From Winogradskyella bathintestinalis (GTDB lineage Bacteria > Bacteroidota > Bacteroidia > Flavobacteriales > Flavobacteriaceae), in the NCBI RefSeq assembly GCF_030407435.1, contig NZ_JASDDK010000002.1, positions 652,702 to 716,701 on the forward strand: 64,000 bases of DNA, read 5' to 3'. The notes below the pieces were generated by a model. That model saw only the letters and a list, made by a program, of their open reading frames with translations. It was not told where the DNA came from and ran no database searches. The position numbers and the translations under genes were made by a program. This document shows positions 1 to 64,000 of this stretch, piece after piece; positions within the stretch are counted from its first letter, which is position 1, and every line of letters starts with the position of its first letter.

Positions 1-1
1 T

Positions 2-1330
2 TTACCTAAACTGGGAAGTGAATATTTACGTTTTAAAGAGTATGATAAGGCTTCTGAATATTTAGTAGAAGGTTTAAAGTACAACAGAAAACAAGACAAT
101 AAAGAAGGACTTTTACAAGCTTTAAATGCCATTGGAAATTTAAATCTTCAAAAGAAAAAAATAAAACTAGCTGAAAGACAACTTAATGAAGCTTATGCTA
201 TCGCTCAGAAAACTAACAACAAAGCAGAACTGTTAAAAAACTATAAACTTCATATTGCCTTAGATTCTACTCGTGGGTATTATCAGAATGCTTTTTTCTG
301 GCAAACAAAATTCTACAATTTAAAAGATTCTTTGCTCAGTATAGAGCAACCTATTTTTCCAACAAGTATTCAGCCTTTAAATTTAATTGACGATAATACA
401 AAGGCCGAAAATAATTCGATTAGTGTGCCACAAGATCAAACCATGACCTCATCTTGGTTTAACAATCCGGGGTTTCGTTATAGTACTTTTGCAGCATTCG
501 CAATTTTATTCTCAATCCTAGTAATTAGTTTACTAAAAACGAAATCACACAAACAAGAATTAATAACACAAAAAACCATATTAGCGGAAGAAAAAGTTAG
601 AACCGATGCTATTTTAGAGCAAACTCATCATTTAGAAGAAGTTAACCAAGTAAAGGATAAACTCTTTTCAATTGTATCGCACGATTTAAAAGATTCAATT
701 TCTTCAATAAAGGCCTTTTTAGATTTGTTAAATGAAGATAACATTTCTAAAGATGAGTTCTTTGAACTAATTCCAGAACTCAGTGAAAATGCTAATAATG
801 CATCATCATTGCTATTCAATTTACTAAATTGGTCTAAATCGCAAATGCAGAACTTAGAACCGAAACCTGAGATGTTTAATATTCAAGATGTTTTTCATGC
901 TAAAATTGCCTTAGTTGAGCAAAAAGTAGAAGACAAGCGTATTGTATTAATTGACGAATCTCAGCGCGATTTTGTATTTGCAGATCGAAGTATGGTAGAA
1001 ATTGTAATTCAGAATTTAATCACTAATGCTGTTAAATTTAGCAGAACTGGAGACGTAATTACCATTTCTAATAGTGATGTCAATGGTAAAGCTTTGATAT
1101 GTGTTGAAGATACCGGTGTCGGCATTGCCCAAGAGAATATTGATAAACTATTTGCTGCACATAAAAACTTTACGACCGCTGGAACTAAAAATGAAAAAGG
1201 AACAGGTCTTGGCTTATCTATTGCCAAAGATTTAGTAGAATTAAACAATGGTAGAATTTGGGTAGAAAGCACACAAAATGTGGGTAGTAAATTCTATATT
1301 GAAATACCTAAAGCAGAATCTCAAGCTTAA
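2..1330 (+). CDS. TPR-containing sensor histidine kinase (5' truncated)
   Basis: Membrane sensor kinase that autophosphorylates a histidine and passes the phosphate to a response regulator. The reading frame is open from base 2, so the gene starts before the window; an internal TTG near 332 is not the real start. About 442 residues are visible: TPR-like helical repeats (1-110), a linker, one membrane segment (about 160-178), a coiled coil, then a HisKA domain with the H-box SHDLKD (His about 227) and an HATPase_c domain with N-box NLITNAVKF, G1 box DTGVGI and G2 box GTGLGLS. This order, periplasmic TPRs followed by one helix and a cytoplasmic kinase, is common in Bacteroidota. No response regulator gene follows; the next gene is on the other strand. 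The signal sensed cannot be read from the sequence. Confidence 0.92.
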   Translation, partial: LPKLGSEYLRFKEYDKASEYLVEGLKYNRKQDNKEGLLQALNAIGNLNLQKKKIKLAERQLNEAYAIAQKTNNKAELLKNYKLHIALDSTRGYYQNAFFWQTKFYNLKDSLLSIEQPIFPTSIQPLNLIDDNTKAENNSISVPQDQTMTSSWFNNPGFRYSTFAAFAILFSILVISLLKTKSHKQELITQKTILAEEKVRTDAILEQTHHLEEVNQVKDKLFSIVSHDLKDSISSIKAFLDLLNEDNISKDEFFELIPELSENANNASSLLFNLLNWSKSQMQNLEPKPEMFNIQDVFHAKIALVEQKVEDKRIVLIDESQRDFVFADRSMVEIVIQNLITNAVKFSRTGDVITISNSDVNGKALICVEDTGVGIAQENIDKLFAAHKNFTTAGTKNEKGTGLGLSIAKDLVELNNGRIWVESTQNVGSKFYIEIPKAESQA

Positions 1331-1491
1331 TTTATCTTATCTCAAATGATTTAAGTTGGGCTTTCTAATGTGTGATTTAAAATTAAATTTTCAAAAATCA
1401 ACGATCTAAACTTAAGAATTATTTTAGTTCACAAATTAGATTGAGATTAAGCATGGCGCAATCTTAATTCTAAAAACTTATAGTTTTAATT

Positions 1492-2424
1492 TTATTTTTT
1501 AGGCAAGAACACCTCTGCCATCATGCAACGTGCACTTCCACCACCACAAGTTTCGATAGTGTCTAAAGAACTCGAAAGAATTGGACAATACTTTTCAATA
1601 GCTTTAATTTGATTGTCAGTTAGGCTCTTATGTGCAGCTTCGCTCATAACTAAATAGCGCTGTTCGTTTTCACCTCGTAACTGTAACATGTTTCCTGCAA
1701 ACTGGTGCATCTGAGCTTCAGAAATAGAAATGATTTCCCTGCCATCTTGTTTTAAATGTTTTACAACATTTTTACGCTCTTTTTTATCGTCGATTGAATC
1801 TAAACAAATCACAGCAAATTTTTCTGCCAAACACATCATTACGTTGGTGTGATAGATAGGTAAACGATTTCCTTCAACGTTTTGCTTTGCTGTAAATATT
1901 ATAGGGGAATATTCAAAATCTTCGCAAAACTCTATAAATAAATCTTCATCTGCTCTAGGAGACAATGCACAATAGGCTTTTCTATTTATGCGATCTAAGA
2001 TTACACTTCCTGTTCCCTCTAAAAAAACACCTTCAAGCTCGGCGGATGTATAATCGATGATATTTTCAATCTTAAACCCCTCTTTCTCTAATCTAATAAA
2101 AACCTCATCTCTACGCTCCCGTCTTCTATTTTCTGCAAACATTGGATACTTTGCCACATCCCCATTACTGTGAAAACTCACCCAATTATTAGGGAAAATT
2201 GAATCTGGAGTATCGTTTAATTTATCATCTTCTTCCACGACCACATCAACACCTACTGCACGCAATTTTTCAACAAATGCATCAAATTCGTTTTGCGCTT
2301 GTGCATTAATTTTAGTATTTTTTATATCCAAATCTTCTTGAAAATAATTATTGACAGCCGTTTGCTCGTTCATCCTAAAATTTACAGGACGAATCATTAG
2401 AATAGTATTTGTTATTTGTTGCAT
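1492..2424 (-). CDS. ctlX: CtlX-type citrulline/arginine-related amidinohydrolase
   Basis: Member of the guanidino-group modifying superfamily (pentein fold), most like CtlX, annotated as a citrulline utilisation hydrolase. The 310-residue length is full. Visible motifs are PDSIFPNNW (73-81), EGTGS (136-140), the catalytic His in YHTN (His 192) and the nucleophile Cys near the C-terminus in CGGGSARC (Cys 300; Cys 293 is an alternative). These fit hydrolysis of a guanidino or ureido substrate through a thiouronium intermediate. The gene stands alone on the minus strand; a candidate -7 box lies at 2447-2454. A second, distantly related enzyme of the superfamily is at 15911-16822. The family is secure; the exact substrate is inference. 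Confidence 0.85.
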   Translation of the reverse strand: MQQITNTILMIRPVNFRMNEQTAVNNYFQEDLDIKNTKINAQAQNEFDAFVEKLRAVGVDVVVEEDDKLNDTPDSIFPNNWVSFHSNGDVAKYPMFAENRRRERRDEVFIRLEKEGFKIENIIDYTSAELEGVFLEGTGSVILDRINRKAYCALSPRADEDLFIEFCEDFEYSPIIFTAKQNVEGNRLPIYHTNVMMCLAEKFAVICLDSIDDKKERKNVVKHLKQDGREIISISEAQMHQFAGNMLQLRGENEQRYLVMSEAAHKSLTDNQIKAIEKYCPILSSSLDTIETCGGGSARCMMAEVFLPKK

Positions 2425-2446
2425 TTATAGAAAATTAAAAGTGCTG

Positions 2447-2454
2447 CAAAATTA
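2447..2454 (-). promoter_or_regulatory. Candidate -7 promoter box of the CtlX gene
   Basis: On the minus strand the sequence reads TAATTTTG, a match to the Bacteroidota -7 consensus TAnnTTTG, 23 bases before the ATG. No good TTTG -33 element is visible at the right distance, only a T-rich stretch. Confidence 0.45.
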
Positions 2455-2546
2455 ACGTTTTTTATAGTTGGAAAAACAGATAAAACACACCTTTTAACAA
2501 CTATAATTTATTAAGTTTGAAAGCTACTATAAATCAATATTTTAAT

Positions 2547-4304
2547 ATGAAAAAACTCTTATTTCTAGTCTTAATGATTTGTTCTTGTACTGACAAACCA
2601 GAGAAACAAGATGAAGCTTCTAAAAACGATACTGTTGATTTTACAACCACATTCGAAAAATCACAAGGACTCGAAACAGCTACCTACCAAGAAACCATCG
2701 ATTATTTTTACAATTTAGCAGAGTCCTATGCTGAAATTTCAATTCAAACCATTGGGGAGACTGATTCTGGTAAACCATTACATATAGTAACTTTAAACAT
2801 GAATGGTTCTGGTGATAATTTTGAAGAATTAAGAGAGAACAACCGCATTTTATTAATAAATAACGGCATACATCCTGGAGAATCTGATGGCATAGATGCG
2901 ACCATGATGCTGTTTAGAGATATGGTTAATGGTAAAATCATTCCGCCGAAAAACACGGTTATTGTTACGATTCCGATATACAATGTTGGTGGAAGTTTAA
3001 ACCGAAATTCTACCACAAGAACAAATCAAAACGGTCCGAAATCATACGGGTTTAGAGGTAATGCTAAAAATTATGATCTCAATCGCGATTTTATAAAATC
3101 GGATACCAAAAACGCTAGAACTTTTGCTCAAATTTTTCATTTGGTACAACCTGATGTTTTTATCGATAATCATGTTAGTAACGGGGCAGACTATCAGTAT
3201 ACCCTAACTCATTTGTTTACACAACACAACAAATTGGGCGGGCCACTTGGCCACTTTATACATTCTGAAATGATGCCAACATTAGAACAAAAATTAAAAG
3301 CCAAATCATGGGATATTACACCTTATGTTAACGTATTCAATCGCACACCAGATTCTGGATTTACGCAATTTATGGATTCTCCACGGTATTCAACAGGGTA
3401 CACCACCCTGTTTAATACTTTAGGTATGATGATAGAAACGCACATGCTTAAACCTTACAAACAACGTGTAGAAGGCACTTACGAATTAATGAAAAGTATG
3501 ATTGAAATTACAGATGAGCACGGAGCTGAAATTTCGGAACTTAGAAATAATCAAAGTCAACTTTGGTCCTATGGAAAATCATATCCAATTGCTTGGTCTG
3601 TTGATACTACTAAAACCTCAACATTACTATTTAAAGGTTACGAAGGTGAAATGACACCTAGTGAATTCACCGGTGCAAAACGTTTAAAATACGACCGAAC
3701 AAAACCTTTTACAAGAGACATTATTTATAACAATTATTTTAGGGCAACGGATTCTATTAGCATCCCAAAAGCCTATATCATTCCTCAAGGTTGGCACGAG
3801 GTTATTAATTTATTGAAGTTGAATAATGTGGAATTCAAACAATTTAAAACGGATACGACATTAACAGTTGAAGCCTATAAAATTGGAGCTTTTCAAACCC
3901 GAACATCTCCATATGAAGGTCATTATGCACATTATAACACTACTGTAAATTCTTCGAGTAAGAATATGAAATTTAGAAGCGGAGATTATTTAATCTATAC
4001 CAACCAAAACGCTATTCGCTACTTATTAGAAACTTTAGAACCGAGCGCGACAGATTCGTTTTTTAACTGGAATTTTTTCGATACTATTCTTCAACAAAAA
4101 GAAGGATTTTCACCGTATGTTTGGGAAGATAAAGCTGAACAATTGTTAAAGAACAACCCAAAACTTCAAATGGAATTTAACGTAAAAATTAGCTACGACG
4201 AAGATTTTGCTAATAACTGGTATGCGCAGTTAGATTGGTTGCATAAACAAAGTGAATATTATGAAACTGCTCATATGCAATATCCTGTTTATAGATTAAA
4301 ATAG
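2547..4304 (+). CDS. Exported M14-family zinc carboxypeptidase (probable lipoprotein)
   Basis: Zinc metallopeptidase of family M14, expected to trim C-terminal residues from peptides outside the cytoplasm. Zinc ligands are seen as HPGE (His 109, Glu 112) and DNHVSNG (His 209); a substrate-binding NRD sits at about 179-181 and the catalytic Glu is in MIETH (Glu 297). I chose the ATG at 2547 rather than an in-frame TTG at 2517 because it gives a clean signal peptide ending in a lipobox-like ICSC with Cys 14. The total is 585 residues, with about 280 residues after the catalytic domain that I cannot assign. It precedes the amide-ligase operon in the same direction, but a 176-base gap and a separate promoter argue against cotranscription. 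Export also separates it physically from those cytoplasmic enzymes. Confidence 0.85.
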   Translation: MKKLLFLVLMICSCTDKPEKQDEASKNDTVDFTTTFEKSQGLETATYQETIDYFYNLAESYAEISIQTIGETDSGKPLHIVTLNMNGSGDNFEELRENNRILLINNGIHPGESDGIDATMMLFRDMVNGKIIPPKNTVIVTIPIYNVGGSLNRNSTTRTNQNGPKSYGFRGNAKNYDLNRDFIKSDTKNARTFAQIFHLVQPDVFIDNHVSNGADYQYTLTHLFTQHNKLGGPLGHFIHSEMMPTLEQKLKAKSWDITPYVNVFNRTPDSGFTQFMDSPRYSTGYTTLFNTLGMMIETHMLKPYKQRVEGTYELMKSMIEITDEHGAEISELRNNQSQLWSYGKSYPIAWSVDTTKTSTLLFKGYEGEMTPSEFTGAKRLKYDRTKPFTRDIIYNNYFRATDSISIPKAYIIPQGWHEVINLLKLNNVEFKQFKTDTTLTVEAYKIGAFQTRTSPYEGHYAHYNTTVNSSSKNMKFRSGDYLIYTNQNAIRYLLETLEPSATDSFFNWNFFDTILQQKEGFSPYVWEDKAEQLLKNNPKLQMEFNVKISYDEDFANNWYAQLDWLHKQSEYYETAHMQYPVYRLK

Positions 4305-4416
4305 ACAATTATAGTTAACAGCATTTTAGTAAACATAAGCTTATCATTTTTTCGTAGAAATCATAAAACTACTAATAAAACAGTGGTTCAAAATTTATAT
4401 AAACATTTTTTAATGC

Positions 4417-4449
4417 TTGTAAAACCAATCAAAAAATAATATACATTTG
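4417..4449 (+). promoter_or_regulatory. Bacteroidota-type promoter of the amide-ligase operon
   Basis: TTG at 4417-4419, a 22-base spacer, then TACATTTG at 4442-4449, matching the TTTG/TAnnTTTG pattern of the primary Bacteroidota sigma factor. The start codon is 32 bases downstream, and a short GC-rich inverted element (AGCG...CGCT, 4464-4476) lies in the predicted leader. Confidence 0.65.
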
Positions 4450-4480
4450 TATAAAATATAAATAGCGTAACGCGCTCTAA

Positions 4481-5926
4481 ATGAACAAATACATTGTTGT
4501 AAATCAGCCTGAAAAATGGAATTTTTCAATTGATAACATCACCGTAATTTCCTCACAAGATTATCTTACTAACCCAAAGTATTCCTTATTAAAAAATGCA
4601 CGAATTTTCAATTTGTGCAAGGATTACTCATACCAATCAAAAGGATATTACGTGTCACTTTTGGCAGAGGCCAGAGGTCATTTACCAATACCGACCACAA
4701 AAAATATAGTGGACCTTAAAACTTTAAAACTCGTTAGAATCGTATCAGATGAGTTTGATGATGTCATTCAGCAAAGCTTAAAAAATATAAAATCGCAAGA
4801 TTTTACTTTAAGTATTTATTTTGGTCAAAACGTCGCTCAGAAATATAAAAACTTGAGTGCGTTGTTTTACAAGCATTTTCAAGTGCCATTTTTACGGGTT
4901 AATTTTAATCATACCACAAAATGGAACATTCAAAGTATAAAAGCGATTTCAGAATCTGAAATTCCAGAAGAACATATATCTAGTGTACACTTATTTGCTA
5001 ATCAGTACTTTTCAAAAAAACGTTACGATACGGCGAAGGTGGCAAATTACGATTTTGATTTGGCTATTTTGGTCAACCCTAACGACCCAGCACCTCCGAG
5101 CAATTCCAAAGCCTTAAAAAAGTTTGTGGAAATTGCAGAGAAGATGAATATTTACACCGAAATTATTGAACCCAAAGATTTAACTCGGCTATCTTCTTTT
5201 GATGCGCTTTTTTTAAGACAAAGCACAGAAGTGAATAACGAAGCTTACATGTTCGCTAGAAAAGCACAACAAGAAGGGATTGCCATTATTGATTATCCAA
5301 ATGCGATTTTAAGATGTTGCAATAAGGTGTATATGGCAGAAGCGATGAATAACGCTAATATAAGTACACCAAAAACTGTTATTGTACATAGCAATAATAG
5401 AAATTCGGTACTAGATCAAACAGGGTTACCTTGTGTTTTAAAAGCACCCGATTCTACCTTTTCTTTTGGTGTTAAAAAAGCAAAAAATAAAGAAGAATAT
5501 GATGCATTGGTTACTGAGATGCTAAAAGAATCAGATTTAATCATTGCCCAAGAATTTTGTCCTTCAGATTACGATTGGCGCATTGGCATAATTGACAACA
5601 AACCGTTTTATGCTTGTAAATATTATATGGCCAAAGGCCATTGGCAGATATATAATTGGAAGGCTAAAGATAAGAACGATCAAGATGGTAATGCAGATTG
5701 TTTACCAATGGAAGATGTTCCAAAAAATGTTATTGATATCGCTTTAAAATCTGCCAAACTAATGGGGTTGGGACTTTATGGTATTGACATAAAAGTGGTG
5801 GACGACAAACTTATGGTTATAGAAATCAACGATAACCCAAATATTGATTTTGGCGTGGAAGATGCACATTATGGGGATTTGGTATATATGGAAATTCTTT
5901 CCGCTTTAAAAAAACGATTAGATTAA
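4481..5926 (+). CDS. RimK-like ATP-grasp ligase with RLAN N-terminal domain
   Basis: Predicted carboxylate-amine ligase that joins an amino group to an acyl-phosphate made with ATP. The 481-residue protein has an N-terminal alpha/beta region of about 190 residues resembling the RimK-like ATP-grasp N-terminal (RLAN) domain, a preATP-grasp segment (about 190-270) and an ATP-grasp domain (about 275-478). The latter shows a nucleotide lysine region (VLKAPDSTFSFG) and the metal-binding motif VIEINDNPN (Glu 448, Asn 450). The ribosomal S6 modifier RimK is about 300 residues, so this is a different subfamily. It is first in an operon; the GCS2-like ligase starts 3 bases after its stop. The product is unknown: a small peptide, a modified amino acid or a protein tail are all possible. 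Confidence 0.85.
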   Translation: MNKYIVVNQPEKWNFSIDNITVISSQDYLTNPKYSLLKNARIFNLCKDYSYQSKGYYVSLLAEARGHLPIPTTKNIVDLKTLKLVRIVSDEFDDVIQQSLKNIKSQDFTLSIYFGQNVAQKYKNLSALFYKHFQVPFLRVNFNHTTKWNIQSIKAISESEIPEEHISSVHLFANQYFSKKRYDTAKVANYDFDLAILVNPNDPAPPSNSKALKKFVEIAEKMNIYTEIIEPKDLTRLSSFDALFLRQSTEVNNEAYMFARKAQQEGIAIIDYPNAILRCCNKVYMAEAMNNANISTPKTVIVHSNNRNSVLDQTGLPCVLKAPDSTFSFGVKKAKNKEEYDALVTEMLKESDLIIAQEFCPSDYDWRIGIIDNKPFYACKYYMAKGHWQIYNWKAKDKNDQDGNADCLPMEDVPKNVIDIALKSAKLMGLGLYGIDIKVVDDKLMVIEINDNPNIDFGVEDAHYGDLVYMEILSALKKRLD

Positions 5927-5929
5927 AAC

Positions 5930-7171
5930 ATGGCTAAAAAATATCACTTATTCGAAGTTTACGGGATTGAACTTGAATATATGCTCGTTAAAAACGATAC
6001 GCTTAAAGTTGCACCACAAGTAGATGAATTACTAACTCGAAAAGCGGGACATTTAAAAGCCGATATAGAAAATGGTGACATAGCCTGGAGTAACGAATTA
6101 GTGGCGCATGTTCTTGAACTAAAAACAAATGGCCCAGCCGAAAGCATAGACAATCTCTCTGATAAATTTCATGCCAATATTTTGGAGATTAACACTCTAT
6201 TGCAACCGTTAAGAATAGGACTTTTAGGTACAGCATCGCATCCGTTAATGAATCCTAACACTGACACACAACTTTGGAAACATAGCTATAGTGAAGTCTA
6301 TGCGCTTTACAACACTATTTTTAATTGTAAAGGTCATGGATGGAGCAATGTGCAAAGTACGCATATCAACTTACCATTTTATAACGATAAGGAATTTGAA
6401 AAACTACATGCGGCCATTCGTATTATCTTACCATTATTACCTGGCCTATGTGCTAGCTCCCCAATTTTAGAAGGGCAAATCACAGGCTTTAAAGATACGC
6501 GTTTAGAGTTTTATAAGACGAACCAAAAAGAAATTCCTGAATTAACCGGATTGGTAATTCCTGAGCGCACATTCTCCAAGTTAGACTATTATGCAACCGT
6601 TTTCGAACCTATAAAACACGCAATTAAACCTTACGATAAAAACAAGATTTTGGACCAACATTTTCTAAATTCTCGCGGTGCAATTGCCCGTTTTGACCGT
6701 AATGCTATAGAAATTCGTTTAATGGATATTCAAGAATGTCCTAAAGCGGACATTGCTATTTGTGCTTTGGTCATCGAAGTTTTAAAAGCATTGGTCAATA
6801 AAGAGTTCTGTACGCTTCAAGTTCAAAAACAATGGACCAAAGAAGATTTGTTCATTATTTTAGATGACGCTATTAGACATGGTGAAAACTCTATGATAGA
6901 AAATATAGAGTTTTTAAAATTATTCGGTTTGAATATATCTGCAACAATCAATCATATTTGGAAACAAATGTACGAAGCTGTAAAATCGAAATTGCACAAA
7001 TCTCATCATCAACCGATTGAATTAATCCTAAAAGAAGGTACCCTCGCTACACGGTTATTGAAAGCCGTAGGCAATGACACTTCAGAAAAACATATCGTTT
7101 CAGTATATCGTCAACTTCAGGATTGTTTAAAGACTAATACGCTGTTTCAAGTAAAAAACGACGATAACTAA
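5930..7171 (+). CDS. GCS2-family glutamate-cysteine-ligase-like carboxylate-amine ligase
   Basis: Glutamine-synthetase-fold ligase of the GCS2 type, which makes an amide bond on a glutamate or similar carboxylate at the cost of ATP. The 413-residue length fits the family. Visible marks are the N-terminal strand with GIELEYMLV (Glu pair in the metal site), the substrate-loop region STHINLPF, and the C-terminal segment RFDRNAIEIRLMD. With only 3 bases between this gene and the ATP-grasp ligase, the two are translated from one message. True glutathione synthesis would need GshA plus GshB; the neighbour is not GshB-like in its N-terminal half. A glutathione substitute or another gamma-linked compound is therefore possible, but this is inference. 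Confidence 0.82.
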   Translation: MAKKYHLFEVYGIELEYMLVKNDTLKVAPQVDELLTRKAGHLKADIENGDIAWSNELVAHVLELKTNGPAESIDNLSDKFHANILEINTLLQPLRIGLLGTASHPLMNPNTDTQLWKHSYSEVYALYNTIFNCKGHGWSNVQSTHINLPFYNDKEFEKLHAAIRIILPLLPGLCASSPILEGQITGFKDTRLEFYKTNQKEIPELTGLVIPERTFSKLDYYATVFEPIKHAIKPYDKNKILDQHFLNSRGAIARFDRNAIEIRLMDIQECPKADIAICALVIEVLKALVNKEFCTLQVQKQWTKEDLFIILDDAIRHGENSMIENIEFLKLFGLNISATINHIWKQMYEAVKSKLHKSHHQPIELILKEGTLATRLLKAVGNDTSEKHIVSVYRQLQDCLKTNTLFQVKNDDN

Positions 7172-7197
7172 AATTCGAAATCTAAGAGATACTCATA

Positions 7198-7229
7198 TAA
7201 CTGCGCCGCACTCGTGCTGAGCGCAGTTA
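7198..7229. repeat. GC-rich inverted repeat inside the ligase operon
   Basis: Perfect 9-base arms TAACTGCGC (7198-7206) and GCGCAGTTA (7221-7229) around a 14-base loop, in an otherwise AT-rich 92-base spacer. Imperfect AAATTCGAAATC-like sequences flank it on both sides. There is no T-run after it, so it is not an obvious terminator; it could be an RNA processing or stabilising hairpin, or a short palindromic repeat element. I saw no second copy in the window. Confidence 0.6.
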
Positions 7230-7263
7230 AGGTTTGAAGTTTGAAATTCGATAGATAAAATAT

Positions 7264-7968
7264 ATGAAACTTATTTTAACTTGTGAACATGGTGGTAATA
7301 CTATTCCTGACGCTTACGAAAAACATTTTAAAAATCAGACGGTTTTAAAAACACATCGAGGTTATGATTTGGGTGCTTTAAATTTGTTTCAGTACGTAAA
7401 ATCATTATCAGATGACGCCTATTTTAGTACTACAAGCCGTTTATTAATAGAGCTAAATCGTTCTTTGTACCACAAACAACTGTTTTCTGAATTTACAAAG
7501 CATCTGCCCAAAGAGGATAGAAGTGAAATTATAAAGCATCACTATTTACCTTATAGAACTCAGGTAGAACATAAAATCCGTAATCATATTGAAAATGGCG
7601 AAGCGGTTCTTCATTTATCCATGCATAGTTTCACTCCGAAATTACAAGGAAAAATTAGAAACTGTGATATTGGACTACTTTATGATTCTACTAAAAAGAA
7701 AGAAAAGCAATTTTGTAAATTGTTTAAGACTGAACTTTTAAAACAAGATTCAGACCTCAATGTAAGATTTAATTTTCCCTATTTAGGAAAAGCAGATGGT
7801 TTTACAACGTATTTGCGAAAACAATTTCCGAATAATTATTTAGGTATTGAGATAGAGGTTAATCAGAAATTTGTAGTGAATGGTGTTTTAAACCTTTCGA
7901 TGAAACAGACGTTCTTCAAAACAATGGAACGACTAACCACTATGAGCTCTTCTTTTCTAAAACATTAA
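7264..7968 (+). CDS. N-formylglutamate amidohydrolase family protein
   Basis: Zinc-dependent amidohydrolase-like protein of the N-formylglutamate deformylase family. It has 234 residues with the N-terminal signature LTCEHGGN (zinc His 9), the SRLLIELNRS segment and a HLSMHSF motif that would supply further ligands. The classical role, the last step of histidine degradation, is unlikely because no hut gene is nearby. Family members also occur in predicted amide-ligase gene clusters, which is the context here. It is separated from the GCS2 gene by 92 bases containing an inverted repeat, so its expression could be uncoupled from the first two genes. The substrate is probably an N-acyl or peptide product of the preceding ligases (inference). 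Confidence 0.82.
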   Translation: MKLILTCEHGGNTIPDAYEKHFKNQTVLKTHRGYDLGALNLFQYVKSLSDDAYFSTTSRLLIELNRSLYHKQLFSEFTKHLPKEDRSEIIKHHYLPYRTQVEHKIRNHIENGEAVLHLSMHSFTPKLQGKIRNCDIGLLYDSTKKKEKQFCKLFKTELLKQDSDLNVRFNFPYLGKADGFTTYLRKQFPNNYLGIEIEVNQKFVVNGVLNLSMKQTFFKTMERLTTMSSSFLKH

Positions 7969-8125
7969 ATTGATGATTCTTCCAAAAACTTTCTGTTAAA
8001 TATTCGCATCGAACATTCTCAGTCGTAACAGTATAAACAAAAGCCGTTAAAGCATTTACATGCGAAATTGTTTGAAGTTTAATGCAGATCTCATAAATTC
8101 CCCAATCTAAACCAATACCCGGATG
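7940..8125 (-). other. Coding-like open stretch without a start codon, possible gene remnant
   Basis: A 61-codon open frame on the minus strand in the space between two convergent genes. It begins right after an in-frame TAA, has no ATG, GTG or TTG, and ends at a TAG inside the antisense of the amidohydrolase gene. The translation is protein-like in composition, for example DWGIYEICIKLQTISHVNAL and FVYTVTTENVRCEYLTESFW, with several Trp and Cys. I do not recognise it. It could be the tail of a decayed gene or chance; codon-level conservation in relatives would decide. Confidence 0.25.
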
Positions 8126-8688
8126 TTAGCATAACTGTTCTCTAAAGCGTCTTTAGATGCTTGATCATCTAACCATTCTACTTTGGTAATACCTTCATTT
8201 TCTTCAGGCGAAAGTTTACCATCAAAATCAGTTTTCATTTCAAACCAATACGTTACTTTAATTTTATGTTTACCATTACGCTTAAATATATGATAGGTCG
8301 TTGGTAATGGCTTTGTGATTTTTAAACCTCGTACACCTGTTTCCTCTTCAACTTCTCTAATGGCAGTTTCTTCAATAGATTCTTTTTTTTCCGCCTTTCC
8401 TTTTGGTAAATCCCATTTATCATTACGATAAATAAACAAAATTTCTTTTTTTGAATTATAGGCTTTTCCTCCGCCCGCAATAACGTTAGGTAAGAGTTTT
8501 AGAAATTTTTTAAGGAGCTTATCTTCGTTTTTATGAATTAAATATACAGCCTGTAAATCTGTATTATTTAAGGTCTTTATAACTTTACCAATATTCACCG
8601 ATTTTAAGAGAAATGATTTAAAATCAGTTTCTTTTTTTATTTCCGTAGTTAAAATTATAGGTTTATCACCTACATAAATAGTGTACAT
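8107..8688 (-). CDS. NUDIX hydrolase
   Basis: Nudix-fold pyrophosphohydrolase of 193 residues that cleaves a nucleoside diphosphate linked to another group. The Nudix box is complete: Gly 97, Glu 103, then REVEEETGV from Arg 111 to Val 119, which holds the Mg2+-binding glutamates. About 75 residues precede the Nudix domain and are not typical of MutT, so housecleaning of oxidised dGTP is not assured. The gene is divergent from pyrE with 277 bases between them, a pairing I recall as common in Flavobacteriaceae. The specific substrate is unknown. Confidence 0.88.
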   Translation of the reverse strand: MYTIYVGDKPIILTTEIKKETDFKSFLLKSVNIGKVIKTLNNTDLQAVYLIHKNEDKLLKKFLKLLPNVIAGGGKAYNSKKEILFIYRNDKWDLPKGKAEKKESIEETAIREVEEETGVRGLKITKPLPTTYHIFKRNGKHKIKVTYWFEMKTDFDGKLSPEENEGITKVEWLDDQASKDALENSYANIRVLV

Positions 8689-8953
8689 CCTTGAGGTTTG
8701 TTTCGACTTTCCTTTTGTAAATTTATTATTTTTTATGACATTTTCTTAAGGAAATAAATTTTTGATAAAATTAAGCTTATAAATTTCATATTCTATGCCG
8801 TCATATTTTGTAATATAATCGAAACCATGGCTTTAATTTTAAGGCTAAGAATAAAATTATGTTATACTAACATCTAAAAGATTTTTACTATTGAATAATA
8901 CGTTTGAAATAAAATTTATATTGAATTAAAATTTACCAACTTGTAAAAATCAT

Positions 8954-8961
8954 TATTTTTG
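8954..8961 (+). promoter_or_regulatory. Candidate -7 box of pyrE, very close to the start codon
   Basis: TATTTTTG matches TAnnTTTG and ends only 4 bases before the pyrE ATG at 8966. If used, transcription would start at or next to the initiation codon. No clear -33 TTTG is found at the usual 17-23 base spacing. Confidence 0.45.
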
Positions 8962-8965
8962 TATC

Positions 8966-9610
8966 ATGATTTTTAATAAAGAAACCGCTAAACAGACCGC
9001 CGAGGTTTTACTGCAAATTAATGCTATAAAACTACAACCTAACTCCCCTTTTACTTGGGCTTCTGGTTGGAAATCTCCAATATATTGTGACAATAGAATA
9101 GTACTTTCATTTCCACTAATTAGAAATTATATAAGAGAAACCATTGCTAAAAACATTGAAGATCTTTATGGAAAGCCAGATGTTATTGCAGGTGTAGCAA
9201 CAGGTGCTATTGGCATAGGAGCTTTGGTAGCAGACTACTTAAACCTTCCGTTTATTTATGTAAGACCAGAAGCAAAAAAACACGGCCGTCAAAACCAAAT
9301 TGAAGGTTATATTGAAAAAGGACAAACTGTGGTGGTTGTTGAAGATTTAATTAGTACAGGAATGAGTAGCTTAAATGCTGTAAGAGCTCTTAAAGACGCT
9401 GATGTTAATGTAAAAGGAATGGTGGCGATTTTTTCTTATGGTTTTGATGTGGCTAAAAAGAATTTTGAAGAAGCAGAGATAGAGTTACATACCTTAGGTA
9501 ATTATCAAAATTTATTAGAACAAGCTGTTGAAAATTATTACATTACTAAAGATGAACAAAATATTTTAGCACAATGGAATGCTAATCCTAGTAATTGGAA
9601 TACAGATTGA
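8966..9610 (+). CDS. pyrE: Orotate phosphoribosyltransferase
   Basis: Converts orotate and PRPP to orotidine 5'-monophosphate in de novo pyrimidine synthesis. The 214-residue protein has the PRPP-binding loop TVVVVEDLISTGMSS (about 120-134) and the N-terminal segment FTWASGWKSPIYCDNR, which positions orotate. The length is normal. It is the first gene of a plus-strand run with the SRPBCC protein 103 bases downstream. The other pyrimidine-pathway gene in the window, carA at 20784-21887, is unlinked, so the pathway is dispersed. Confidence 0.97.
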   Translation: MIFNKETAKQTAEVLLQINAIKLQPNSPFTWASGWKSPIYCDNRIVLSFPLIRNYIRETIAKNIEDLYGKPDVIAGVATGAIGIGALVADYLNLPFIYVRPEAKKHGRQNQIEGYIEKGQTVVVVEDLISTGMSSLNAVRALKDADVNVKGMVAIFSYGFDVAKKNFEEAEIELHTLGNYQNLLEQAVENYYITKDEQNILAQWNANPSNWNTD

Positions 9611-9713
9611 TATATTTATAAAATACTATTAGTGGTTAATTTAGATTATAAAAATCATTTTTTTAAAAACTATTTCTTAACGACTAAACTATAAACTACT
9701 TAATATAACACAC

Positions 9714-10109
9714 ATGAAATTAGAATCACCTAAAGTCACTTTAGATAAATCTGCAGCAGAAACGTTTAATTTTCTTTCTGACATTAAAAATTTTGAAAAA
9801 TTAATGCCTGAAAACATTAGCAAATTTGAAGTTTTAGATAATGACAAATTTCTGTTTGCATTAAAAGGTATGCCAGAAATTGTCTTGAAGAAAAAAGAAG
9901 CTATACCAAATAATAAAATTGTTTTAGGAGCTGCAGGTGGAAAATTAGACTTTGCTTTAATTGCCCATATCACAGAAATTAATGACAATACATCTGAGGT
10001 TAAATTAAATTTTGAAGGAGAATTTAATACCATGATAGCAATGATGATTAAAAATCCAATCAAGAAATTTATTGAGACTTTAGCTACCAATATGAAAACA
10101 GAGGTTTAA
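9714..10109 (+). CDS. SRPBCC-fold (START-like) protein
   Basis: Small 131-residue cytoplasmic protein of the SRPBCC (Bet v1/START) fold, shown by the N-terminal strand-helix pattern (VTLDKSAAETFNFLSDIKNF) and the C-terminal long helix (IKNPIKKFIETLATNMK). Such proteins form a hydrophobic ligand cavity; the ligand is unknown. It lies between pyrE and the convergent birA gene; its stop codon overlaps the birA stop by 4 bases, leaving no room for a terminator between them. Confidence 0.75.
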   Translation: MKLESPKVTLDKSAAETFNFLSDIKNFEKLMPENISKFEVLDNDKFLFALKGMPEIVLKKKEAIPNNKIVLGAAGGKLDFALIAHITEINDNTSEVKLNFEGEFNTMIAMMIKNPIKKFIETLATNMKTEV

Positions 10110-10837
10110 TATAATAACTTTACTTCTTTTAAATCGAAGGATTTAATAATTTCATCTTCTGTCCAGATTTGTAATTGTCCGTTTTCAGTGACACCTTTTA
10201 TAATTCCAACAAAATGTTCATTGTTTGAATTTCTGAAAGTAGAAGGTTTATCTTTTCGGAATAGTAGATTTTCGTATTCCGATTTAATGGTCGTAAACTT
10301 CTTGGAATCTAAAATACCCAAATAAATTTTTAACTGTTTTAAAACTTCAGAAAGCACTTCATCTTTATTATAAATAACACCGGTTAACAAACTCATAGAA
10401 GTTGCATGTGGCAAGTTGTTGTAAAATTTCTGATTCACATTTATTCCAAAACCAATTATGGAACCTAACAAATTGCTGTTCTTTATGACATTTTCAATTA
10501 AAATACCACACAATTTTGTGTCTGCTGACAAAATGTCGTTAGGCCATTTTATCCGTAATTGAGGTATTTTAAAAGTACTTAATGCTTTAAAAATTGCCAA
10601 AGAGACGGCCATACTAATATAAAACTGTCTATTAATATCAAAATGCTTTAGTCGCTTAAACACACTTACTGTAAGGTTTTTACCATTTTCAGCTTGCCAT
10701 ATTGCTCCCATCTGTCCCCTTCCTTCATTTTGGGTTTCTGCAACTATTACGGTATAATCTTTAGGCAAAGCAACGTTTACCATATCCTTTAGGTAGGTAT
10801 TTGTTGAGTCAATGGCATCAAGTTTGATTATATACAT
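10106..10837 (-). CDS. birA: Biotin--[acetyl-CoA carboxylase] ligase
   Basis: Makes biotinyl-AMP and transfers biotin to the carrier lysine of carboxylases. The 243 residues carry the ligase motif GRGQMGAIW (39-47) that binds biotinyl-AMP, KWPND (97-101) and CGILIE. The N-terminal helix-turn-helix of E. coli BirA is absent, so this is a monofunctional ligase that does not repress biotin genes itself. It is convergent with the SRPBCC gene and divergent from rsfS (107 bases). Confidence 0.95.
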   Translation of the reverse strand: MYIIKLDAIDSTNTYLKDMVNVALPKDYTVIVAETQNEGRGQMGAIWQAENGKNLTVSVFKRLKHFDINRQFYISMAVSLAIFKALSTFKIPQLRIKWPNDILSADTKLCGILIENVIKNSNLLGSIIGFGINVNQKFYNNLPHATSMSLLTGVIYNKDEVLSEVLKQLKIYLGILDSKKFTTIKSEYENLLFRKDKPSTFRNSNNEHFVGIIKGVTENGQLQIWTEDEIIKSFDLKEVKLLY

Positions 10838-10916
10838 TTAATAAACAATTTTATAAGCAAATATATTTTATAGTTTTCTTATGACAATTTAAGAGTTACA
10901 AGAACTAAAAAAATAA

Positions 10917-10924
10917 TAACTTTG
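10917..10924 (+). promoter_or_regulatory. Candidate -7 box for the rsfS-ftsH transcription unit
   Basis: TAACTTTG fits TAnnTTTG, 20 bases before the rsfS ATG. A weak TTA at 10896-10898, 18 bases upstream, is the only -33 candidate. Confidence 0.5.
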
Positions 10925-10944
10925 CACAAAATTAATTCAATTTA

Positions 10945-11316
10945 ATGACGAAAGAAAATACTAATGCAGACCAACTCATTACAACCATAATTGGTGGTAT
11001 AGAAGAAGTAAAAGGAAAAGAAATTACAATTTTAGATTTAAGAGAAATAGAAAATACAGTTTGTGATTATTTTATTGTTTGCGAAGGTTCTTCCAACACG
11101 CAAGTAAACGCAATCGTCAATTCCATACAAAAACAAGTTAGTAAAACACTTAAAGACAAACCTTGGCATGTTGAAGGTACCGACAATGCTGAATGGGTAT
11201 TGATGGACTATGTGAATGTGGTAGTACATGTTTTTCAAAAACATATAAGAGAATACTACGATATTGAAAGTCTTTGGGGAGATGCTAAAACAACCCAAAT
11301 AGAAACAAGTTACTAA
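10945..11316 (+). CDS. rsfS: Ribosome silencing factor RsfS
   Basis: Binds ribosomal protein uL14 and blocks joining of the 30S and 50S subunits when nutrients are scarce. The 123 residues match the DUF143/Iojap family, with the typical segments DYFIVCEGSSNTQVNAI and PWHVEGTDNAEWVLMDYVNVVVHVF (shown here only as landmarks at about 36-52 and 73-97). The ftsH gene starts 18 bases after its stop, so both are probably on one transcript. Confidence 0.95.
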   Translation: MTKENTNADQLITTIIGGIEEVKGKEITILDLREIENTVCDYFIVCEGSSNTQVNAIVNSIQKQVSKTLKDKPWHVEGTDNAEWVLMDYVNVVVHVFQKHIREYYDIESLWGDAKTTQIETSY

Positions 11317-11334
11317 CAACGAGAAACGCTACTA

Positions 11335-13278
11335 ATGGCTAAAGACAATAAAAATTCAAACAAAAAACCAAAACTAAGTCCATATTGGATTTACGGAATT
11401 ATCATCGCGGTATTTCTATCTATCCAGATATTTTCTGGAGGATTTGGAGGTTCAACTGGTACACAAACCACTCCAGCACAATTTTTAGAATATTTAAATA
11501 AAGGGGATGTTGCAAAGATTGAAATTGTTAATAAAAGAGAGGCGAGAGTTTATTTAACTACAGAAGCCAAAGAGCAAGCTCCACACAAAAAAACAAAACC
11601 TAATTCTATAATTCCTTCTGTAACACCTACTCCAAATTATAAATTTGAATTTGGAGATCTTCAAAATTTTGAAAAGGAAGTTAATGAAGTAATTAAAACG
11701 AATAATCTTGATACCGAATTAGTCTACGAAACTGAACAAAATGTTTGGGGAGATTTCCTACTGACATTATTGCCATTTATTTTAATTATTGGTGTTTGGA
11801 TTTTCATTATGCGACGTATGTCTGGAGGCGGTGGCGGCGGAGCTGGCGGACAGATTTTCAATATCGGAAAATCTAAAGCCAAACTTTTCGATGAAAAAAT
11901 CGACACAAAAACGTCTTTCAAAGATGTTGCTGGTTTAGAAGGCGCGAAAGAAGAAGTTCAAGAGATTGTAGATTTCTTGAAATTCCCTGAAAAATATACC
12001 GCTTTAGGTGGTAAAATTCCTAAAGGAGCCTTATTAGTTGGCCCTCCGGGAACAGGTAAAACGTTACTAGCTAAAGCTGTTGCAGGTGAAGCACAGGTAC
12101 CATTTTTCTCTCTATCCGGATCGGATTTTGTTGAAATGTTTGTGGGTGTCGGAGCTTCAAGAGTTAGAGATTTGTTTAAGCAAGCTAAGGAAAAATCCCC
12201 GTCAATTATTTTCATTGATGAAATTGATGCCATTGGTAGAGCGAGAGGAAAAAATAACATGTCGGGTTCTAATGACGAACGAGAAAACACCTTGAACCAA
12301 CTGTTAACTGAGATGGATGGATTTGGGACCAATACAAATGTTATTGTATTGGCAGCAACCAACAGAGCTGATGTTTTAGACAGCGCATTAATGAGAGCTG
12401 GTCGTTTTGATCGTCAGATTTATGTTGATTTGCCTGATGTGAGAGAGCGTAAGGAAATTTTTGAAGTGCATTTACGTCCGCTTAAGAAAGAAGAAACTTT
12501 AGATATTGATTTCTTAGCCAAGCAAACTCCTGGGTTTTCTGGTGCTGATATCGCCAATGTTTGTAATGAAGCTGCATTAATCGCTGCTAGAAAAGGTAAG
12601 AAAGCTGTTAACAAACAAGATTTCTTAGATGCTGTTGATAGAATCATTGGTGGTTTAGAAAAGAAAAATAAAATAATCACTCCAGAGGAAAAACGCGCAG
12701 TTGCTTTCCACGAAGCCGGTCATGCTACAGTAAGCTGGATGCTTGAACATGCTGCACCATTAGTAAAAGTAACTATTGTACCAAGAGGTCGATCTTTGGG
12801 TGCGGCTTGGTATTTACCTGAAGAACGCTTAATCGTTCATCCTGAGCAAATGCTAGATGAAATGTGTGCTGCTTTAGGAGGTAGAGCTGCAGAGAAAGTG
12901 ATTTTTGATAAAATTTCTACAGGAGCTTTGAGTGATTTAGAAAAGGTAACTAAACAAGCAAGAGCTATGGTTACTGTTTATGGCTTAAGTGATAAAGTTG
13001 GTAACTTAACGTATTATGATTCTTCTGGACAGTCTGAATATGGTTTTACAAAACCTTATAGTGAAAAGACAGCAGAACTTATTGATAAAGAAATTTCGAA
13101 TATTATCGAAGAGCAGTATCAACGTGCTATTGAATTATTGAAAAACAATAAAGATAAGCTCACAGAATTAGCGGAAGTATTATTAGATAAAGAAGTAATT
13201 TTTAAAGATAATCTCGAAAAAATATTTGGAAAGCGTGCGTTTGAAAAACCGGTTATCCATAAAGAAGAGGAAGCGTAA
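11335..13278 (+). CDS. ftsH: ATP-dependent zinc metalloprotease FtsH
   Basis: Membrane-anchored AAA+ protease that extracts and degrades membrane and short-lived cytoplasmic proteins. The 647 residues show a first membrane helix (about 16-35), a periplasmic domain (40-138), a second helix (about 141-160), a Gly-rich linker (163-172), Walker A GPPGTGKT (236-243), Walker B FIDEID (293-298), the second region of homology ending GRFDR, and the protease motif HEAGH (459-463). All catalytic residues are present. A terminator hairpin follows, so the next gene is set apart. In many bacteria FtsH controls lipid balance, which fits the lipid genes downstream, but a functional link here is inference. 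Confidence 0.98.
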   Translation: MAKDNKNSNKKPKLSPYWIYGIIIAVFLSIQIFSGGFGGSTGTQTTPAQFLEYLNKGDVAKIEIVNKREARVYLTTEAKEQAPHKKTKPNSIIPSVTPTPNYKFEFGDLQNFEKEVNEVIKTNNLDTELVYETEQNVWGDFLLTLLPFILIIGVWIFIMRRMSGGGGGGAGGQIFNIGKSKAKLFDEKIDTKTSFKDVAGLEGAKEEVQEIVDFLKFPEKYTALGGKIPKGALLVGPPGTGKTLLAKAVAGEAQVPFFSLSGSDFVEMFVGVGASRVRDLFKQAKEKSPSIIFIDEIDAIGRARGKNNMSGSNDERENTLNQLLTEMDGFGTNTNVIVLAATNRADVLDSALMRAGRFDRQIYVDLPDVRERKEIFEVHLRPLKKEETLDIDFLAKQTPGFSGADIANVCNEAALIAARKGKKAVNKQDFLDAVDRIIGGLEKKNKIITPEEKRAVAFHEAGHATVSWMLEHAAPLVKVTIVPRGRSLGAAWYLPEERLIVHPEQMLDEMCAALGGRAAEKVIFDKISTGALSDLEKVTKQARAMVTVYGLSDKVGNLTYYDSSGQSEYGFTKPYSEKTAELIDKEISNIIEEQYQRAIELLKNNKDKLTELAEVLLDKEVIFKDNLEKIFGKRAFEKPVIHKEEEA

Positions 13279-13297
13279 ATCTTTTAGACATTCTTAT

Positions 13298-13337
13298 AAA
13301 AAACTTAAATTGACCTATTGTTAATTTAAGTTTTTTT
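13298..13337 (+). terminator. Intrinsic terminator after ftsH
   Basis: A 14-base stem, AAAAAACTTAAATT at 13298-13311 pairing with 13323-13336, with an 11-base loop and a T-run on the 3' arm. It separates rsfS-ftsH from the LUD-cdsA-psd operon. Confidence 0.7.
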
Positions 13338-13382
13338 ATATTTGGGAATCACAGATATATCAGGATTAATAGCAACAATTGA

Positions 13383-13991
13383 ATGAGCTTATTTCGTAAA
13401 TTCTTCGGCAAAAAGTCTGAACAGACTGAAGAAAACATACCAAATCAAGAGCGTGGCAAATATATGCCTGAAGTTAAGCTACCTGTAGATGAACGTTTTA
13501 CCATTAACTTTAAGGCTAATGGCGGAAAATTTTTATATTGTGAAAATATTGAAGAGGTAAAAGATAGTTTTAATGCTATTTTACACGAAAACAATTGGCA
13601 TAACGAAAACGTTTTTCTAATAGACAAACGTTTATCGGAAGTATTCAATGATTTTAATCTCAAAACGACAAAGCAATTAACGGATAGTGCTTATTTTTTA
13701 TCGACTTGTGAATATTTAATCTCTGATGATGGTTCGTTATTAATATCATCAAATCAAATTGCAGAAAAAAAATTAATAGAATTACCAGATCATTTTATTA
13801 TTTACGCCACTACTAGTCAATTTGTAGAGACCATAGGAGAAGGTCTTAAGGGTATTAAAGCAAAAAGTAAATCTGCGATACCTACAAACATTACTACCAT
13901 AAAGCATTTTAAGACGGCCGATGATAAAGACTTTTTAACGTACGGAAGTAGTTCTAAAAACCTATATTTACTTCTACTAGAAGACTTATAA
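13383..13991 (+). CDS. LUD-domain protein (LutB/LutC-like)
   Basis: A 202-residue protein of the LUD (DUF162) family related to subunits of lactate oxidation, but without the iron-sulfur motifs of LutB. The conserved tail has SSNQIAEKKLIELPDHFIIYAT and a region following it (about 120-175) typical of the domain. It begins 91 bases after ftsH beyond a terminator and its stop codon overlaps the cdsA start (TAATG), so translation is coupled to phospholipid synthesis. Whether it acts on lactate is doubtful; the coupling suggests a role tied to lipid metabolism or envelope stress, which is inference. Confidence 0.78.
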   Translation: MSLFRKFFGKKSEQTEENIPNQERGKYMPEVKLPVDERFTINFKANGGKFLYCENIEEVKDSFNAILHENNWHNENVFLIDKRLSEVFNDFNLKTTKQLTDSAYFLSTCEYLISDDGSLLISSNQIAEKKLIELPDHFIIYATTSQFVETIGEGLKGIKAKSKSAIPTNITTIKHFKTADDKDFLTYGSSSKNLYLLLLEDL

Positions 13992-14812
13992 TGAAAGAAT
14001 TAGCTATAAGAGCCTTTTCCGGTGCTATTTATGCCTCACTATTAATTGGCTCCCTCTTTTTACAAGACGCCTCAATTATTTTAATTGGAATATTTGGTAT
14101 TATTTCTTTATCAGAACTTAGCAATCTAATAAAGTTAAAAGGATACATTCATTATGCTGTTTTTATTCTTATTTATGGTGGATTTTGGTATTTCTGTTTA
14201 CAGAATTTAGATGTAATAGAAAGTGATAAGGCGATTCAAATTTTAACGGTCATAACTATATTCGTAAATTTAATTTTAATTAAGGATTTATTTACTTCGA
14301 AACGAATTCCACTTTTTGAATCTAAACGCTATATCGTTTCCACCTTTTATTTAACTAGTGGTTTTGTTTTTATTTTACTTGTTGCTAATTATCACAATTC
14401 ATTTACTCCATTGTTACTATTAGGCGCTTTAATTTTAATGTGGATCAACGATAGTGCGGCATATTTAGTAGGTAAGAATTTTGGAAAGCAAAAATTATTT
14501 CCGAGTATATCTCCTAAAAAAACAGTTGAAGGTTTCTTAGGCGGCCTATTTTTTGCCTGTGTGTCTAGTTATTTCATTGCTGAATATACGGATACTCTAA
14601 ATTTTAATTCATGGTTAATATTAGCAATCGTTATCAGTGTTTTTGGTACGCTAGGAGACTTGATTGAATCGAAATTTAAACGCCAAGCGGGTGTAAAAGA
14701 TAGTGGAGTTATAATGCCAGGGCATGGTGGACTGCTCGATCGATTAGATAGTCTTATATTTGCTGCACCATTTATTTATTTATTTTTAAGAATTTCAGGT
14801 CATGTTTCATAA
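13991..14812 (+). CDS. cdsA: Phosphatidate cytidylyltransferase
   Basis: Integral membrane enzyme that makes CDP-diacylglycerol from phosphatidate and CTP. The 273 residues form about eight hydrophobic segments. The family signature is in the C-terminal half: SPKKTVEGFLGG (about 175-186), FGTLGDLIESKFKR and VKDSGVIMPGHGGLLDRLDS (about 236-255). Its start overlaps the LUD gene by one base and its end overlaps psd by 11 bases. Together with psd this supplies two steps of phosphatidylethanolamine synthesis; the linking enzyme, phosphatidylserine synthase, is not in the window. Confidence 0.96.
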   Translation: MKELAIRAFSGAIYASLLIGSLFLQDASIILIGIFGIISLSELSNLIKLKGYIHYAVFILIYGGFWYFCLQNLDVIESDKAIQILTVITIFVNLILIKDLFTSKRIPLFESKRYIVSTFYLTSGFVFILLVANYHNSFTPLLLLGALILMWINDSAAYLVGKNFGKQKLFPSISPKKTVEGFLGGLFFACVSSYFIAEYTDTLNFNSWLILAIVISVFGTLGDLIESKFKRQAGVKDSGVIMPGHGGLLDRLDSLIFAAPFIYLFLRISGHVS

Positions 14813-15455
14813 AGAAGGTCATAAAATTATTTTTACAACACTTGTTATTGTTGTAGGTTCATTTTTTTTAATCGACGGTTATATCACAAACGAGTGGATT
14901 AGAAAAGGTTTAATGCTAACAATTCTAGTTGTTTTTCTTTTAATTTTACAATTTTTTAGAAACCCGAAACGAAGTACGCTCTCTAATGATAAGCAAGCAT
15001 TATCGCCTGTAGATGGTAAAGTAGTCGTTATCGAAGAAGTAGAAGAGAATGAAGTGTTTAAAGATAAACGCATACAGGTTTCTGTCTTTATGTCTCCAGT
15101 AAATGTACATGTTACTCGTTATCCGATTTCAGGCAATGTTACTTATAGCAAATATCACCCAGGCAAATATTTAGTTGCATGGCACCCGAAAGCTAGTTTA
15201 GAAAACGAACGCACAACAGTAGTTGTAGAAAATGAGAGTTTTGGTAAGGTTCTACATCGACAGATTGCAGGAGCACTAGCGAAACGTATCGTTAACTACG
15301 CTATAGTGGATACCAAAGTAAATCAAGGTACTGATTCTGGATTTATAAAGTTTGGCTCACGCGTCGATTTATTCTTACCATTAGATGCAGATATTAAAGT
15401 AGAACTTAATCAAAAAGTTCGTGGTGGCGAAAGTGTCATTGCTGAGATGAAATGA
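14802..15455 (+). CDS. psd: Phosphatidylserine decarboxylase, short type
   Basis: Removes CO2 from phosphatidylserine to give phosphatidylethanolamine. It is made as a proenzyme of 217 residues that cleaves itself at a Gly-Ser pair to form the pyruvoyl group; the site is visible as FGSRVDLFLP near residues 186-195. Two hydrophobic helices lie near the N-terminus (about 8-27 and 33-50). It has the size of the archaeal/Bacteroidota short Psd type rather than the E. coli one. It overlaps both neighbours: 11 bases with cdsA and an ATGA overlap with the acyl-CoA-binding protein gene. Confidence 0.95.
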   Translation: MFHKEGHKIIFTTLVIVVGSFFLIDGYITNEWIRKGLMLTILVVFLLILQFFRNPKRSTLSNDKQALSPVDGKVVVIEEVEENEVFKDKRIQVSVFMSPVNVHVTRYPISGNVTYSKYHPGKYLVAWHPKASLENERTTVVVENESFGKVLHRQIAGALAKRIVNYAIVDTKVNQGTDSGFIKFGSRVDLFLPLDADIKVELNQKVRGGESVIAEMK

Positions 15456-15718
15456 CCTCTAAAGAACTAGATATAGAATTTATTGCGGCTGTTGATCGTG
15501 TAAACGAGCATACAGAACCCTTTCCTGCTGATTTTTTATTGCGTCTTTATGCGTATTATAAAAAAGCAACAAATAATTACAGTCGTCCTAGTAGTCGTAA
15601 ACCTATAATCAACGCGTTTAAAACCAATGCTTTATTTCAAATAAAAGATATTACCGAGGATGAGGCTAAACAAGAATATATCAATCTCGTGACCAATTAT
15701 TTTCTATACAGAAAATAA
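15452..15718 (+). CDS. Acyl-CoA-binding protein
   Basis: An 88-residue four-helix protein of the ACBP family that carries long-chain acyl-CoA esters in the cytoplasm. The core motif FLLRLYAYYKKATNNY is seen (about 28-43); the usual basic residues for the CoA phosphate (YYKKAT) are kept. ACBP is rare in bacteria outside a few phyla. Its ATGA overlap with psd puts it in the phospholipid operon, where it could supply acyl-CoA for lipid remodelling (inference). Confidence 0.9.
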   Translation: MTSKELDIEFIAAVDRVNEHTEPFPADFLLRLYAYYKKATNNYSRPSSRKPIINAFKTNALFQIKDITEDEAKQEYINLVTNYFLYRK

Positions 15719-15819
15719 AACAGATGTAAGTCAGTCCATTGTTAGATTTGAAATTATAACTAAATTGAACTGAAAGGAGTGGCTTAATTTTGATACCTGA
15801 ATATAATAATTTAAGCTAC

Positions 15820-15918
15820 TTATATAGGACTCCACATGTCGTTTAGAACTAAGTATATTCCATCAGTCCCGCTTTCTACTTCTTGTTTCTTACCGTAAGT
15901 AAATAATACTTTAATCTC
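15820..15918 (-). other. Short coding-like stretch after the DDAH-like gene
   Basis: A 32-codon open frame on the minus strand that overlaps the end of the DDAH-like gene in another frame. It begins after two TAA codons and its only ATG is near the end. The translation (EIKVLFTYGKKQEVESGTDG, then IYLVLNDMWSPI) is protein-like. It could be a gene remnant or a chance frame; I do not recognise it. Confidence 0.15.
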
Positions 15919-16822
15919 TTATTAATGGCAGAGTAGAACAGCGTAATAACCCCTCTTGTTTTGCAATTTCTGCATACGGAACTTCTTCAACTATAAAACC
16001 TTTTTCTCGTAGCCAATTATTTAATCTTGTGAAATTTTTCTCAGAAATAATAACCTCTTCAGAGATTGAAAAGACATTACTATTCATGTTATACATTTCT
16101 TCTTTTGTAATTTCGAAAACATTGTCTTTCCCAAAGAAATCTAATAACCACTGATATTCTTTTTCAATTAAAAAACCGTTTTTATGTAGAATAGCTTTAT
16201 CCTTTCCTATAGGTTGAAAACAACAGTCTAAATGCAAAGCATTCTCTTTAGGATCTGTGTTAGACTTACGCAATTCGAAGGCCTTTACAGTTTTATGAGG
16301 AAACAATTCTTGTATGGCGATTACCGCATCCATATTAGTACGTGCCGTAATATAATCTTTATAATCCTCCCCTGAATAAGTGCCAATAAATATAAAATCA
16401 TTCCATGGCATAACATCACCACCTTCTACATGACATTCTTCGGGCAGTTCGATAATATTTGCCTTTTCTATTTTATCCAAAATATGTTGAATAGCTTCAT
16501 ATTCCCGCTCGCGGTCTGGTAAAATGTTTGCTTTAATTAGTTTATCCTCTATAACAAACGCAATATCTCTTGAAAATATTTGATTATAATCTAGAATGAC
16601 TTTCGGCCTATAAACCGTAACATCATACTTATTAAAAATTGCTGCCACTGCTTCTATTTCCTTTTCCATATCTTCCTCGTTTGGATAAGTACCCGCCTTT
16701 ATATGCTGTATAGATTTAGGATCATAAGCTTCTGCAATAGATGGAATTGCACCAATACTTTTAGTTGTCCCTAGAATTACGGCCTTGAGCCTTGAGGTTT
16801 CATTTTGAATATTTAAATTCAT
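15911..16822 (-). CDS. DDAH/arginine-deiminase-family guanidino hydrolase
   Basis: Pentein-fold enzyme of 303 residues related to dimethylarginine dimethylaminohydrolase. Motifs are FSRDIA (83-88), EGGD (133-136), the catalytic HLD (His 197) and a C-terminal nucleophile in LLRCSTLPL (Cys 295). It should hydrolyse the guanidino group of arginine or a methylated arginine to citrulline. It lies downstream of gltA on the same strand, but a terminator hairpin and 178 bases separate them. Together with the CtlX gene at 1492-2424 it suggests a guanidino-compound salvage route split into two places; the true substrate is not shown. Confidence 0.85.
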   Translation of the reverse strand: MNLNIQNETSRLKAVILGTTKSIGAIPSIAEAYDPKSIQHIKAGTYPNEEDMEKEIEAVAAIFNKYDVTVYRPKVILDYNQIFSRDIAFVIEDKLIKANILPDREREYEAIQHILDKIEKANIIELPEECHVEGGDVMPWNDFIFIGTYSGEDYKDYITARTNMDAVIAIQELFPHKTVKAFELRKSNTDPKENALHLDCCFQPIGKDKAILHKNGFLIEKEYQWLLDFFGKDNVFEITKEEMYNMNSNVFSISEEVIISEKNFTRLNNWLREKGFIVEEVPYAEIAKQEGLLRCSTLPLIRD

Positions 16823-16949
16823 ACTATTTAACTATTTATCTTTTTAATCAATCATTACTCAATCGCTCTTAAGAGGACTTGAATTAAAGAAATTCCATTG
16901 GTTGTCAACTTAAAATTCAGGATGTTAACACATCTTAATGTTGAAAATA

Positions 16950-16980
16950 AAAAAAGCTTCATAACAAAATATGAAGCTTA
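16950..16980 (-). terminator. Terminator after gltA
   Basis: On the minus strand AAGCTTCAT (16971-16979) pairs with ATGAAGCTT (16954-16962) around an 8-base loop, followed by a run of T (A bases 16947-16955 on the plus strand). Confidence 0.7.
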
Positions 16981-17000
16981 TATAAAAATTTTATTATAAA

Positions 17001-18287
17001 TTATCTTTTGTCGATGGCCTTAAAAGGTCTGTGTGTTTCACCAATATACAACTGTCTTGGACGACCAATAGGCTCATTTCGCATACGCATTTCTCTCCAT
17101 TGAGAAATCCAACCTGGTAGACGTCCCATAGCAAACATTACCGTAAACATTTCTAATGGTATTCCCATGGCTCTGTATATAATCCCGGAGTAGAAATCTA
17201 CATTCGGATATAATTTACGTTCAACAAAATAAGGGTCTTCCAAAGCTTCTTTTTCTAATGCTTTAGCAATATCTAAAATAGGATCGTCCACACCTAAATC
17301 TGCCAATACTTCATCTGCAGCAATCTTTATAATCTTTGCTCTTGGGTCAAAATTCTTATACACTCGATGACCAAAGCCCATTAAACGGAATGGATCATTT
17401 TTATCTTTAGCTTTTGCCATGTATTTCTTAGTATCACCACCATCTTCTTTTATAGCTTCAAGCATTTCTAAAACCGCTTGATTGGCACCACCATGAAGTG
17501 GTCCCCAAAGTGCAGAGATACCAGAGGCTAGTGACACAAATAAACCAGCATGAGATGAGCCTGCAATTCTAACAGTCGACGTAGAACAATTTTGTTCGTG
17601 ATCAGCATGTAAAATAAGAAGCTTATCTAAGGCATTTACTAAAATTGGATTCTGTTCATAATCTCCACTTGGGTTTTTAAACATCATCTTTAACAAATTC
17701 TCAACATAACCCAATTTGTTATCTCCGTAATCTAGAGGCAACCCATTCTTTTTACGTAATGTCCATGCCACTAAAACAGGAAATTTAGCTAAAATTCTAA
17801 CAATTGCTTTATACATTTCTTCTTCTGAGCTCACATCTACAGAAGACGGATAAAACGCGGTAAGAGCGCTAGTTAAAGAAGATAAAACACCCATTGGATG
17901 CGCAGACTTTGGAAAAGCATCTAAAATCTTTTTAATATCATCATCTACAACAGAATGCGACTTTATATCTTGATCAAATTTATCTAATTGTTGTTGTGTT
18001 GGTAATTCCCCAAAGATTAATAAATATGCAACTTCTAAAAAATCAGCTTTTTCTGCTAGTTCTTCTATTGAATAACCTCTATATCTCAAAATTCCTTTCT
18101 CACCATCTAAAAACGTAATAGCACTTTCACAACTACCTGTATTTTTATAACCTGGATCTATGGTAATTACTCCATCGGTCGCACCTCTCAACTTTTTAAT
18201 ATCTATAGCGACTTCATTTTCGGTCCCTCTTTTAATAGGAAATTCATACTTTTGATCATTAATTTCTAGGGTTGCTTTATCTGACAT
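17001..18287 (-). CDS. gltA: Citrate synthase
   Basis: Condenses oxaloacetate and acetyl-CoA to citrate, the entry step of the TCA cycle. The 428 residues fit the hexameric type II bacterial form. Active-site landmarks are SSHAGLFVSLASG, HGGANQAV (catalytic His), GFGHRVYKNFDPR (second His and Arg) and the C-terminal GRLPGWISQWREM segment. It is monocistronic by position, with a terminator downstream and a divergent DUF481 gene upstream (170 bases). Confidence 0.98.
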   Translation of the reverse strand: MSDKATLEINDQKYEFPIKRGTENEVAIDIKKLRGATDGVITIDPGYKNTGSCESAITFLDGEKGILRYRGYSIEELAEKADFLEVAYLLIFGELPTQQQLDKFDQDIKSHSVVDDDIKKILDAFPKSAHPMGVLSSLTSALTAFYPSSVDVSSEEEMYKAIVRILAKFPVLVAWTLRKKNGLPLDYGDNKLGYVENLLKMMFKNPSGDYEQNPILVNALDKLLILHADHEQNCSTSTVRIAGSSHAGLFVSLASGISALWGPLHGGANQAVLEMLEAIKEDGGDTKKYMAKAKDKNDPFRLMGFGHRVYKNFDPRAKIIKIAADEVLADLGVDDPILDIAKALEKEALEDPYFVERKLYPNVDFYSGIIYRAMGIPLEMFTVMFAMGRLPGWISQWREMRMRNEPIGRPRQLYIGETHRPFKAIDKR

Positions 18288-18435
18288 AGCTTCTCTTCGG
18301 ATTTTATAATTATTAGAATCGTAAATTTACGAAATATCAAACGATTTCGAAAGGAGATTTACAATGCTTTTAACATTTCGGAATAGAACAATTTTATGGT
18401 TTTTAATTTACAACTTAAACTCAAAAAAATCCAAT

Positions 18436-18443
18436 TATTTTTG
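18436..18443 (+). promoter_or_regulatory. Candidate -7 box of the DUF481 gene
   Basis: TATTTTTG fits TAnnTTTG, 14 bases before the ATG at 18458. Within the short leader an out-of-frame ATG at 18450 opens a three-codon frame (ATG CCC TTA TGA) whose stop overlaps the real start codon. Confidence 0.45.
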
Positions 18444-18457
18444 CCTTTTATGCCCTT

Positions 18458-19213
18458 ATGAAAAAATTAATCATCCTTATTATTTCAATTTTCGCATTTA
18501 GTTTCAGCTTTGCCCAAATTATTAATGTAGAATCATTGAGACGTATTTCAGATACCTCTAAATGGTCTGGTGCGGCAAACCTCGATATTGGATTAATAAA
18601 AAATACACAATCCATTTTTAAGATTACTAATAAAATTAGACTTCAATATAATACGGACAAGAATCTATATCTTTTTATTAATGATTTAAAGCTCGAACAA
18701 ATTGAAGATAATTCTTTTGTAAACAAAGGTATTCAGCATTTAAGATATAACAGAAAACTCGCCGAACGCTTAAAGTTTGAAATATTTGCGCAAAGTCAGT
18801 ATGATGCCGTTTCTGATATTAAATTTAGAGGCTTGTTAGGTGCTGGACCTCGTTACAAATTATCTAAGAGCAAAGATTATCGCTTTTATTTGGGTACCCT
18901 GTTTATGTTTGAGCATGAGGAATCCTCAGATGAAACCATACCCATATTACGAGATTTTAGAGGGAGTGCCTACGTTTCTTGCAGTTTATATCCCTTAACA
19001 AATATATCGATAGTGAGCACCACCTATTACCAGCCGCTATTAAAACAATTTTCGGACTACAGAATTTCTAACGAAACATCTCTCGGAATTAAGATATTAG
19101 AGAATTTATTGTTTAAAATTTCATTTACATATAATTATGATGCTAATCCTGTTATAGGTATTCCAAATACACAGTACGAATTAACAAACGGAATTGTTTA
19201 TTCGTTTAATTAA
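18458..19213 (+). CDS. DUF481-like outer-membrane barrel protein
   Basis: Exported 251-residue protein with a signal peptide ending SFAQ (about residue 20) and then alternating beta strands typical of a small outer-membrane barrel; it ends in an aromatic-rich strand (VYSF then Asn). The pattern agrees with DUF481 family proteins. The function is unknown. It stands between divergent gltA and convergent eno, an arrangement I recall as common in flavobacteria. Confidence 0.7.
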   Translation: MKKLIILIISIFAFSFSFAQIINVESLRRISDTSKWSGAANLDIGLIKNTQSIFKITNKIRLQYNTDKNLYLFINDLKLEQIEDNSFVNKGIQHLRYNRKLAERLKFEIFAQSQYDAVSDIKFRGLLGAGPRYKLSKSKDYRFYLGTLFMFEHEESSDETIPILRDFRGSAYVSCSLYPLTNISIVSTTYYQPLLKQFSDYRISNETSLGIKILENLLFKISFTYNYDANPVIGIPNTQYELTNGIVYSFN

Positions 19214-19220
19214 ACGCATA

Positions 19221-19256
19221 AAAAAGCCACTTAAAATAAATTTTTAAATGGCTTTT
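19221..19256. terminator. Bidirectional terminator between the DUF481 gene and eno
   Basis: AAAAGCCACTTAAAA at 19222-19236 pairs with TTTTAAATGGCTTTT (19242-19256) with one C-A mismatch that becomes a G-U pair on the minus strand. A-runs and T-runs flank both sides, so it can end both convergent genes. Confidence 0.7.
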
Positions 19257-19274
19257 ATTTATGTATAGAAAGTT

Positions 19275-20579
<1,305 letters not shown>

Positions 20580-20652
20580 TTATTTTACTTTATTTTCATT
20601 TAACAATCTAAAAGGATGTCTGAACTTAGCGTTCATTCCCTTTCAGGTTACT

Positions 20653-20660
20653 CAAATTTA
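20653..20660 (-). promoter_or_regulatory. Candidate -7 box of eno
   Basis: The minus strand reads TAAATTTG, matching TAnnTTTG, 85 bases before the eno ATG, which would give a leader of about 80 bases. No convincing -33 element is visible. Confidence 0.4.
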
Positions 20661-20734
20661 CGAAAATCTAAAGCTTAAAACAGATCATTATTTATATTTA
20701 TGAATAGTATTTACTATAATGTTTTCGTAACTAA

Positions 20735-20770
20735 AAAAACGCAATAAAATTTGAGTTTTATTGCGTTTTT
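20735..20770 (-). terminator. Terminator after carA
   Basis: Perfect 15-base stem: AAAAACGCAATAAAA (20735-20749) pairs with 20756-20770 around a 6-base loop. A-runs continue on the side downstream of carA, giving a T-run in the minus-strand RNA. Confidence 0.8.
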
Positions 20771-20783
20771 CGTATTTATAAAC

Positions 20784-21887
20784 TTAACTATCTTTAATGT
20801 TTTCTAAAAACTGATCGAACAGATATAAGGAATCATTTGGCCCCGGACTCGCTTCCGGATGATATTGAACCGAAAAACAGTTCTTATCTTTTATCTTAAT
20901 GCCAGCAACAGTATTGTCGTTTAAATGCACGTGTGTGATTTCAACATTAGCATTCGCCTCAGTTTCTTCTCTGTTTATAGCGAAACCATGATTTTGGGAT
21001 GTAATTTCACCTTTACCTGTCACCAAATTTTTCACAGGATGATTTATTCCTCTGTGTCCATTATGCATTTTGTAGGTTGAAATTCCATTTGCTAATGCGA
21101 TGACTTGATGTCCCAAACAAATTCCAAATAGTGGTTTATTTTTCGAAAGAATTTCTTTAGTTAAAGCTATTGCCTCTGATAACGGTTCCGGATCACCAGG
21201 ACCATTAGATAAGAAATAACCATCTGGATTAAATGCCTCGAGGTCTTCAAACTTAGCATTGTAAGGAAAGACTTTTATATAAACATCGCGCTTAGCTAAG
21301 TTACTTAATATATTCTTTTTAATTCCAATATCTAAGGCTGCAATTTTGTAGGTTGCATTTTCATCACCAACAAAATAAGGCACTTTAGTTGACACTTTAG
21401 AGGCTAACTCTAATCCCTTCATAGAAGGAAATTCTGCTAATTGCTTTTTAAGCTCATCTATTTTATGAACTTCAGTTGTAATTACAGCATTCATCGCTCC
21501 ATTATCTCTTATGTAGCTCACCAACGCTCTCGTATCAACATCTGAAATAGCTAAAGAATTGTGTTTTTCGAAAAATTCTTCTAATGATGCATCTGCTGCT
21601 GGCCTAGAATGATTGAAGCTAAAATTCTTACAAATTAATCCTGCAATTTTAACATTATCGGATTCTACTTCATCTTCCTTTGTGCCATAATTTCCGATAT
21701 GTGCATTGGTAGTAACCATGAGTTGGCCATAATATGAAGGGTCTGTAAATATCTCTTGATAGCCGGTAGTACCGGTATTAAAACAAACTTCTCCAAAAGC
21801 GGAACCTTCTTTACCTATTGATTTCCCGTGGAAAATAGTACCATCTGAGAGTAATACAATGGCTTTTTGTCTTTTAGTGTATTTCAT
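20784..21887 (-). CDS. carA: Carbamoyl-phosphate synthase small subunit
   Basis: Glutamine amidotransferase subunit that feeds ammonia to CarB for carbamoyl phosphate, used for pyrimidines and arginine. The 367 residues have the N-terminal CPSase small-chain domain (CFNTGTTGYQEIFTDPSY at about 33-50) and a class I GATase domain with LFGICLGHQ (nucleophile Cys) and the QYHPEASPGP His/Glu pair. carB is not adjacent, so the two subunits are encoded apart in this genome. Confidence 0.97.
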   Translation of the reverse strand: MKYTKRQKAIVLLSDGTIFHGKSIGKEGSAFGEVCFNTGTTGYQEIFTDPSYYGQLMVTTNAHIGNYGTKEDEVESDNVKIAGLICKNFSFNHSRPAADASLEEFFEKHNSLAISDVDTRALVSYIRDNGAMNAVITTEVHKIDELKKQLAEFPSMKGLELASKVSTKVPYFVGDENATYKIAALDIGIKKNILSNLAKRDVYIKVFPYNAKFEDLEAFNPDGYFLSNGPGDPEPLSEAIALTKEILSKNKPLFGICLGHQVIALANGISTYKMHNGHRGINHPVKNLVTGKGEITSQNHGFAINREETEANANVEITHVHLNDNTVAGIKIKDKNCFSVQYHPEASPGPNDSLYLFDQFLENIKDS

Positions 21888-21961
21888 TACTTCTTGTTAT
21901 TCAGATCTGTAAGGATATGAAAACCTCGCAGGTTGCCTAAAAGTTTTGCAAAATTGCATAA

Positions 21962-21995
21962 AAAAAAGGATAAACTAAAGTGTTTATCCTTTTTT
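21962..21995. terminator. Terminator hairpin after the orphan secreted-protein gene
   Basis: AAAAAAGGATAAAC (21962-21975) pairs with 21982-21995 around a 6-base loop, with T-runs for both strands. The stem core GGATAAAC is the same as in the hairpin at 22695-22724 on the other side of the gene. Confidence 0.75.
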
Positions 21996-22008
21996 ATAAT
22001 TTCTATTT

Positions 22009-22662
22009 TTATAATGTATCGTAATATTGAAACATTTGAACAAGATCTTCTTCTTTAGTATAAGATAGTTTTCGATTTTTCTTATACTTAACAACAGCTG
22101 ATTTTTCTGAATTTAAGACATTCAGTACATTTTTTTTATTTGGCCAAAATTTTTCTATTGCATCGTTTTTATAAAGATATAAATGTTCTTCTGTAACATA
22201 TTTACCAGGGCCAATAACCGTATTTGTTATTAAATGTAATTCCGGTTCTATTTTGACTATATATTCTTTTAAAAACATCTTGTTATCTTTAAAAGTGTAT
22301 AACACTTCATAAAATTTATTCTGTACTTTCTTAAAACGTTTGCCATTTACCTCCACTTTATCAATATTCTGAAATGTAAAAATTGAATCTTTTGATAATT
22401 CTACGGAGAACTCAGCAATATCCATATTAAAATTAATATTCTTTACGCTGAAGACTTTATCATTATCTGTATATAGTCTAGCTAGATTCTCCCAATTTTT
22501 AAACAAATAAACACTACCACTAACTGAGTTGTCACTCATAATTGTGGTGTTTAAAGTAGATGTACCTGTTAAGCCTGAAGCTGGTGAATAACTCACATTT
22601 GTTTGCGCTTGAGCAAGAAAACAAAACACAGACATAAAACTAAAAATGATTGAAACTCTCAT
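22009..22662 (-). CDS. Secreted protein of unknown function
   Basis: 217 residues with a signal peptide (MRVSIIFSFMSVFCFLAQAQ, cleavage after about residue 20). The mature part is rich in short strands and charged residues, with no membrane helix, no Cys and no motif I recognise. It is inserted between rplQ and carA and bounded on both sides by hairpins with the same stem sequence, so it is probably transcribed alone. The Lys-rich C-terminal quarter and the lack of a lipobox suggest a periplasmic protein. Confidence 0.7.
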   Translation of the reverse strand: MRVSIIFSFMSVFCFLAQAQTNVSYSPASGLTGTSTLNTTIMSDNSVSGSVYLFKNWENLARLYTDNDKVFSVKNINFNMDIAEFSVELSKDSIFTFQNIDKVEVNGKRFKKVQNKFYEVLYTFKDNKMFLKEYIVKIEPELHLITNTVIGPGKYVTEEHLYLYKNDAIEKFWPNKKNVLNVLNSEKSAVVKYKKNRKLSYTKEEDLVQMFQYYDTL

Positions 22663-22694
22663 TATATAAAATTGTTAAAGCGTTAAGATACAAA

Positions 22695-22724
22695 AAAAGG
22701 ATAAACTGTACAGTTTATCCTTTT
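22695..22724. terminator. Perfect palindromic terminator ending the ribosomal operon
   Basis: A perfect 30-base palindrome with arms AAAAGGATAAACTG and its complement, centred on TA. It lies 85 bases beyond the rplQ stop with a T-run in the minus-strand RNA (A bases 22692-22698), and would end the S12-L17 message. Confidence 0.75.
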
Positions 22725-22809
22725 ATTTCTAATTATCAGATGATAATTTATTGTCTAGTAAAAAATATAATAGAATACCCTCCTATTTAGGAGACAAATT
22801 CTATATCAT

Positions 22810-23286
22810 CTATTCTTCTTCGTTAGAAGCTTTTGTTTCAGTAGCTGCAGGTGCAGTCTCTTTAGCTTTGCTTCCTCCTCTTCTACTTCTACGAGTTTTC
22901 TTTTCTGGCTTAGCAGCAGAGTAAAGTTCGTTATAATCAACCAACTCAATCATTGCCATATCAGCATTATCACCTAATCGGTTTCCTAATTTGATAATAC
23001 GTGTATATCCACCTGGACGATCACCAATTTTTGGTGCTACATCTCTAAATAATTCTGCAACAGCATCTTTTTGTCTTAATTTAGACATAACGATACGTCT
23101 ATTGTGTGTAGTATCTGCTTTAGATTTTGTAATCATCGGTTCTACAAACTGCTTTAAAGCTTTAGCCTTAGCTACTGTTGTGTTAATACGTTTGTGTTCA
23201 ATTAAAGAACATGCCATATTAGCCAACATGGCTTTTCTATGTGCTGTTTGTCTTCCTAAATGGTTGAATTTTTTTCCGTGTCTCAT
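22810..23286 (-). CDS. rplQ: 50S ribosomal protein bL17
   Basis: Large-subunit protein near the peptide exit region. The first 120 residues are the standard L17 core ([20 protein letters not shown] at the start). Residues from about 125 on form a low-complexity Lys/Arg then Ala/Thr/Glu tail, longer than the E. coli protein (127 residues) and typical of Bacteroidota. Last gene of the block, 116 bases after rpoA with a hairpin between. Confidence 0.97.
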
Positions 23287-23366
23287 GACTTTTGGTTTAT
23301 CATCTTGCTACCAAACTCTTTTTTGAGGAGCAAAATATGATTATTATTAATTGTTTTAAATATGAA

Positions 23367-23394
23367 TGCCATTTCAGTAGAAACCGAAATGGCA
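23367..23394 (-). promoter_or_regulatory. Hairpin in the rpoA-rplQ spacer
   Basis: TGCCATTTC (23367-23375) pairs with GAAATGGCA (23386-23394) around a 10-base loop. There is no T-run after it on the minus strand, so it is more likely an RNA stability or processing element, or a partial attenuator, than a full terminator. Confidence 0.5.
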
Positions 23395-23402
23395 AACTCT
23401 AT

Positions 23403-24395
23403 TTAGTCTTTATCTAATTTATATTTGCTTAAATCCATTCCGAAATTTAGACCTTTTACATTCACTAATTCTTCTAGCTCAGTTAAAGATTTTTTACCAA
23501 AATTCCTGAATTTCATTAAGTCATTTTTATTGAATGATACTAAGTCACCTAATGTATCTACTTCTGCGGCTTTTAAACAGTTAAGTGCACGTACAGAAAG
23601 ATCCATATCAACTAATTTAGTTTTCAATAGTTGTCTCATGTGAAGCGATTCTTCATCATAAGTTTCAGTCTGTGCAATTTCATCCGCTTCTAAAGTGATA
23701 CGCTCATCTGAGAATAACATGAAGTGGTGAATTAATATTTTAGCCGCTTCAGTTAAAGCATCTTTTGGATTGATAGATCCGTCAGTTTGAATTTCAAAAA
23801 CTAATTTTTCGTAATCCGTTTTTTGCTCTACACGGAAGTTTTCTATACTATATTTTACATTTTTTATAGGTGTAAAAATAGAATCAGTAAATATAGTTCC
23901 GATTGGTGCTGAAGCTTTTTTGTTTTCTTCAGCAGGTACGTAACCTCTTCCCTTTTCAATAGTCAATTCCATATTGATATTCACTTTCGGATCTAAGTTA
24001 CAGATTACTAAATCTGTATTTAAAACTTGGAAGCCAGAAATAAACTTCTGAAAATCACCAGCCGTAATCTGATTTTGTCCTGAGATAGAAATAGTAACTG
24101 TTTCATTATCTATTTCATCAATTTGACGCTTAAAGTTTACTTGCTTCAAGTTCAAAATCATTTCAGTAACATCTTCAACAACACCAGAAATTGTAGAAAA
24201 TTCGTGATCTACACTTTCTATTCTTACCGAAGTGATTGCAAAACCCTCTAAAGAAGATAATAATACACGTCGTAAAGCATTACCAACTGTTAATCCATAT
24301 CCTGGTTCTAACGGTCTGAATTCGAATTTACCTTCGAAATCAGTAGAATCAATCATGATTACTTTGTCTGGTTTCTGAAAATTTAATATTGCCAT
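23403..24395 (-). CDS. rpoA: RNA polymerase alpha subunit
   Basis: Scaffold subunit of RNA polymerase. I place the start at the ATG whose complement ends at 24395 ([12 protein letters not shown]), giving 330 residues; an upstream in-frame ATG at 24470 would add 25 residues not seen in the family. The N-terminal dimerisation domain covers about 1-230 and the C-terminal DNA- and factor-binding domain about 245-330, with the helix-hairpin-helix segment [18 protein letters not shown]. It lies between rpsD and rplQ as in most bacteria. Confidence 0.97.
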
Positions 24396-24489
24396 ATTGT
24401 TCTTCGTTTTAATTGTTATTTGGTTGCGCGATTTAAAAGTATGAAGAAGACTAATAAATCCTTTGGCCAAATACCAATATAATTAGTTA

Positions 24490-25095
24490 TTATTTAGAGT
24501 AAAGTTCAACGATAAATTGTTCGTTGATTTGTTCTGGTATCTGGATTCTTTCTGGAACAGACACATAAGTTCCTTCCATAGAACCTGTATTCCATGTAAT
24601 CCACTCAAACACATTGCTAGAGTTAGCTAATGAGTTTTGAATTGCTTCTAAAGATTTTGATTTTTCTCTAACACCAACAACATCACCAGCTTTTAATTGG
24701 TATGAAGGTATGTTTACCTTTTCACCATTTACTGTGATATGTCTGTGAGATACTAATTGTCTAGCTCCACTTCTAGAAGGTGAGATACCCATTCTGTAAA
24801 CAACATTATCTAAACGTGATTCACATAATTGAAGTAAAACTTCACCTGTAATTCCTTTAGCAGCAGTTGCTCTTTTAAACATGTTCCTGAATTGCTTCTC
24901 TAATATACCGTAAGTATATTTTGCTTTTTGCTTTTCCATTAATTGGATTGCATATTCAGATTTCTTTCCACGACGACGGTTATTTCCGTGTTGCCCTGGA
25001 GGGTAATTTCTTTTTTCGAAGGCTTTGTCATCTCCGAAGATCGCTTGTCCGAATTTACGGGCGATTTTAGTTTTAGGACCAGTATATCTTGCCAT
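24490..25095 (-). CDS. rpsD: 30S ribosomal protein uS4
   Basis: Primary 16S rRNA-binding protein that starts 30S assembly; in E. coli it also represses its own operon. 201 residues, with the S4 RNA-binding fold at [20 protein letters not shown] (about 93-112). The N-terminal region has no CxxC zinc motif, so it is the zinc-free form. The spacer in front of it (242 bases) is unusually long for this block and contains a strong hairpin, a candidate site for autoregulation. Confidence 0.98.
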
Positions 25096-25238
25096 TTTAA
25101 ATTTGTTTTGAGAGTGATTATAGAATTAAGGTCTTAATCTTATCCTTCTAAAACCGTTAATCTCTCGATTGATACTTGTTTAAGAACTTATATACTTTAT
25201 ATAAATTCATTTTTTTCAGTTTGCAAATTTATGCAAAA

Positions 25239-25276
25239 TAAACTAATATCAAACATAAATGAATGATATTAGTTTA
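25239..25276 (-). promoter_or_regulatory. Strong hairpin in the rpsK-rpsD spacer
   Basis: Perfect 13-base arms, TAAACTAATATCA at 25239-25251 and its complement at 25264-25276, with a 12-base loop. It sits about 145 bases before the rpsD start in the longest gap of the ribosomal block. A role in attenuation or S4 feedback is possible; no T-run follows. Confidence 0.5.
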
Positions 25277-25337
25277 CTTATAATTTTTAGGAAGGGTTTC
25301 TAACCTCTAATTAAGTAGAAACTGAAATAAATTCAGA

Positions 25338-25721
25338 TTAAACTCTACGTCTTTTAGGAGGACGACAACCGTTATGTGGCATTGGAGTTACATCAATAAT
25401 TTCTGAAACTTCAATACCTGCATTATGTATAGATCTGATAGCAGATTCTCTACCGTTACCAGGTCCTTTTACGTAAGCTTTTACTTTCTTTAATCCAGCT
25501 TCCTTTGCTACACCTGCAGCATCTTCCGCCGCTAATTGTGCAGCGTATGGTGTGTTCTTTTTAGAACCTCTAAAACCCATTTTACCTGCTGATGACCAAG
25601 AAATAACGTCACCTTTTTTGTTTGTTAAAGAAATAATGATGTTGTTAAAAGACGCTGTGATATGCGCTTCACCTACTGCATCAACTATAACTTTACGTTT
25701 TTTAGTACTTGCCTTTGCCAT
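25338..25721 (-). CDS. rpsK: 30S ribosomal protein uS11
   Basis: Platform protein of the small subunit that contacts mRNA near the E site. 127 residues with the conserved [19 protein letters not shown] segment and the basic C-terminus [13 protein letters not shown]. It follows rpsM after 102 bases. Confidence 0.98.
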
Positions 25722-25823
25722 GTTTACTTTTAGTTTTTAGTATTAGTATAAAGTCGCTAGAATCCTAAACCGTTAAATTTCAAACAGATTCTTTCCAACG
25801 TCTAAAGACCAAAGACTATTTTA

Positions 25824-26198
25824 TTATTTAGTTACTTTCTTCTTGTTAGCAACCGTTTTTCTTCTACCTTTTCTAGTACGAGAGTTATTCTTTGTACGTT
25901 GCCCTCTTAATGGAAGACCTGATCTATGACGAATACCTCTGTAACATCCAATATCCATTAATCGCTTAATGTTATTTTTAGTTTCAGAACGTAACTCACC
26001 TTCGATAGTAAATGTTCCAACAGCTTCACGGATTGCTCCGATTTCGTCGTCAGACCAATCTTGTACTTTAGTGCTTTCGTCAACTTTAGCTTCAGCTAAA
26101 ATTTCTTTCGCTCTACTTCTACCTACTCCGTAGATATAAGTTAAAGAGATCACTCCTCTTTTGTTTTTTGGTATGTCTACACCTGCAATTCTTGCCAT
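25824..26198 (-). CDS. rpsM: 30S ribosomal protein uS13
   Basis: Head protein of the small subunit forming bridges to the large subunit and touching the P-site tRNA with its basic tail. 124 residues with [15 protein letters not shown] at the start and [20 protein letters not shown] near the end. The rpmJ stop lies 3 bases upstream of it. Confidence 0.98.
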
Positions 26199-26201
26199 AA
26201 T

Positions 26202-26318
26202 TTACCCTTGTCTTTGTTTGAATCTAGGATTCTTTTTGTTAATGACGTAAAGTCTACCTTTTCTGCGCACTAATTTACAGTCTGCGCTTCTTTTCTTTAC
26301 TGATGCTCTTACTTTCAT
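26202..26318 (-). CDS. rpmJ: 50S ribosomal protein bL36
   Basis: Smallest large-subunit protein, 38 residues, starting [20 protein letters not shown] and ending NPRFKQRQG. Only one of the four zinc-ligand positions is kept (Cys 14; the later Cys/His positions are replaced), so this is the zinc-independent form. It lies between infA and rpsM, its usual place. Confidence 0.95.
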
Positions 26319-26359
26319 AATAATTCAATATTCAAGATTCTTAATTCAAGGTTCAATTA

Positions 26360-26387
26360 AACTTTAAACTTTGAACTTTGAACTTTT
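26360..26387. repeat. Heptamer tandem repeat before the infA stop
   Basis: Four copies of the unit AACTTTR in a row, abutting the infA stop codon, in the rpmJ-infA spacer. The rest of the spacer is made of ATTCAAG-like words. Probably slippage-born spacer sequence. Confidence 0.6.
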
Positions 26388-26603
26388 TTAGTATCTATAA
26401 GTTATACGAGCCTTCGTTAAATCGTAAGGACTCATTTCTAATTTTACCTTGTCTCCAGGTAACAATTTTATATAATGCATACGCATTTTACCAGAGATAT
26501 GTGCGGTCACAATATGACCATTTTCTAATTCAACACGAAACATAGCATTTGATAATGCTTCTATTATTGTCCCGTCTTGTTCTATTGCTGCTTGTTTTGC
26601 CAT
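26388..26603 (-). CDS. infA: Translation initiation factor IF-1
   Basis: 71-residue OB-fold factor that occupies the A site during initiation. The sequence [20 protein letters not shown] and the core [20 protein letters not shown] identify it. It lies 79 bases after secY and before rpmJ, as in other Bacteroidota. Confidence 0.98.
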
Positions 26604-26682
26604 AATATATTTTTAGTTTTCAGTCTTCAAATTGCAAATACCTTGCCTAAAATTTTTAGACTGACATCTAAACACGTTTTAC

Positions 26683-28047
26683 CTATTGCGCAACCGCTTT
26701 TCTATTCTTACCCGTTTTCATCAATCCATCATAATGCTTATTCAATAAATAAGAATTAATCTGTTGCATAGTATCAATAGCTACACCAACCATAATTAAT
26801 AGTGATGTACCTCCAAAGAATAACGCCCAACCTGCTTGCACATTCATTAATTTCATAACAAATGCTGGAAAAATAGCTACTAAAGCTAAAAATATAGATC
26901 CTGGCAATGTAATCTGAGACATTATTTTATCTAAATACTCAGAAGTTTCTGAACCTGGACGGATACCTGGAATAAAACCACCACTACGTTTTAAATCGTC
27001 AGCCATTTTATTCGTTGGTACAGTTATAGCCGTATAGAAATATGTGAATATTATAATCAATAAAGCAAATACTAGATTATACCAAAAACCAAACATGTCT
27101 GAAAAATTAGATTGCATCCAAACCCCTGCGCTAGTATCTTTTAACCATGATGAGCCGCCAATTAAACCAGGCACAAACATAATAGCTTGAGCAAAGATAA
27201 TAGGCATTACACCAGAAGCATTTAATTTTAATGGTAAAAATTGACGAGATCCAAAGGCATTCTTTTCATATCCACCAGATGCTGTTCTTCTTGCATATTG
27301 TACAGCTATCTTTCTAACCGCCATAACTAAGAATACAGAAGCCAATATGATTAAGAACCAAATAACCATCTCAATTAATATCATCATAAAACCACCATTA
27401 CCACCTTCTAATCTCGAAGCCGCATTTTGTAAAAATGATTGAGGTAATGTAGCAATAATACCAACCATAATTAATAATGAAATACCATTACCAATTCCTT
27501 TATCTGTAATTTTTTCACCTAACCACATTGCAAATACACAACCTGTTACAAGAATAATTACTGATGAGAAGTAGAAAACGTTTTCACTAAAGCCTGGCAC
27601 TAACAAAGACCCCATTGAAGAGGCTCCAGATAATGCTGGAATGCTTGCTAAATAACCTGGTGCTTGCACCAAACAAATACCTATTGTTAACCAACGCGTA
27701 ATCTGCGTGATTTTCTTTTGGCCACTAGCACCTTCTTTTTGAAGTTTCTGTAAATAAGGAATAGCTATCCCCATTAACTGAACCACAATTGAAGCAGAAA
27801 TATATGGCATAATACCTAAGGCAAACACTGAGGCATTAGCAAACGCTCCCCCTGTAAAAGCATTTAATAATCCTAGGATTCCACCATCCATACCAGCTTG
27901 TAAACCACCTAAGGCATCGATATTAATACCAGGTAAAACAACCTGAGCACCAAAACGATAAACCAAAAGCAAACCTAAGGTTAGAATAATTCTATCCTTA
28001 AGTTCTGTGATTTTCCAAACGTTTTTTAATGTTTCTATTATTTTCAT
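26683..28047 (-). CDS. secY: Protein translocase subunit SecY
   Basis: Channel subunit of the Sec translocon in the inner membrane. 454 residues with about ten membrane helices; the plug region follows helix 1 (residues about 50-85, with two Gly-rich stretches) and the cytoplasmic loop with GFIPGIRPGSETSEYLDKI (about 365-383) is the SecA/ribosome-binding loop before the last helices. It follows rplO after 9 bases. Confidence 0.98.
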   Translation of the reverse strand: MKIIETLKNVWKITELKDRIILTLGLLLVYRFGAQVVLPGINIDALGGLQAGMDGGILGLLNAFTGGAFANASVFALGIMPYISASIVVQLMGIAIPYLQKLQKEGASGQKKITQITRWLTIGICLVQAPGYLASIPALSGASSMGSLLVPGFSENVFYFSSVIILVTGCVFAMWLGEKITDKGIGNGISLLIMVGIIATLPQSFLQNAASRLEGGNGGFMMILIEMVIWFLIILASVFLVMAVRKIAVQYARRTASGGYEKNAFGSRQFLPLKLNASGVMPIIFAQAIMFVPGLIGGSSWLKDTSAGVWMQSNFSDMFGFWYNLVFALLIIIFTYFYTAITVPTNKMADDLKRSGGFIPGIRPGSETSEYLDKIMSQITLPGSIFLALVAIFPAFVMKLMNVQAGWALFFGGTSLLIMVGVAIDTMQQINSYLLNKHYDGLMKTGKNRKAVAQ

Positions 28048-28056
28048 CCTATAATC

Positions 28057-28509
28057 TTATAAAGTTACAGCTTCACCACCAGCAGCTTCAATAGCAGCCT
28101 TTGCCGTAGCAGTAAATTTATGAGCAGTTACGGTTAATTTTGTTTTTAACTCACCTCTACCTAAGATTTTTACCAGCTCATTTTTGCCAGCTAGTCCCAT
28201 AGATACTAAAGATTCGAAATCAACACTATCGTTTATTTTCTTTTCATCTACTAACTGCTGTAAAGTATCTAAGTTTACACCTTGGTACTCCACTCTGTTA
28301 ATATTTGTAAATCCAAATTTAGGCACACGTCTTTGTAATGGCATTTGACCACCTTCAAATCCTAATTTCTTAGAATAACCTGAACGCGACTTAGCTCCTT
28401 TGTGTCCACGAGTTGCGGTACCACCTTTACCAGATCCTTGTCCACGACCAATACGCTTTCCTTGATTTTTTACTGAACCTTCTGCAGGTTTTAAATTACT
28501 TAAATCCAT
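28057..28509 (-). CDS. rplO: 50S ribosomal protein uL15
   Basis: Large-subunit assembly protein. 150 residues: a Gly/Arg/Lys-rich N-terminal extension (KRIGRGQGSGKGGTATRGHK, about 17-36) that threads into 23S rRNA and a globular C-terminal domain. It follows rpmD after 15 bases. Confidence 0.98.
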   Translation of the reverse strand: MDLSNLKPAEGSVKNQGKRIGRGQGSGKGGTATRGHKGAKSRSGYSKKLGFEGGQMPLQRRVPKFGFTNINRVEYQGVNLDTLQQLVDEKKINDSVDFESLVSMGLAGKNELVKILGRGELKTKLTVTAHKFTATAKAAIEAAGGEAVTL

Positions 28510-28524
28510 TGTTAAGTTATATTT

Positions 28525-28704
28525 TTAAGCTTCTTCTACAGAAACTAAATGTTCAACTTTCTTAACCATACCAAGAATACTTGATGTAGCTTCGTGCTCC
28601 TTTACTTGCCCAATCTTGTTAAGACCTAAAGCTTCTAATGTCTGCTTTTGTCTTTTAGTACGATTGATTGCACTTTTTACTTTAGTTACTTTAATCTTTG
28701 CCAT
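28525..28704 (-). CDS. rpmD: 50S ribosomal protein uL30
   Basis: 59-residue large-subunit protein, translated as MAKIKVTKVKSAINRTKRQK at the start, with the typical LGLNKIGQ and the C-terminal strand KKVEHLVSVEEA. Its position between rpsE and rplO confirms the call; the gene is easy to miss because it is short. Confidence 0.95.
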   Translation of the reverse strand: MAKIKVTKVKSAINRTKRQKQTLEALGLNKIGQVKEHEATSSILGMVKKVEHLVSVEEA

Positions 28705-28715
28705 CTTGTCCTTGA

Positions 28716-29240
28716 TTATCCGTTAAATACTTTTTCAAGTGATATTCCACGCTCCTTAGCTACAGATTTAGCATCTCTTAATTGTAATAAAGCATCAAAA
28801 GTTGCTTTTACTACATTATGAGGGTTAGAAGATCCTTGAGACTTAGATAATACATCGTGTACACCCACTGCTTCAAGAACAATTCTTACCGCACCACCTG
28901 CAATTACTCCTGTACCAGGTGCAGCTGGAATAATGTTAACTCTAGCTCCTCCATACTTACCTTTTTGCTCGTGTGGAATAGTACCTTTTAGAATAGGAAT
29001 TCTTACTAAGTTTTTCTTAGCATCTTCAACACCTTTAGCAATTGCAGTAGCAACATCTTTAGACTTACCTAAACCTTGTCCTACTACATTTGTTTCGTCA
29101 CCTACAACAACAATTGCAGAAAAACCGAATGCTCTACCACCTTTTGTTACTTTAGTTACACGCTGAACGCCAACTAAGCGATCTTTTAATTCTAATCCGC
29201 CTGGTTTAACAAGCTCTGCGTTTTTATATTTTTGATACAT
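28716..29240 (-). CDS. rpsE: 30S ribosomal protein uS5
   Basis: Small-subunit protein at the mRNA entry channel that affects accuracy. 174 residues: the double-stranded RNA-binding-like N-terminal domain with [20 protein letters not shown] (about 33-52) and the C-terminal domain with [19 protein letters not shown]. It is 6 bases after rplR. Confidence 0.98.
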
Positions 29241-29246
29241 AATGTC

Positions 29247-29603
29247 TTAAAATTTAAGTCCTGCTTCTCTAGCACCTTCTGCTAATGATTTTACTCTTCC
29301 ATGATACAAGTAACCACCTCTATCAAAAGAAATAGTTTCAACACCAGCTTTCACAGCTTTTTCTGCTACAGATTTTCCTACTAAAGCAGCAATTTCTGTT
29401 TTGTTTCCTTTAGACTTTGTAATCTCTTTATCTCTTGAAGATGCAGCAACTAAAGTTTTACCAGTTACATCATCTACGAGTTGAGCATAAATCTCTTTAT
29501 TACTTCTAAAAACAGCCAATCTCGGTTTTGTTTCTGTACCAGATACTACCTTACGGATTCTGTTTTTAATTCTTAATCTTCTTTCGTTCTTTGTCAATGC
29601 CAT
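29247..29603 (-). CDS. rplR: 50S ribosomal protein uL18
   Basis: Binds 5S rRNA with uL5. 118 residues with the motif [18 protein letters not shown] and the C-terminal [20 protein letters not shown] that contacts the 5S RNA. It is 10 bases after rplF. Confidence 0.98.
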
Positions 29604-29613
29604 AACTTAATTA

Positions 29614-30156
29614 TTAAGCTGATTTACCTGCTTTTCTTCTAATTTCTTCACCAACAAACTTAATACCTTTTCCTTTGTAAGGTTCTGGTCTTCTGAAGCC
29701 ACGGATTTTTGCAGCAACTTGTCCTACCAATTGTTTGTCATAAGACGTTAATTTCACTATTGGATTTTTACCTTTTTCTGAAATAGTCTCTACTGTTACT
29801 TCTGGAGCAATATCCAAAACAATGTTATGAGAAAATCCAACGGCTAAATCTAATTTTTGTCCTTGATTTGATGCTCTATAACCTACACCAACTAATTCTA
29901 GTTGTTTGGTCCAACCTTGAGAAACACCTTCTATCATATTAGCAATTAATGCTCTATAAAGACCATGTTTTGCTCTTAAATTTTTCTTGTCAGAAGCACG
30001 CTCCAATGTAATAATACCGTCTTCTTGTTTAATTTCAACTTCTGAATACTCTTGAGTTAATTCACCTAATTTACCTTTAGCGGTAATTACGTTATCTTTA
30101 ATCTCAACTGTAACACCTTCAGGAACTGTTATTGGGTTTTTACCTATTCTTGACAT
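29614..30156 (-). CDS. rplF: 50S ribosomal protein uL6
   Basis: Large-subunit protein near the factor-binding site. 180 residues made of two similar halves; the signature RRPEPYKGKGIKFVGE (about 155-170) is at the C-terminal end. Start MSRIGKNPITVPEGV is standard. Confidence 0.98.
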   Translation of the reverse strand: MSRIGKNPITVPEGVTVEIKDNVITAKGKLGELTQEYSEVEIKQEDGIITLERASDKKNLRAKHGLYRALIANMIEGVSQGWTKQLELVGVGYRASNQGQKLDLAVGFSHNIVLDIAPEVTVETISEKGKNPIVKLTSYDKQLVGQVAAKIRGFRRPEPYKGKGIKFVGEEIRRKAGKSA

Positions 30157-30168
30157 AATTTCCTGTTT

Positions 30169-30567
30169 TTAGTATACGTAACATAAAACTTCACCACCAA
30201 CATTTTCTCTTTGCGCTTGTTTTCCTGTCATTACTCCATGAGATGTAGAAACAATTGCAATACCCAATCCATTTAGGATTCTTGGCATTTCGTTAGAAGA
30301 AGCATACTTACGTAAACCTGGTTTACTGATTCTTTGAATTTTTTTGATGACTGACTCTTTAGTCTCTTTGCTGTACTTCAAAGCAATTTTGATAGTACCT
30401 TGTACCGAAGAATCGTCGAACTTATAACTTAAGATATATCCTTGGTCGAATAAGATCTTAGTTATTTCTTTTTTTAAGTTAGATGCAGGGATTTCAACCA
30501 CTCTGTGATTTGCCTTAACTGCATTTCTAACTCGCGTTAAATAATCCGCTATTGGATCTGTATACAT
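30169..30567 (-). CDS. rpsH: 30S ribosomal protein uS8
   Basis: Central-domain 16S rRNA-binding protein; in E. coli it represses the spc operon by binding an RNA that mimics its rRNA site near the L5 gene. 132 residues with the C-terminal GIAIVSTSHGVMTGKQAQRE motif. The 102-base spacer before it is the second longest in this part of the block, so local regulation is possible. Confidence 0.98.
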   Translation of the reverse strand: MYTDPIADYLTRVRNAVKANHRVVEIPASNLKKEITKILFDQGYILSYKFDDSSVQGTIKIALKYSKETKESVIKKIQRISKPGLRKYASSNEMPRILNGLGIAIVSTSHGVMTGKQAQRENVGGEVLCYVY

Positions 30568-30669
30568 AGTTATTAATTTGCGGTAGTGGTTTTCGGCACT
30601 ATTGCCAAACCTAAAACCAATTTATAATCTCTTTTATAACGTAATAAAATACATTACAATTATCATGTT

Positions 30670-30939
30670 TTACCAACTTGCCTTCTTAACACCTGGTATT
30701 AAACCTTGGTTAGCCATTTGTCTAAACATTACACGAGAAATTCCGAATTGTCTCATATAACCTTTAGGCCTTCCAGTAAGTTTACAACGGTTGTGCTGAC
30801 GTATAGGTGATGCATTTTTTGGTAACTTTTGTAATGCTTCGTAATCTCCAGCTTCTTTCAAAGCTTTCCTTTTTTCAGCATATTTAGCCACCGTTTTAGC
30901 ACGCTTCACCTCACGAGCTTTCATTGATTCTTTAGCCAT
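30670..30939 (-). CDS. rpsN: 30S ribosomal protein uS14 (zinc-free type)
   Basis: Head protein of the small subunit. 89 residues with [19 protein letters not shown]. The CxxC...CxxC ligands of the zinc form are absent, so it is the C-minus type of longer length. It starts 2 bases after rplE. Confidence 0.97.
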
Positions 30940-30941
30940 AA

Positions 30942-31493
30942 TTAATTCTTTTTAAATGGTAATCCTAATTCTGTTAATAAAGACTTCGCTTCTTTATCTG
31001 TATCAGCAGAAGTCACAAATGTAATATCCATTCCTGAAATCTTATTGATTTTATCAATATCAATTTCTGGAAATATGATTTGTTCTACAACACCTAAATT
31101 ATAATTCCCACGACCATCAAAACCAGTAGCTTTGATACCGTTAAAATCTCTAACTCGTGGTAAAGCTGAAGTTACCAAACGATCTAAGAATTCATACATT
31201 TGCTCTCCTCTTAAAGTTACTTTGGCACCAATTGGCATACCTTTACGTAACTTAAATGAAGCAACATCTTTCTTAGACATTGTGTGTATAGCTTTCTGTC
31301 CAGATATCTTTGTAAGTTCATCTACTGCGTGATCGATTAATTTCTTATCCGCAACAGCAGCACCAACACCTTTAGATATAACTATCTTTTTAAGTTTAGG
31401 TACTTGCATTACATTTTTATATCCAAATTCTTCCGTAAGAGCTGGAACTACTTTGTCCTTATACTCTTGTTTTAATCTTGCAACGTAAGCCAT
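30942..31493 (-). CDS. rplE: 50S ribosomal protein uL5
   Basis: Binds 5S rRNA and contacts the P-site tRNA. 183 residues with [13 protein letters not shown], the motif [20 protein letters not shown] (about 97-116) and the C-terminal [15 protein letters not shown]. The gap to rplX is 2 bases. Confidence 0.98.
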
Positions 31494-31495
31494 AA

Positions 31496-31807
31496 TTAAA
31501 TTACTTCATTAGATTTTTTTGAAAATCTTACTTTATTATCGCCATCCATTTTATAACCCGCTCTCGTTGTTTCTCCTTTAGAAGTTAACAACGATAAGTT
31601 TGAAATATGAATAGAGGCTTCTTTCTCTACAATACCACCTTGAGGACTTTGTGCACTTGGCTTAGTATGTTTCTTCACCATGTTTACGCCTTCTACGATG
31701 GCCTTGTTCTTATCTATTAATACTTTAAGTACTTTACCTTCCGAACCTTTGTGGTCTCCAGCAATTACTTTTACCGTATCTCCTGATTTTATTTTAAGCT
31801 TTGTCAT
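31496..31807 (-). CDS. rplX: 50S ribosomal protein uL24
   Basis: Assembly-initiating large-subunit protein with a KOW motif. I use the ATG ending at 31807 ([20 protein letters not shown]), 103 residues, rather than the upstream ATG at 31819, because it matches the family start and leaves a 12-base spacer after rplN. The KOW segment is [19 protein letters not shown]. Confidence 0.96.
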
Positions 31808-31819
31808 CTTATTTATCAA

Positions 31820-32188
31820 TTAAAGCACCTCTGGTGCCAATGATACAATTTTCATGAATTGTTTATCACGAAGTTCTCTAGCTACAGGTCCAAAAACACG
31901 AGTTCCTCTCATTTCCCCTTGAGGATTTAAAAGTACACAAGCGTTATCGTCAAATCTAATATAAGAGCCATCTGGACGTCTTACTTCTTTAGCTGTACGA
32001 ACCACAACTGCTGTAGATACAGCACCTTTTTTGATTTGTCCGTTTGGAGTGGCATCTTTAACAGATACTACAATTTTATCTCCTACAGAAGCATATCTTC
32101 TTTTAGTTCCTCCTAGTACACGGATAGTTAAAACTTCCTTTGCACCAGTATTATCAGCTACTTTTAATCTTGATTCTTGTTGTAACAT
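31820..32188 (-). CDS. rplN: 50S ribosomal protein uL14
   Basis: Large-subunit interface protein and the docking site of the silencing factor RsfS, whose gene is also in this window. 122 residues with [19 protein letters not shown] at the start and the signature region [20 protein letters not shown]. Confidence 0.98.
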
Positions 32189-32190
32189 AA

Positions 32191-32448
32191 TTACTTCGCT
32201 CTTTCAATTATTTCTACTAATCTCCAACATTTAGATTTACTTAAAGGTCGTGTTTCCATGATCTTTACTGTATCTCCTTCGTTGCAGTCATTTGTCTCAT
32301 CGTGCGCGACATATTTCTTTGTCTTTAACACGAATTTTCCATACATAGGGTGTTTTACCTTTTTTACTTCAGCAACTACAATAGATTTCTCCATTTTGTT
32401 ACTTGTTACGATCCCTATACGTTCTTTTCTTAAGTTTCTTTTTTCCAT
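32191..32448 (-). CDS. rpsQ: 30S ribosomal protein uS17
   Basis: OB-fold small-subunit protein. 85 residues, starting [20 protein letters not shown], with the conserved [20 protein letters not shown] near the end. Two bases separate it from rplN. Confidence 0.97.
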
Positions 32449-32465
32449 CTTTCAGCAGAATACAA

Positions 32466-32657
32466 TTATTGTACGTCTCTTTTAGTTAATTCTGTTGCCA
32501 CTCTAGCTACTGTGCGACGTGCATCTCGTAACTGAATTGGGTTATCTAAAGGAGAAATAGTATGAGCCATTTTTAGGTCCGTATAACTCTTTTTAGATTC
32601 ACTAAGTTTCTCTTGTAACTCAGCTGTTGAAAGCTGTTTAATTTCTGATTGCTTCAT
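32466..32657 (-). CDS. rpmC: 50S ribosomal protein uL29
   Basis: Two-helix protein by the peptide exit tunnel, part of the docking site for SRP and trigger factor. 63 residues, MKQSEIKQLSTAELQEKLSE then the basic second helix LRDARRTVARVATELTKR. It sits between rplP and rpsQ. Confidence 0.96.
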   Translation of the reverse strand: MKQSEIKQLSTAELQEKLSESKKSYTDLKMAHTISPLDNPIQLRDARRTVARVATELTKRDVQ

Positions 32658-32669
32658 AATATCTTTCTA

Positions 32670-33089
32670 TTAAGCTTCGTAATCTCTAGCTATGATAAAC
32701 TTAGTTTTTACAGGAAGTTTTTGTGCGGCTAATCGAAGTGCTTCTTGAGCTGTTTCTAATGGCACACCACTTATTTCAAATAACATACGTCCTGGCTTTA
32801 CAACAGCTGCCCAATATTCTACGCCACCTTTACCTTTACCCATACGTACTTCAAGAGGTTTCTTTGTAATAGGCTTGTCTGGAAATATTTTAATCCATAA
32901 CGATCCTTCTCTTTTCATGTAACGAGTAGCGGCAATACGTGCTGCTTCTATTTGACGTGCAGTTATAAAAGTAGACTCTAATGATTTAATACCGAAAGTA
33001 CCATTTGATAACAAATGACCTCTTCCCGCATTTCCTTTCATACGTCCTTTTTGCTGCTTACGAAATTTTGTTCTTTTAGGCTGTAACAT
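32670..33089 (-). CDS. rplP: 50S ribosomal protein uL16
   Basis: Large-subunit protein close to the A-site tRNA. 139 residues with [20 protein letters not shown] at the start and [19 protein letters not shown] (about 83-101), which includes the conserved loop region with an Arg hydroxylation site in other bacteria. Confidence 0.98.
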
Positions 33090-33109
33090 TTTTTCTTTTC
33101 TTTAAAAAA

Positions 33110-33826
33110 TTACTTTCTACGACGAGATTGGTTCTTGTTTCCACCACGTCCACCTTTACCTTTTTGTTTAGATAAGCCAACTAATGGAGACAACTCTCTT
33201 TTTCCATATACTTCGCCTTTCATTATCCAAACTTTGATGCCCAATCTACCATAAGTAGTATGTGCTTCTACTAGAGCATAATCAATATCAGCTCTAAATG
33301 TAGATAAAGGAATACGACCTTCTTTATAGTGTTCTGATCGTGCCATTTCAGCACCATTTAAACGACCACTAATCTGAATCTTAATTCCTTCTGCATTCAT
33401 ACGCATAGCAGCTGCGATTGCCATTTTTATAGCACGTCTGTAAGAAATTCTACTTTCAATTTGACGAGCCACACTTGCTGCTACTAAAAATGCATCTAGT
33501 TCAGGTCTTTTAATTTCAAAGATGTTCAATTGAACTTCTTTGCCAGTAATTTTCTTAAGCTCTTCTTTTAACTTATCTACCTCTTGGCCACCTTTTCCGA
33601 TAATAATACCAGGTCTAGCAGTAGTGATAGTAACGGTTACAAGTTTAAGCGTACGCTCAATAATTACTCTACTTACACTAGCTTTAGATAGACGAGCATG
33701 AATATACTTTCTAATCTTATCGTCTTCGGCAAGTTTATCACCATAATCGTTTCCTCCGTACCAGTTAGATTCCCATCCTCTGATAATTCCTAAGCGATTT
33801 CCGATTGGATTTGTCTTTTGTCCCAT
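33110..33826 (-). CDS. rpsC: 30S ribosomal protein uS3
   Basis: Forms the mRNA entry pore with uS4 and uS5. 238 residues with a KH domain ([18 protein letters not shown], about 74-91) and the C-terminal [20 protein letters not shown] signature. The C-terminal tail is Gly/Arg/Lys-rich. Confidence 0.98.
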
Positions 33827-33835
33827 ATCTCTATC

Positions 33836-34243
33836 TTAGCTTTGTGTTTTATTTATTGCGTCTACTACCACGGTTACGTGATTAGAACGCTTTCTTATTC
33901 TATGTGCTCTACCTTGAGGTGCTGGACGCAAACGCTTTAACATTGTTCCACCATCTACTCTAATTTCTTTGATAAACAATTTAGCTTCTTCAACATCAGC
34001 ATCTTCGTTTTTTGCTTGCCAGTTTGCAATTGCAGACATGACTAACTTTTCTAAACGACGTGAGGCCTCTTTCTGACTAAATCTAAGAATCTGAAGAGCT
34101 TTCTCTGCCTTTTCACCTCTTACTAAATCCGCAACTAAACGCATTTTTCGTGGTGATGTAGGACAGTTATTTAGCTTTGCAAAAGCAACCTGCTTTTTCT
34201 CAGCCTTAATAGCTTCCGCCATTTGTTTTTTACGACTTCCCAT
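33836..34243 (-). CDS. rplV: 50S ribosomal protein uL22
   Basis: Lines the peptide exit tunnel with an extended hairpin that reaches the macrolide region. 135 residues with [20 protein letters not shown], and the hairpin tip around [20 protein letters not shown]. No deletion is visible in the hairpin. Confidence 0.98.
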
Positions 34244-34248
34244 GATTC

Positions 34249-34527
34249 TTATTTTTTACCTTTATTCTTAGCACCTGCATGACCTCTAAAAGATCGTGTT
34301 GGTGAAAATTCTCCTAACTTATGTCCTACCATGTTTTCAGTAACAAATACTGGAACAAACTGACGACCGTTATGAACTGCTATAGTTTGCCCAACGAAAT
34401 CCGGAGATATCATTGATGCTCTAGACCAAGTTTTAATAACCGTCTTCTTATTTGAAGCTACATTTTCTGCAACTTTCTTTTCCAATTTATAGTGGATATA
34501 AGGTCCTTTTTTTAATGAACGTGCCAT
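34249..34527 (-). CDS. rpsS: 30S ribosomal protein uS19
   Basis: Head protein that forms the A-site finger bridge with uL5. 92 residues with [19 protein letters not shown] at the start and [19 protein letters not shown] near the end. Five bases separate it from rplV. Confidence 0.98.
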
Positions 34528-34537
34528 ACTATCTTAA

Positions 34538-35365
34538 TTATTTCTTTCTACGTTCTACAATATACTTATTACTCGCTTTTGTCTTAGAACGTGTTCTAAA
34601 TCCTTTAGCTGGAACACCGTTTCTGTTTCTTGGATGTCCACCAGCAGATTTACCTTCACCACCACCCATTGGATGATCAACAGGGTTCATAACAACTGGT
34701 CTTACTCTTGGACGTCTTCCTAACCATCGACTTCTACCTGCTTTACCAGATACTAACAATTGATGATCTGAATTTGAAACCGCTCCTATTGTAGCCATAC
34801 AAGTGATTAAAATCAATCTTGTTTCACCAGATGGTAATTTTATTGAAGCAAATTTATCTCCTCTTGCCATTAACTGAGCAAATGCACCAGCACTACGCGC
34901 CATAACAGCACCTTGACCTGGACGTAACTCAATACATGAAATAATTGTACCTAAAGGTATTTCACTTAAAGGCATTGCATTTCCAATTTCTGGAGCAATT
35001 CCTGTTTCTCCTGACACTATTTTTTGCCCTACTTGCAAACCATTTTGAGCGATAACATAACGTTTCTCACCATCTTGGTAATTTAATAGCGCAATAAATG
35101 CTGTTCTGTTTGGATCGTACTCAATTGACTTAACTTCCGCTGGAATACCTGCTTTGTTACGTTTGAAATCGATAATACGATAACGTTTCTTATGACCTCC
35201 ACCTACTTGGCGTATCGTCATTTTTCCTTGACTGTTTCTACCACCTGATCGTTTTTTCGGAGCAAGCAAGCTTTTCTCCGGCTTATCAGTAGTAATAGCG
35301 TCAAAACCATTAACTACTCTAAATCGCTGACCTGATGTGATCGGTTTTAATTTTCTTACTGACAT
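34538..35365 (-). CDS. rplB: 50S ribosomal protein uL2
   Basis: Needed for subunit joining and peptidyl transferase activity. 275 residues with the RNA-binding core and the C-terminal [20 protein letters not shown] (about 224-243), which holds the functionally important His of the peptidyl-transferase-facing loop. Confidence 0.98.
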
Positions 35366-35374
35366 TGTTTAAAA

Positions 35375-35665
35375 TTACATGTTAGTGTATAAATCTATTA
35401 CTTCACCTTCCGCCAGTTGTACAATTGCTTTTTTAACAGCATTTGTTTTACCATGTTGAATACCCGTCTTTGTATGACGTGTTCTTCTATCTGGACGGAC
35501 ATTAATTGTACGAACTTTTTCTACAGAAACTCCATAAGCAGCTTCAACCGCTTTTTTGATTTCTACCTTGTTCGCCTTTGTATTCACTTCAAATGCATAA
35601 GCATTCAACAACTCACTTTGCATGGTTGCTTTTTCTGTGATTATAGGTTTTATTAAGATACTCAT
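35375..35665 (-). CDS. rplW: 50S ribosomal protein uL23
   Basis: Exit-tunnel protein that binds trigger factor and SRP. 96 residues, MSILIKPIITEKATMQSE at the start, and the loop VRPDRRTRHTKTGIQHGKTN that follows the core strand. Confidence 0.97.
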   Translation of the reverse strand: MSILIKPIITEKATMQSELLNAYAFEVNTKANKVEIKKAVEAAYGVSVEKVRTINVRPDRRTRHTKTGIQHGKTNAVKKAIVQLAEGEVIDLYTNM

Positions 35666-35670
35666 CTGTT

Positions 35671-36300
35671 CTATTTACTTAAATTCGATTCAATTCCTTC
35701 TAACGCACTCTCAATTAGAATAACTTTATTAGCATTCATAATTTTATAAGTACTTAATTCTGAAGCTGTTATAACTTCTGAACCTTTAAAATTGCGTGAT
35801 GACAAATATACATTATTATTTGTCCCACCCAACACAATAAGAGATTTTTTGTTTTCAACCTCTAAAGCCTTTAAAACATCGACAAAATTCTTAGTCTTTG
35901 GAGCTTCAAAATTGAAGTCTTCCATAACTAAAATTGATTTGTCATTTGCTTTAATACTTAATGCAGATTTACGTGCTAATCGTTTTAGGCTTTTATTTAA
36001 TTTAAAACCATAGTTTCTTGGTCTAGGACCAAACATACGACCACCACCTTTAAATACACCAGACTTAATAGAACCAGCACGTGCTGTACCTGTTCCTTTT
36101 TGCTTCTTAATCTTACGTGTACTACCAGCAATTTCTGCTCTTTCTTTCGCCTTATGTGTTCCCTGTCTTTGGTTTGCTAAGTATTGCTTAACATCTAAAT
36201 AGACAGCGTGATTATTAGGCTCTATAGCGAATACGTCTTTAGAAAGCTCAGCTTGTCTACCCGTATCTTTTCCGTTTATATCTAAAACTGCTACCTTCAT
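35671..36300 (-). CDS. rplD: 50S ribosomal protein uL4
   Basis: Tunnel-constriction protein; in E. coli it also represses the S10 operon. 209 residues with the extended loop region [20 protein letters not shown] (about 69-88) pointing to the tunnel. Its start codon overlaps the rplC stop by one base, giving coupled translation. Confidence 0.98.
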
Positions 36301-36917
36301 TACTTCTCAATGATTACATAAGAATTTTTGTGGCCAGGAACACATCCCTTTACAACAAGTAAGTTCTTTTCTGGAACTACTTTATAAACTCTTAAATTTT
36401 GAACTTTTACTGTTTCACCGCCCATTCTTCCGGCCATCTTCATTCCTTTAAATACTCTCGCAGGATAAGAAGCTGCACCAATAGAACCTGGAGCTCTTAA
36501 ACGGTTATGTTGACCATGCGTAGCTTGACCTACACCACCAAATCCGTGACGTTTTACAACACCTTGAAAACCTTTACCTTTAGAAGTACCTGCGATATCC
36601 ACAAATTCTCCTTCAGTAAATTGCTCTACAGTGATTGCATCACCTAATTTGTACTCCGCATCAAAACCTTTGAATTCAACAACTTTGCGTTTTACAGAAG
36701 TACCCGCTTTTTTAGCATGACCTAAGTCTGCTTTAGTAGCGCTCTTTTCTGTCGCGTCATCGAAACCTAATTGAAGGGCTGAATAACCATCCACTTCTTC
36801 AGTTCTGACTTGGGTAACGATACATGGTCCAGCTTCAATTACTGTACAGGGAATATTCTTCCCGTTTTCGTCGAAAATGCTGGTCATACCGATTTTTTTT
36901 CCAATTAACCCAGACAT
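36300..36917 (-). CDS. rplC: 50S ribosomal protein uL3
   Basis: One of the first proteins in large-subunit assembly; its loop reaches the peptidyl-transferase centre. 205 residues with [17 protein letters not shown] at the start and the loop [19 protein letters not shown] (about 127-145). It is separated from rpsJ by a 188-base spacer full of inverted repeats. Confidence 0.98.
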
Positions 36918-36937
36918 GTTTTTATTTTTTTATATGA

Positions 36938-37100
36938 TTAAGTCGCGACTTAACCGATTGTTTATTTTTGGTGGACAACTCGCGATTTGTCCTTATAAAT
37001 ATTCAAGGCTGAAAAATACGTTTCAGCCTTGAATTGTATTTTTACCGTTTTTCCTTCGCTCGCAGCTTAGGACATGTTGATTTGCAATTAATCGCAAATC
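36938..37100 (-). promoter_or_regulatory. Structured spacer between rpsJ and rplC
   Basis: The 188-base gap holds four inverted repeats: a perfect 16-base palindrome TTAAGTCGCGACTTAA (36938-36953), GGACAA/TTGTCC (36973-36978 and 36987-36992), a perfect 14-base stem (ATTCAAGGCTGAAA, 37001-37014, with 37021-37034) with a 6-base loop, and GATTTGC/GCAAATC (37079-37085 and 37094-37100). None has a strong T-run on the minus strand. It may be an internal promoter or leader with feedback control of the L3-L4 part of the operon. Confidence 0.55.
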
Positions 37101-37105
37101 AGTTG

Positions 37106-37411
37106 TTACACCTTAATCTCAACTTCAACTCCACTTGGCAATTCAAGTTTCATTAAAGCATCAATTGTTTTAGAAGATGAAGAATAAATATCTAATAAAC
37201 GCTTATAAGAGCTTAATTGAAATTGTTCTCTAGACTTCTTATTTACGTGAGGTGAACGTAATACAGTGAAAATTTTCTTGTGCGTTGGTAACGGAATTGG
37301 ACCTGTTACTACTGCACCTGTACTTTTAACTGTTTTTACAATCTTATCAGCAGACTTGTCTACTAAGTTGTGATCGTAAGATTTTAATTTTATTCTGATT
37401 TTTTGACTCAT
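37106..37411 (-). CDS. rpsJ: 30S ribosomal protein uS10
   Basis: Small-subunit head protein, also a partner of NusB in antitermination. 101 residues with [20 protein letters not shown] at the start and the loop [20 protein letters not shown]. It follows fusA after 11 bases; tuf, which lies between fusA and rpsJ in many bacteria, is absent here. Confidence 0.98.
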
Positions 37412-37422
37412 TTTCTTAAGAT

Positions 37423-39549
37423 TTACGATTCAACGCCTTTAGCTGCTTTGATTACTTCTTCTGATACATTCTGAGGTGTTTGCTCATAGTGAGAAAATTC
37501 CATTGTTGATGTTGCTCTACCAGAAGATAAGGTTCTTAGAGTAGTTACATAACCAAACATTTCTGATAATGGCACAGTAGCTTTTACAGTTTTTGCACCA
37601 GCTCTATCTCCCATGCTACTCATTTGTCCTCTTCTTCTATTTAAATCACCAACTATGTCACCCATATTTTCTTCAGGTGTAATTACCTCAAGTTTCATAA
37701 TAGGCTCCATTATAACCGCTTTAGCTGCTTTTGCTGAATTCTTAAACCCAAGTTTAGCTGCTAATTCGAAAGATAATTGATCAGAATCGACATCGTGATA
37801 AGATCCATCTTTCAATGTTACTTTCATAGAATCTACTTCGAATCCTGCTAAAGGTCCATTGACCATTGCCATTTTAAATCCTTTTTCAATTGAAGGAATA
37901 AATTCTTTAGGAACGTTACCACCTTTAATTACAGATTCAAATTGTAATCCTACAACACCTTCATCTGCTGGCTCAATCGTAAATACGATATCAGCAAATT
38001 TACCACGACCACCAGATTGTTTCTTATAAACTTCTCTGTGATCTGCAGCTTGGGTAATAGCTTCTTTATATTCAACTTGTGGTTGACCTTGGTTAACCTC
38101 AACTTTAAATTCTCTTTTTAAACGGTCTACAATAATATCTAAGTGAAGCTCACCCATACCAGATATAATTGTCTGTCCTGAAGCTTCATCAGTTCTTGCT
38201 GTAAACGTAGGATCTTCTTCAGCTAATTTAGCTAAAGCCATACCTAACTTATCAACATCTGCTTTAGTCTTAGGCTCAACCGCAATACCAATTACTGGAT
38301 CAGGGAAGTCCATAGATTCTAAAACGATAGGATGCTTTTCATCAGACATAGTATCACCAGTCTTAATATCTTTAAATCCTACTGCTGCTCCAATATCTCC
38401 AGCTTCGATAAAATCGATAGCATTTTGTTTGTTAGAGTGCATTTGGTAGATACGAGAGATACGCTCTTTTTTACCAGAACGGTTGTTCAAGATATAAGAA
38501 CCTGCATCTAAACGACCAGAATAAGCTCTAAAGAATGCTAAGCGACCTACAAAAGGATCTGTTGCAATTTTAAATGCTAATGCTGAAAAAGGTTCTTTAA
38601 CACTAGGTTTTCTTCTTTCTTCTTTGTCTGTATCAGGATTTGTACCTATTACACTTTCTCTATCTAATGGAGATGGTAAATAACGACAAACAGCATCTAA
38701 TAAAAACTGAACTCCTTTATTCTTAAATGAAGAACCACATACCATTGGTATAATAGCCATATCCATTACAGCAGCTCTCAGTGCAGCATGCACTTCTTCT
38801 TCTGTGATAGAATCTTCATCTTCCATAAATTTTTCAAGAAGGTTTTCGTCATAACTAGCAACCTCCTCTATTAATAAAGCACGATACTTACGTACTTCAT
38901 CTTTCATATCTTCAGGGATATCAACAACATCAAAAGTAGATCCGTAGTTATCATCGTGCCATACAATAGCTCTGTTTTTAACTAAATCTACAATACCTTT
39001 GAAATTATCTTCATCACCAATGTTTAAAACAATTGGTACTGCGTTAGACTTCAACATGTCTTTTACTTGCTGACAAACACTTAAAAAGTCTGATCCTTGA
39101 CGGTCCATTTTATTAACGAAACCAATTCTAGGTACTTTATAATTATCTGCAAGCCTCCAGTTAGTTTCAGACTGTGGTTCAACACCATCAACTGCACTAA
39201 ATAAAAACACTAAACCGTCTAACACACGTAAAGAACGATTTACTTCAACCGTAAAATCAACGTGTCCAGGAGTATCAATAATGTTAAAATGGTAATCTTG
39301 AGCATCTGCTGTTGGCTCACCATTTTCTTTTGGGAAGGTCCAGTCACAAGTAGTTGCAGCAGAAGTAATTGTAATACCTCTTTCTGCTTCTTGCTCCATC
39401 CAGTCCATTGTAGAAGCACCATCATGCACTTCACCAATTTTATGTGAAACCCCTGTATAAAAAAGAATACGCTCTGTTGTTGTTGTTTTACCAGCATCAA
39501 TATGAGCCGCAATTCCTATGTTTCTTGTAAGTTTTAAATCTCTTGCCAT
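37423..39549 (-). CDS. fusA: Elongation factor G
   Basis: GTPase that drives translocation of tRNA and mRNA. 708 residues with the P-loop [10 protein letters not shown] (15-24), switch [10 protein letters not shown] (92-99), NKMD (146-149), the domain IV segment and the C-terminal domain V. It is the full-length EF-G of the str operon, 3 bases after rpsG. No second EF-G copy is in the window. Confidence 0.98.
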
Positions 39550-39552
39550 TTC

Positions 39553-40029
39553 TTAAAATCTAAAGTGTGAGAATGCTTTGTTTGCTTCGGCCATCTTATG
39601 AGTATCAGCTCTTTTCTTAACTGCTGCTCCTTCTTCTTTAGCTGCTGCTAAAACTTCTGCCGCTAAACGTTGCGCCATAGATTTTTCGTTTCTTTTACGA
39701 GAAAAGCTAATTAACCATTTCATCGCAGTTGAAACCTTACGATCTGGACGAATTTGCATTGGAATCTGGAATGTAGCACCACCAACACGACGACTACGTA
39801 CTTCTACGTGAGGCATTACGTTAGATAAAGCGTCTTTCCAAATCTCTAAAGCTGTTTTCTCGTCATCATTTTTTTTCTCTTCAACAATATCAATTGCATC
39901 ATAGAATACTTTAAAAGCTACAGACTTCTTACCGTCCCACATCATCATGTTAACAAAACGTGTTACTAACTGATCATTAAATCTTGGATCTGGTAAAAGC
40001 GGTCTCTTTTTTGCTGCTCTTTTTCTCAT
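39553..40029 (-). CDS. rpsG: 30S ribosomal protein uS7
   Basis: Starts assembly of the 30S head and lies at the E-site tRNA. 158 residues with the conserved [20 protein letters not shown] (about 77-96) and the terminal [15 protein letters not shown]. It follows rpsL after 22 bases. Confidence 0.98.
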
Positions 40030-40051
40030 GTCTTCTTCTTAAAGTTTTTAA

Positions 40052-40426
40052 TTACTTCTTAGGGCGTTTTGCACCATACTTAGATCTACGTTGTGTTCTT
40101 CCAGATACACCTGCTGTATCTAAAGCACCACGAACGATGTGATATCTAACTCCTGGTAAATCTTTTACCCTTCCACCTCTAACCAATACTATCGAGTGCT
40201 CTTGTAAATTGTGACCTTCTCCACCGATGTATGCATTTACTTCGTTTCCGTTTGTTAAACGAACCCTTGCTACCTTACGCATTGCTGAGTTAGGTTTTTT
40301 AGGTGTCGTTGTATAAACACGAGTACATACACCACGTCTTTGAGGACACGAATCTAAAGCAGCCGATTTACTCTTCTTGGTTATTTTGGCTCTTCCTTTT
40401 CGTACTAATTGTGAAATTGTTGGCAT
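40052..40426 (-). CDS. rpsL: 30S ribosomal protein uS12
   Basis: Decoding-centre protein. 124 residues; the loops that determine streptomycin response are of wild type: KKPNSA with Lys 43 and RVKDLPG with its Lys. The first gene of the block; a strong promoter lies 46 bases upstream of the ATG. Confidence 0.98.
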
Positions 40427-40471
40427 ATATTTCTATATAAAATTTTATTAACCCTCATTTTTTGAGGTCTG

Positions 40472-40502
40472 CAAAGGTAGAAATATATATTTATAATTCA
40501 AA
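40472..40502 (-). promoter_or_regulatory. Promoter of the ribosomal-protein block
   Basis: On the minus strand TTTG (40499-40502 complement) is followed by a 19-base spacer and TACCTTTG (40472-40479 complement), a full match to the Bacteroidota -33/-7 pattern. The leader to the rpsL ATG contains a small hairpin (CCTCA/TGAGG around 40453-40467). Confidence 0.75.
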
Positions 40503-40604
40503 CTGTTGTTAATTAATTTTTTAAAGAAAAATAAACTTTCGGTTTATTCCTATATAGATTGGACTATTTTTACGTTACTATAAGCAAAAAACCTATTTGT
40601 TTTT

Positions 40605-42293
40605 ATGTCCATAATTATACGTCTTGTAATTTTAATCCTACTATTAATATATTCTATTCAAAGTAGGGCTCAAACTATTCGGTTAAAAATCACAGGAGAA
40701 AGTGATGTTGCAACACAATCTATTGATTCATTAAATTACCGTAACGACTTTAACAATTATAACAATCTACAACTAGAAATTAATAGAATAAAGCGTAAAC
40801 TTACCAACCGAGGCTATATTGACACTTCTATTAAAAAAATAGTAAAACAAAATGACTCCCTCTATGAAGCTCATTTGCTTTTAGGCCAAAGAGTAAAAAA
40901 TATAAGAATCTTTTTTGATAACAATTTTGATATAGCACTATTAGAACCTTTCGCATATAAACTTGCTAATGATTTTTTTGAAATACCAATTATTGATCTA
41001 GAGAATGATTTAAAATACTTCAACTCTAAAATAGCCGAACAAGGAGATCCATTTTCCACTTTACAACTTATTAATATAACAAAGTTAAATCCTGAAATAA
41101 TAACTGCTGATCTAAACATTGTGACCAATCAAAAAAGACGAATTGACAAAATCATTTTGAAGGGTTACGAAAATTTTCCTAAATCTTATGTAAAGCGTTT
41201 TCTAAAACTGAAGACTGGAAAGTTTTTTAATTTGAACGCCATAAGAAACAAAGTTGAATTACTAAATGACTTACGTTTCGCAAATAAAATTAAAGAACCA
41301 GAAGTTCTTTTTACAAAAGATTCTACGACACTATATATATACATCGAAAAAACGAAAAGTAATAACTTTGATGGGTATCTAGGTTTTGGTACTAACGAAA
41401 ATTCCAATAAAATTGAATTTGATGGGTATTTAGATTTAAGATTAGTTAACAACCTTAATTATGGTGAAACTTTAAACCTTTTTTATAAACGCGATGAAAT
41501 AGACCAACAAACAATTAATGTCGATACTGATTTACCGTACTTATTTAGCTCACCAATAGGCCTACAAGTCGGACTCGATTTATTTAGAAAAGATACTACG
41601 TTTCTTACCGCGAAACAGTATGCCAAAATAAATTATCAAATTAACGCGCGTCATAAAATAGCATTGGGTATCAATTCCATCAACTCCACTAATTTATTTG
41701 AAAATGATACAGCCATTTTAAATGACTACACGTCTAATTTTTATACACTACAATATAATTACATTAGGCCTCAATTTAACGACCCATTATTTCCTATTAA
41801 TTTTTGGCTTGACTTTTCAACAGGTTTGGGAAAAAGAAATAATGATAAAGGAACACAGCAACAGAATACATTTAGCATTAATACCTATAAAATTTTCAAC
41901 CTTAACAATAAAAATAGCTTTTACACCAAGCTAAATGGATCAATTTTAACGTCCAATAATTATTTAGACAATGAGTTATTTCGCTTTGGCGGTATCAACT
42001 CTATACGCGGATTTGAAGAAAACAGTTTGGTTGCTAATTTGTATGGAGTGATTAACACTGAGTATCGCTACCGCTTAAGTAACGGTATCTATATACATTC
42101 GGTTTTAGACGCTGGTTATTTTGAAAACAAACTGACCAATACCAAAGAAAAGTTGTTTGGATTTGGTTTAGGACTAGGTCTACTTACTAATGCTGGATTA
42201 TTCCGTTTAAATTACTCTGCAGGTAAAACGGAAAATCGGCAGTTTAAATTATCAGATTCTAAAGTCCATGTGAGTTTAACGGCTAATTTTTAA
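40605..42293 (+). CDS. Omp85-family outer-membrane protein with POTRA domains
   Basis: Predicted outer-membrane barrel of the BamA/TamA/two-partner-secretion class. 562 residues: signal peptide ending SRAQ (about 23), POTRA-like domains (about 90-250, the last with IDKIILKGYENFPKSYVKRF), then a 16-strand-like barrel (255-562). The barrel has the hallmark RGF motif in FGGINSIRGFEENS (Arg 468). It is smaller than BamA, with fewer POTRA domains. It is divergent from rpsL and not followed by a secreted partner gene, so two-partner secretion is not supported. It may move proteins or lipids across the outer membrane. Confidence 0.82.
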   Translation: MSIIIRLVILILLLIYSIQSRAQTIRLKITGESDVATQSIDSLNYRNDFNNYNNLQLEINRIKRKLTNRGYIDTSIKKIVKQNDSLYEAHLLLGQRVKNIRIFFDNNFDIALLEPFAYKLANDFFEIPIIDLENDLKYFNSKIAEQGDPFSTLQLINITKLNPEIITADLNIVTNQKRRIDKIILKGYENFPKSYVKRFLKLKTGKFFNLNAIRNKVELLNDLRFANKIKEPEVLFTKDSTTLYIYIEKTKSNNFDGYLGFGTNENSNKIEFDGYLDLRLVNNLNYGETLNLFYKRDEIDQQTINVDTDLPYLFSSPIGLQVGLDLFRKDTTFLTAKQYAKINYQINARHKIALGINSINSTNLFENDTAILNDYTSNFYTLQYNYIRPQFNDPLFPINFWLDFSTGLGKRNNDKGTQQQNTFSINTYKIFNLNNKNSFYTKLNGSILTSNNYLDNELFRFGGINSIRGFEENSLVANLYGVINTEYRYRLSNGIYIHSVLDAGYFENKLTNTKEKLFGFGLGLGLLTNAGLFRLNYSAGKTENRQFKLSDSKVHVSLTANF

Positions 42294-42627
42294 TTGAAGA
42301 TTAATCATTATTATATAAAATTTCCTTTTGCAGAAATTAAATTCGAGGTGCATTTAATCGTATTTACTTCTCAATTCCTAAGCTGTATAATCATACGTTA
42401 TTAGTACATAAAAGAGTATTAAATCTAAGTCAATTAATACAGAAGCACCTTTTAATCTTTGGAATACACAAGTGTTAAATCCAATTTTTTATAGTTCAGT
42501 TTCCAATTCAAAGCCCACGATTACAATAAGTTATAATTCATAAAATTCACACTTTTACTGAATATTTATAGGTTTTTTAACAATTTTTTAGCATTTTTGA
42601 GAACACAAATAACTAACAAACAAGAAT
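42294..42627. other. AT-rich spacer before the first SusC gene
   Basis: 334 bases with no open frame of interest on either strand, no strong hairpin and no full TAnnTTTG box. A T-rich element (GCATTTTTGAG) about 30-40 bases before the SusC start resembles one before the second SusC gene (TGATTTTTGGC) and may mark variant promoters. Confidence 0.5.
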
Positions 42628-45600
42628 ATGGCAACAAGATTCAAAAGTATTTTAACACTTGTATTAGTGTTCATAGTGCAATTAACTTTTGCACAGGAAA
42701 AAACAATTTCAGGTATGGTCACGGACGTATCTGGACTTCCTCTTCCCGGAGTTAGTATTATTATTAAGGGAACATCTACAGGGGTGCAAACTGATTTTGA
42801 TGGAAAATACACTTTAAAAGCTACAAAAGGAGACGTCATAGTAATAAGTTACATCGGTTTGAAAACTCAAGAAATTACCGTAGGTAATTCGAGCACCATA
42901 AATATTTCTTTAGAGGAAGACACATCAACATTAGATGAAGTCGTGGTGGTCGCATTTGGTACCACAAGCTTAGAAGCTTTTACAGGCTCGGCCAGTGTAA
43001 TTGGCGAAGAAGATTTATCTCTAAGAACAGTAACATCCCCCATTGCCGCTATAGAAGGTAGAGCCACTGGTGTACAGTTCACATCGCCATCTGGTCAACC
43101 AGGATCCTCACCAAATATTATAATACGTGGCGTTGGCACACTCAATGGATCTTCTGATCCTTTATATATCGTTGACGGTATTCAATTTGAAGGAGCATTA
43201 AGCACAATTAACCAAGAAGACATTGCTTCGTTTACAATTCTTAAAGATGCAGCTTCAACTTCATTATACGGTTCTAGAGCCGCTAACGGTGTGGTTTTAA
43301 TTACAACCAAAAGTGGAACTAGAGGAAGAATAAAAACAAATATCTCAATTCAAACGGGCTATGTTTCTAATGCAATTTCAGAATATGACTACATAGGACC
43401 TGGACAATATTATGAAACTATGTGGGAGGCGTTAAAAAATTCTAGTGCTGGTGGTGGAGATCCCGTCTTCGCTTCTGCTAATATTTACAATCAACTAGGC
43501 TATAATCCCTTCACTGTGCCGAATGATGAAATCGTCGGTGTAGATGGCAATCTTAATCCTAATGCTAGAGTAAAATATCAATCCTTAGATTGGTATGACG
43601 TTTTACGTCGAACAGGCATTAGAACAAATTACAACGTAAATGTTGCCGGTGGTGGTGAAAATCATAAAATATTTTTTTCTGCATCGTATTTGGATGAAGA
43701 AGGTTATGTTATCACATCCAACTACGATCGCTTAACGACACGCTTAAATGCCGATTTTGATGTTAGCGAATGGTTAACCATGGGAGGGAGCGCTAATATT
43801 ACCATTTCGGAATCAAACGGTCCTGATTCTGGAGGAACTGGCAGTATTGTAAACCCGTTTAGTTTTGCTAAGAATATAGGATCCATTTACCCAGTCTATG
43901 TAAATGACACAAATGGAAATTTAGTTAGAGACGAAGCTGGAAGACTTATATTTGATAATGGATCTGGATATCCTGAATACAATATTGGCAGTAGACCTAC
44001 CAATCAAGATCGACATGCACTTCAAGAACTTTTATTAAATGATGAACGAAATAGAAATAACACTTACGGTTTTAGGTATTATGCCGACGCCAAAATATTC
44101 GAGGGTTTAAACTTTAGAGTTAATTATGGACGAGATATCAATGAAGGAATTAATAAAAGTTACGAAAACAATATCATTGGTGACGCTCAGCCTACGGGAA
44201 GATATGGCGAAACCAGGTTTAGAAGAGAAGTGGAAAATTTTAATCAAATTTTAACTTATACTAAAACTTTTGGAGATTCGCATAACGTAGATATTACGGC
44301 TGGTCATGAAAGTTTTGACAGACAATATTCAAGTAACAACGGAACAGCAATTACACAGGTCGTAGAAGGAATTTCTGAATTCGATAATTTTTCTGAACCT
44401 GTCACATTAGGCGGTTCCACAACTAATAAAACGCTCGAAGGCTACTTCTTAAGAGCAAATTATAACTTTGACAACAAATACTACATAAGTGCATCTGTAA
44501 GAAGAGATGCCTCATCAGTGTTTGATGAGCAATCGCGATGGGGTACATTTTATTCCGTTGGTGCCTCTTGGCGTATAGACCAAGAACGCTTTATGGAAAA
44601 TGTTGGTTTTATCGACCAATTAAAACTAAGAGGTTCTTATGGTGAAGTAGGAAATGACAATTTGCTAGACTTTTTCTTGTCACAACCAAGGTATGGGCTT
44701 ACCTCTAATGCTGCGGACCCAGCAATTGTATGGCAAGAAATAGGTAATGCAGATTTACAATGGGAAACTGTAGAGAGTTTTGATGTTGCTTTAGAATTTA
44801 CATTATTCAATAATTTTTTAGATGGTTCTATAGAATATTACAAGAAGAACTCAACCGACCTTCTTTATGATTTACCAATACCTTTAAGTAATGGTTTAAA
44901 TGAGTTTCCTACCAATGTCGGAGACATGTTTAATTCTGGTTTTGAAATTGGGCTTACAGCACATCTCGTAAACTCTCAAAATTTTCAATGGGATTTAACA
45001 TTGCAAGGTTCAACATTCAAAAATGAAATTACAGCACTGCCAGATCCTTTTATAAATGGTTCTAAGCGTTGGGAAGTTGGCCGGTCTCGATTTGATTTCT
45101 ATTTACTCCAAACTGCCGGTGTAGACCCTGCTAATGGAGACCAGTTATTTCTACTCTATGAATTGGACGATGATGGCAACAGTATACCGGTATTAGATGA
45201 TTCGGGTAATCAAGAAACTACCAACGATTGGGAAGAAACCGAAAGAGCCTATACCGGTGATAGCTCAATTCCTGATTTTTTAGGTTCAATATCAAACAGT
45301 TTAAGTTACAAAGGTTTTTCACTAGATTTCTTAATTACTTATGGCATTGGCGGTAAAATCTTAGATAATGGATATTCTGCCATGATGCATAGTGGATCTT
45401 ATGGACGCTCTTTACATCCAGATATTTTAAATGCGTGGAAAGAACCAGGCGATATTACAAATGTACCTCGTTTAGAAAATGGAAGTGAAGTTTTAGTAAG
45501 AACTCAATCATCTCGATTCTTAACAGATGCCTCATTTTGGGCTTTAAAGAATGTGAATCTTGGTTATACTTTTGACAATAACATTACTGATGCTCTAAAA

Positions 45601-45756
45601 ATGGATAACCTGAGAATTTACGTGTCAGGAGAAAATTTATATCTAAAAAGCGAAAGAACAGGTTTGGATCCTCAATACAATTTAGCAGGAACAGGCTCTG
45701 GTGATGATTACAGTCCAGCTAAAATTTTCTCTGTTGGATTAAATGTTTCATTTTAA
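42628..45756 (+). CDS. SusC/RagA-family TonB-dependent transporter (locus 1)
   Basis: Outer-membrane importer for oligosaccharides or peptides, powered by TonB. 1042 residues: signal peptide ending TFAQ (23), a carboxypeptidase-regulatory-like N-terminal extension (about 26-105, with SGLPLPGVSIIIKGTSTGVQ), a TonB-box-like LDEVVVVAFG, a plug domain (about 120-230, with IIIRGVGTLNGSSDPLYIVDG) and a 22-strand barrel ending in Phe (VGLNVSF). The matching SusD gene follows after 26 bases. Codon use is mixed, in contrast to the second locus. No sigma/anti-sigma pair or degradative enzyme is adjacent, so the substrate is unknown. Confidence 0.95.
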   Translation: MATRFKSILTLVLVFIVQLTFAQEKTISGMVTDVSGLPLPGVSIIIKGTSTGVQTDFDGKYTLKATKGDVIVISYIGLKTQEITVGNSSTINISLEEDTSTLDEVVVVAFGTTSLEAFTGSASVIGEEDLSLRTVTSPIAAIEGRATGVQFTSPSGQPGSSPNIIIRGVGTLNGSSDPLYIVDGIQFEGALSTINQEDIASFTILKDAASTSLYGSRAANGVVLITTKSGTRGRIKTNISIQTGYVSNAISEYDYIGPGQYYETMWEALKNSSAGGGDPVFASANIYNQLGYNPFTVPNDEIVGVDGNLNPNARVKYQSLDWYDVLRRTGIRTNYNVNVAGGGENHKIFFSASYLDEEGYVITSNYDRLTTRLNADFDVSEWLTMGGSANITISESNGPDSGGTGSIVNPFSFAKNIGSIYPVYVNDTNGNLVRDEAGRLIFDNGSGYPEYNIGSRPTNQDRHALQELLLNDERNRNNTYGFRYYADAKIFEGLNFRVNYGRDINEGINKSYENNIIGDAQPTGRYGETRFRREVENFNQILTYTKTFGDSHNVDITAGHESFDRQYSSNNGTAITQVVEGISEFDNFSEPVTLGGSTTNKTLEGYFLRANYNFDNKYYISASVRRDASSVFDEQSRWGTFYSVGASWRIDQERFMENVGFIDQLKLRGSYGEVGNDNLLDFFLSQPRYGLTSNAADPAIVWQEIGNADLQWETVESFDVALEFTLFNNFLDGSIEYYKKNSTDLLYDLPIPLSNGLNEFPTNVGDMFNSGFEIGLTAHLVNSQNFQWDLTLQGSTFKNEITALPDPFINGSKRWEVGRSRFDFYLLQTAGVDPANGDQLFLLYELDDDGNSIPVLDDSGNQETTNDWEETERAYTGDSSIPDFLGSISNSLSYKGFSLDFLITYGIGGKILDNGYSAMMHSGSYGRSLHPDILNAWKEPGDITNVPRLENGSEVLVRTQSSRFLTDASFWALKNVNLGYTFDNNITDALKMDNLRIYVSGENLYLKSERTGLDPQYNLAGTGSGDDYSPAKIFSVGLNVSF

Positions 45757-45782
45757 TTAAAAATTTTTAAAACTATATTCTC

Positions 45783-47426
45783 ATGTTACGAAAAATAAAA
45801 ATAACGTTATTAGTAGGTCTAGTATTTACAATAGCATCGTGCGACGAAGATTTTCTAGAAACTAAGCCAACAGATGCTATTTCTTCAGCTGACGCCTTAG
45901 CTACAGCGGAAAACATGGCTTTAATACTTAATGGTTTACATCGATTGCAGTATGCTCAGCCACAGACATTGATTTCTGGAGGTGACAGTAGTCGATCAGG
46001 AAACCATTACTGGACACCCTTGGGAGATAATATACCTGGAGGAATAATTCATTCCGCACCAGCTAACAATTTAGGGTGGCAAGATGAAGCAAGATGGACC
46101 TCGCATAATCAAGAAACATCGCTTACTACTGAACAATTATGGTATCAACGGTATCATGTGATTGCAAGCACCAATGCAATCATTAATAGAGCTACAAGCG
46201 GTAGTATCCCCGAAGATGATAGATTACGAGAAATATTAGGTCAGGCGTATGCCTACCGAGCATTTGCCTACCATTCCTTGGTGACGCATTACGCCAAAGG
46301 GTATTTAATTGGCAATCCGACTACAGATCCTGGAGTACCTTTGTTATTTGCATCAATAGCACCTTTTGAAAGTGAAGGAAGATCCACAGTTCAAGAAATT
46401 TATGATCAATGTCAGATGGATATTAATACAGCTATAACCTATTTTGAAGAAGCAACACCCAGACCAACAGGAGATCCAAAATTTAAATCGCAACTAAATA
46501 TTGATGTTGCATATGGACTTAAGGCTCGGATAGCTCTTAACAAAGGTGATTGGGCAATAGCTGCCGCAGCCGCAGTAAAAGCACGTCAAAATTATCCGAT
46601 AATGAATGAAGACGATTATAAATCCGGATTTTATACAAATAGTTTACCAGAAGTGATTTGGGGAAGCAATGTTATAGGCACAGAAACCACATTTTTTCGT
46701 TCTTATTTCTATCTAGCAAGTAATACTTTTAATGGTAGCCAGGTTAGAAACAACCCTAAACTTATAGATAAAAGATTATATAATCAAGTTCCTGATACAG
46801 ATTATAGAAAAGATTTATTTTTAGCCGATGCACCTAACACCAATACATCAGCATCTAACGGAGAAGGAGGTTTTGAGAATGATCCTAATTACACAGATGA
46901 AGAAGTGTTTAACGCTAGAAGGGATGAAATTCGTTCGCAATATGGATTAACCTCGAGTTTCAACTTACATCCCTACATGCATGTTAAACTAAGGAATGCA
47001 AACCCTGGCACTACAGATCCAGATGATATTATTTACATGCGCTCTTCGGAAATGTATTTAATAGAGGCCGAAGCTAAAGCTATGTTAAATGATATCTCAG
47101 GAGCTCAAGCTGCTTTAGAACCTTTAGGTACCGAAAGAGACAGTGCGTATGATGCCACTATTTATAATTCTCAAGCTAGCTTAATGGAACATATTAAATT
47201 TCAACGTGGTATAGAATTATGGGGTGAAGGATTCTTATATTCTGATAAAATTCGTTGGGACGAAGGTGTTGATCATGCGGCTAACGGAGGCTCTGGCGCC
47301 TCGGCTACATTATATCAAGATGGATTTACACAAGCAAAACCGTCTACCAATAATGATTGGCTTTTTAAAATTCCTCAAGCAGAAATAGATGCAAACCCAA
47401 ATTTAACGTCATCAGATCAAAACTAA
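45783..47426 (+). CDS. SusD/RagB-family substrate-binding lipoprotein (locus 1)
   Basis: Surface lipoprotein that closes over its SusC partner and captures substrate. 547 residues with a lipobox IASC (Cys 20) followed by Asp-Glu-Asp, the acidic signal for export to the cell surface in Bacteroidota. The helical TPR-like SusD core and the RagB domain follow, with the typical C-terminal segment MRSSEMYLIEAEAKAMLN (about 420-437). It is directly downstream of its SusC. Confidence 0.93.
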   Translation: MLRKIKITLLVGLVFTIASCDEDFLETKPTDAISSADALATAENMALILNGLHRLQYAQPQTLISGGDSSRSGNHYWTPLGDNIPGGIIHSAPANNLGWQDEARWTSHNQETSLTTEQLWYQRYHVIASTNAIINRATSGSIPEDDRLREILGQAYAYRAFAYHSLVTHYAKGYLIGNPTTDPGVPLLFASIAPFESEGRSTVQEIYDQCQMDINTAITYFEEATPRPTGDPKFKSQLNIDVAYGLKARIALNKGDWAIAAAAAVKARQNYPIMNEDDYKSGFYTNSLPEVIWGSNVIGTETTFFRSYFYLASNTFNGSQVRNNPKLIDKRLYNQVPDTDYRKDLFLADAPNTNTSASNGEGGFENDPNYTDEEVFNARRDEIRSQYGLTSSFNLHPYMHVKLRNANPGTTDPDDIIYMRSSEMYLIEAEAKAMLNDISGAQAALEPLGTERDSAYDATIYNSQASLMEHIKFQRGIELWGEGFLYSDKIRWDEGVDHAANGGSGASATLYQDGFTQAKPSTNNDWLFKIPQAEIDANPNLTSSDQN

Positions 47427-47993
47427 ACCAACCATATTTATAGTTTTTCTATAAATTTTTGAAACAACCTCCAGTTAAAATATTATAACTGGAGGTTTTT
47501 CTTTTTGAAATACACTATACAATCAAATAATTTTTTAAAACTTAATCCATAATATTCAATGACGAAGTAGAAAACAACTCACAAACACCATCTAAAAGAT
47601 TATCGTGAGTTGATATAGTCATCTCGAATATTTCTTCTTGATTTTTTTTGAAGTTTTACACTTAGTCTATCTCTCTCACCTAAATTATTCTCACAAAAAC
47701 CACTTAACAGATTAACAGAAACCTTAAAAATGATCCAATTTTGTAATTAAAGTAATTTTAACTAAATTTTAAATTGTCAAAAAAGTAAGAAGTTTTCTCT
47801 CACCACCCTTTAAAAACACTCTAAAAATTGAATATCAACCGGTTATCTCAAAAAAATAATAAAATGACTTAAAATAAACAAATCATGAATTTTAAAATAA
47901 ATTGATATTCTTTTAAAATTTTAAGACATTATTATTGTTTTATTAACTTTTTATTGTGATTTTTGGCAATGACTAATTCAAAACAATTCAAAT
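47427..47993. other. Spacer between the two SusCD loci
   Basis: 567 bases. It starts with the terminator at 47466-47505. The rest is AT-rich with no credible gene; a short minus-strand open frame (about 38 codons, no start) is probably chance. The last 100 bases should contain the promoter of the second SusC gene, but no full TAnnTTTG is seen. Confidence 0.5.
47466..47505 (+). terminator. Terminator after the first SusCD locus
   Basis: AACCTCCAGTTA (47466-47477) pairs perfectly with TAACTGGAGGTT (47486-47497) around an 8-base loop, followed by a T-rich run. It is a strong intrinsic terminator 40 bases beyond the SusD stop. Confidence 0.85.
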
Positions 47994-50900
47994 ATGAAAA
48001 CAAAGTTTAGTGGAATTCTAACACTATTTATAGTGTTAGTTGCGCAATTTACGTTTGCGCAACAAGGTTCAGTAACCGGTACGGTTACGGACGAAAATGG
48101 TATGCCTCTCCCTGGAGCTACCGTTGTTATTCAAGGTACATCAACAGGTGTCTCAACCGATTTTGATGGAAAATATTCTATTAATGCTAATCAAGGAGAA
48201 ATTCTTGAGTTTAGTTATGTCGGATTTAAAACAATCACGGCAACAGTAGGAGCTAGCAAAGTTATAGACATAACTCTAGCGTTAGATAATACGCTTGACG
48301 AAGTTGTAGTAACAGCTTTAGGTATTAAAAGAAATGCAAAAGATCTATCTTATGCAGTAACCACATTAAAAAGTGAAGAAGTTACCAAAACGAAATCATT
48401 TAATGTGGCAACAGCAATGGTAGGTAAAGTTGCAGGTTTACAAATTAATACCACGAATAATGGTGTTAACCCAAGTACACGTATTGTATTAAGAGGTAAC
48501 AGATCATTATTGGGTAATAACCAAGCACTTGTTGTTGTGGATGGTTTCCCATCAGACAGAGGGGCGTTAGACCGTATCAACCCTAATGATATTGAAAACA
48601 TTAGTGTATTGAAAGGTGCGAACGCAGCTGCTCTTTATGGTTCTGATGCAACCAATGGTGTTGTTTTAGTTACTACTAAAAGAGGTAGAGGTAAATTGAG
48701 CGTTTCATACGCTGGATCTACGCTTGTTGAAGACGTAGCTTATTTACCAGAATTTCAAGATGATTTTGGTGTTGGAGGTTTCCCTGATGGTACCTTATAC
48801 CCATTAGAAAATGTAAACTGGGGTCCTCGTTACGACGGAAGACTTATTGATGCAAGTGAAACTCTAAATAATGGTGAAGTTTGGCAAGTGCCTTTTTCTC
48901 CAATTGAAGACAATCACAAAAACTTTTTTGTAACTGGTAGCACTACAAGACATGGTATCACTGTAAGTGGTGGTGAAGAAAACAGTAGTTTTTTAATGTC
49001 TATAGATCAGACTAATACTTCTGGTACTGTACCAAATGACAGATACAACAGAACTAACTTTAGATTAAAAGGTTCTAAAAGTTATAATAATCTATCAGTA
49101 GGTGGTAATTTATCTTTCTACAGAGCTCACACTAACGTTGTTGGTGAAGGTGGACGTCAAGACAGACCACTTTATTGGAATATTATTAATACGCCATTAC
49201 ATTTACCAATGGAACAATTAAAAAATTGGAGAACTGGTAAATTTACGAGAAATGAAACGTCTTATTTTGCGTTTTACGAAAACCCTTATTTTATAGCAGA
49301 TACTCAGAGAGAGAAAAGTGATTACAACTCATTTAATGTTATTGCTTTCGCTGACTATAAGTTTACAGATTGGTTATCAGCAACTTTAAACGTAGGATAT
49401 ACTTTTACTGGGCAAACTAATAAAAGAGAATTTGGAGCGCTTTCTTATGCTTTTGAATTGGATAATGTTTATTCAAGAATAGATCCTTATGGAGCTAGAA
49501 CTGAAGACGGATCTTTTAATTCATCACGTTTCAATTCTGATTTATTACTTAAATTCGATAAAAATTTAACTGAAGATATTAATCTTAAAGCTACAGTTGG
49601 ACAAAACATTCGAATTCAAGACTCTAGAGAAATTGAAATTGGTGGTGGTGATTTAATTATTCCAGACTTCTACAACATTTCAACGCGTACTGGTGAGGCT
49701 AGTGTTTTCCAAGAAACTACTAATTATAGAAGAGTAAGTTTCTATGGTGAAGCAACTGTAGGTTTTAAAGATTTTCTTTATTTGACAGGTACAGGTAGAA
49801 ATGATATTTCTTCAACATTACCTCAAGATGAAAATTCTTTCTGGTATTATGGTGGTGGTGTATCATTTGTAGCATCAAACGCTTTTCCTGGTATCGTATC
49901 AGAAAATGGTATCAGTTATTTAAAGACTACTTTTAACTACACTAAAACTGGTAATGATCCAACGGTATATCAAACGCAAGGTATTTTCTTTGCCCCAGAT
50001 AATTTCCCATATGGTTCAATTACAGGTTTAGCACAGTCAAGTACAGTTCCTGCACCAGATTTAAATCCAGAGTTTACAACATCTCTTGAAGCTGGTATGG
50101 AAATTGGATTATTCAACAATAGAGTAAGAGCTGAATTAGCAGTCTTTAAAACAAATTCTACGGATCAAATTATTCCTGTTAACACAGCGTTATCTTCAGG
50201 AGCAAGAAGATCTGTTGTAAATGTTGGTGAAATTGAAAATAAAGGTGCTGAAGTTGGTATAAACGCCACTGTATTAAGATCTGATGACTTCTCATGGGAT
50301 TTAGGTGTAAACTGGTCACCAATTAAAACTGAAGTGATATCTTTAACTGAAGGTGTTAATGAAGTAGAATTAGGTGGTTTTGCAACAGCACAAGTTGTGG
50401 CTACAGTAGGACAGCCTTATCCTCAACTTAAAACTACAGCGTATTTGAGAGATTCTCAAGGTAGAGTTATTGTAGGTGCTAACGGAGATCCTATTCAAGA
50501 TACAAACAACCAAATTCAAGGTAAAACAACTCCAGATTATACGGTTGGTTTAAATACAACTATTAACTATAAAGGTTTCAGTTTATATGCTGTAGCTGAT
50601 TATAGAACTGGTCATGTATTTTATAATGGTATCGTTGATGCTATCGAATTTACAGGTCTATCAAAGCATAGTGCGACATCTGGAAGACAACCTTTCGTTT
50701 TCCCTAACTCTTCTTATAATACAGGTACAGCTGCAGATCCAGTATATGTAGCTAATACTAATAGATTAACAAGTGGTGGTGGTAATGCATTCTGGGATAC
50801 GTATAATGAAGTTAAAGAAAATTACGTTACAGATGCTACGACTCTTAAATTAAGAGAAGTATCTTTATCTTATACTTTCAACCAAGACACTTTAGAAAAA

Positions 50901-51083
50901 CTTGGACTTGATGCATTAACATTAAGTTTATTTGGTAGAAATTTAGTAACTTGGAGACCAGCTGACAATGTTTATACCGATCCTGAATTTAACTTTACAA
51001 CAGGTAATGCCGTTGGTGTAGGTACGCAAAGTCAAACAGCACCTACAAGACAGTTTGGAGCAAGTGTAAACTTAACATTCTAA
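47994..51083 (+). CDS. SusC/RagA-family TonB-dependent transporter (locus 2)
   Basis: Outer-membrane importer of 1029 residues. Order: signal peptide ending TFAQ (23), regulatory-like domain (about 25-105, MPLPGATVVIQGTSTGVSTD), LDEVVVTALG, plug domain (about 115-225, with RIVLRGNRSLLGNNQALVVV) and barrel ending ASVNLTF. The gene uses a narrow codon set (GGT for Gly, TTA for Leu, GAA for Glu, almost no C-ending Gly codons), like the ribosomal genes and unlike the first SusC. This suggests high expression. SusD and a further lipoprotein follow with gaps of 7 and 12 bases. Confidence 0.95.
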   Translation: MKTKFSGILTLFIVLVAQFTFAQQGSVTGTVTDENGMPLPGATVVIQGTSTGVSTDFDGKYSINANQGEILEFSYVGFKTITATVGASKVIDITLALDNTLDEVVVTALGIKRNAKDLSYAVTTLKSEEVTKTKSFNVATAMVGKVAGLQINTTNNGVNPSTRIVLRGNRSLLGNNQALVVVDGFPSDRGALDRINPNDIENISVLKGANAAALYGSDATNGVVLVTTKRGRGKLSVSYAGSTLVEDVAYLPEFQDDFGVGGFPDGTLYPLENVNWGPRYDGRLIDASETLNNGEVWQVPFSPIEDNHKNFFVTGSTTRHGITVSGGEENSSFLMSIDQTNTSGTVPNDRYNRTNFRLKGSKSYNNLSVGGNLSFYRAHTNVVGEGGRQDRPLYWNIINTPLHLPMEQLKNWRTGKFTRNETSYFAFYENPYFIADTQREKSDYNSFNVIAFADYKFTDWLSATLNVGYTFTGQTNKREFGALSYAFELDNVYSRIDPYGARTEDGSFNSSRFNSDLLLKFDKNLTEDINLKATVGQNIRIQDSREIEIGGGDLIIPDFYNISTRTGEASVFQETTNYRRVSFYGEATVGFKDFLYLTGTGRNDISSTLPQDENSFWYYGGGVSFVASNAFPGIVSENGISYLKTTFNYTKTGNDPTVYQTQGIFFAPDNFPYGSITGLAQSSTVPAPDLNPEFTTSLEAGMEIGLFNNRVRAELAVFKTNSTDQIIPVNTALSSGARRSVVNVGEIENKGAEVGINATVLRSDDFSWDLGVNWSPIKTEVISLTEGVNEVELGGFATAQVVATVGQPYPQLKTTAYLRDSQGRVIVGANGDPIQDTNNQIQGKTTPDYTVGLNTTINYKGFSLYAVADYRTGHVFYNGIVDAIEFTGLSKHSATSGRQPFVFPNSSYNTGTAADPVYVANTNRLTSGGGNAFWDTYNEVKENYVTDATTLKLREVSLSYTFNQDTLEKLGLDALTLSLFGRNLVTWRPADNVYTDPEFNFTTGNAVGVGTQSQTAPTRQFGASVNLTF

Positions 51084-51090
51084 AAAAAAT

Positions 51091-52617
51091 ATGAAAATGA
51101 AAACAAAAAATATCAAAAAATCTGTTATGCTAATGTTTGCACTTGCCCTGGTAAGTGTAGGCTGTAGCGACTTTGTGGATGTCAACGACAACCCAAATAA
51201 CCCACCCATTTCAACACCATCTTTAACGTTGCCTGTTGCTCAACAAGATTTTACAGCACTCAACGCACGTACGTTAACGTATTTGGGGAATGAATTGGTA
51301 GTAAATTGGGCTACACCATCTAACTGGTCGGCCAATCAAATTTATGCTAGATATAATTTTACATCTGGTGACTTTACCAATATTTTCGAAACCTCTTATG
51401 CAGATATCTTTAAGAATCTAACGTATATAGAGAATTACACGGATCCTTCAGGAGCTGTTGATTATACAAATTATCAAGCTATTTCTACTATTATTAAAGG
51501 TTTTCAATATCAAATATTAGTAGATCTTTATGGTGACGTTCCTTATACGGAAGCTAATTTAAGAGGTGACAATACGACGCCTGCTTATGATGATGCTGAG
51601 ACTATTTACAAAGCTGTTATTGATGAGTTAACAGAAGTTGTTAATACAATTAATAATGCTCCAGTTAATGCAGAAGATCCTGCTGATCAAGATATTATTA
51701 ACCAAGGTCACATGGATGAATGGGCAGCATTTGCAAATAGTATTAAATTAAGAATGTTGGTACGTTTAAGTAATACTGGTCAAGACTCTTATATTGCAGG
51801 ACAAATTGCGTCTATAAACGCAAATGGTGCTGGGTATATCACTGAATCTATCACAGCTAATCCTACCAGCATTGGAGATGGCGGATATTCTAGTGACGAG
51901 TTTAAGCAAAACCCATTTTGGGATTATTTTAGAGAACCAGTTACCGGAGCTGAAGCTAATAGAGGTGATTACACTGTAGCGTCAGAAACAGCGATTGATT
52001 TCCTTACCAATAATGATGATCCTAGATTAGAAAGACTTTATGCACCGGCAGAAAACACTGGTGAATTTAAAGGTGTTGAACAATCAACAAGTTTACCGGG
52101 TACTGGATTTACATCTAAAGATTTAGCAAAAGTTGGCCCTGGTCTTTTAAAAGGCCCTAACCAAGATCAAATCATTATGTCTTTAGCTGAAGCATTATTT
52201 GTGCAAGCAGAAGCGACTGTTAGAGGATATTTGCCTGGAGGAGATGCAGCAGCACAAGAATTATATGAATCTGCTATTGAAGCGTCTTTTGCGCAATTAG
52301 GAGTTGAAGCTGCTGAGATAGAAGCACAATCGTATTATGGTCAGACTATTGAAAATGTTGGTTGGTCGGCATCTTCAAATAAAATTGAAGCCATCATAAC
52401 TCAGAAATGGGTTGCTCTTAATGGTACTTCATCAATAGAATCTTGGATTGATTTAACAAGAACTGGTTACCCTGCTGATTTACCAATACCTGCTGAGTCT
52501 GGAGGAACTAGACCTGTGAGATTGTTGTATCCGGATACGGAAGTTGCGAGAAACAGTGCTAATGTACCTACACAAGGTGTTACAGATGTATTTACTAATG
52601 ATCCTTTTTGGAGATAA
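51091..52617 (+). CDS. SusD-like substrate-binding lipoprotein, SusD-like_2 type (locus 2)
   Basis: 508-residue surface lipoprotein with a lipobox SVGC (Cys 25). The mature start (SDFVDVNDNPNNPPISTPSL) is typical of the SusD-like_2 group rather than classical SusD. A substrate region with aromatic residues follows, as does the C-terminal WVALNGTSSIESWIDLTRTG motif of the group. It begins 7 bases after the SusC stop, so one transcript covers both. Confidence 0.9.
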   Translation: MKMKTKNIKKSVMLMFALALVSVGCSDFVDVNDNPNNPPISTPSLTLPVAQQDFTALNARTLTYLGNELVVNWATPSNWSANQIYARYNFTSGDFTNIFETSYADIFKNLTYIENYTDPSGAVDYTNYQAISTIIKGFQYQILVDLYGDVPYTEANLRGDNTTPAYDDAETIYKAVIDELTEVVNTINNAPVNAEDPADQDIINQGHMDEWAAFANSIKLRMLVRLSNTGQDSYIAGQIASINANGAGYITESITANPTSIGDGGYSSDEFKQNPFWDYFREPVTGAEANRGDYTVASETAIDFLTNNDDPRLERLYAPAENTGEFKGVEQSTSLPGTGFTSKDLAKVGPGLLKGPNQDQIIMSLAEALFVQAEATVRGYLPGGDAAAQELYESAIEASFAQLGVEAAEIEAQSYYGQTIENVGWSASSNKIEAIITQKWVALNGTSSIESWIDLTRTGYPADLPIPAESGGTRPVRLLYPDTEVARNSANVPTQGVTDVFTNDPFWR

Positions 52618-52629
52618 AAAAAAAGAAAA

Positions 52630-53493
52630 ATGAAAAAATTAAAATTAATTAAAAGATTTATTGCCGTTGCAATAGTTGGTAGTGCTATGACACTTACCTC
52701 CTGTGACGCTTTATTGGATGATAATGAAACCGATTTCGGTGAAGGACCTATCCTAGCACAATTTGCTAGCACCAGTACAACAGCTAACTTTCTACAAGAT
52801 GGCTCGGTTACAACTTATAATATTCCCATCGCAATAATTGGAGGAGATAATGAGCCAATAGATACACCTGTTGATATCACGATAAGTGTAGATCCAAGTT
52901 CTACAGCTACGGCTAATGAATTTTCATTAGACCAAACCACTTATACAATTGAACCAGGAGACTTATCTGTAAATGCACAAATTAGTGTACCTACAGATAA
53001 CTTAGATCCTTTTGACCCTCAAACTTTGGTGTTAAGAATTGATTCTTCTTCACAAGGTGTTTCTGAAAGTAATACTACTTCAATTGTATTACAAGCAGTA
53101 TGTCCGTTAGATTTGAACAATTTTGTGGGATCATACACTGCAGTTACATCTAATTCTGTGGTTGATTATACTAGCACATCTAATGCAACTATTGAATTAG
53201 GGCCTGCACCTAATTCATTATTGATTACTGATTCTGAAGGACAATATGCCAATTCAAAAGTATTGGTTGTTTTAAATACCGATGTAGTTGATCCAACGAT
53301 AACTTACGCTAGTGAAGAATATGATGAAATAATTCGTGTTCATCCTACATATGGTGGTGTTTGGGCTACGACCTTATCTCCTGATGATTCGTCTTACAAC
53401 TCATGTGATTTCTCATTGAGTTTAGAATACAAGTGGTGTGTAGGTGCTGGTTGCTTTGGAGGAACTGTTGTTACTTCATTAACAAAAAATTAA
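52630..53493 (+). CDS. Surface lipoprotein of the second SusCD locus, function unknown
   Basis: 287 residues, lipobox LTSC (Cys 25) followed by an acidic stretch. The first half (about 45-155) has a beta-rich, Calx-beta-like pattern of alternating strands with DPSSTATANEFSLDQTTYTI; the second half (from about 158) starts PLDLNNFVGSYTA and has three Cys near the C-terminus (CDFSLSLEYKWCVGAGC), perhaps disulfides. Its place as third gene suggests a SusE/SusF-like accessory that helps capture substrate at the cell surface. I do not recognise a specific family. Confidence 0.7.
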   Translation: MKKLKLIKRFIAVAIVGSAMTLTSCDALLDDNETDFGEGPILAQFASTSTTANFLQDGSVTTYNIPIAIIGGDNEPIDTPVDITISVDPSSTATANEFSLDQTTYTIEPGDLSVNAQISVPTDNLDPFDPQTLVLRIDSSSQGVSESNTTSIVLQAVCPLDLNNFVGSYTAVTSNSVVDYTSTSNATIELGPAPNSLLITDSEGQYANSKVLVVLNTDVVDPTITYASEEYDEIIRVHPTYGGVWATTLSPDDSSYNSCDFSLSLEYKWCVGAGCFGGTVVTSLTKN

Positions 53494-53531
53494 TTACATT
53501 TATTTAGTAAATAATTTTAAATATCTATTTA

Positions 53532-53562
53532 AACCATCCGCTAACGCGGATGGTTTTTTTTT
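53532..53562 (+). terminator. Terminator between the SusCD locus and rlmB
   Basis: AACCATCCGC (53532-53541) pairs with GCGGATGGTT (53546-53555) around TAAC, followed by seven T. Directly behind lies TACCTTTA (53564-53571), one mismatch from TAnnTTTG, 5 bases before the rlmB ATG. Confidence 0.85.
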
Positions 53563-53576
53563 ATACCTTTACACTC

Positions 53577-54311
53577 ATGAAAAACGAAACCACAATTTTT
53601 GGAATTAGAGCAATCATTGAAGCTATAAAATCTGGTGAGACTATAGATAAGGTTTTTATGCAAAAGGGACTTCATGGCGAGCTTTACAAAGAATTAGAAC
53701 ATTCAATCCGTACTGAAAGTATCAATTCTTCTTATGTGCCAGTTGAGAAACTTAACCGATTAACACGGGGTAATCATCAAGGTGCTGTAGCGCAAATCTC
53801 ACCTATTGCATTTCACAATATCGACGATTTGGTAACGAGCGTAATTGAAGCTGGGAAAACTCCTTTATTTTTGTTATTAGATCAGTTAAGCGATGTCCGA
53901 AATTTTGGAGCCATAGTGCGTACTGCTGAATGTACAGGCGTCAACGGTATTATTATTCAGAAAAAAGGTGGCGCACCAATAAATGGTGATACTATTAAAA
54001 CAAGTGCAGGTGCTATTTTTAAAATACCAATTTGTAAAGTAGATCATATAAAGGATGCCGTTTTTCATATGCAGTCCTCTGGCATTCGCGTTATTGCAGC
54101 GACGGAAAAAGCAGATAATTTTCTATACGACGTCTCATTTAAGGAACCTTGCGCTATAATCATGGGCTCTGAAGGTAGAGGTATAAATCCATCGGTTTTA
54201 AAAGTTGTAGATGATAAAGCGAAACTTCCTATTTTAGGTGAGATTGAGTCATTGAATGTATCTGTGGCCTGTGGCGCATTTCTTTATGAAGCGGTTAGAC
54301 AGCGCAGCTAG
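53577..54311 (+). CDS. rlmB: 23S rRNA (guanosine-2'-O-)-methyltransferase RlmB
   Basis: SpoU-class (SPOUT) methyltransferase that methylates G2251 of 23S rRNA in E. coli. I choose the ATG at 53577 (MKNETTIFGIRAIIEAI), 244 residues; the upstream ATG at 53550 lies inside the terminator T-run. The N-terminal substrate-binding domain is followed by the knotted domain with LDQLSDVRNFGAIVRTAECT, IIMGSEGRGI and LNVSVACGAFLYEAVRQR. All three SpoU motifs are present. The RlmB and TrmH subfamilies are hard to separate by eye; the N-terminal domain favours RlmB. Confidence 0.93.
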   Translation: MKNETTIFGIRAIIEAIKSGETIDKVFMQKGLHGELYKELEHSIRTESINSSYVPVEKLNRLTRGNHQGAVAQISPIAFHNIDDLVTSVIEAGKTPLFLLLDQLSDVRNFGAIVRTAECTGVNGIIIQKKGGAPINGDTIKTSAGAIFKIPICKVDHIKDAVFHMQSSGIRVIAATEKADNFLYDVSFKEPCAIIMGSEGRGINPSVLKVVDDKAKLPILGEIESLNVSVACGAFLYEAVRQRS

Positions 54312-54428
54312 CAAACAGTTTTTAAGCATATAGAACGTTCAATAGAGTGAAGTGCAACCACTTTTTCATACTTAAACCATACTTATATTTTCTATTATAT
54401 TAAATTAAACATGTGAGTTAGCGCAAAA

Positions 54429-55199
54429 TTAGTCTTTACTTTTTTTAAAAATGTAAGTGATTTTAGGTGTTTTAGCTTTTTCGGATGTAGCGTCACTATC
54501 GCGTTCAGATTCATTTTCGAGTATTTCCGCTTCGAACTCTATAAAGTTTCCTTTTTCATCAAAATGTTTCATAAAAGGATCATCTTCTTCATTATAATTA
54601 GGTTCCTCCCATTTGTAACGTTCTGGTTTAGCCACCTGTCTTTTAAAAATTAATGCAAACGTTAAGCCAGTTATTAATCCGGCCAAATGACCTTCCCACG
54701 ACATTCCGGTTTTAATAGGAAACACATACCAAATCATACTACCATATAGAAAAATAACTAATAACGATAGCGCAATCAATCTATAGTGTTTCGCAAAAAT
54801 GCCTTTAAAAAACATGAAACTTACTAACACATAGACCAAACCACTTGCACCAATGTGGTTGCCATTATTGGCTATGAGCCATGTTAAAAATCCTGAAAGT
54901 ATAATACCAAAGCCCAGCACTTTCCAGGCTATCTTATTATAAAAATAAAATAAAGCCAAACTAAGTACGAAAAGCGGGATTGAATTATTATAAATATGAT
55001 TGATATTACCATGCAGAAACGGACTGCTTATAATACCCAAAAGGCCTTCAATTTTCTGTGGTCTTATTCCGTACGCCTTTATACCGCTATCAATTCTTAT
55101 TTGATACCAAAACACCAACCATATAGAAAACAAAATCATCAAAGGATAGACAATAATGCTATTAGAATATTTAAATTGTTGGGGATTACTCATAACCAA
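54429..55199 (-). CDS. Rhomboid-family intramembrane serine protease
   Basis: Cleaves membrane helices within the bilayer. 256 residues with about six membrane segments; the catalytic pair is Ser 119 in GASG and His 171 in WEGHLAG, and the HGNINHIYNN segment (63-72) supplies the usual oxyanion-site His/Asn. After residue 185 there is an unusual cytoplasmic, acidic tail of about 70 residues. It is convergent with rlmB and divergent from rarA (135 bases). The substrate is unknown. Confidence 0.92.
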   Translation of the reverse strand: MVMSNPQQFKYSNSIIVYPLMILFSIWLVFWYQIRIDSGIKAYGIRPQKIEGLLGIISSPFLHGNINHIYNNSIPLFVLSLALFYFYNKIAWKVLGFGIILSGFLTWLIANNGNHIGASGLVYVLVSFMFFKGIFAKHYRLIALSLLVIFLYGSMIWYVFPIKTGMSWEGHLAGLITGLTFALIFKRQVAKPERYKWEEPNYNEEDDPFMKHFDEKGNFIEFEAEILENESERDSDATSEKAKTPKITYIFKKSKD

Positions 55200-55322
55200 A
55201 TTTAATGATAGTCTTTCAAATTTATGACCAAATTAGAATTATCTGAAATATTGGCAGAAGTGATAATTTTTCAAGACCGTTGAAAATATCTAAATAAATG
55301 AAACCATCACAAAAGCATTTTG

Positions 55323-55330
55323 TAATTTTG
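55323..55330 (+). promoter_or_regulatory. Candidate -7 box of rarA, very close to the start codon
   Basis: TAATTTTG matches TAnnTTTG and ends 4 bases before the rarA ATG at 55335, the same spacing as seen before pyrE. Transcription would begin at or next to the start codon. No -33 element is evident. Confidence 0.45.
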
Positions 55331-55334
55331 AATT

Positions 55335-56612
55335 ATGAATACTCCATTAGCCGAACGCTTACGACCAAATACACTTAATGACTATCTTAGTCAACAACAT
55401 TTAGTAGGTAAAAATGGTATGTTATACCAACAGATGAAAAGTGGAGTAATACCGTCATTAATTTTTTGGGGACCACCGGGGATTGGGAAAACAACGCTTG
55501 CAAATGTTATAGCTAATGAATCTGGACGGCCGTTTTTTAAATTGAGTGCTATCAATTCTGGTGTTAAAGATATTAGGGAAGTCATTGATAAAGCAAAAAA
55601 AAGTGGCGGATTATTTACGGCTAAAAATCCTATTCTGTTTATTGATGAGATTCATAGGTTTAGCAAATCACAACAAGATTCGCTTTTAGAAGCGGTTGAG
55701 AAAGGTTGGGTGACATTAATTGGAGCCACTACTGAAAACCCAAGTTTTGAGGTTATTTCGGCCTTACTATCACGATGCCAAGTGTATACCTTAAACGCAT
55801 TTAGCAAGTCGGATTTAGAAGCTTTATTACAACGCGCAATAACAGAAGACTCCATCCTTTCAAAATTAAACATTGAACTGAAAGAAACTGAGGCTCTATT
55901 ACGTTTCTCTGGAGGAGATGCCAGAAAATTACTGAATATTTTTGAATTATTAGTGGCATCGTTTGAAGGCAAAGACATAAAAATTACCAATGATTTAGTT
56001 ACAAAACAGGTACAAAGCAAAGCCGCACGATATGATAAAACCGGAGAGCACCATTATGATATTATTTCGGCATTTATAAAATCGATTCGCGGTAGTGATC
56101 CAAACGCAGCTGTGTATTACTTAGCACGAATGATTGAAGGTGGTGAAGATGTAAAATTTATAGCGAGACGACTTTTAATTTTGGCCAGTGAAGATATTGG
56201 AAACGCCAATCCAACGGCGTTAGTGATTGCTAATAATACGTTTCAAGCAGTTTCAGTTATCGGAAATCCAGAATCTCGAATTATTCTCAGCCAATGCACC
56301 ACTTATTTAGCAAGCTCTGCAAAGAGCAATGCCGCGTACGAAGCTATTGGTAAAGCGCAGCAACTTGTTAAAGATACTGGAGATTTATCTGTCCCTATGG
56401 CCATGAGAAATGCACCTACCAAATTAATGAAAGAATTAGGTTATGGTGACAGTTATAAATATTCTCACAGCTATGACAATAACTTCGCTGCTCAAGAATT
56501 TTTACCAGCAGAAATTGCAAATACTAAATTATATAATCCTGGAAACAACGCCCGAGAGCAAGCTCAAAGAAATTATTTAAAACTTCTTTGGAAGGATAAA
56601 TATGGATATTGA
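55335..56612 (+). CDS. rarA: Replication-associated recombination protein A
   Basis: AAA+ ATPase (RarA/MgsA) acting at stalled replication forks. 425 residues with the N-terminal LAERLRPNTLNDYLSQQHL, Walker A GPPGIGKTT (46-54), Walker B LFIDEIHR and sensor 1 GATTENPSF, followed by the tetramerisation C-terminal domain with DPNAAVYYLARMIEGGED. It lacks the N-terminal zinc finger of the eukaryotic WRNIP1. Confidence 0.96.
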   Translation: MNTPLAERLRPNTLNDYLSQQHLVGKNGMLYQQMKSGVIPSLIFWGPPGIGKTTLANVIANESGRPFFKLSAINSGVKDIREVIDKAKKSGGLFTAKNPILFIDEIHRFSKSQQDSLLEAVEKGWVTLIGATTENPSFEVISALLSRCQVYTLNAFSKSDLEALLQRAITEDSILSKLNIELKETEALLRFSGGDARKLLNIFELLVASFEGKDIKITNDLVTKQVQSKAARYDKTGEHHYDIISAFIKSIRGSDPNAAVYYLARMIEGGEDVKFIARRLLILASEDIGNANPTALVIANNTFQAVSVIGNPESRIILSQCTTYLASSAKSNAAYEAIGKAQQLVKDTGDLSVPMAMRNAPTKLMKELGYGDSYKYSHSYDNNFAAQEFLPAEIANTKLYNPGNNAREQAQRNYLKLLWKDKYGY

Positions 56613-56689
56613 TTTATATTAATCAAACAATAGTAAAAAGCGAAAATCTAAACTAGTTGTAAGGATAAGAGCGAATTGAAACTACCTCT

Positions 56690-57520
56690 CTAAAATTTAA
56701 TATTTAAAGATTTTTTCTCACCGAGTTTTCCATCATTTTCAGAATAGTACCAAGAACCATTTTCTTTAAAGACAATAGCACTTTTTCCCTTAACCAGAAA
56801 AACATTTTCTGCTGCCGTGTTAAGCAATACCATTACAATTCTTGGTTCTGAATTTACCAATTGAAAACCATTTTCAATGTCTTGAGCATAATGTAAATCT
56901 GAGAGATTATGCTTTGTTTTAGCTGTTTTGATCTCACTCTTTTCTACTTTGGCAGCTACTGTATTTGCCTCAAAGTCTTTAGTTATTGGTGCTACTTTAT
57001 TCGTAGTTTGCTGAATTTCGGTAGTTGTTTGCTTTGCACTTTTAGTTTTATTATCTGATGACACGATAACCATATCTTGACTTGGAACATATTGGTAATC
57101 TAAATTCTGATACGTTTCAAATGCATTTCTCAACGCTTCGGTATATGCTTTCTGATAATCTTTTTCACGAGATTCACCCGTCTTAGATGTCAAAACTTTA
57201 TTACCAAAACAGTCTGTGAGTATGACTTCTAACTTGGTTTTAAATAACCCGCCTTTAGCTTTTTCTACATCAGCGGTTAATGCCAAACATCGATTGTAGA
57301 TTAAATCGTCTGGTAATTTATCATTGGTAAAATAAGCTTCATATCCGTATTTATTGAATAAAAATTTCAATAACGAATTTAATTGATATTGGTCTTTATT
57401 TTTTGAAAATTCAAAGGTCTTTGGTACAAGTACATATTTATACGAGTTAATATCTTTTTGTGCCATTCCGTATAAACTAAGTAGCACAAATGATACTGTA
57501 AATATTATTTTCTTGAACAT
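56690..57520 (-). CDS. Secreted protein of unknown function (operon with the yjjG-type gene)
   Basis: 276 residues with a signal peptide ending YGMAQ (about 21). Residues 30-140 form a mixed alpha/beta region (KYVLVPKTFEFSKNKDQYQL), a Lys/Thr-rich low-complexity linker follows (about 155-205) and a C-terminal domain (210-276) with several short strands. I do not recognise it. It is last in a three-gene minus-strand operon, 12 bases after the HAD phosphatase gene. Confidence 0.75.
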   Translation of the reverse strand: MFKKIIFTVSFVLLSLYGMAQKDINSYKYVLVPKTFEFSKNKDQYQLNSLLKFLFNKYGYEAYFTNDKLPDDLIYNRCLALTADVEKAKGGLFKTKLEVILTDCFGNKVLTSKTGESREKDYQKAYTEALRNAFETYQNLDYQYVPSQDMVIVSSDNKTKSAKQTTTEIQQTTNKVAPITKDFEANTVAAKVEKSEIKTAKTKHNLSDLHYAQDIENGFQLVNSEPRIVMVLLNTAAENVFLVKGKSAIVFKENGSWYYSENDGKLGEKKSLNIKF

Positions 57521-57532
57521 GTTTTTTATTAT

Positions 57533-58219
57533 TTAAAGATGATTTATAAGTGTTTTTAAATTGGTTACGCGTTTATAACCATGTGAATTATGAGCATCAT
57601 TATAATCAAAATGGATAGTATCCATACCAATTTTATGAGCACCTTCAATATCTGCCTCAAGGCTATCACCAATCATAATACTTTCATGAGGTTTAGCCTT
57701 TGCTAATTCTAACGCAAAATTGAAAATCTTAGGATTCGGCTTTTTTACACCGACCATATCAGAATTTGTAATCGTTTTAAAATACTGCTTAATATTTGAC
57801 GTCGTAATTTTCTTATCTTGCGCTTCTTCAAATCCGTTGGTAATAATATGTAATTGATATTTTTCTTTAAGATAATCTAAAATTTCAATTGTTCCGGTAA
57901 ATAAATGATTGAAACTAGAAAGATTATCAATATAGGCTTGAGATAAGTGATGAATCATATCATCTTCAACTACAACTCCTACTCCATCAAACGCTTCTCG
58001 TAATCTACCGTATCGCAACGCTGATTTTGTCACTTTTTCTTCTCTATAAAGTTTCCAATAATTTAAATTTATGGGTTCGTAAATAGAAAGAAAATCATGT
58101 AATGTTACTTCAATTTTATTCAGACTAAAGATCTTTTCAAATGTTAAACCAGAATTTCTATCAAAATCCCAAAGGGTGTGATCTAAATCGAAAAAAACGT
58201 GTTTTATTTGGTTTTTCAT
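57533..58219 (-). CDS. YjjG-type HAD-family nucleotidase
   Basis: HAD-superfamily phosphatase of the YjjG group, which dephosphorylates non-canonical pyrimidine nucleoside monophosphates and thereby protects DNA. 228 residues with motif I FFDLDHTLWDF (Asp 11, Asp 13), motif II Thr in HIITNGFE, motif III Lys in GVKKPNPKIF and motif IV MIGDSLEADI. The helical cap between motifs I and II is of the C1 type. Its start overlaps the end of the upstream deacetylase-like gene by 4 bases. Confidence 0.9.
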   Translation of the reverse strand: MKNQIKHVFFDLDHTLWDFDRNSGLTFEKIFSLNKIEVTLHDFLSIYEPINLNYWKLYREEKVTKSALRYGRLREAFDGVGVVVEDDMIHHLSQAYIDNLSSFNHLFTGTIEILDYLKEKYQLHIITNGFEEAQDKKITTSNIKQYFKTITNSDMVGVKKPNPKIFNFALELAKAKPHESIMIGDSLEADIEGAHKIGMDTIHFDYNDAHNSHGYKRVTNLKTLINHL

Positions 58220-59511
58220 TTAGAAGATTCTAAAATTAAATTAAATAGTGATCTAAAGCCTTTCCAACGGTTTAAATCACTGAAAGAGTAATTATGAAAT
58301 ACGGGCACAAAAGTACCATTTACAGCCTTAATTTCGTTAATTATTTTTTGTAAATGTTCGGTTTTATCTAATTGAGATGAATATTTTAACAGACCATAAT
58401 CTAAACACTGATAAGGATTAATTTGCAATGGAGTCTGTACTTCGTAATCCAAATCGTAAAATTGAAAGGGTGTACAAGTGCCTGCTCTAAAACTCATATT
58501 ATTTATAAAACCCATAGTGAAATCTTGATGAATTTCTAATTCCACTAAATTCCGGTAGGATGTCGGTAAGTTTAATTTAGAAAACGAATGCCGCACTGAG
58601 TTAAGATCGGTATGGGTGATAGCTTCCATTTTAAGTTTTTCCTTTTTAAGAATTGAAAAATTATCTAATGCTAAATAAGATGCCTTTATACCCACTTCGC
58701 AATAATCTGCAACCGATTTTATGAGGGAGACAAATTGTTTTTTATTGGTATTAATATTTTTATCATAAGTGGAATAATCACCAATTAAAAACAGTACAAT
58801 AAACTTAAAATCGTATTGCTTTTGTTTTCTAATTATCCATTTGAACGTATCATAAGGATCGCGTTTAAAACCCATAATAACTAAGTAACGTGAATATAAC
58901 TGTTTTAGTTTAAGTCGTCTTAAATCGTTTAGAGTGCCCCCTACAGTCCGTAGAAACCCTTTTTGTTTAAAATAGTATGCCATTGGCACATCTATTACCG
59001 GTTGTACCTTGTACTTACGTTCAGGAAATTTATAATTCGGAAATCGAGTTTCTAAAATAGACTTTAATTTATATGCCCAAATATCAACGACTGGTTGATT
59101 TAAAAACTTGTGTTCATAAGCCAAACTTTCAGAAGCCAAGAAACGTCCATACTCATCTTTTACGTGAGGTAAATATTCTTCATATCTACTTATAAGATAA
59201 AATGACGCGGCAAAAATATCATAAGGTAAATCACTTCGTTCTCCGGTTGCAAAAAAACCTTTTGTGTTTTCCCATTGTTGTACATTTATGTCAACATCCG
59301 ACAAACCTGTTTCAAACAATAACTCATTACTTCTTATGAACAACTCATTACTTAACGGCTGTTTTGTATAAGACATTTTAAGACTATCGTGTGCAATAAA
59401 ATCTTCAATTTTAGAAGTAAAAAATACGTCTAAGCCGAGAATACGTTTGCAGATGTGCTTAAACGTATAGGAGACTCGTGGAGTGATTTTATGGGTATAA
59501 ACTAAAAGCAT
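58216..59511 (-). CDS. Polysaccharide-deacetylase-like protein (DUF7033-type)
   Basis: 431-residue cytoplasmic-looking protein with no signal peptide. The first 170 residues fit a domain found before polysaccharide deacetylase folds in Bacteroidota; the rest has the NodB-like barrel pattern: YKVQPVIDVPMAYYF (the first metal Asp), KFIVLFLIGDYSTYD, and an H-rich end FVPVFHNYSF. The classical TFDDG and HxxxH motifs are not intact, so deacetylase activity is uncertain. It is the first gene of an operon with the YjjG-type and unknown secreted proteins. Confidence 0.7.
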   Translation of the reverse strand: MLLVYTHKITPRVSYTFKHICKRILGLDVFFTSKIEDFIAHDSLKMSYTKQPLSNELFIRSNELLFETGLSDVDINVQQWENTKGFFATGERSDLPYDIFAASFYLISRYEEYLPHVKDEYGRFLASESLAYEHKFLNQPVVDIWAYKLKSILETRFPNYKFPERKYKVQPVIDVPMAYYFKQKGFLRTVGGTLNDLRRLKLKQLYSRYLVIMGFKRDPYDTFKWIIRKQKQYDFKFIVLFLIGDYSTYDKNINTNKKQFVSLIKSVADYCEVGIKASYLALDNFSILKKEKLKMEAITHTDLNSVRHSFSKLNLPTSYRNLVELEIHQDFTMGFINNMSFRAGTCTPFQFYDLDYEVQTPLQINPYQCLDYGLLKYSSQLDKTEHLQKIINEIKAVNGTFVPVFHNYSFSDLNRWKGFRSLFNLILESSK

Positions 59512-59622
59512 GTCTTATGAAATTCCAAAAGGTTAAAAATAACAAATTCTCAATGCATTAGTGATATTTCCAATAGTAGTTCTGAATATAATTTCTAAAA
59601 TTTTAATTGAAGATTAATCCAT

Positions 59623-60321
59623 CTACAGAACGTTCTCATCGGCAAAACTAAAATATGCTTTCTCTGTAATAATAAGATGATCGAGAACCTTGAGGTCTAG
59701 ACTTTGTGCGGCCACTTTTAATTTTTGTGTAACATTTTTATCAGATTCGCTTGGTTTTAAGGTTTCCGACGGATGATTATGACATAGTATTAGAGCTGTT
59801 GCACCAACTTCGAGAGCGTTTTTTAGAACTAAACGAACATCAACTAAAGTGCCCGTAATACCACCTTTACTTAATTGGTTTTTTTGAATAACCTTATTGG
59901 AATTATTAAGATATAGAATCCAAAATTCTTCATGCGGTAAATCGCCAAGAATAGGTTGCATGATATCAAAAACTGAACGACTCGAGGTCACTTTATCTAA
60001 TTGAAGTACATCTTCTAACCTTCTTCTCCTTCCAAGTTCTAAAGCCGCAGTGATTGCTATAGCTTTGGCTTCACCAATACCTTTAAAATCCATTAGTTGT
60101 GCAATCGATAATTTCCCTAACGCATTCAAATTATTATCAACACTTGCAAAAATACGTTTACACAGTGCTACTGCACTCTCTTCTCTATTACCTGAGCCAA
60201 TTAAAATAGCAATTAATTCTGCATCACTTAAGGCTGTTTTCCCTTTGTCTCTGAGCTTTTCACGTGGCTGATCGTCTTGGGACCAGTTTTTAATAGAAAA
60301 TGAAGTCGGTTTCTTGGTCAT
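59623..60321 (-). CDS. radC: RadC-family JAMM protein
   Basis: 232-residue protein long called RadC but of unsettled role; it is not a DNA repair factor in E. coli. N-terminal helix-hairpin-helix (FKGIGEAKAIAITAALELGR, about 79-98) and a JAMM metal site HNHP...SESD (His 181, His 183, Asp 194). The residue after the Ser is Glu (HNHPSE) where most members have Gly. It is divergent from the PaiB-like gene (108 bases). Confidence 0.92.
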   Translation of the reverse strand: MTKKPTSFSIKNWSQDDQPREKLRDKGKTALSDAELIAILIGSGNREESAVALCKRIFASVDNNLNALGKLSIAQLMDFKGIGEAKAIAITAALELGRRRRLEDVLQLDKVTSSRSVFDIMQPILGDLPHEEFWILYLNNSNKVIQKNQLSKGGITGTLVDVRLVLKNALEVGATALILCHNHPSETLKPSESDKNVTQKLKVAAQSLDLKVLDHLIITEKAYFSFADENVL

Positions 60322-60429
60322 GCACTAAAGATAAAAAATTGTAATTTTAAGCGTAGAGATAAATCTATAAAAATTCGTAATCTCTGATCGATAATTATAT
60401 ATCCTGAAAAAAATTCAAGATAATTACTT

Positions 60430-61020
60430 ATGAAATACCCTCCAAAACAGCACCAAGACAATGATATTCATCATATCATCGAAGTTATAAAAACCTATCC
60501 GCTTGCTACTTTAATTTCGGTAAACAATAATGTCCCTGTAATTACACATTTACCTCTAATTTATGAAGATCGAAAACTTATCGGACATATAGATATAAAT
60601 AATCCACAAGCGGAATTATTAAAGGACAACAACGAGGTGACACTAATTTTTAGTGGTCCGCAATGTTATATTTCTCCCAGTATTTATGCAACATCCCAGC
60701 TTCCAACTTGGAATTATATTAAAGTCCATCTAAAAGGCAGAGTAAAAGCCAATGCTAGCAAAATAGCACTAAAAAAATCCTTAATTACCATGACGGAATT
60801 TTTAGAAGCGCCAGACCATAACTATATTTTAGAATCAGATAACCCTAGATTAGATAAAAACCTTAAATACATTGAAATGTTTGAAATTGACATTACGCAT
60901 TGGGAAGGGAAATTTAAGTTATCTCAAGATAAAAAGCCAAAAGATGTTGAAGCGGCTCGTGAGGAATTGGTAAGAGCTAATCAAGATAGTATTAAACAAT
61001 TTTTAGATAAAATCTTTTAA
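60430..61020 (+). CDS. PaiB-like FMN-binding protein
   Basis: 196-residue split-barrel flavin protein of the PaiB family. The N-terminal MKYPPKQHQDNDIHHIIEVI and the core YISPSIYATSQLPTWNYIKV (about 76-95) are diagnostic. In Bacillus, PaiB acts with PaiA as a regulator, but most members are FMN-binding proteins of unknown reaction and the name negative transcriptional regulator is not proven. The next gene starts 1 base after its stop. Confidence 0.85.
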   Translation: MKYPPKQHQDNDIHHIIEVIKTYPLATLISVNNNVPVITHLPLIYEDRKLIGHIDINNPQAELLKDNNEVTLIFSGPQCYISPSIYATSQLPTWNYIKVHLKGRVKANASKIALKKSLITMTEFLEAPDHNYILESDNPRLDKNLKYIEMFEIDITHWEGKFKLSQDKKPKDVEAAREELVRANQDSIKQFLDKIF

Positions 61021-61021
61021 T

Positions 61022-61537
61022 ATGAAAAACATCTGGAGTCTATTAATCTTTCCATTACTTATGGTCGTTCAAGACTTAAGTGCTCAAGAAACCTTAAACT
61101 TTGATGATCTTTATATCCATAATGATTTAATATATAAGGTTTCAAATGACTCTCTTTTTTCGGGTATTTGTGAAAAGCGACGAAAAAATGGGCATTTAGT
61201 AATGGAAGAATCTTTTAAAAATGGGATTATATTATCGGCTAAATACTATTATAATGGTAAACGTAAAATTATGTCCGATAGTGTCATTTATAATTTTACC
61301 AAACCCTATGAGTACAAAGCATTGTATCGTTTTAATATGAAAACTCAAAATATTTCAGAAAAAAACACTTACGACACAAACGGAAAACTAATACTTGTCG
61401 AGAATTTTAAAAATAATAAACTTACTTATAGCTGTGAATATAATGGTAAGCAAAAGCATGGCAAAGAATTTTGCTACACTAAAGAAGGGCTATTATTAGA
61501 GTATGAATACATGGATGGCAAAAAAGTTAAAGATTAA
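61022..61537 (+). CDS. Exported MORN-repeat-like protein
   Basis: 171 residues with a signal peptide ending LSAQ (about 21). The mature part has YwqK/MORN-type repeats: the pattern Gly-x-Leu then EEF/ENF-KNG seen as KNGHLVMEESFKNG, TNGKLILVENFKNNK and KEGLLLEYEYMDGKK. Such repeats fold as an antiparallel sheet and bind membranes or proteins. It is adjacent to the PaiB-like gene (1-base gap) and likely cotranscribed. Confidence 0.75.
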   Translation: MKNIWSLLIFPLLMVVQDLSAQETLNFDDLYIHNDLIYKVSNDSLFSGICEKRRKNGHLVMEESFKNGIILSAKYYYNGKRKIMSDSVIYNFTKPYEYKALYRFNMKTQNISEKNTYDTNGKLILVENFKNNKLTYSCEYNGKQKHGKEFCYTKEGLLLEYEYMDGKKVKD

Positions 61538-61600
61538 AATTGCTGTTTATCAATTAATTAAAATACGTAACTTAATAGCTTCAAAAAAAAACACAACCTC

Positions 61601-62485
61601 ATGAAAAATTTAAAAAAAGAAGATATTAAACAAGAAGTTTTCGATTTATACGATGATTATGCACACAACAAACTCAATAGAAGACAGTTTGTCGAAAAGC
61701 TAGGAATTTATGCTGTTGGTGGTTTAACCGTATCTTCTCTATTGAGTTTTGTATCTCCAGATTATATAAATAATTTAATAGTACAACCAGATGATCCTAC
61801 TTTAGATTCCGATTATATAACCTACGAATCTCCAAAAGGTGGAGGCACAATAAAAGGGCTACTGTCTCAACCTAAAGATAAAAAAACTAAACTTCCAGGT
61901 GTTATAGTTGTGCATGAAAACAGGGGCCTCAATCCCTATATCGAAGATGTCGGAAGACGTACTGCAAAAGCAGGATTTATTTCGTTAGCACCAGATGCTT
62001 TAAGTCCGCTGGGCGGGTATCCAGGTAACGACGATGACGGCAGAGCCATGCAAAAACAACGCCACCAACAAGAAATGCTAGAAGATTTTATTGCCGCTTA
62101 TCACCATCTTAAAAATCATGAAAACTGTAACGGCAATGTGGGTGTTGTCGGCTTTTGTTTTGGGGGCTGGATTTCTAATATGATGGCGGTTCGCTTACCA
62201 AACTTAGGAGCTGCTGTACCATATTATGGCAGACAACCAGAAACTGAAGATGTTGTAAAGATTAAAGCTCCGCTCCTACTTCAATACGCAGAATTAGACA
62301 CTAGAGTAAATGAAGGATGGCCTGAATTTGAAAAAGCCTTAATCGAAAATGGTATAGACTATGAGGCTTATATTTATCCTGAAGTAAATCATGGTTTTCA
62401 TAATAACACTACACCAAGGTATGATAAAGAAGCGGCAATGCTTTCTTGGGATCGTACTATCGCTTTTTTTAAGAAACATTTATAA
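61601..62485 (+). CDS. Dienelactone hydrolase family protein with a Tat-like leader
   Basis: Alpha/beta hydrolase of 294 residues. The catalytic triad is visible: Cys 186 in GFCFGGW, Asp 233 in AELDTRVNEG and His 264 in EVNHGFHNN, the Cys-His-Asp type of dienelactone hydrolase. The N-terminal extension has the twin arginine NRRQFVEKLG (Arg 27-28) followed by a hydrophobic stretch (33-50), so it may be exported through Tat or anchored. The exported form suggests action on an extracytoplasmic ester rather than catechol breakdown; no aromatic-degradation gene is near. Confidence 0.87.
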   Translation: MKNLKKEDIKQEVFDLYDDYAHNKLNRRQFVEKLGIYAVGGLTVSSLLSFVSPDYINNLIVQPDDPTLDSDYITYESPKGGGTIKGLLSQPKDKKTKLPGVIVVHENRGLNPYIEDVGRRTAKAGFISLAPDALSPLGGYPGNDDDGRAMQKQRHQQEMLEDFIAAYHHLKNHENCNGNVGVVGFCFGGWISNMMAVRLPNLGAAVPYYGRQPETEDVVKIKAPLLLQYAELDTRVNEGWPEFEKALIENGIDYEAYIYPEVNHGFHNNTTPRYDKEAAMLSWDRTIAFFKKHL

Positions 62486-62538
62486 TAAAGTTCAGTTGAC
62501 AAACCCTTAGTAAAGTTTTATAAATAGGGGAACTAACG

Positions 62539-62546
62539 TATATTTG
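62539..62546 (+). promoter_or_regulatory. Candidate -7 box of the terminal PLP enzyme gene
   Basis: TATATTTG matches TAnnTTTG, 14 bases before the ATG at 62561. The -33 element is weak or absent. Confidence 0.45.
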
Positions 62547-62560
62547 CATCCCATTAAATT

Positions 62561-64000
62561 ATGGAAAATATGCAAGACTCAACGATGCTCAATTATTTAA
62601 AATCTGTACTCATCAATATGCCAAGCGATTGGTTGAACCTCACCACGCATCGCCTAGATATTTACAATGAAAAGTTAGCAAAAACACAGTTTTTAGATCA
62701 ATTTGAAAACTTATATACTAACAATATTTCAGAGTTATCAGCACTAAATGCCTTACCCACAGCTTACGACTATATTAGATTAGGACATCCGTTATCTTCA
62801 GTTTTAGAATGGACAATTGGCAAGTTAAATAAGCTAAATGCAGAAAATGTGATTAGCTTTTCCTCGCAAACCATACCTGTTTTAGCTATTCTGAGAAAAA
62901 ACTTAATGGAGGGTAAAAACACCCAAATCTTATACAAAGGTAACTTACCTAAATCTTTTGATGCGGAACTAATCAAACATGTTTACGGTTACGATTTTAG
63001 ACTTATAAAAACTGATGATGTAGATGCTATTCTTAAATTTGATGGCAGCACGGTTTTCATTTCGCAACAAGATCAATTTGGAACCATCAACCAAAATGCT
63101 AATATTGATTTTCATATTAATTTATATGAAAACCTTGGCAGTATTTTGATAGTTAATGGCACTCAAAATGATAATTATATTTCGGATATTCAGCATGTGC
63201 GACGTCGTGAAACCATTGCTATGACACCCTCAAATAGTTTAGTAGCATTACAATCTATCGCCAATCAATCTACTATCAATAATCCTCAAAACAATCTTGA
63301 AGCTAACAAAACAAGTGTTTTAAATTCAATTAAGAACATTACTGGCACCTCGGCAAAACCACTCGTTGGTTCTAGCGGATTATCTATTCAATACGCCATT
63401 ATGATGGGCTTGATTGATGATGCCATGCAAAACCACTGTGGAAAAACAATTAAATTCATCGTACCAACCAATTGCTATGGAGGCACTAATGACCAAGCCA
63501 GACGTGTTGCCGCTTGTTTAGAGCACGTTGAAGTGGTAGATTTAGAAGTCGATGGAGATAATGATATGGTAACAAGTTTAGAAACTGTATTATCTAAAAT
63601 CGCAAAGGAAGATGCCGTTCCTTATATCATTGCCGAAATTCCGACCAACCCAAGAGTTGAAGTGCCAGATTTACAACAGTTAAATGCAGTCTTAAGTCAA
63701 GAACGTAAAACTGCATCTAACAACATTGCTATTGACCCTGTTTTCATTTTAGATCAAACTTTCTGTCCCAATATTCAATTTTTAGCGGAAGGTGAAATTT
63801 TATCAACCGTTAGAGCTATTTCTTACGCAAGTGGCTCGAAATTTCCAAGTGGCGGAAAATGCACGGCGGGTTATTGTGTAGCTAATAAAAAAGCGGAATC
63901 CTTAATGCCTAAAATTGAGTTGCATTTAGAATTATGCGATAATGAAGCTACTGAACTTCAATATGAAATCTTAGCGAAACAAATGCCTTCTATGAACCAA
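62561..64000 (+). CDS. Cys/Met-metabolism-type PLP-dependent enzyme (3' truncated)
   Basis: 480 codons are open from the ATG at 62561 to the window edge, so the protein continues beyond. The second half is of the cystathionine-gamma-synthase-like PLP fold: LVGSSGLSIQYAIMMGLIDD, IVPTNCYGGTNDQARRVAAC, the Asp region IAIDPVFILDQTF and the Lys candidate in SYASGSKFPSGG. The first 250 residues form an extra alpha/beta region that normal 400-residue members do not have. The canonical lysine signature is altered, so the reaction is uncertain; trans-sulfuration or a related elimination is possible. Confidence 0.75.
   Translation, partial: MENMQDSTMLNYLKSVLINMPSDWLNLTTHRLDIYNEKLAKTQFLDQFENLYTNNISELSALNALPTAYDYIRLGHPLSSVLEWTIGKLNKLNAENVISFSSQTIPVLAILRKNLMEGKNTQILYKGNLPKSFDAELIKHVYGYDFRLIKTDDVDAILKFDGSTVFISQQDQFGTINQNANIDFHINLYENLGSILIVNGTQNDNYISDIQHVRRRETIAMTPSNSLVALQSIANQSTINNPQNNLEANKTSVLNSIKNITGTSAKPLVGSSGLSIQYAIMMGLIDDAMQNHCGKTIKFIVPTNCYGGTNDQARRVAACLEHVEVVDLEVDGDNDMVTSLETVLSKIAKEDAVPYIIAEIPTNPRVEVPDLQQLNAVLSQERKTASNNIAIDPVFILDQTFCPNIQFLAEGEILSTVRAISYASGSKFPSGGKCTAGYCVANKKAESLMPKIELHLELCDNEATELQYEILAKQMPSMNQ

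Follow-up and report, generated by a model that had tools for sequence, protein, structure and literature searches.

A conserved RLAN-GCS2-FGase operon in Winogradskyella bathintestinalis and its possible role in making and unmaking a capped amino-acid compound

Background

Predicted amidoligase clusters containing an RLAN-type ATP-grasp ligase were reportedly described by Iyer, Abhiman, Burroughs and Aravind in 2009. Like the operon considered here, these clusters reportedly combine an ATP-grasp enzyme with a second, unrelated amide-forming enzyme and hydrolase partners. An operon of this predicted kind had in that sense been foreseen, and what the present survey adds is a rule that the ligase is accompanied by either a GCS2-family ligase or a GNAT acetyltransferase. 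The gene trio for N-acetylglutaminylglutamine amide includes a GNAT and an ATP-grasp ligase. Likened by gene content alone, it resembles the GNAT-type relatives of the operon, whereas in the window (the whole 64,000-nucleotide stretch of DNA analysed) GCS2 stands where GNAT would.

LysX, ArgX and RimK act on proteins, with RimK modifying S6, and PafA attaches Pup. The ligase of the window shares the fold of its ATP-grasp half and an aligned C-terminal motif with RimK, LysX and ArgX, but it has an extra N-terminal RLAN domain, its cassette encodes neither S6 nor LysW as a partner, and it scores under the RimK-family cut-off. A later paper of the Iyer/Aravind group (PMC4431377) cites the 2009 work for operonic pairs of amide ligases. 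A RimK, GCS2 and N-formylglutamate amidohydrolase cassette with the same genes, order and strand, and with overlapping frames, is found in Legionella adelaidensis (NZ_LR134436.1), although this organism is of another phylum, its GCS2 protein is 45% identical and its annotation is by family only. Among titles and the starts of abstracts in the open-licence literature, no description of an RLAN-GCS2-FGase operon was recognised.

Organisation of the operon

The features of the locus are as follows.

4417-4449, forward strand: putative promoter, TTG (4417-4419), 22 bases and TACATTTG (4442-4449), from the sequence and an alignment of relatives
4481-5926, forward strand: RLAN/RimK-type ATP-grasp ligase, 481 aa, with an RLAN domain at about residues 26-167 and a RimK/LysX-type ATP-grasp region at about 190-481
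5930-7171, forward strand: GCS2-family (YbdK-like) carboxylate-amine ligase, 413 aa, over the Pfam cut-off
7172-7263, forward strand: spacer of 92 bases between GCS2 and FGase, with a hairpin AACTGCGC...GCGCAGTT, from folding against shuffles
7264-7968, forward strand: FGase (N-formylglutamate amidohydrolase) family hydrolase, 234 aa, Pfam FGase 73 bits

The three open reading frames lie where the original prediction placed them, all on the forward strand, and three bases separate the stop codon of the RLAN ligase gene from the ATG of the GCS2 gene. The TTG and TACATTTG elements match the Bacteroidota -33/-7 promoter type. When the window was aligned with 11 relatives, the -7 box was kept as TAnnTTT in 12/12 rows and as TAnnTTTG in 9/12, whereas the upstream TTG of the -33 box was kept in just 4/12, so that the "clear promoter" claimed at the outset is good for the -7 box and less so for the -33 box.

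The hairpin region (7160-7275) folds at -23.4 kcal/mol (z -1.95), a value reached by 6 of 200 shuffles. Of the 75 named loci that bear FGase, 71 have its start no more than 10 bases from, or inside, the end of GCS2, and these lack a spacer like the 92 bases of the window. Comparison with three relatives gave dN values of 0.04-0.08 for RLAN, 0.11-0.23 for GCS2 and 0.22-0.35 for FGase, with dS close to or at saturation (about 1.8 or higher) for all three genes, each of which is under strong purifying selection.

The encoded enzymes

The first protein carries an RLAN domain over the Pfam cut-off (PF14401, 163 bits; cut-off 25) followed by an ATP-grasp module (Dala_Dala_lig_C, 41 bits; cut-off 24; RimK, 38 bits; cut-off 21), and thus belongs to the RLAN ligases. 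Residues D436, K438, E448 and N450, presumably the ATP-grasp catalytic residues, are invariant in 39 rows, in a region aligned to PDB 3vpd by profile. The nearest folds to the ligase half (residues 189-481 in the fold list) are LysX, ArgX and RimK, and a sequence search of residues 1-190, the part that holds the RLAN domain, against the PDB returned nothing credible. The cut-offs for RimK as S6 glutamate ligase were missed (NF007764, 30.9 bits against 331; TIGR00768, 72.6 against 143.4), as were those for GshB (NF009110, 29.5 against 408; NF003573, 25.8 against 272), and no NCBIfam model was reached at cut-off among the matches listed (25 of 27). With the GshB models far from reach and these folds nearest, the view that the ATP-grasp ligase is not GshB-like is borne out.

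The second protein is a member of the GCS2 family by its Pfam match (PF04107, 97 bits, over the cut-off), by its fold and by its conserved polar residues, six positions of which are common to the operon GCS2 and the YbdK-like GCS2 encoded elsewhere in the same genome. Fold matches of 349 and 362 residues link it to YbdK-type GCS2 and plant glutamate-cysteine ligase, but with only 14-16% identity, and none of the listed NCBIfam models, those for glutamate-cysteine ligase included, was reached at cut-off. The third protein exceeds the cut-off for PF05013 (73 bits against 28.9), aligns to PDB 2odf (E 8e-14) and retains the conserved polar core of the FGase family, with H9, H31, D35, R59, N65, R66, H121, E196 and E198 invariant in 24 rows. 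The model for HutG, the N-formylglutamate deformylase, was missed (TIGR02017, 17.3 bits against 278.75).

Conservation of the gene neighbourhood

RLAN and GCS2 are adjacent in 79 of the 80 best named loci, and FGase comes next in 75; in a sample of 198 genomes RLAN lies directly 5' of GCS2 in all 16 that bear GCS2. The three-gene operon is confirmed as a real, conserved unit; the proposal of two different carboxylate-amine ligases and a hydrolase acting as one such unit has stood, and the chance that the genes might rarely be neighbours in relatives did not materialise. The operon thereby qualifies as a predicted amidoligase cluster, a type defined as a conserved operon in which an ATP-grasp ligase is joined by another amide-forming enzyme and by hydrolases. 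In the window's family, 37 of the 299 genomes sampled carry the GCS2 gene (about 1 in 8), and in the phylum 43 of 395 genomes searched carry the RLAN ligase (about 1 in 9), where family and phylum names follow from the named relatives closest to the window. Named loci and survey genomes overlap in several cases, with at least one pair (G640 and L071) among 20 genomes added later.

Beside RLAN in these 43 genomes, the partner is GCS2 in 30 and a GNAT acetyltransferase in 13, with both in none and neither in none, bearing in mind that a GNAT unlike the profile rows could escape detection. This pattern first came to light in 23 genomes; the 20 added later split 14 and 6 without exception and contributed no GNAT row. 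The GNAT and C39 profiles were built partly from counted loci, with rows from 7/13 GNAT genomes and from 4/26 C39-bearing GCS2-type genomes, and no row contains a stop. A Pseudomonas aeruginosa record has RLAN with neither GCS2 nor GNAT within 4 kb.

FGase is confined to one of the two types, being near RLAN in 21/30 GCS2-type and 0/13 GNAT-type genomes. The other nine GCS2-type genomes lack an operon-type FGase altogether, so the enzyme is not essential. A whole-genome search (E 1e-8) with a profile that tests for the operon's subfamily, other PF05013 proteins being possible, found none in the 13 GNAT-type or the nine FGase-less genomes, and 2/2 controls were positive.

Outside the window's family the cassette has a further member, a C39-like peptidase gene that the original prediction had missed. 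It lies 5' of RLAN in 26/30 GCS2-type genomes and is absent from the window's family. In the PDB its product has weak relatives, the C39 peptidase domains of ComA type (E 0.0014), and in Azospirillum a GNAT-C39 fusion adjoins RLAN. Recurrent neighbours other than C39 reach at most 18 of 80 loci, nearly all in subsets of flavobacterial loci.

Both partner types occur within family f22 and within genus g353. On the RLAN tree, a minimum of three changes of partner type is required (2-3 on bootstrap), just one of them forced by well-supported branches. Genus g353 is the sole genus seen with both types (GNAT in G511, GCS2 in G668), and the RLAN genes of these two genomes do not group together, so that this genus may have seen an exchange of the entire cassette and not of a single partner.

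Candidate functions

The reading that we favour, tentatively and with a little less than even confidence, is that the operon is a self-contained unit that both makes and unmakes a small, capped compound of amino acids, in which RLAN forms an amide bond, GCS2 adds the cap and FGase removes it. The RLAN ATP-grasp enzyme would activate a carboxylate as an acyl phosphate and join it to an amino group, as in LysX, ArgX and RimK. The carboxylate that GCS2 activates would most likely be the gamma-carboxylate of glutamate, and the enzyme would attach it to an amino group that is free in the same compound or in a precursor of it; this gamma-glutamyl cap would take the place of the acetyl group supplied by GNAT beside a ligase of the same kind in other lineages. 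FGase may then hydrolyse an amide bond, either acyl-glutamate or gamma-glutamyl, in the form made by GCS2, for release or recycling, and the C39-like cysteine enzyme may carry out a further cleavage or transfer in most of the GCS2-type genomes sampled, the window's family managing without it.

This reading is built on gene content, conservation, the ligase folds, intact conserved residues, the mutual exclusion of GCS2 and GNAT and the confinement of FGase; from these we infer what all the substrates are, which way and in what sequence the steps run, and that the product is small rather than a protein. The earlier suggestion of a "gamma-linked or N-capped" compound is better grounded because GCS2 and GNAT exclude each other beside the same kind of ligase. 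The idea of cap exchange rests on co-occurrence, and substrates cannot be read off from fold and family.

The protein substrates of LysX, ArgX and RimK would suit at least as well a reversible protein modification, in which RLAN and GCS2 would attach glutamyl residues, or other amino acids, at the end of a protein or on one of its side chains, after the manner of RimK on S6 or PafA with Pup, and the C39-like enzyme and FGase would remove them. We regard protein modification as unlikely. No conserved small-peptide gene was found near the cassette in 75 named loci, within 1.2 kb before RLAN and 1 kb after the last gene (14 largest clusters), which mildly favours a free small substrate. A ribosomal peptide substrate was rejected: the 14 largest clusters of small ORFs beside the cassette resemble fragments or shadows of adjacent genes.

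In a glutathione-like low-molecular-weight thiol pathway, GCS2 would make gamma-Glu-Cys, the ATP-grasp enzyme would add a third residue and FGase would degrade conjugates. The genome encodes BshC of bacillithiol synthesis, which weakens the "glutathione substitute" offered earlier. We consider such a pathway very improbable. Plain glutathione is likewise an unlikely product, as had been argued, because the ligase folds closest to LysX, ArgX and RimK and BshC is encoded; missed family cut-offs, those of GshB among them, and gene content also stand against it. The rejection covers the operon product only. No match to GshA of family PF04262 was found in the genome (E. coli control positive; GCS2-family GshA falls outside this search), and four matches to glutathione synthetase TIGR01380 are all under cut-off, although two of the proteins concerned carry Pfam GSH-S domains that exceed theirs; proteins with GSH-S domains are compatible with glutathione elsewhere in the organism.

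Marine and saline Bacteroidota might instead make a compatible solute akin to N-acetylglutaminylglutamine amide. In favour of this, the GNAT and ATP-grasp version resembles that osmolyte in its gene logic, and most named carriers are in marine or saline genera; some (Nafulsella, Sabulibacter) are in desert or soil genera. A salinity proxy from protein charge and pI gave no difference within the family between 20 carriers and 32 non-carriers (median pI, P 0.31; net charge, P 0.83), a weak test given one 20-kb stretch per genome and non-carriers that may often be marine. The carriers were 20 of the 37 known; eight of 40 non-carrier stretches were dropped for fewer than eight ORFs of 150 aa, and some non-carriers were defined by absence from a family search listing every carrier. 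We consider a compatible solute quite improbable.

Implications

The favoured reading, of a small capped amino-acid compound, can be extended to the wider group, in which a widespread family of dipeptide-like metabolites may be built around RLAN, each with a swappable N-terminal cap, acetyl (GNAT) or gamma-glutamyl (GCS2), the latter form often with a dedicated FGase uncapping hydrolase and, in the lineages sampled, mostly also with a C39-fold hydrolase or transferase. This extension is possible, if on balance doubtful. An operon kept under strong purifying selection in roughly one in eight sampled genomes of its family is nevertheless one for which no report of a product was found. The GCS2-or-GNAT rule yields a concrete prediction, that a gamma-glutamyl compound would be present in one set of species and its acetyl counterpart in the other, and this pair is a direct target for comparative metabolomics. 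If the reading is true, FGase-family proteins would also act as uncapping enzymes, a second role beside the histidine breakdown for which they are named.

Gene content of the operon

The window lies in a genome of 3.8 Mb, and the closest named relatives of the RLAN protein it encodes are from Winogradskyella. The features relevant here are as follows.

1492-2424, minus strand: CtlX citrulline utilisation hydrolase (over the NCBIfam cut-off)
2517-4304: protein of 595 aa carrying an HPGE motif, M14 carboxypeptidase-like by eye
4417-4449, upstream of RLAN: promoter-like pair TTG / TAnnTTTG, from sequence and an alignment of relatives
4481-5926, plus strand: RLAN + ATP-grasp ligase gene (Pfam over cut-off)
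5930-7171, plus strand: GCS2 ligase gene (Pfam over cut-off)
7172-7263, between GCS2 and FGase: spacer with a hairpin
7264-7968, plus strand: FGase, an N-formylglutamate amidohydrolase-family gene (Pfam over cut-off)

The two ligases and one hydrolase form one unit, and the conserved letters of RLAN and GCS2 are intact. None of the three proteins matched a listed NCBIfam model at cut-off, so no specific enzyme name can be assigned from models. In all three genes dN is far below dS, with FGase the fastest evolving. Across the window and 11 relatives, TAnnTTT is present in 12/12 promoter rows, TAnnTTTG in 9/12 and the upstream TTG in 4/12. The 595-aa protein matched no Pfam model at E 0.01; a relative occurs in 18 of 80 named loci, these being the best 80 of at least 555 confirmed in GTDB species genomes.

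Elsewhere in the same genome, a second cluster of similar flavour (L185:6634-12623, contig C31) contains a GshB-like ATP-grasp, a rhodanese, an unknown protein of 110 aa, an FGase-family gene (49.9 bits), a metallopeptidase of the MATCAP/DUF1704 type and another GshB-like ATP-grasp. With the window operon, an FGase-family gene thus accompanies ATP-grasp ligases twice in this genome. The other GCS2 of the genome, YbdK-like (L186:6465-9660, contig C23; 215 bits), has a class-I glutamine amidotransferase-like protein on one side and, on the other, a protein of 394 aa for which no Pfam model exceeds its cut-off.

Conservation of the neighbourhood

Clusters of this amidoligase sort were reportedly predicted in a 2009 study by Iyer, Aravind and colleagues. 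A passage in a 2015 paper from the Aravind group cites the 2009 work for linked peptide ligases (PMC4431377). Our search of the literature on the operon turned up no description of its product or of the exchange rule set out below, though either may be in print.

In an even sample of the phylum, 16 of 198 genomes carry a GCS2 of the operon kind, and RLAN lies immediately upstream in all 16. Among the best 80 of at least 555 named loci, 79 have RLAN before GCS2 and 75 have FGase behind it; the sole locus without RLAN, L101, offers only ~830 bases upstream of GCS2. FGase is lacking from L026, L053, L096, L100 and L101, a count that includes L053, whose sequence stops right after GCS2. The FGase frame starts at most 10 bases from the GCS2 end, or within GCS2, in 71 of the 75 FGase-bearing loci. 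The hairpin spacer of the window is without counterpart in 71/75 named loci, and might decouple FGase expression from the upstream genes.

Within the family to which the window belongs, GCS2 is present in 37 of 299 genomes. In the 29 further carrier loci with locus sequence (seven other carriers had none and were left out), RLAN adjoins GCS2 in 29/29 and FGase does so in 28/29, the exception being a sequence that stops right after GCS2. An identical gene set and order is found in a Legionella adelaidensis record. Since adjacency is kept across the phylum sample, the named loci, the family carriers and L. adelaidensis, the three genes are far from being rare neighbours, and the original prediction of an operon is upheld on this point.

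Two records deserve separate mention. The Brumimicrobium glaciale contig L026, without FGase, has RLAN 90% and GCS2 77% identical to those of the window, about the identity seen in Winogradskyella species despite the other genus in the record name; its sequence suggests either a recent transfer or a contaminated contig. The L. adelaidensis cassette is on a 9-kb "plasmid" record (L157, NZ_LR134436.1), which may be a piece of chromosome because fur, bamE and dapF share it.

Exchange of GCS2 and GNAT

The RLAN ligase was detected in 43 of 395 phylum genomes (E ≤1e-30). Within 8-13 kb around RLAN, 30 of the 43 contain GCS2 and 13 a GNAT acetyltransferase domain; none has both and none has neither. 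The GNAT domain is fused to RLAN in 12 of the 13, and lies within a GNAT-C39 protein in the other (G155). The pattern was first noticed on 23 genomes, and the 20 added later (14 GCS2, 6 GNAT) brought no exceptions. In one genome (G179, L193:5273-8160), GCS2 and RLAN are each broken into two overlapping frames, through either sequencing errors or decay.

Outside the phylum, Azospirillum has a GNAT-C39 (DUF3335) fusion upstream of RLAN, Tistrella a GNAT-bearing frame in the same position, and Aeromonas a GNAT frame that immediately precedes RLAN on the opposite strand. There the rule has at least one exception, neither GCS2 nor GNAT lying within 4 kb of the RLAN gene in a Pseudomonas aeruginosa plasmid record.

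FGase follows the GCS2 type, being near RLAN in 21 of 30 GCS2-type versus 0 of 13 GNAT-type genomes of the 395-genome sample. Whole-genome search with the FGase profile found none in the 13 GNAT-type or the nine FGase-less GCS2-type genomes, and detected the gene in both controls. FGase of the operon kind therefore belongs to the GCS2 type.

In genomes outside this family, the gene immediately upstream of RLAN codes for a cysteine peptidase resembling C39 (Pfam Peptidase_C39_2). It occurs in 26/26 such GCS2-type genomes of the 395-genome sample. Among the best 80 of at least 555 named loci, nine of the 11 most distant ones have it, as against 0 of the other 69. It was not found in whole-genome searches of 28 of the 38 known family carriers, in which 3/3 controls were recovered.

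The RLAN tree (48 rows) needs at least three GNAT/GCS2 changes, with two to three in bootstrap trees, and its well-supported branches force only one; very long branches lead to the RLAN genes of G155 and Aeromonas. Two species of genus g353 differ in type, G511 (L268) having a GNAT-RLAN fusion and G668 (L267) C39-RLAN-GCS2. A well-supported clade of 14 GCS2-type rows includes the RLAN of G668 but not that of G511; as the two do not group together, the cassette may have been exchanged as a whole. Given the few tree changes, the single forced one and this possible swap, the mutual exclusion is well founded as a description, but few independent events underlie it.

Proposed product and its role

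GNAT enzymes acylate an amine, or a similar group, from acyl-CoA, and characterised GCS2 enzymes acylate amines with the gamma-carboxylate of glutamate. Because GCS2 occupies the place held by GNAT in other lineages, it probably acylates the same amine, by analogy using the glutamate gamma-carboxylate. Modification of a protein by these enzymes, suggested by the resemblance of the ligase to enzymes acting on protein ends, is unlikely, with no carrier gene seen beside the cassette in the named loci scanned. A compatible solute is a still weaker candidate: names among the carriers (best of at least 555 loci) are mostly marine, but carriers and non-carriers did not differ in a salinity proxy. Least probable is a glutathione-like thiol; GshB-like genes do occur elsewhere in the genome, but BshC is encoded there and GshA of family PF04262 was not found in it.

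The product is likely to be an amino-acid compound with a single amide formed by RLAN and a single gamma-glutamyl cap, given the replacement of GNAT by GCS2 and the chemistry of characterised GCS2 enzymes. FGase would likely uncap, recycle or finish this compound; action confined to the GCS2-made form fits the hydrolysis of acyl-glutamate amides by characterised FGase enzymes. The cap could be a protecting group that is taken off the final product, and a lasting and a passing cap are both compatible with the data.
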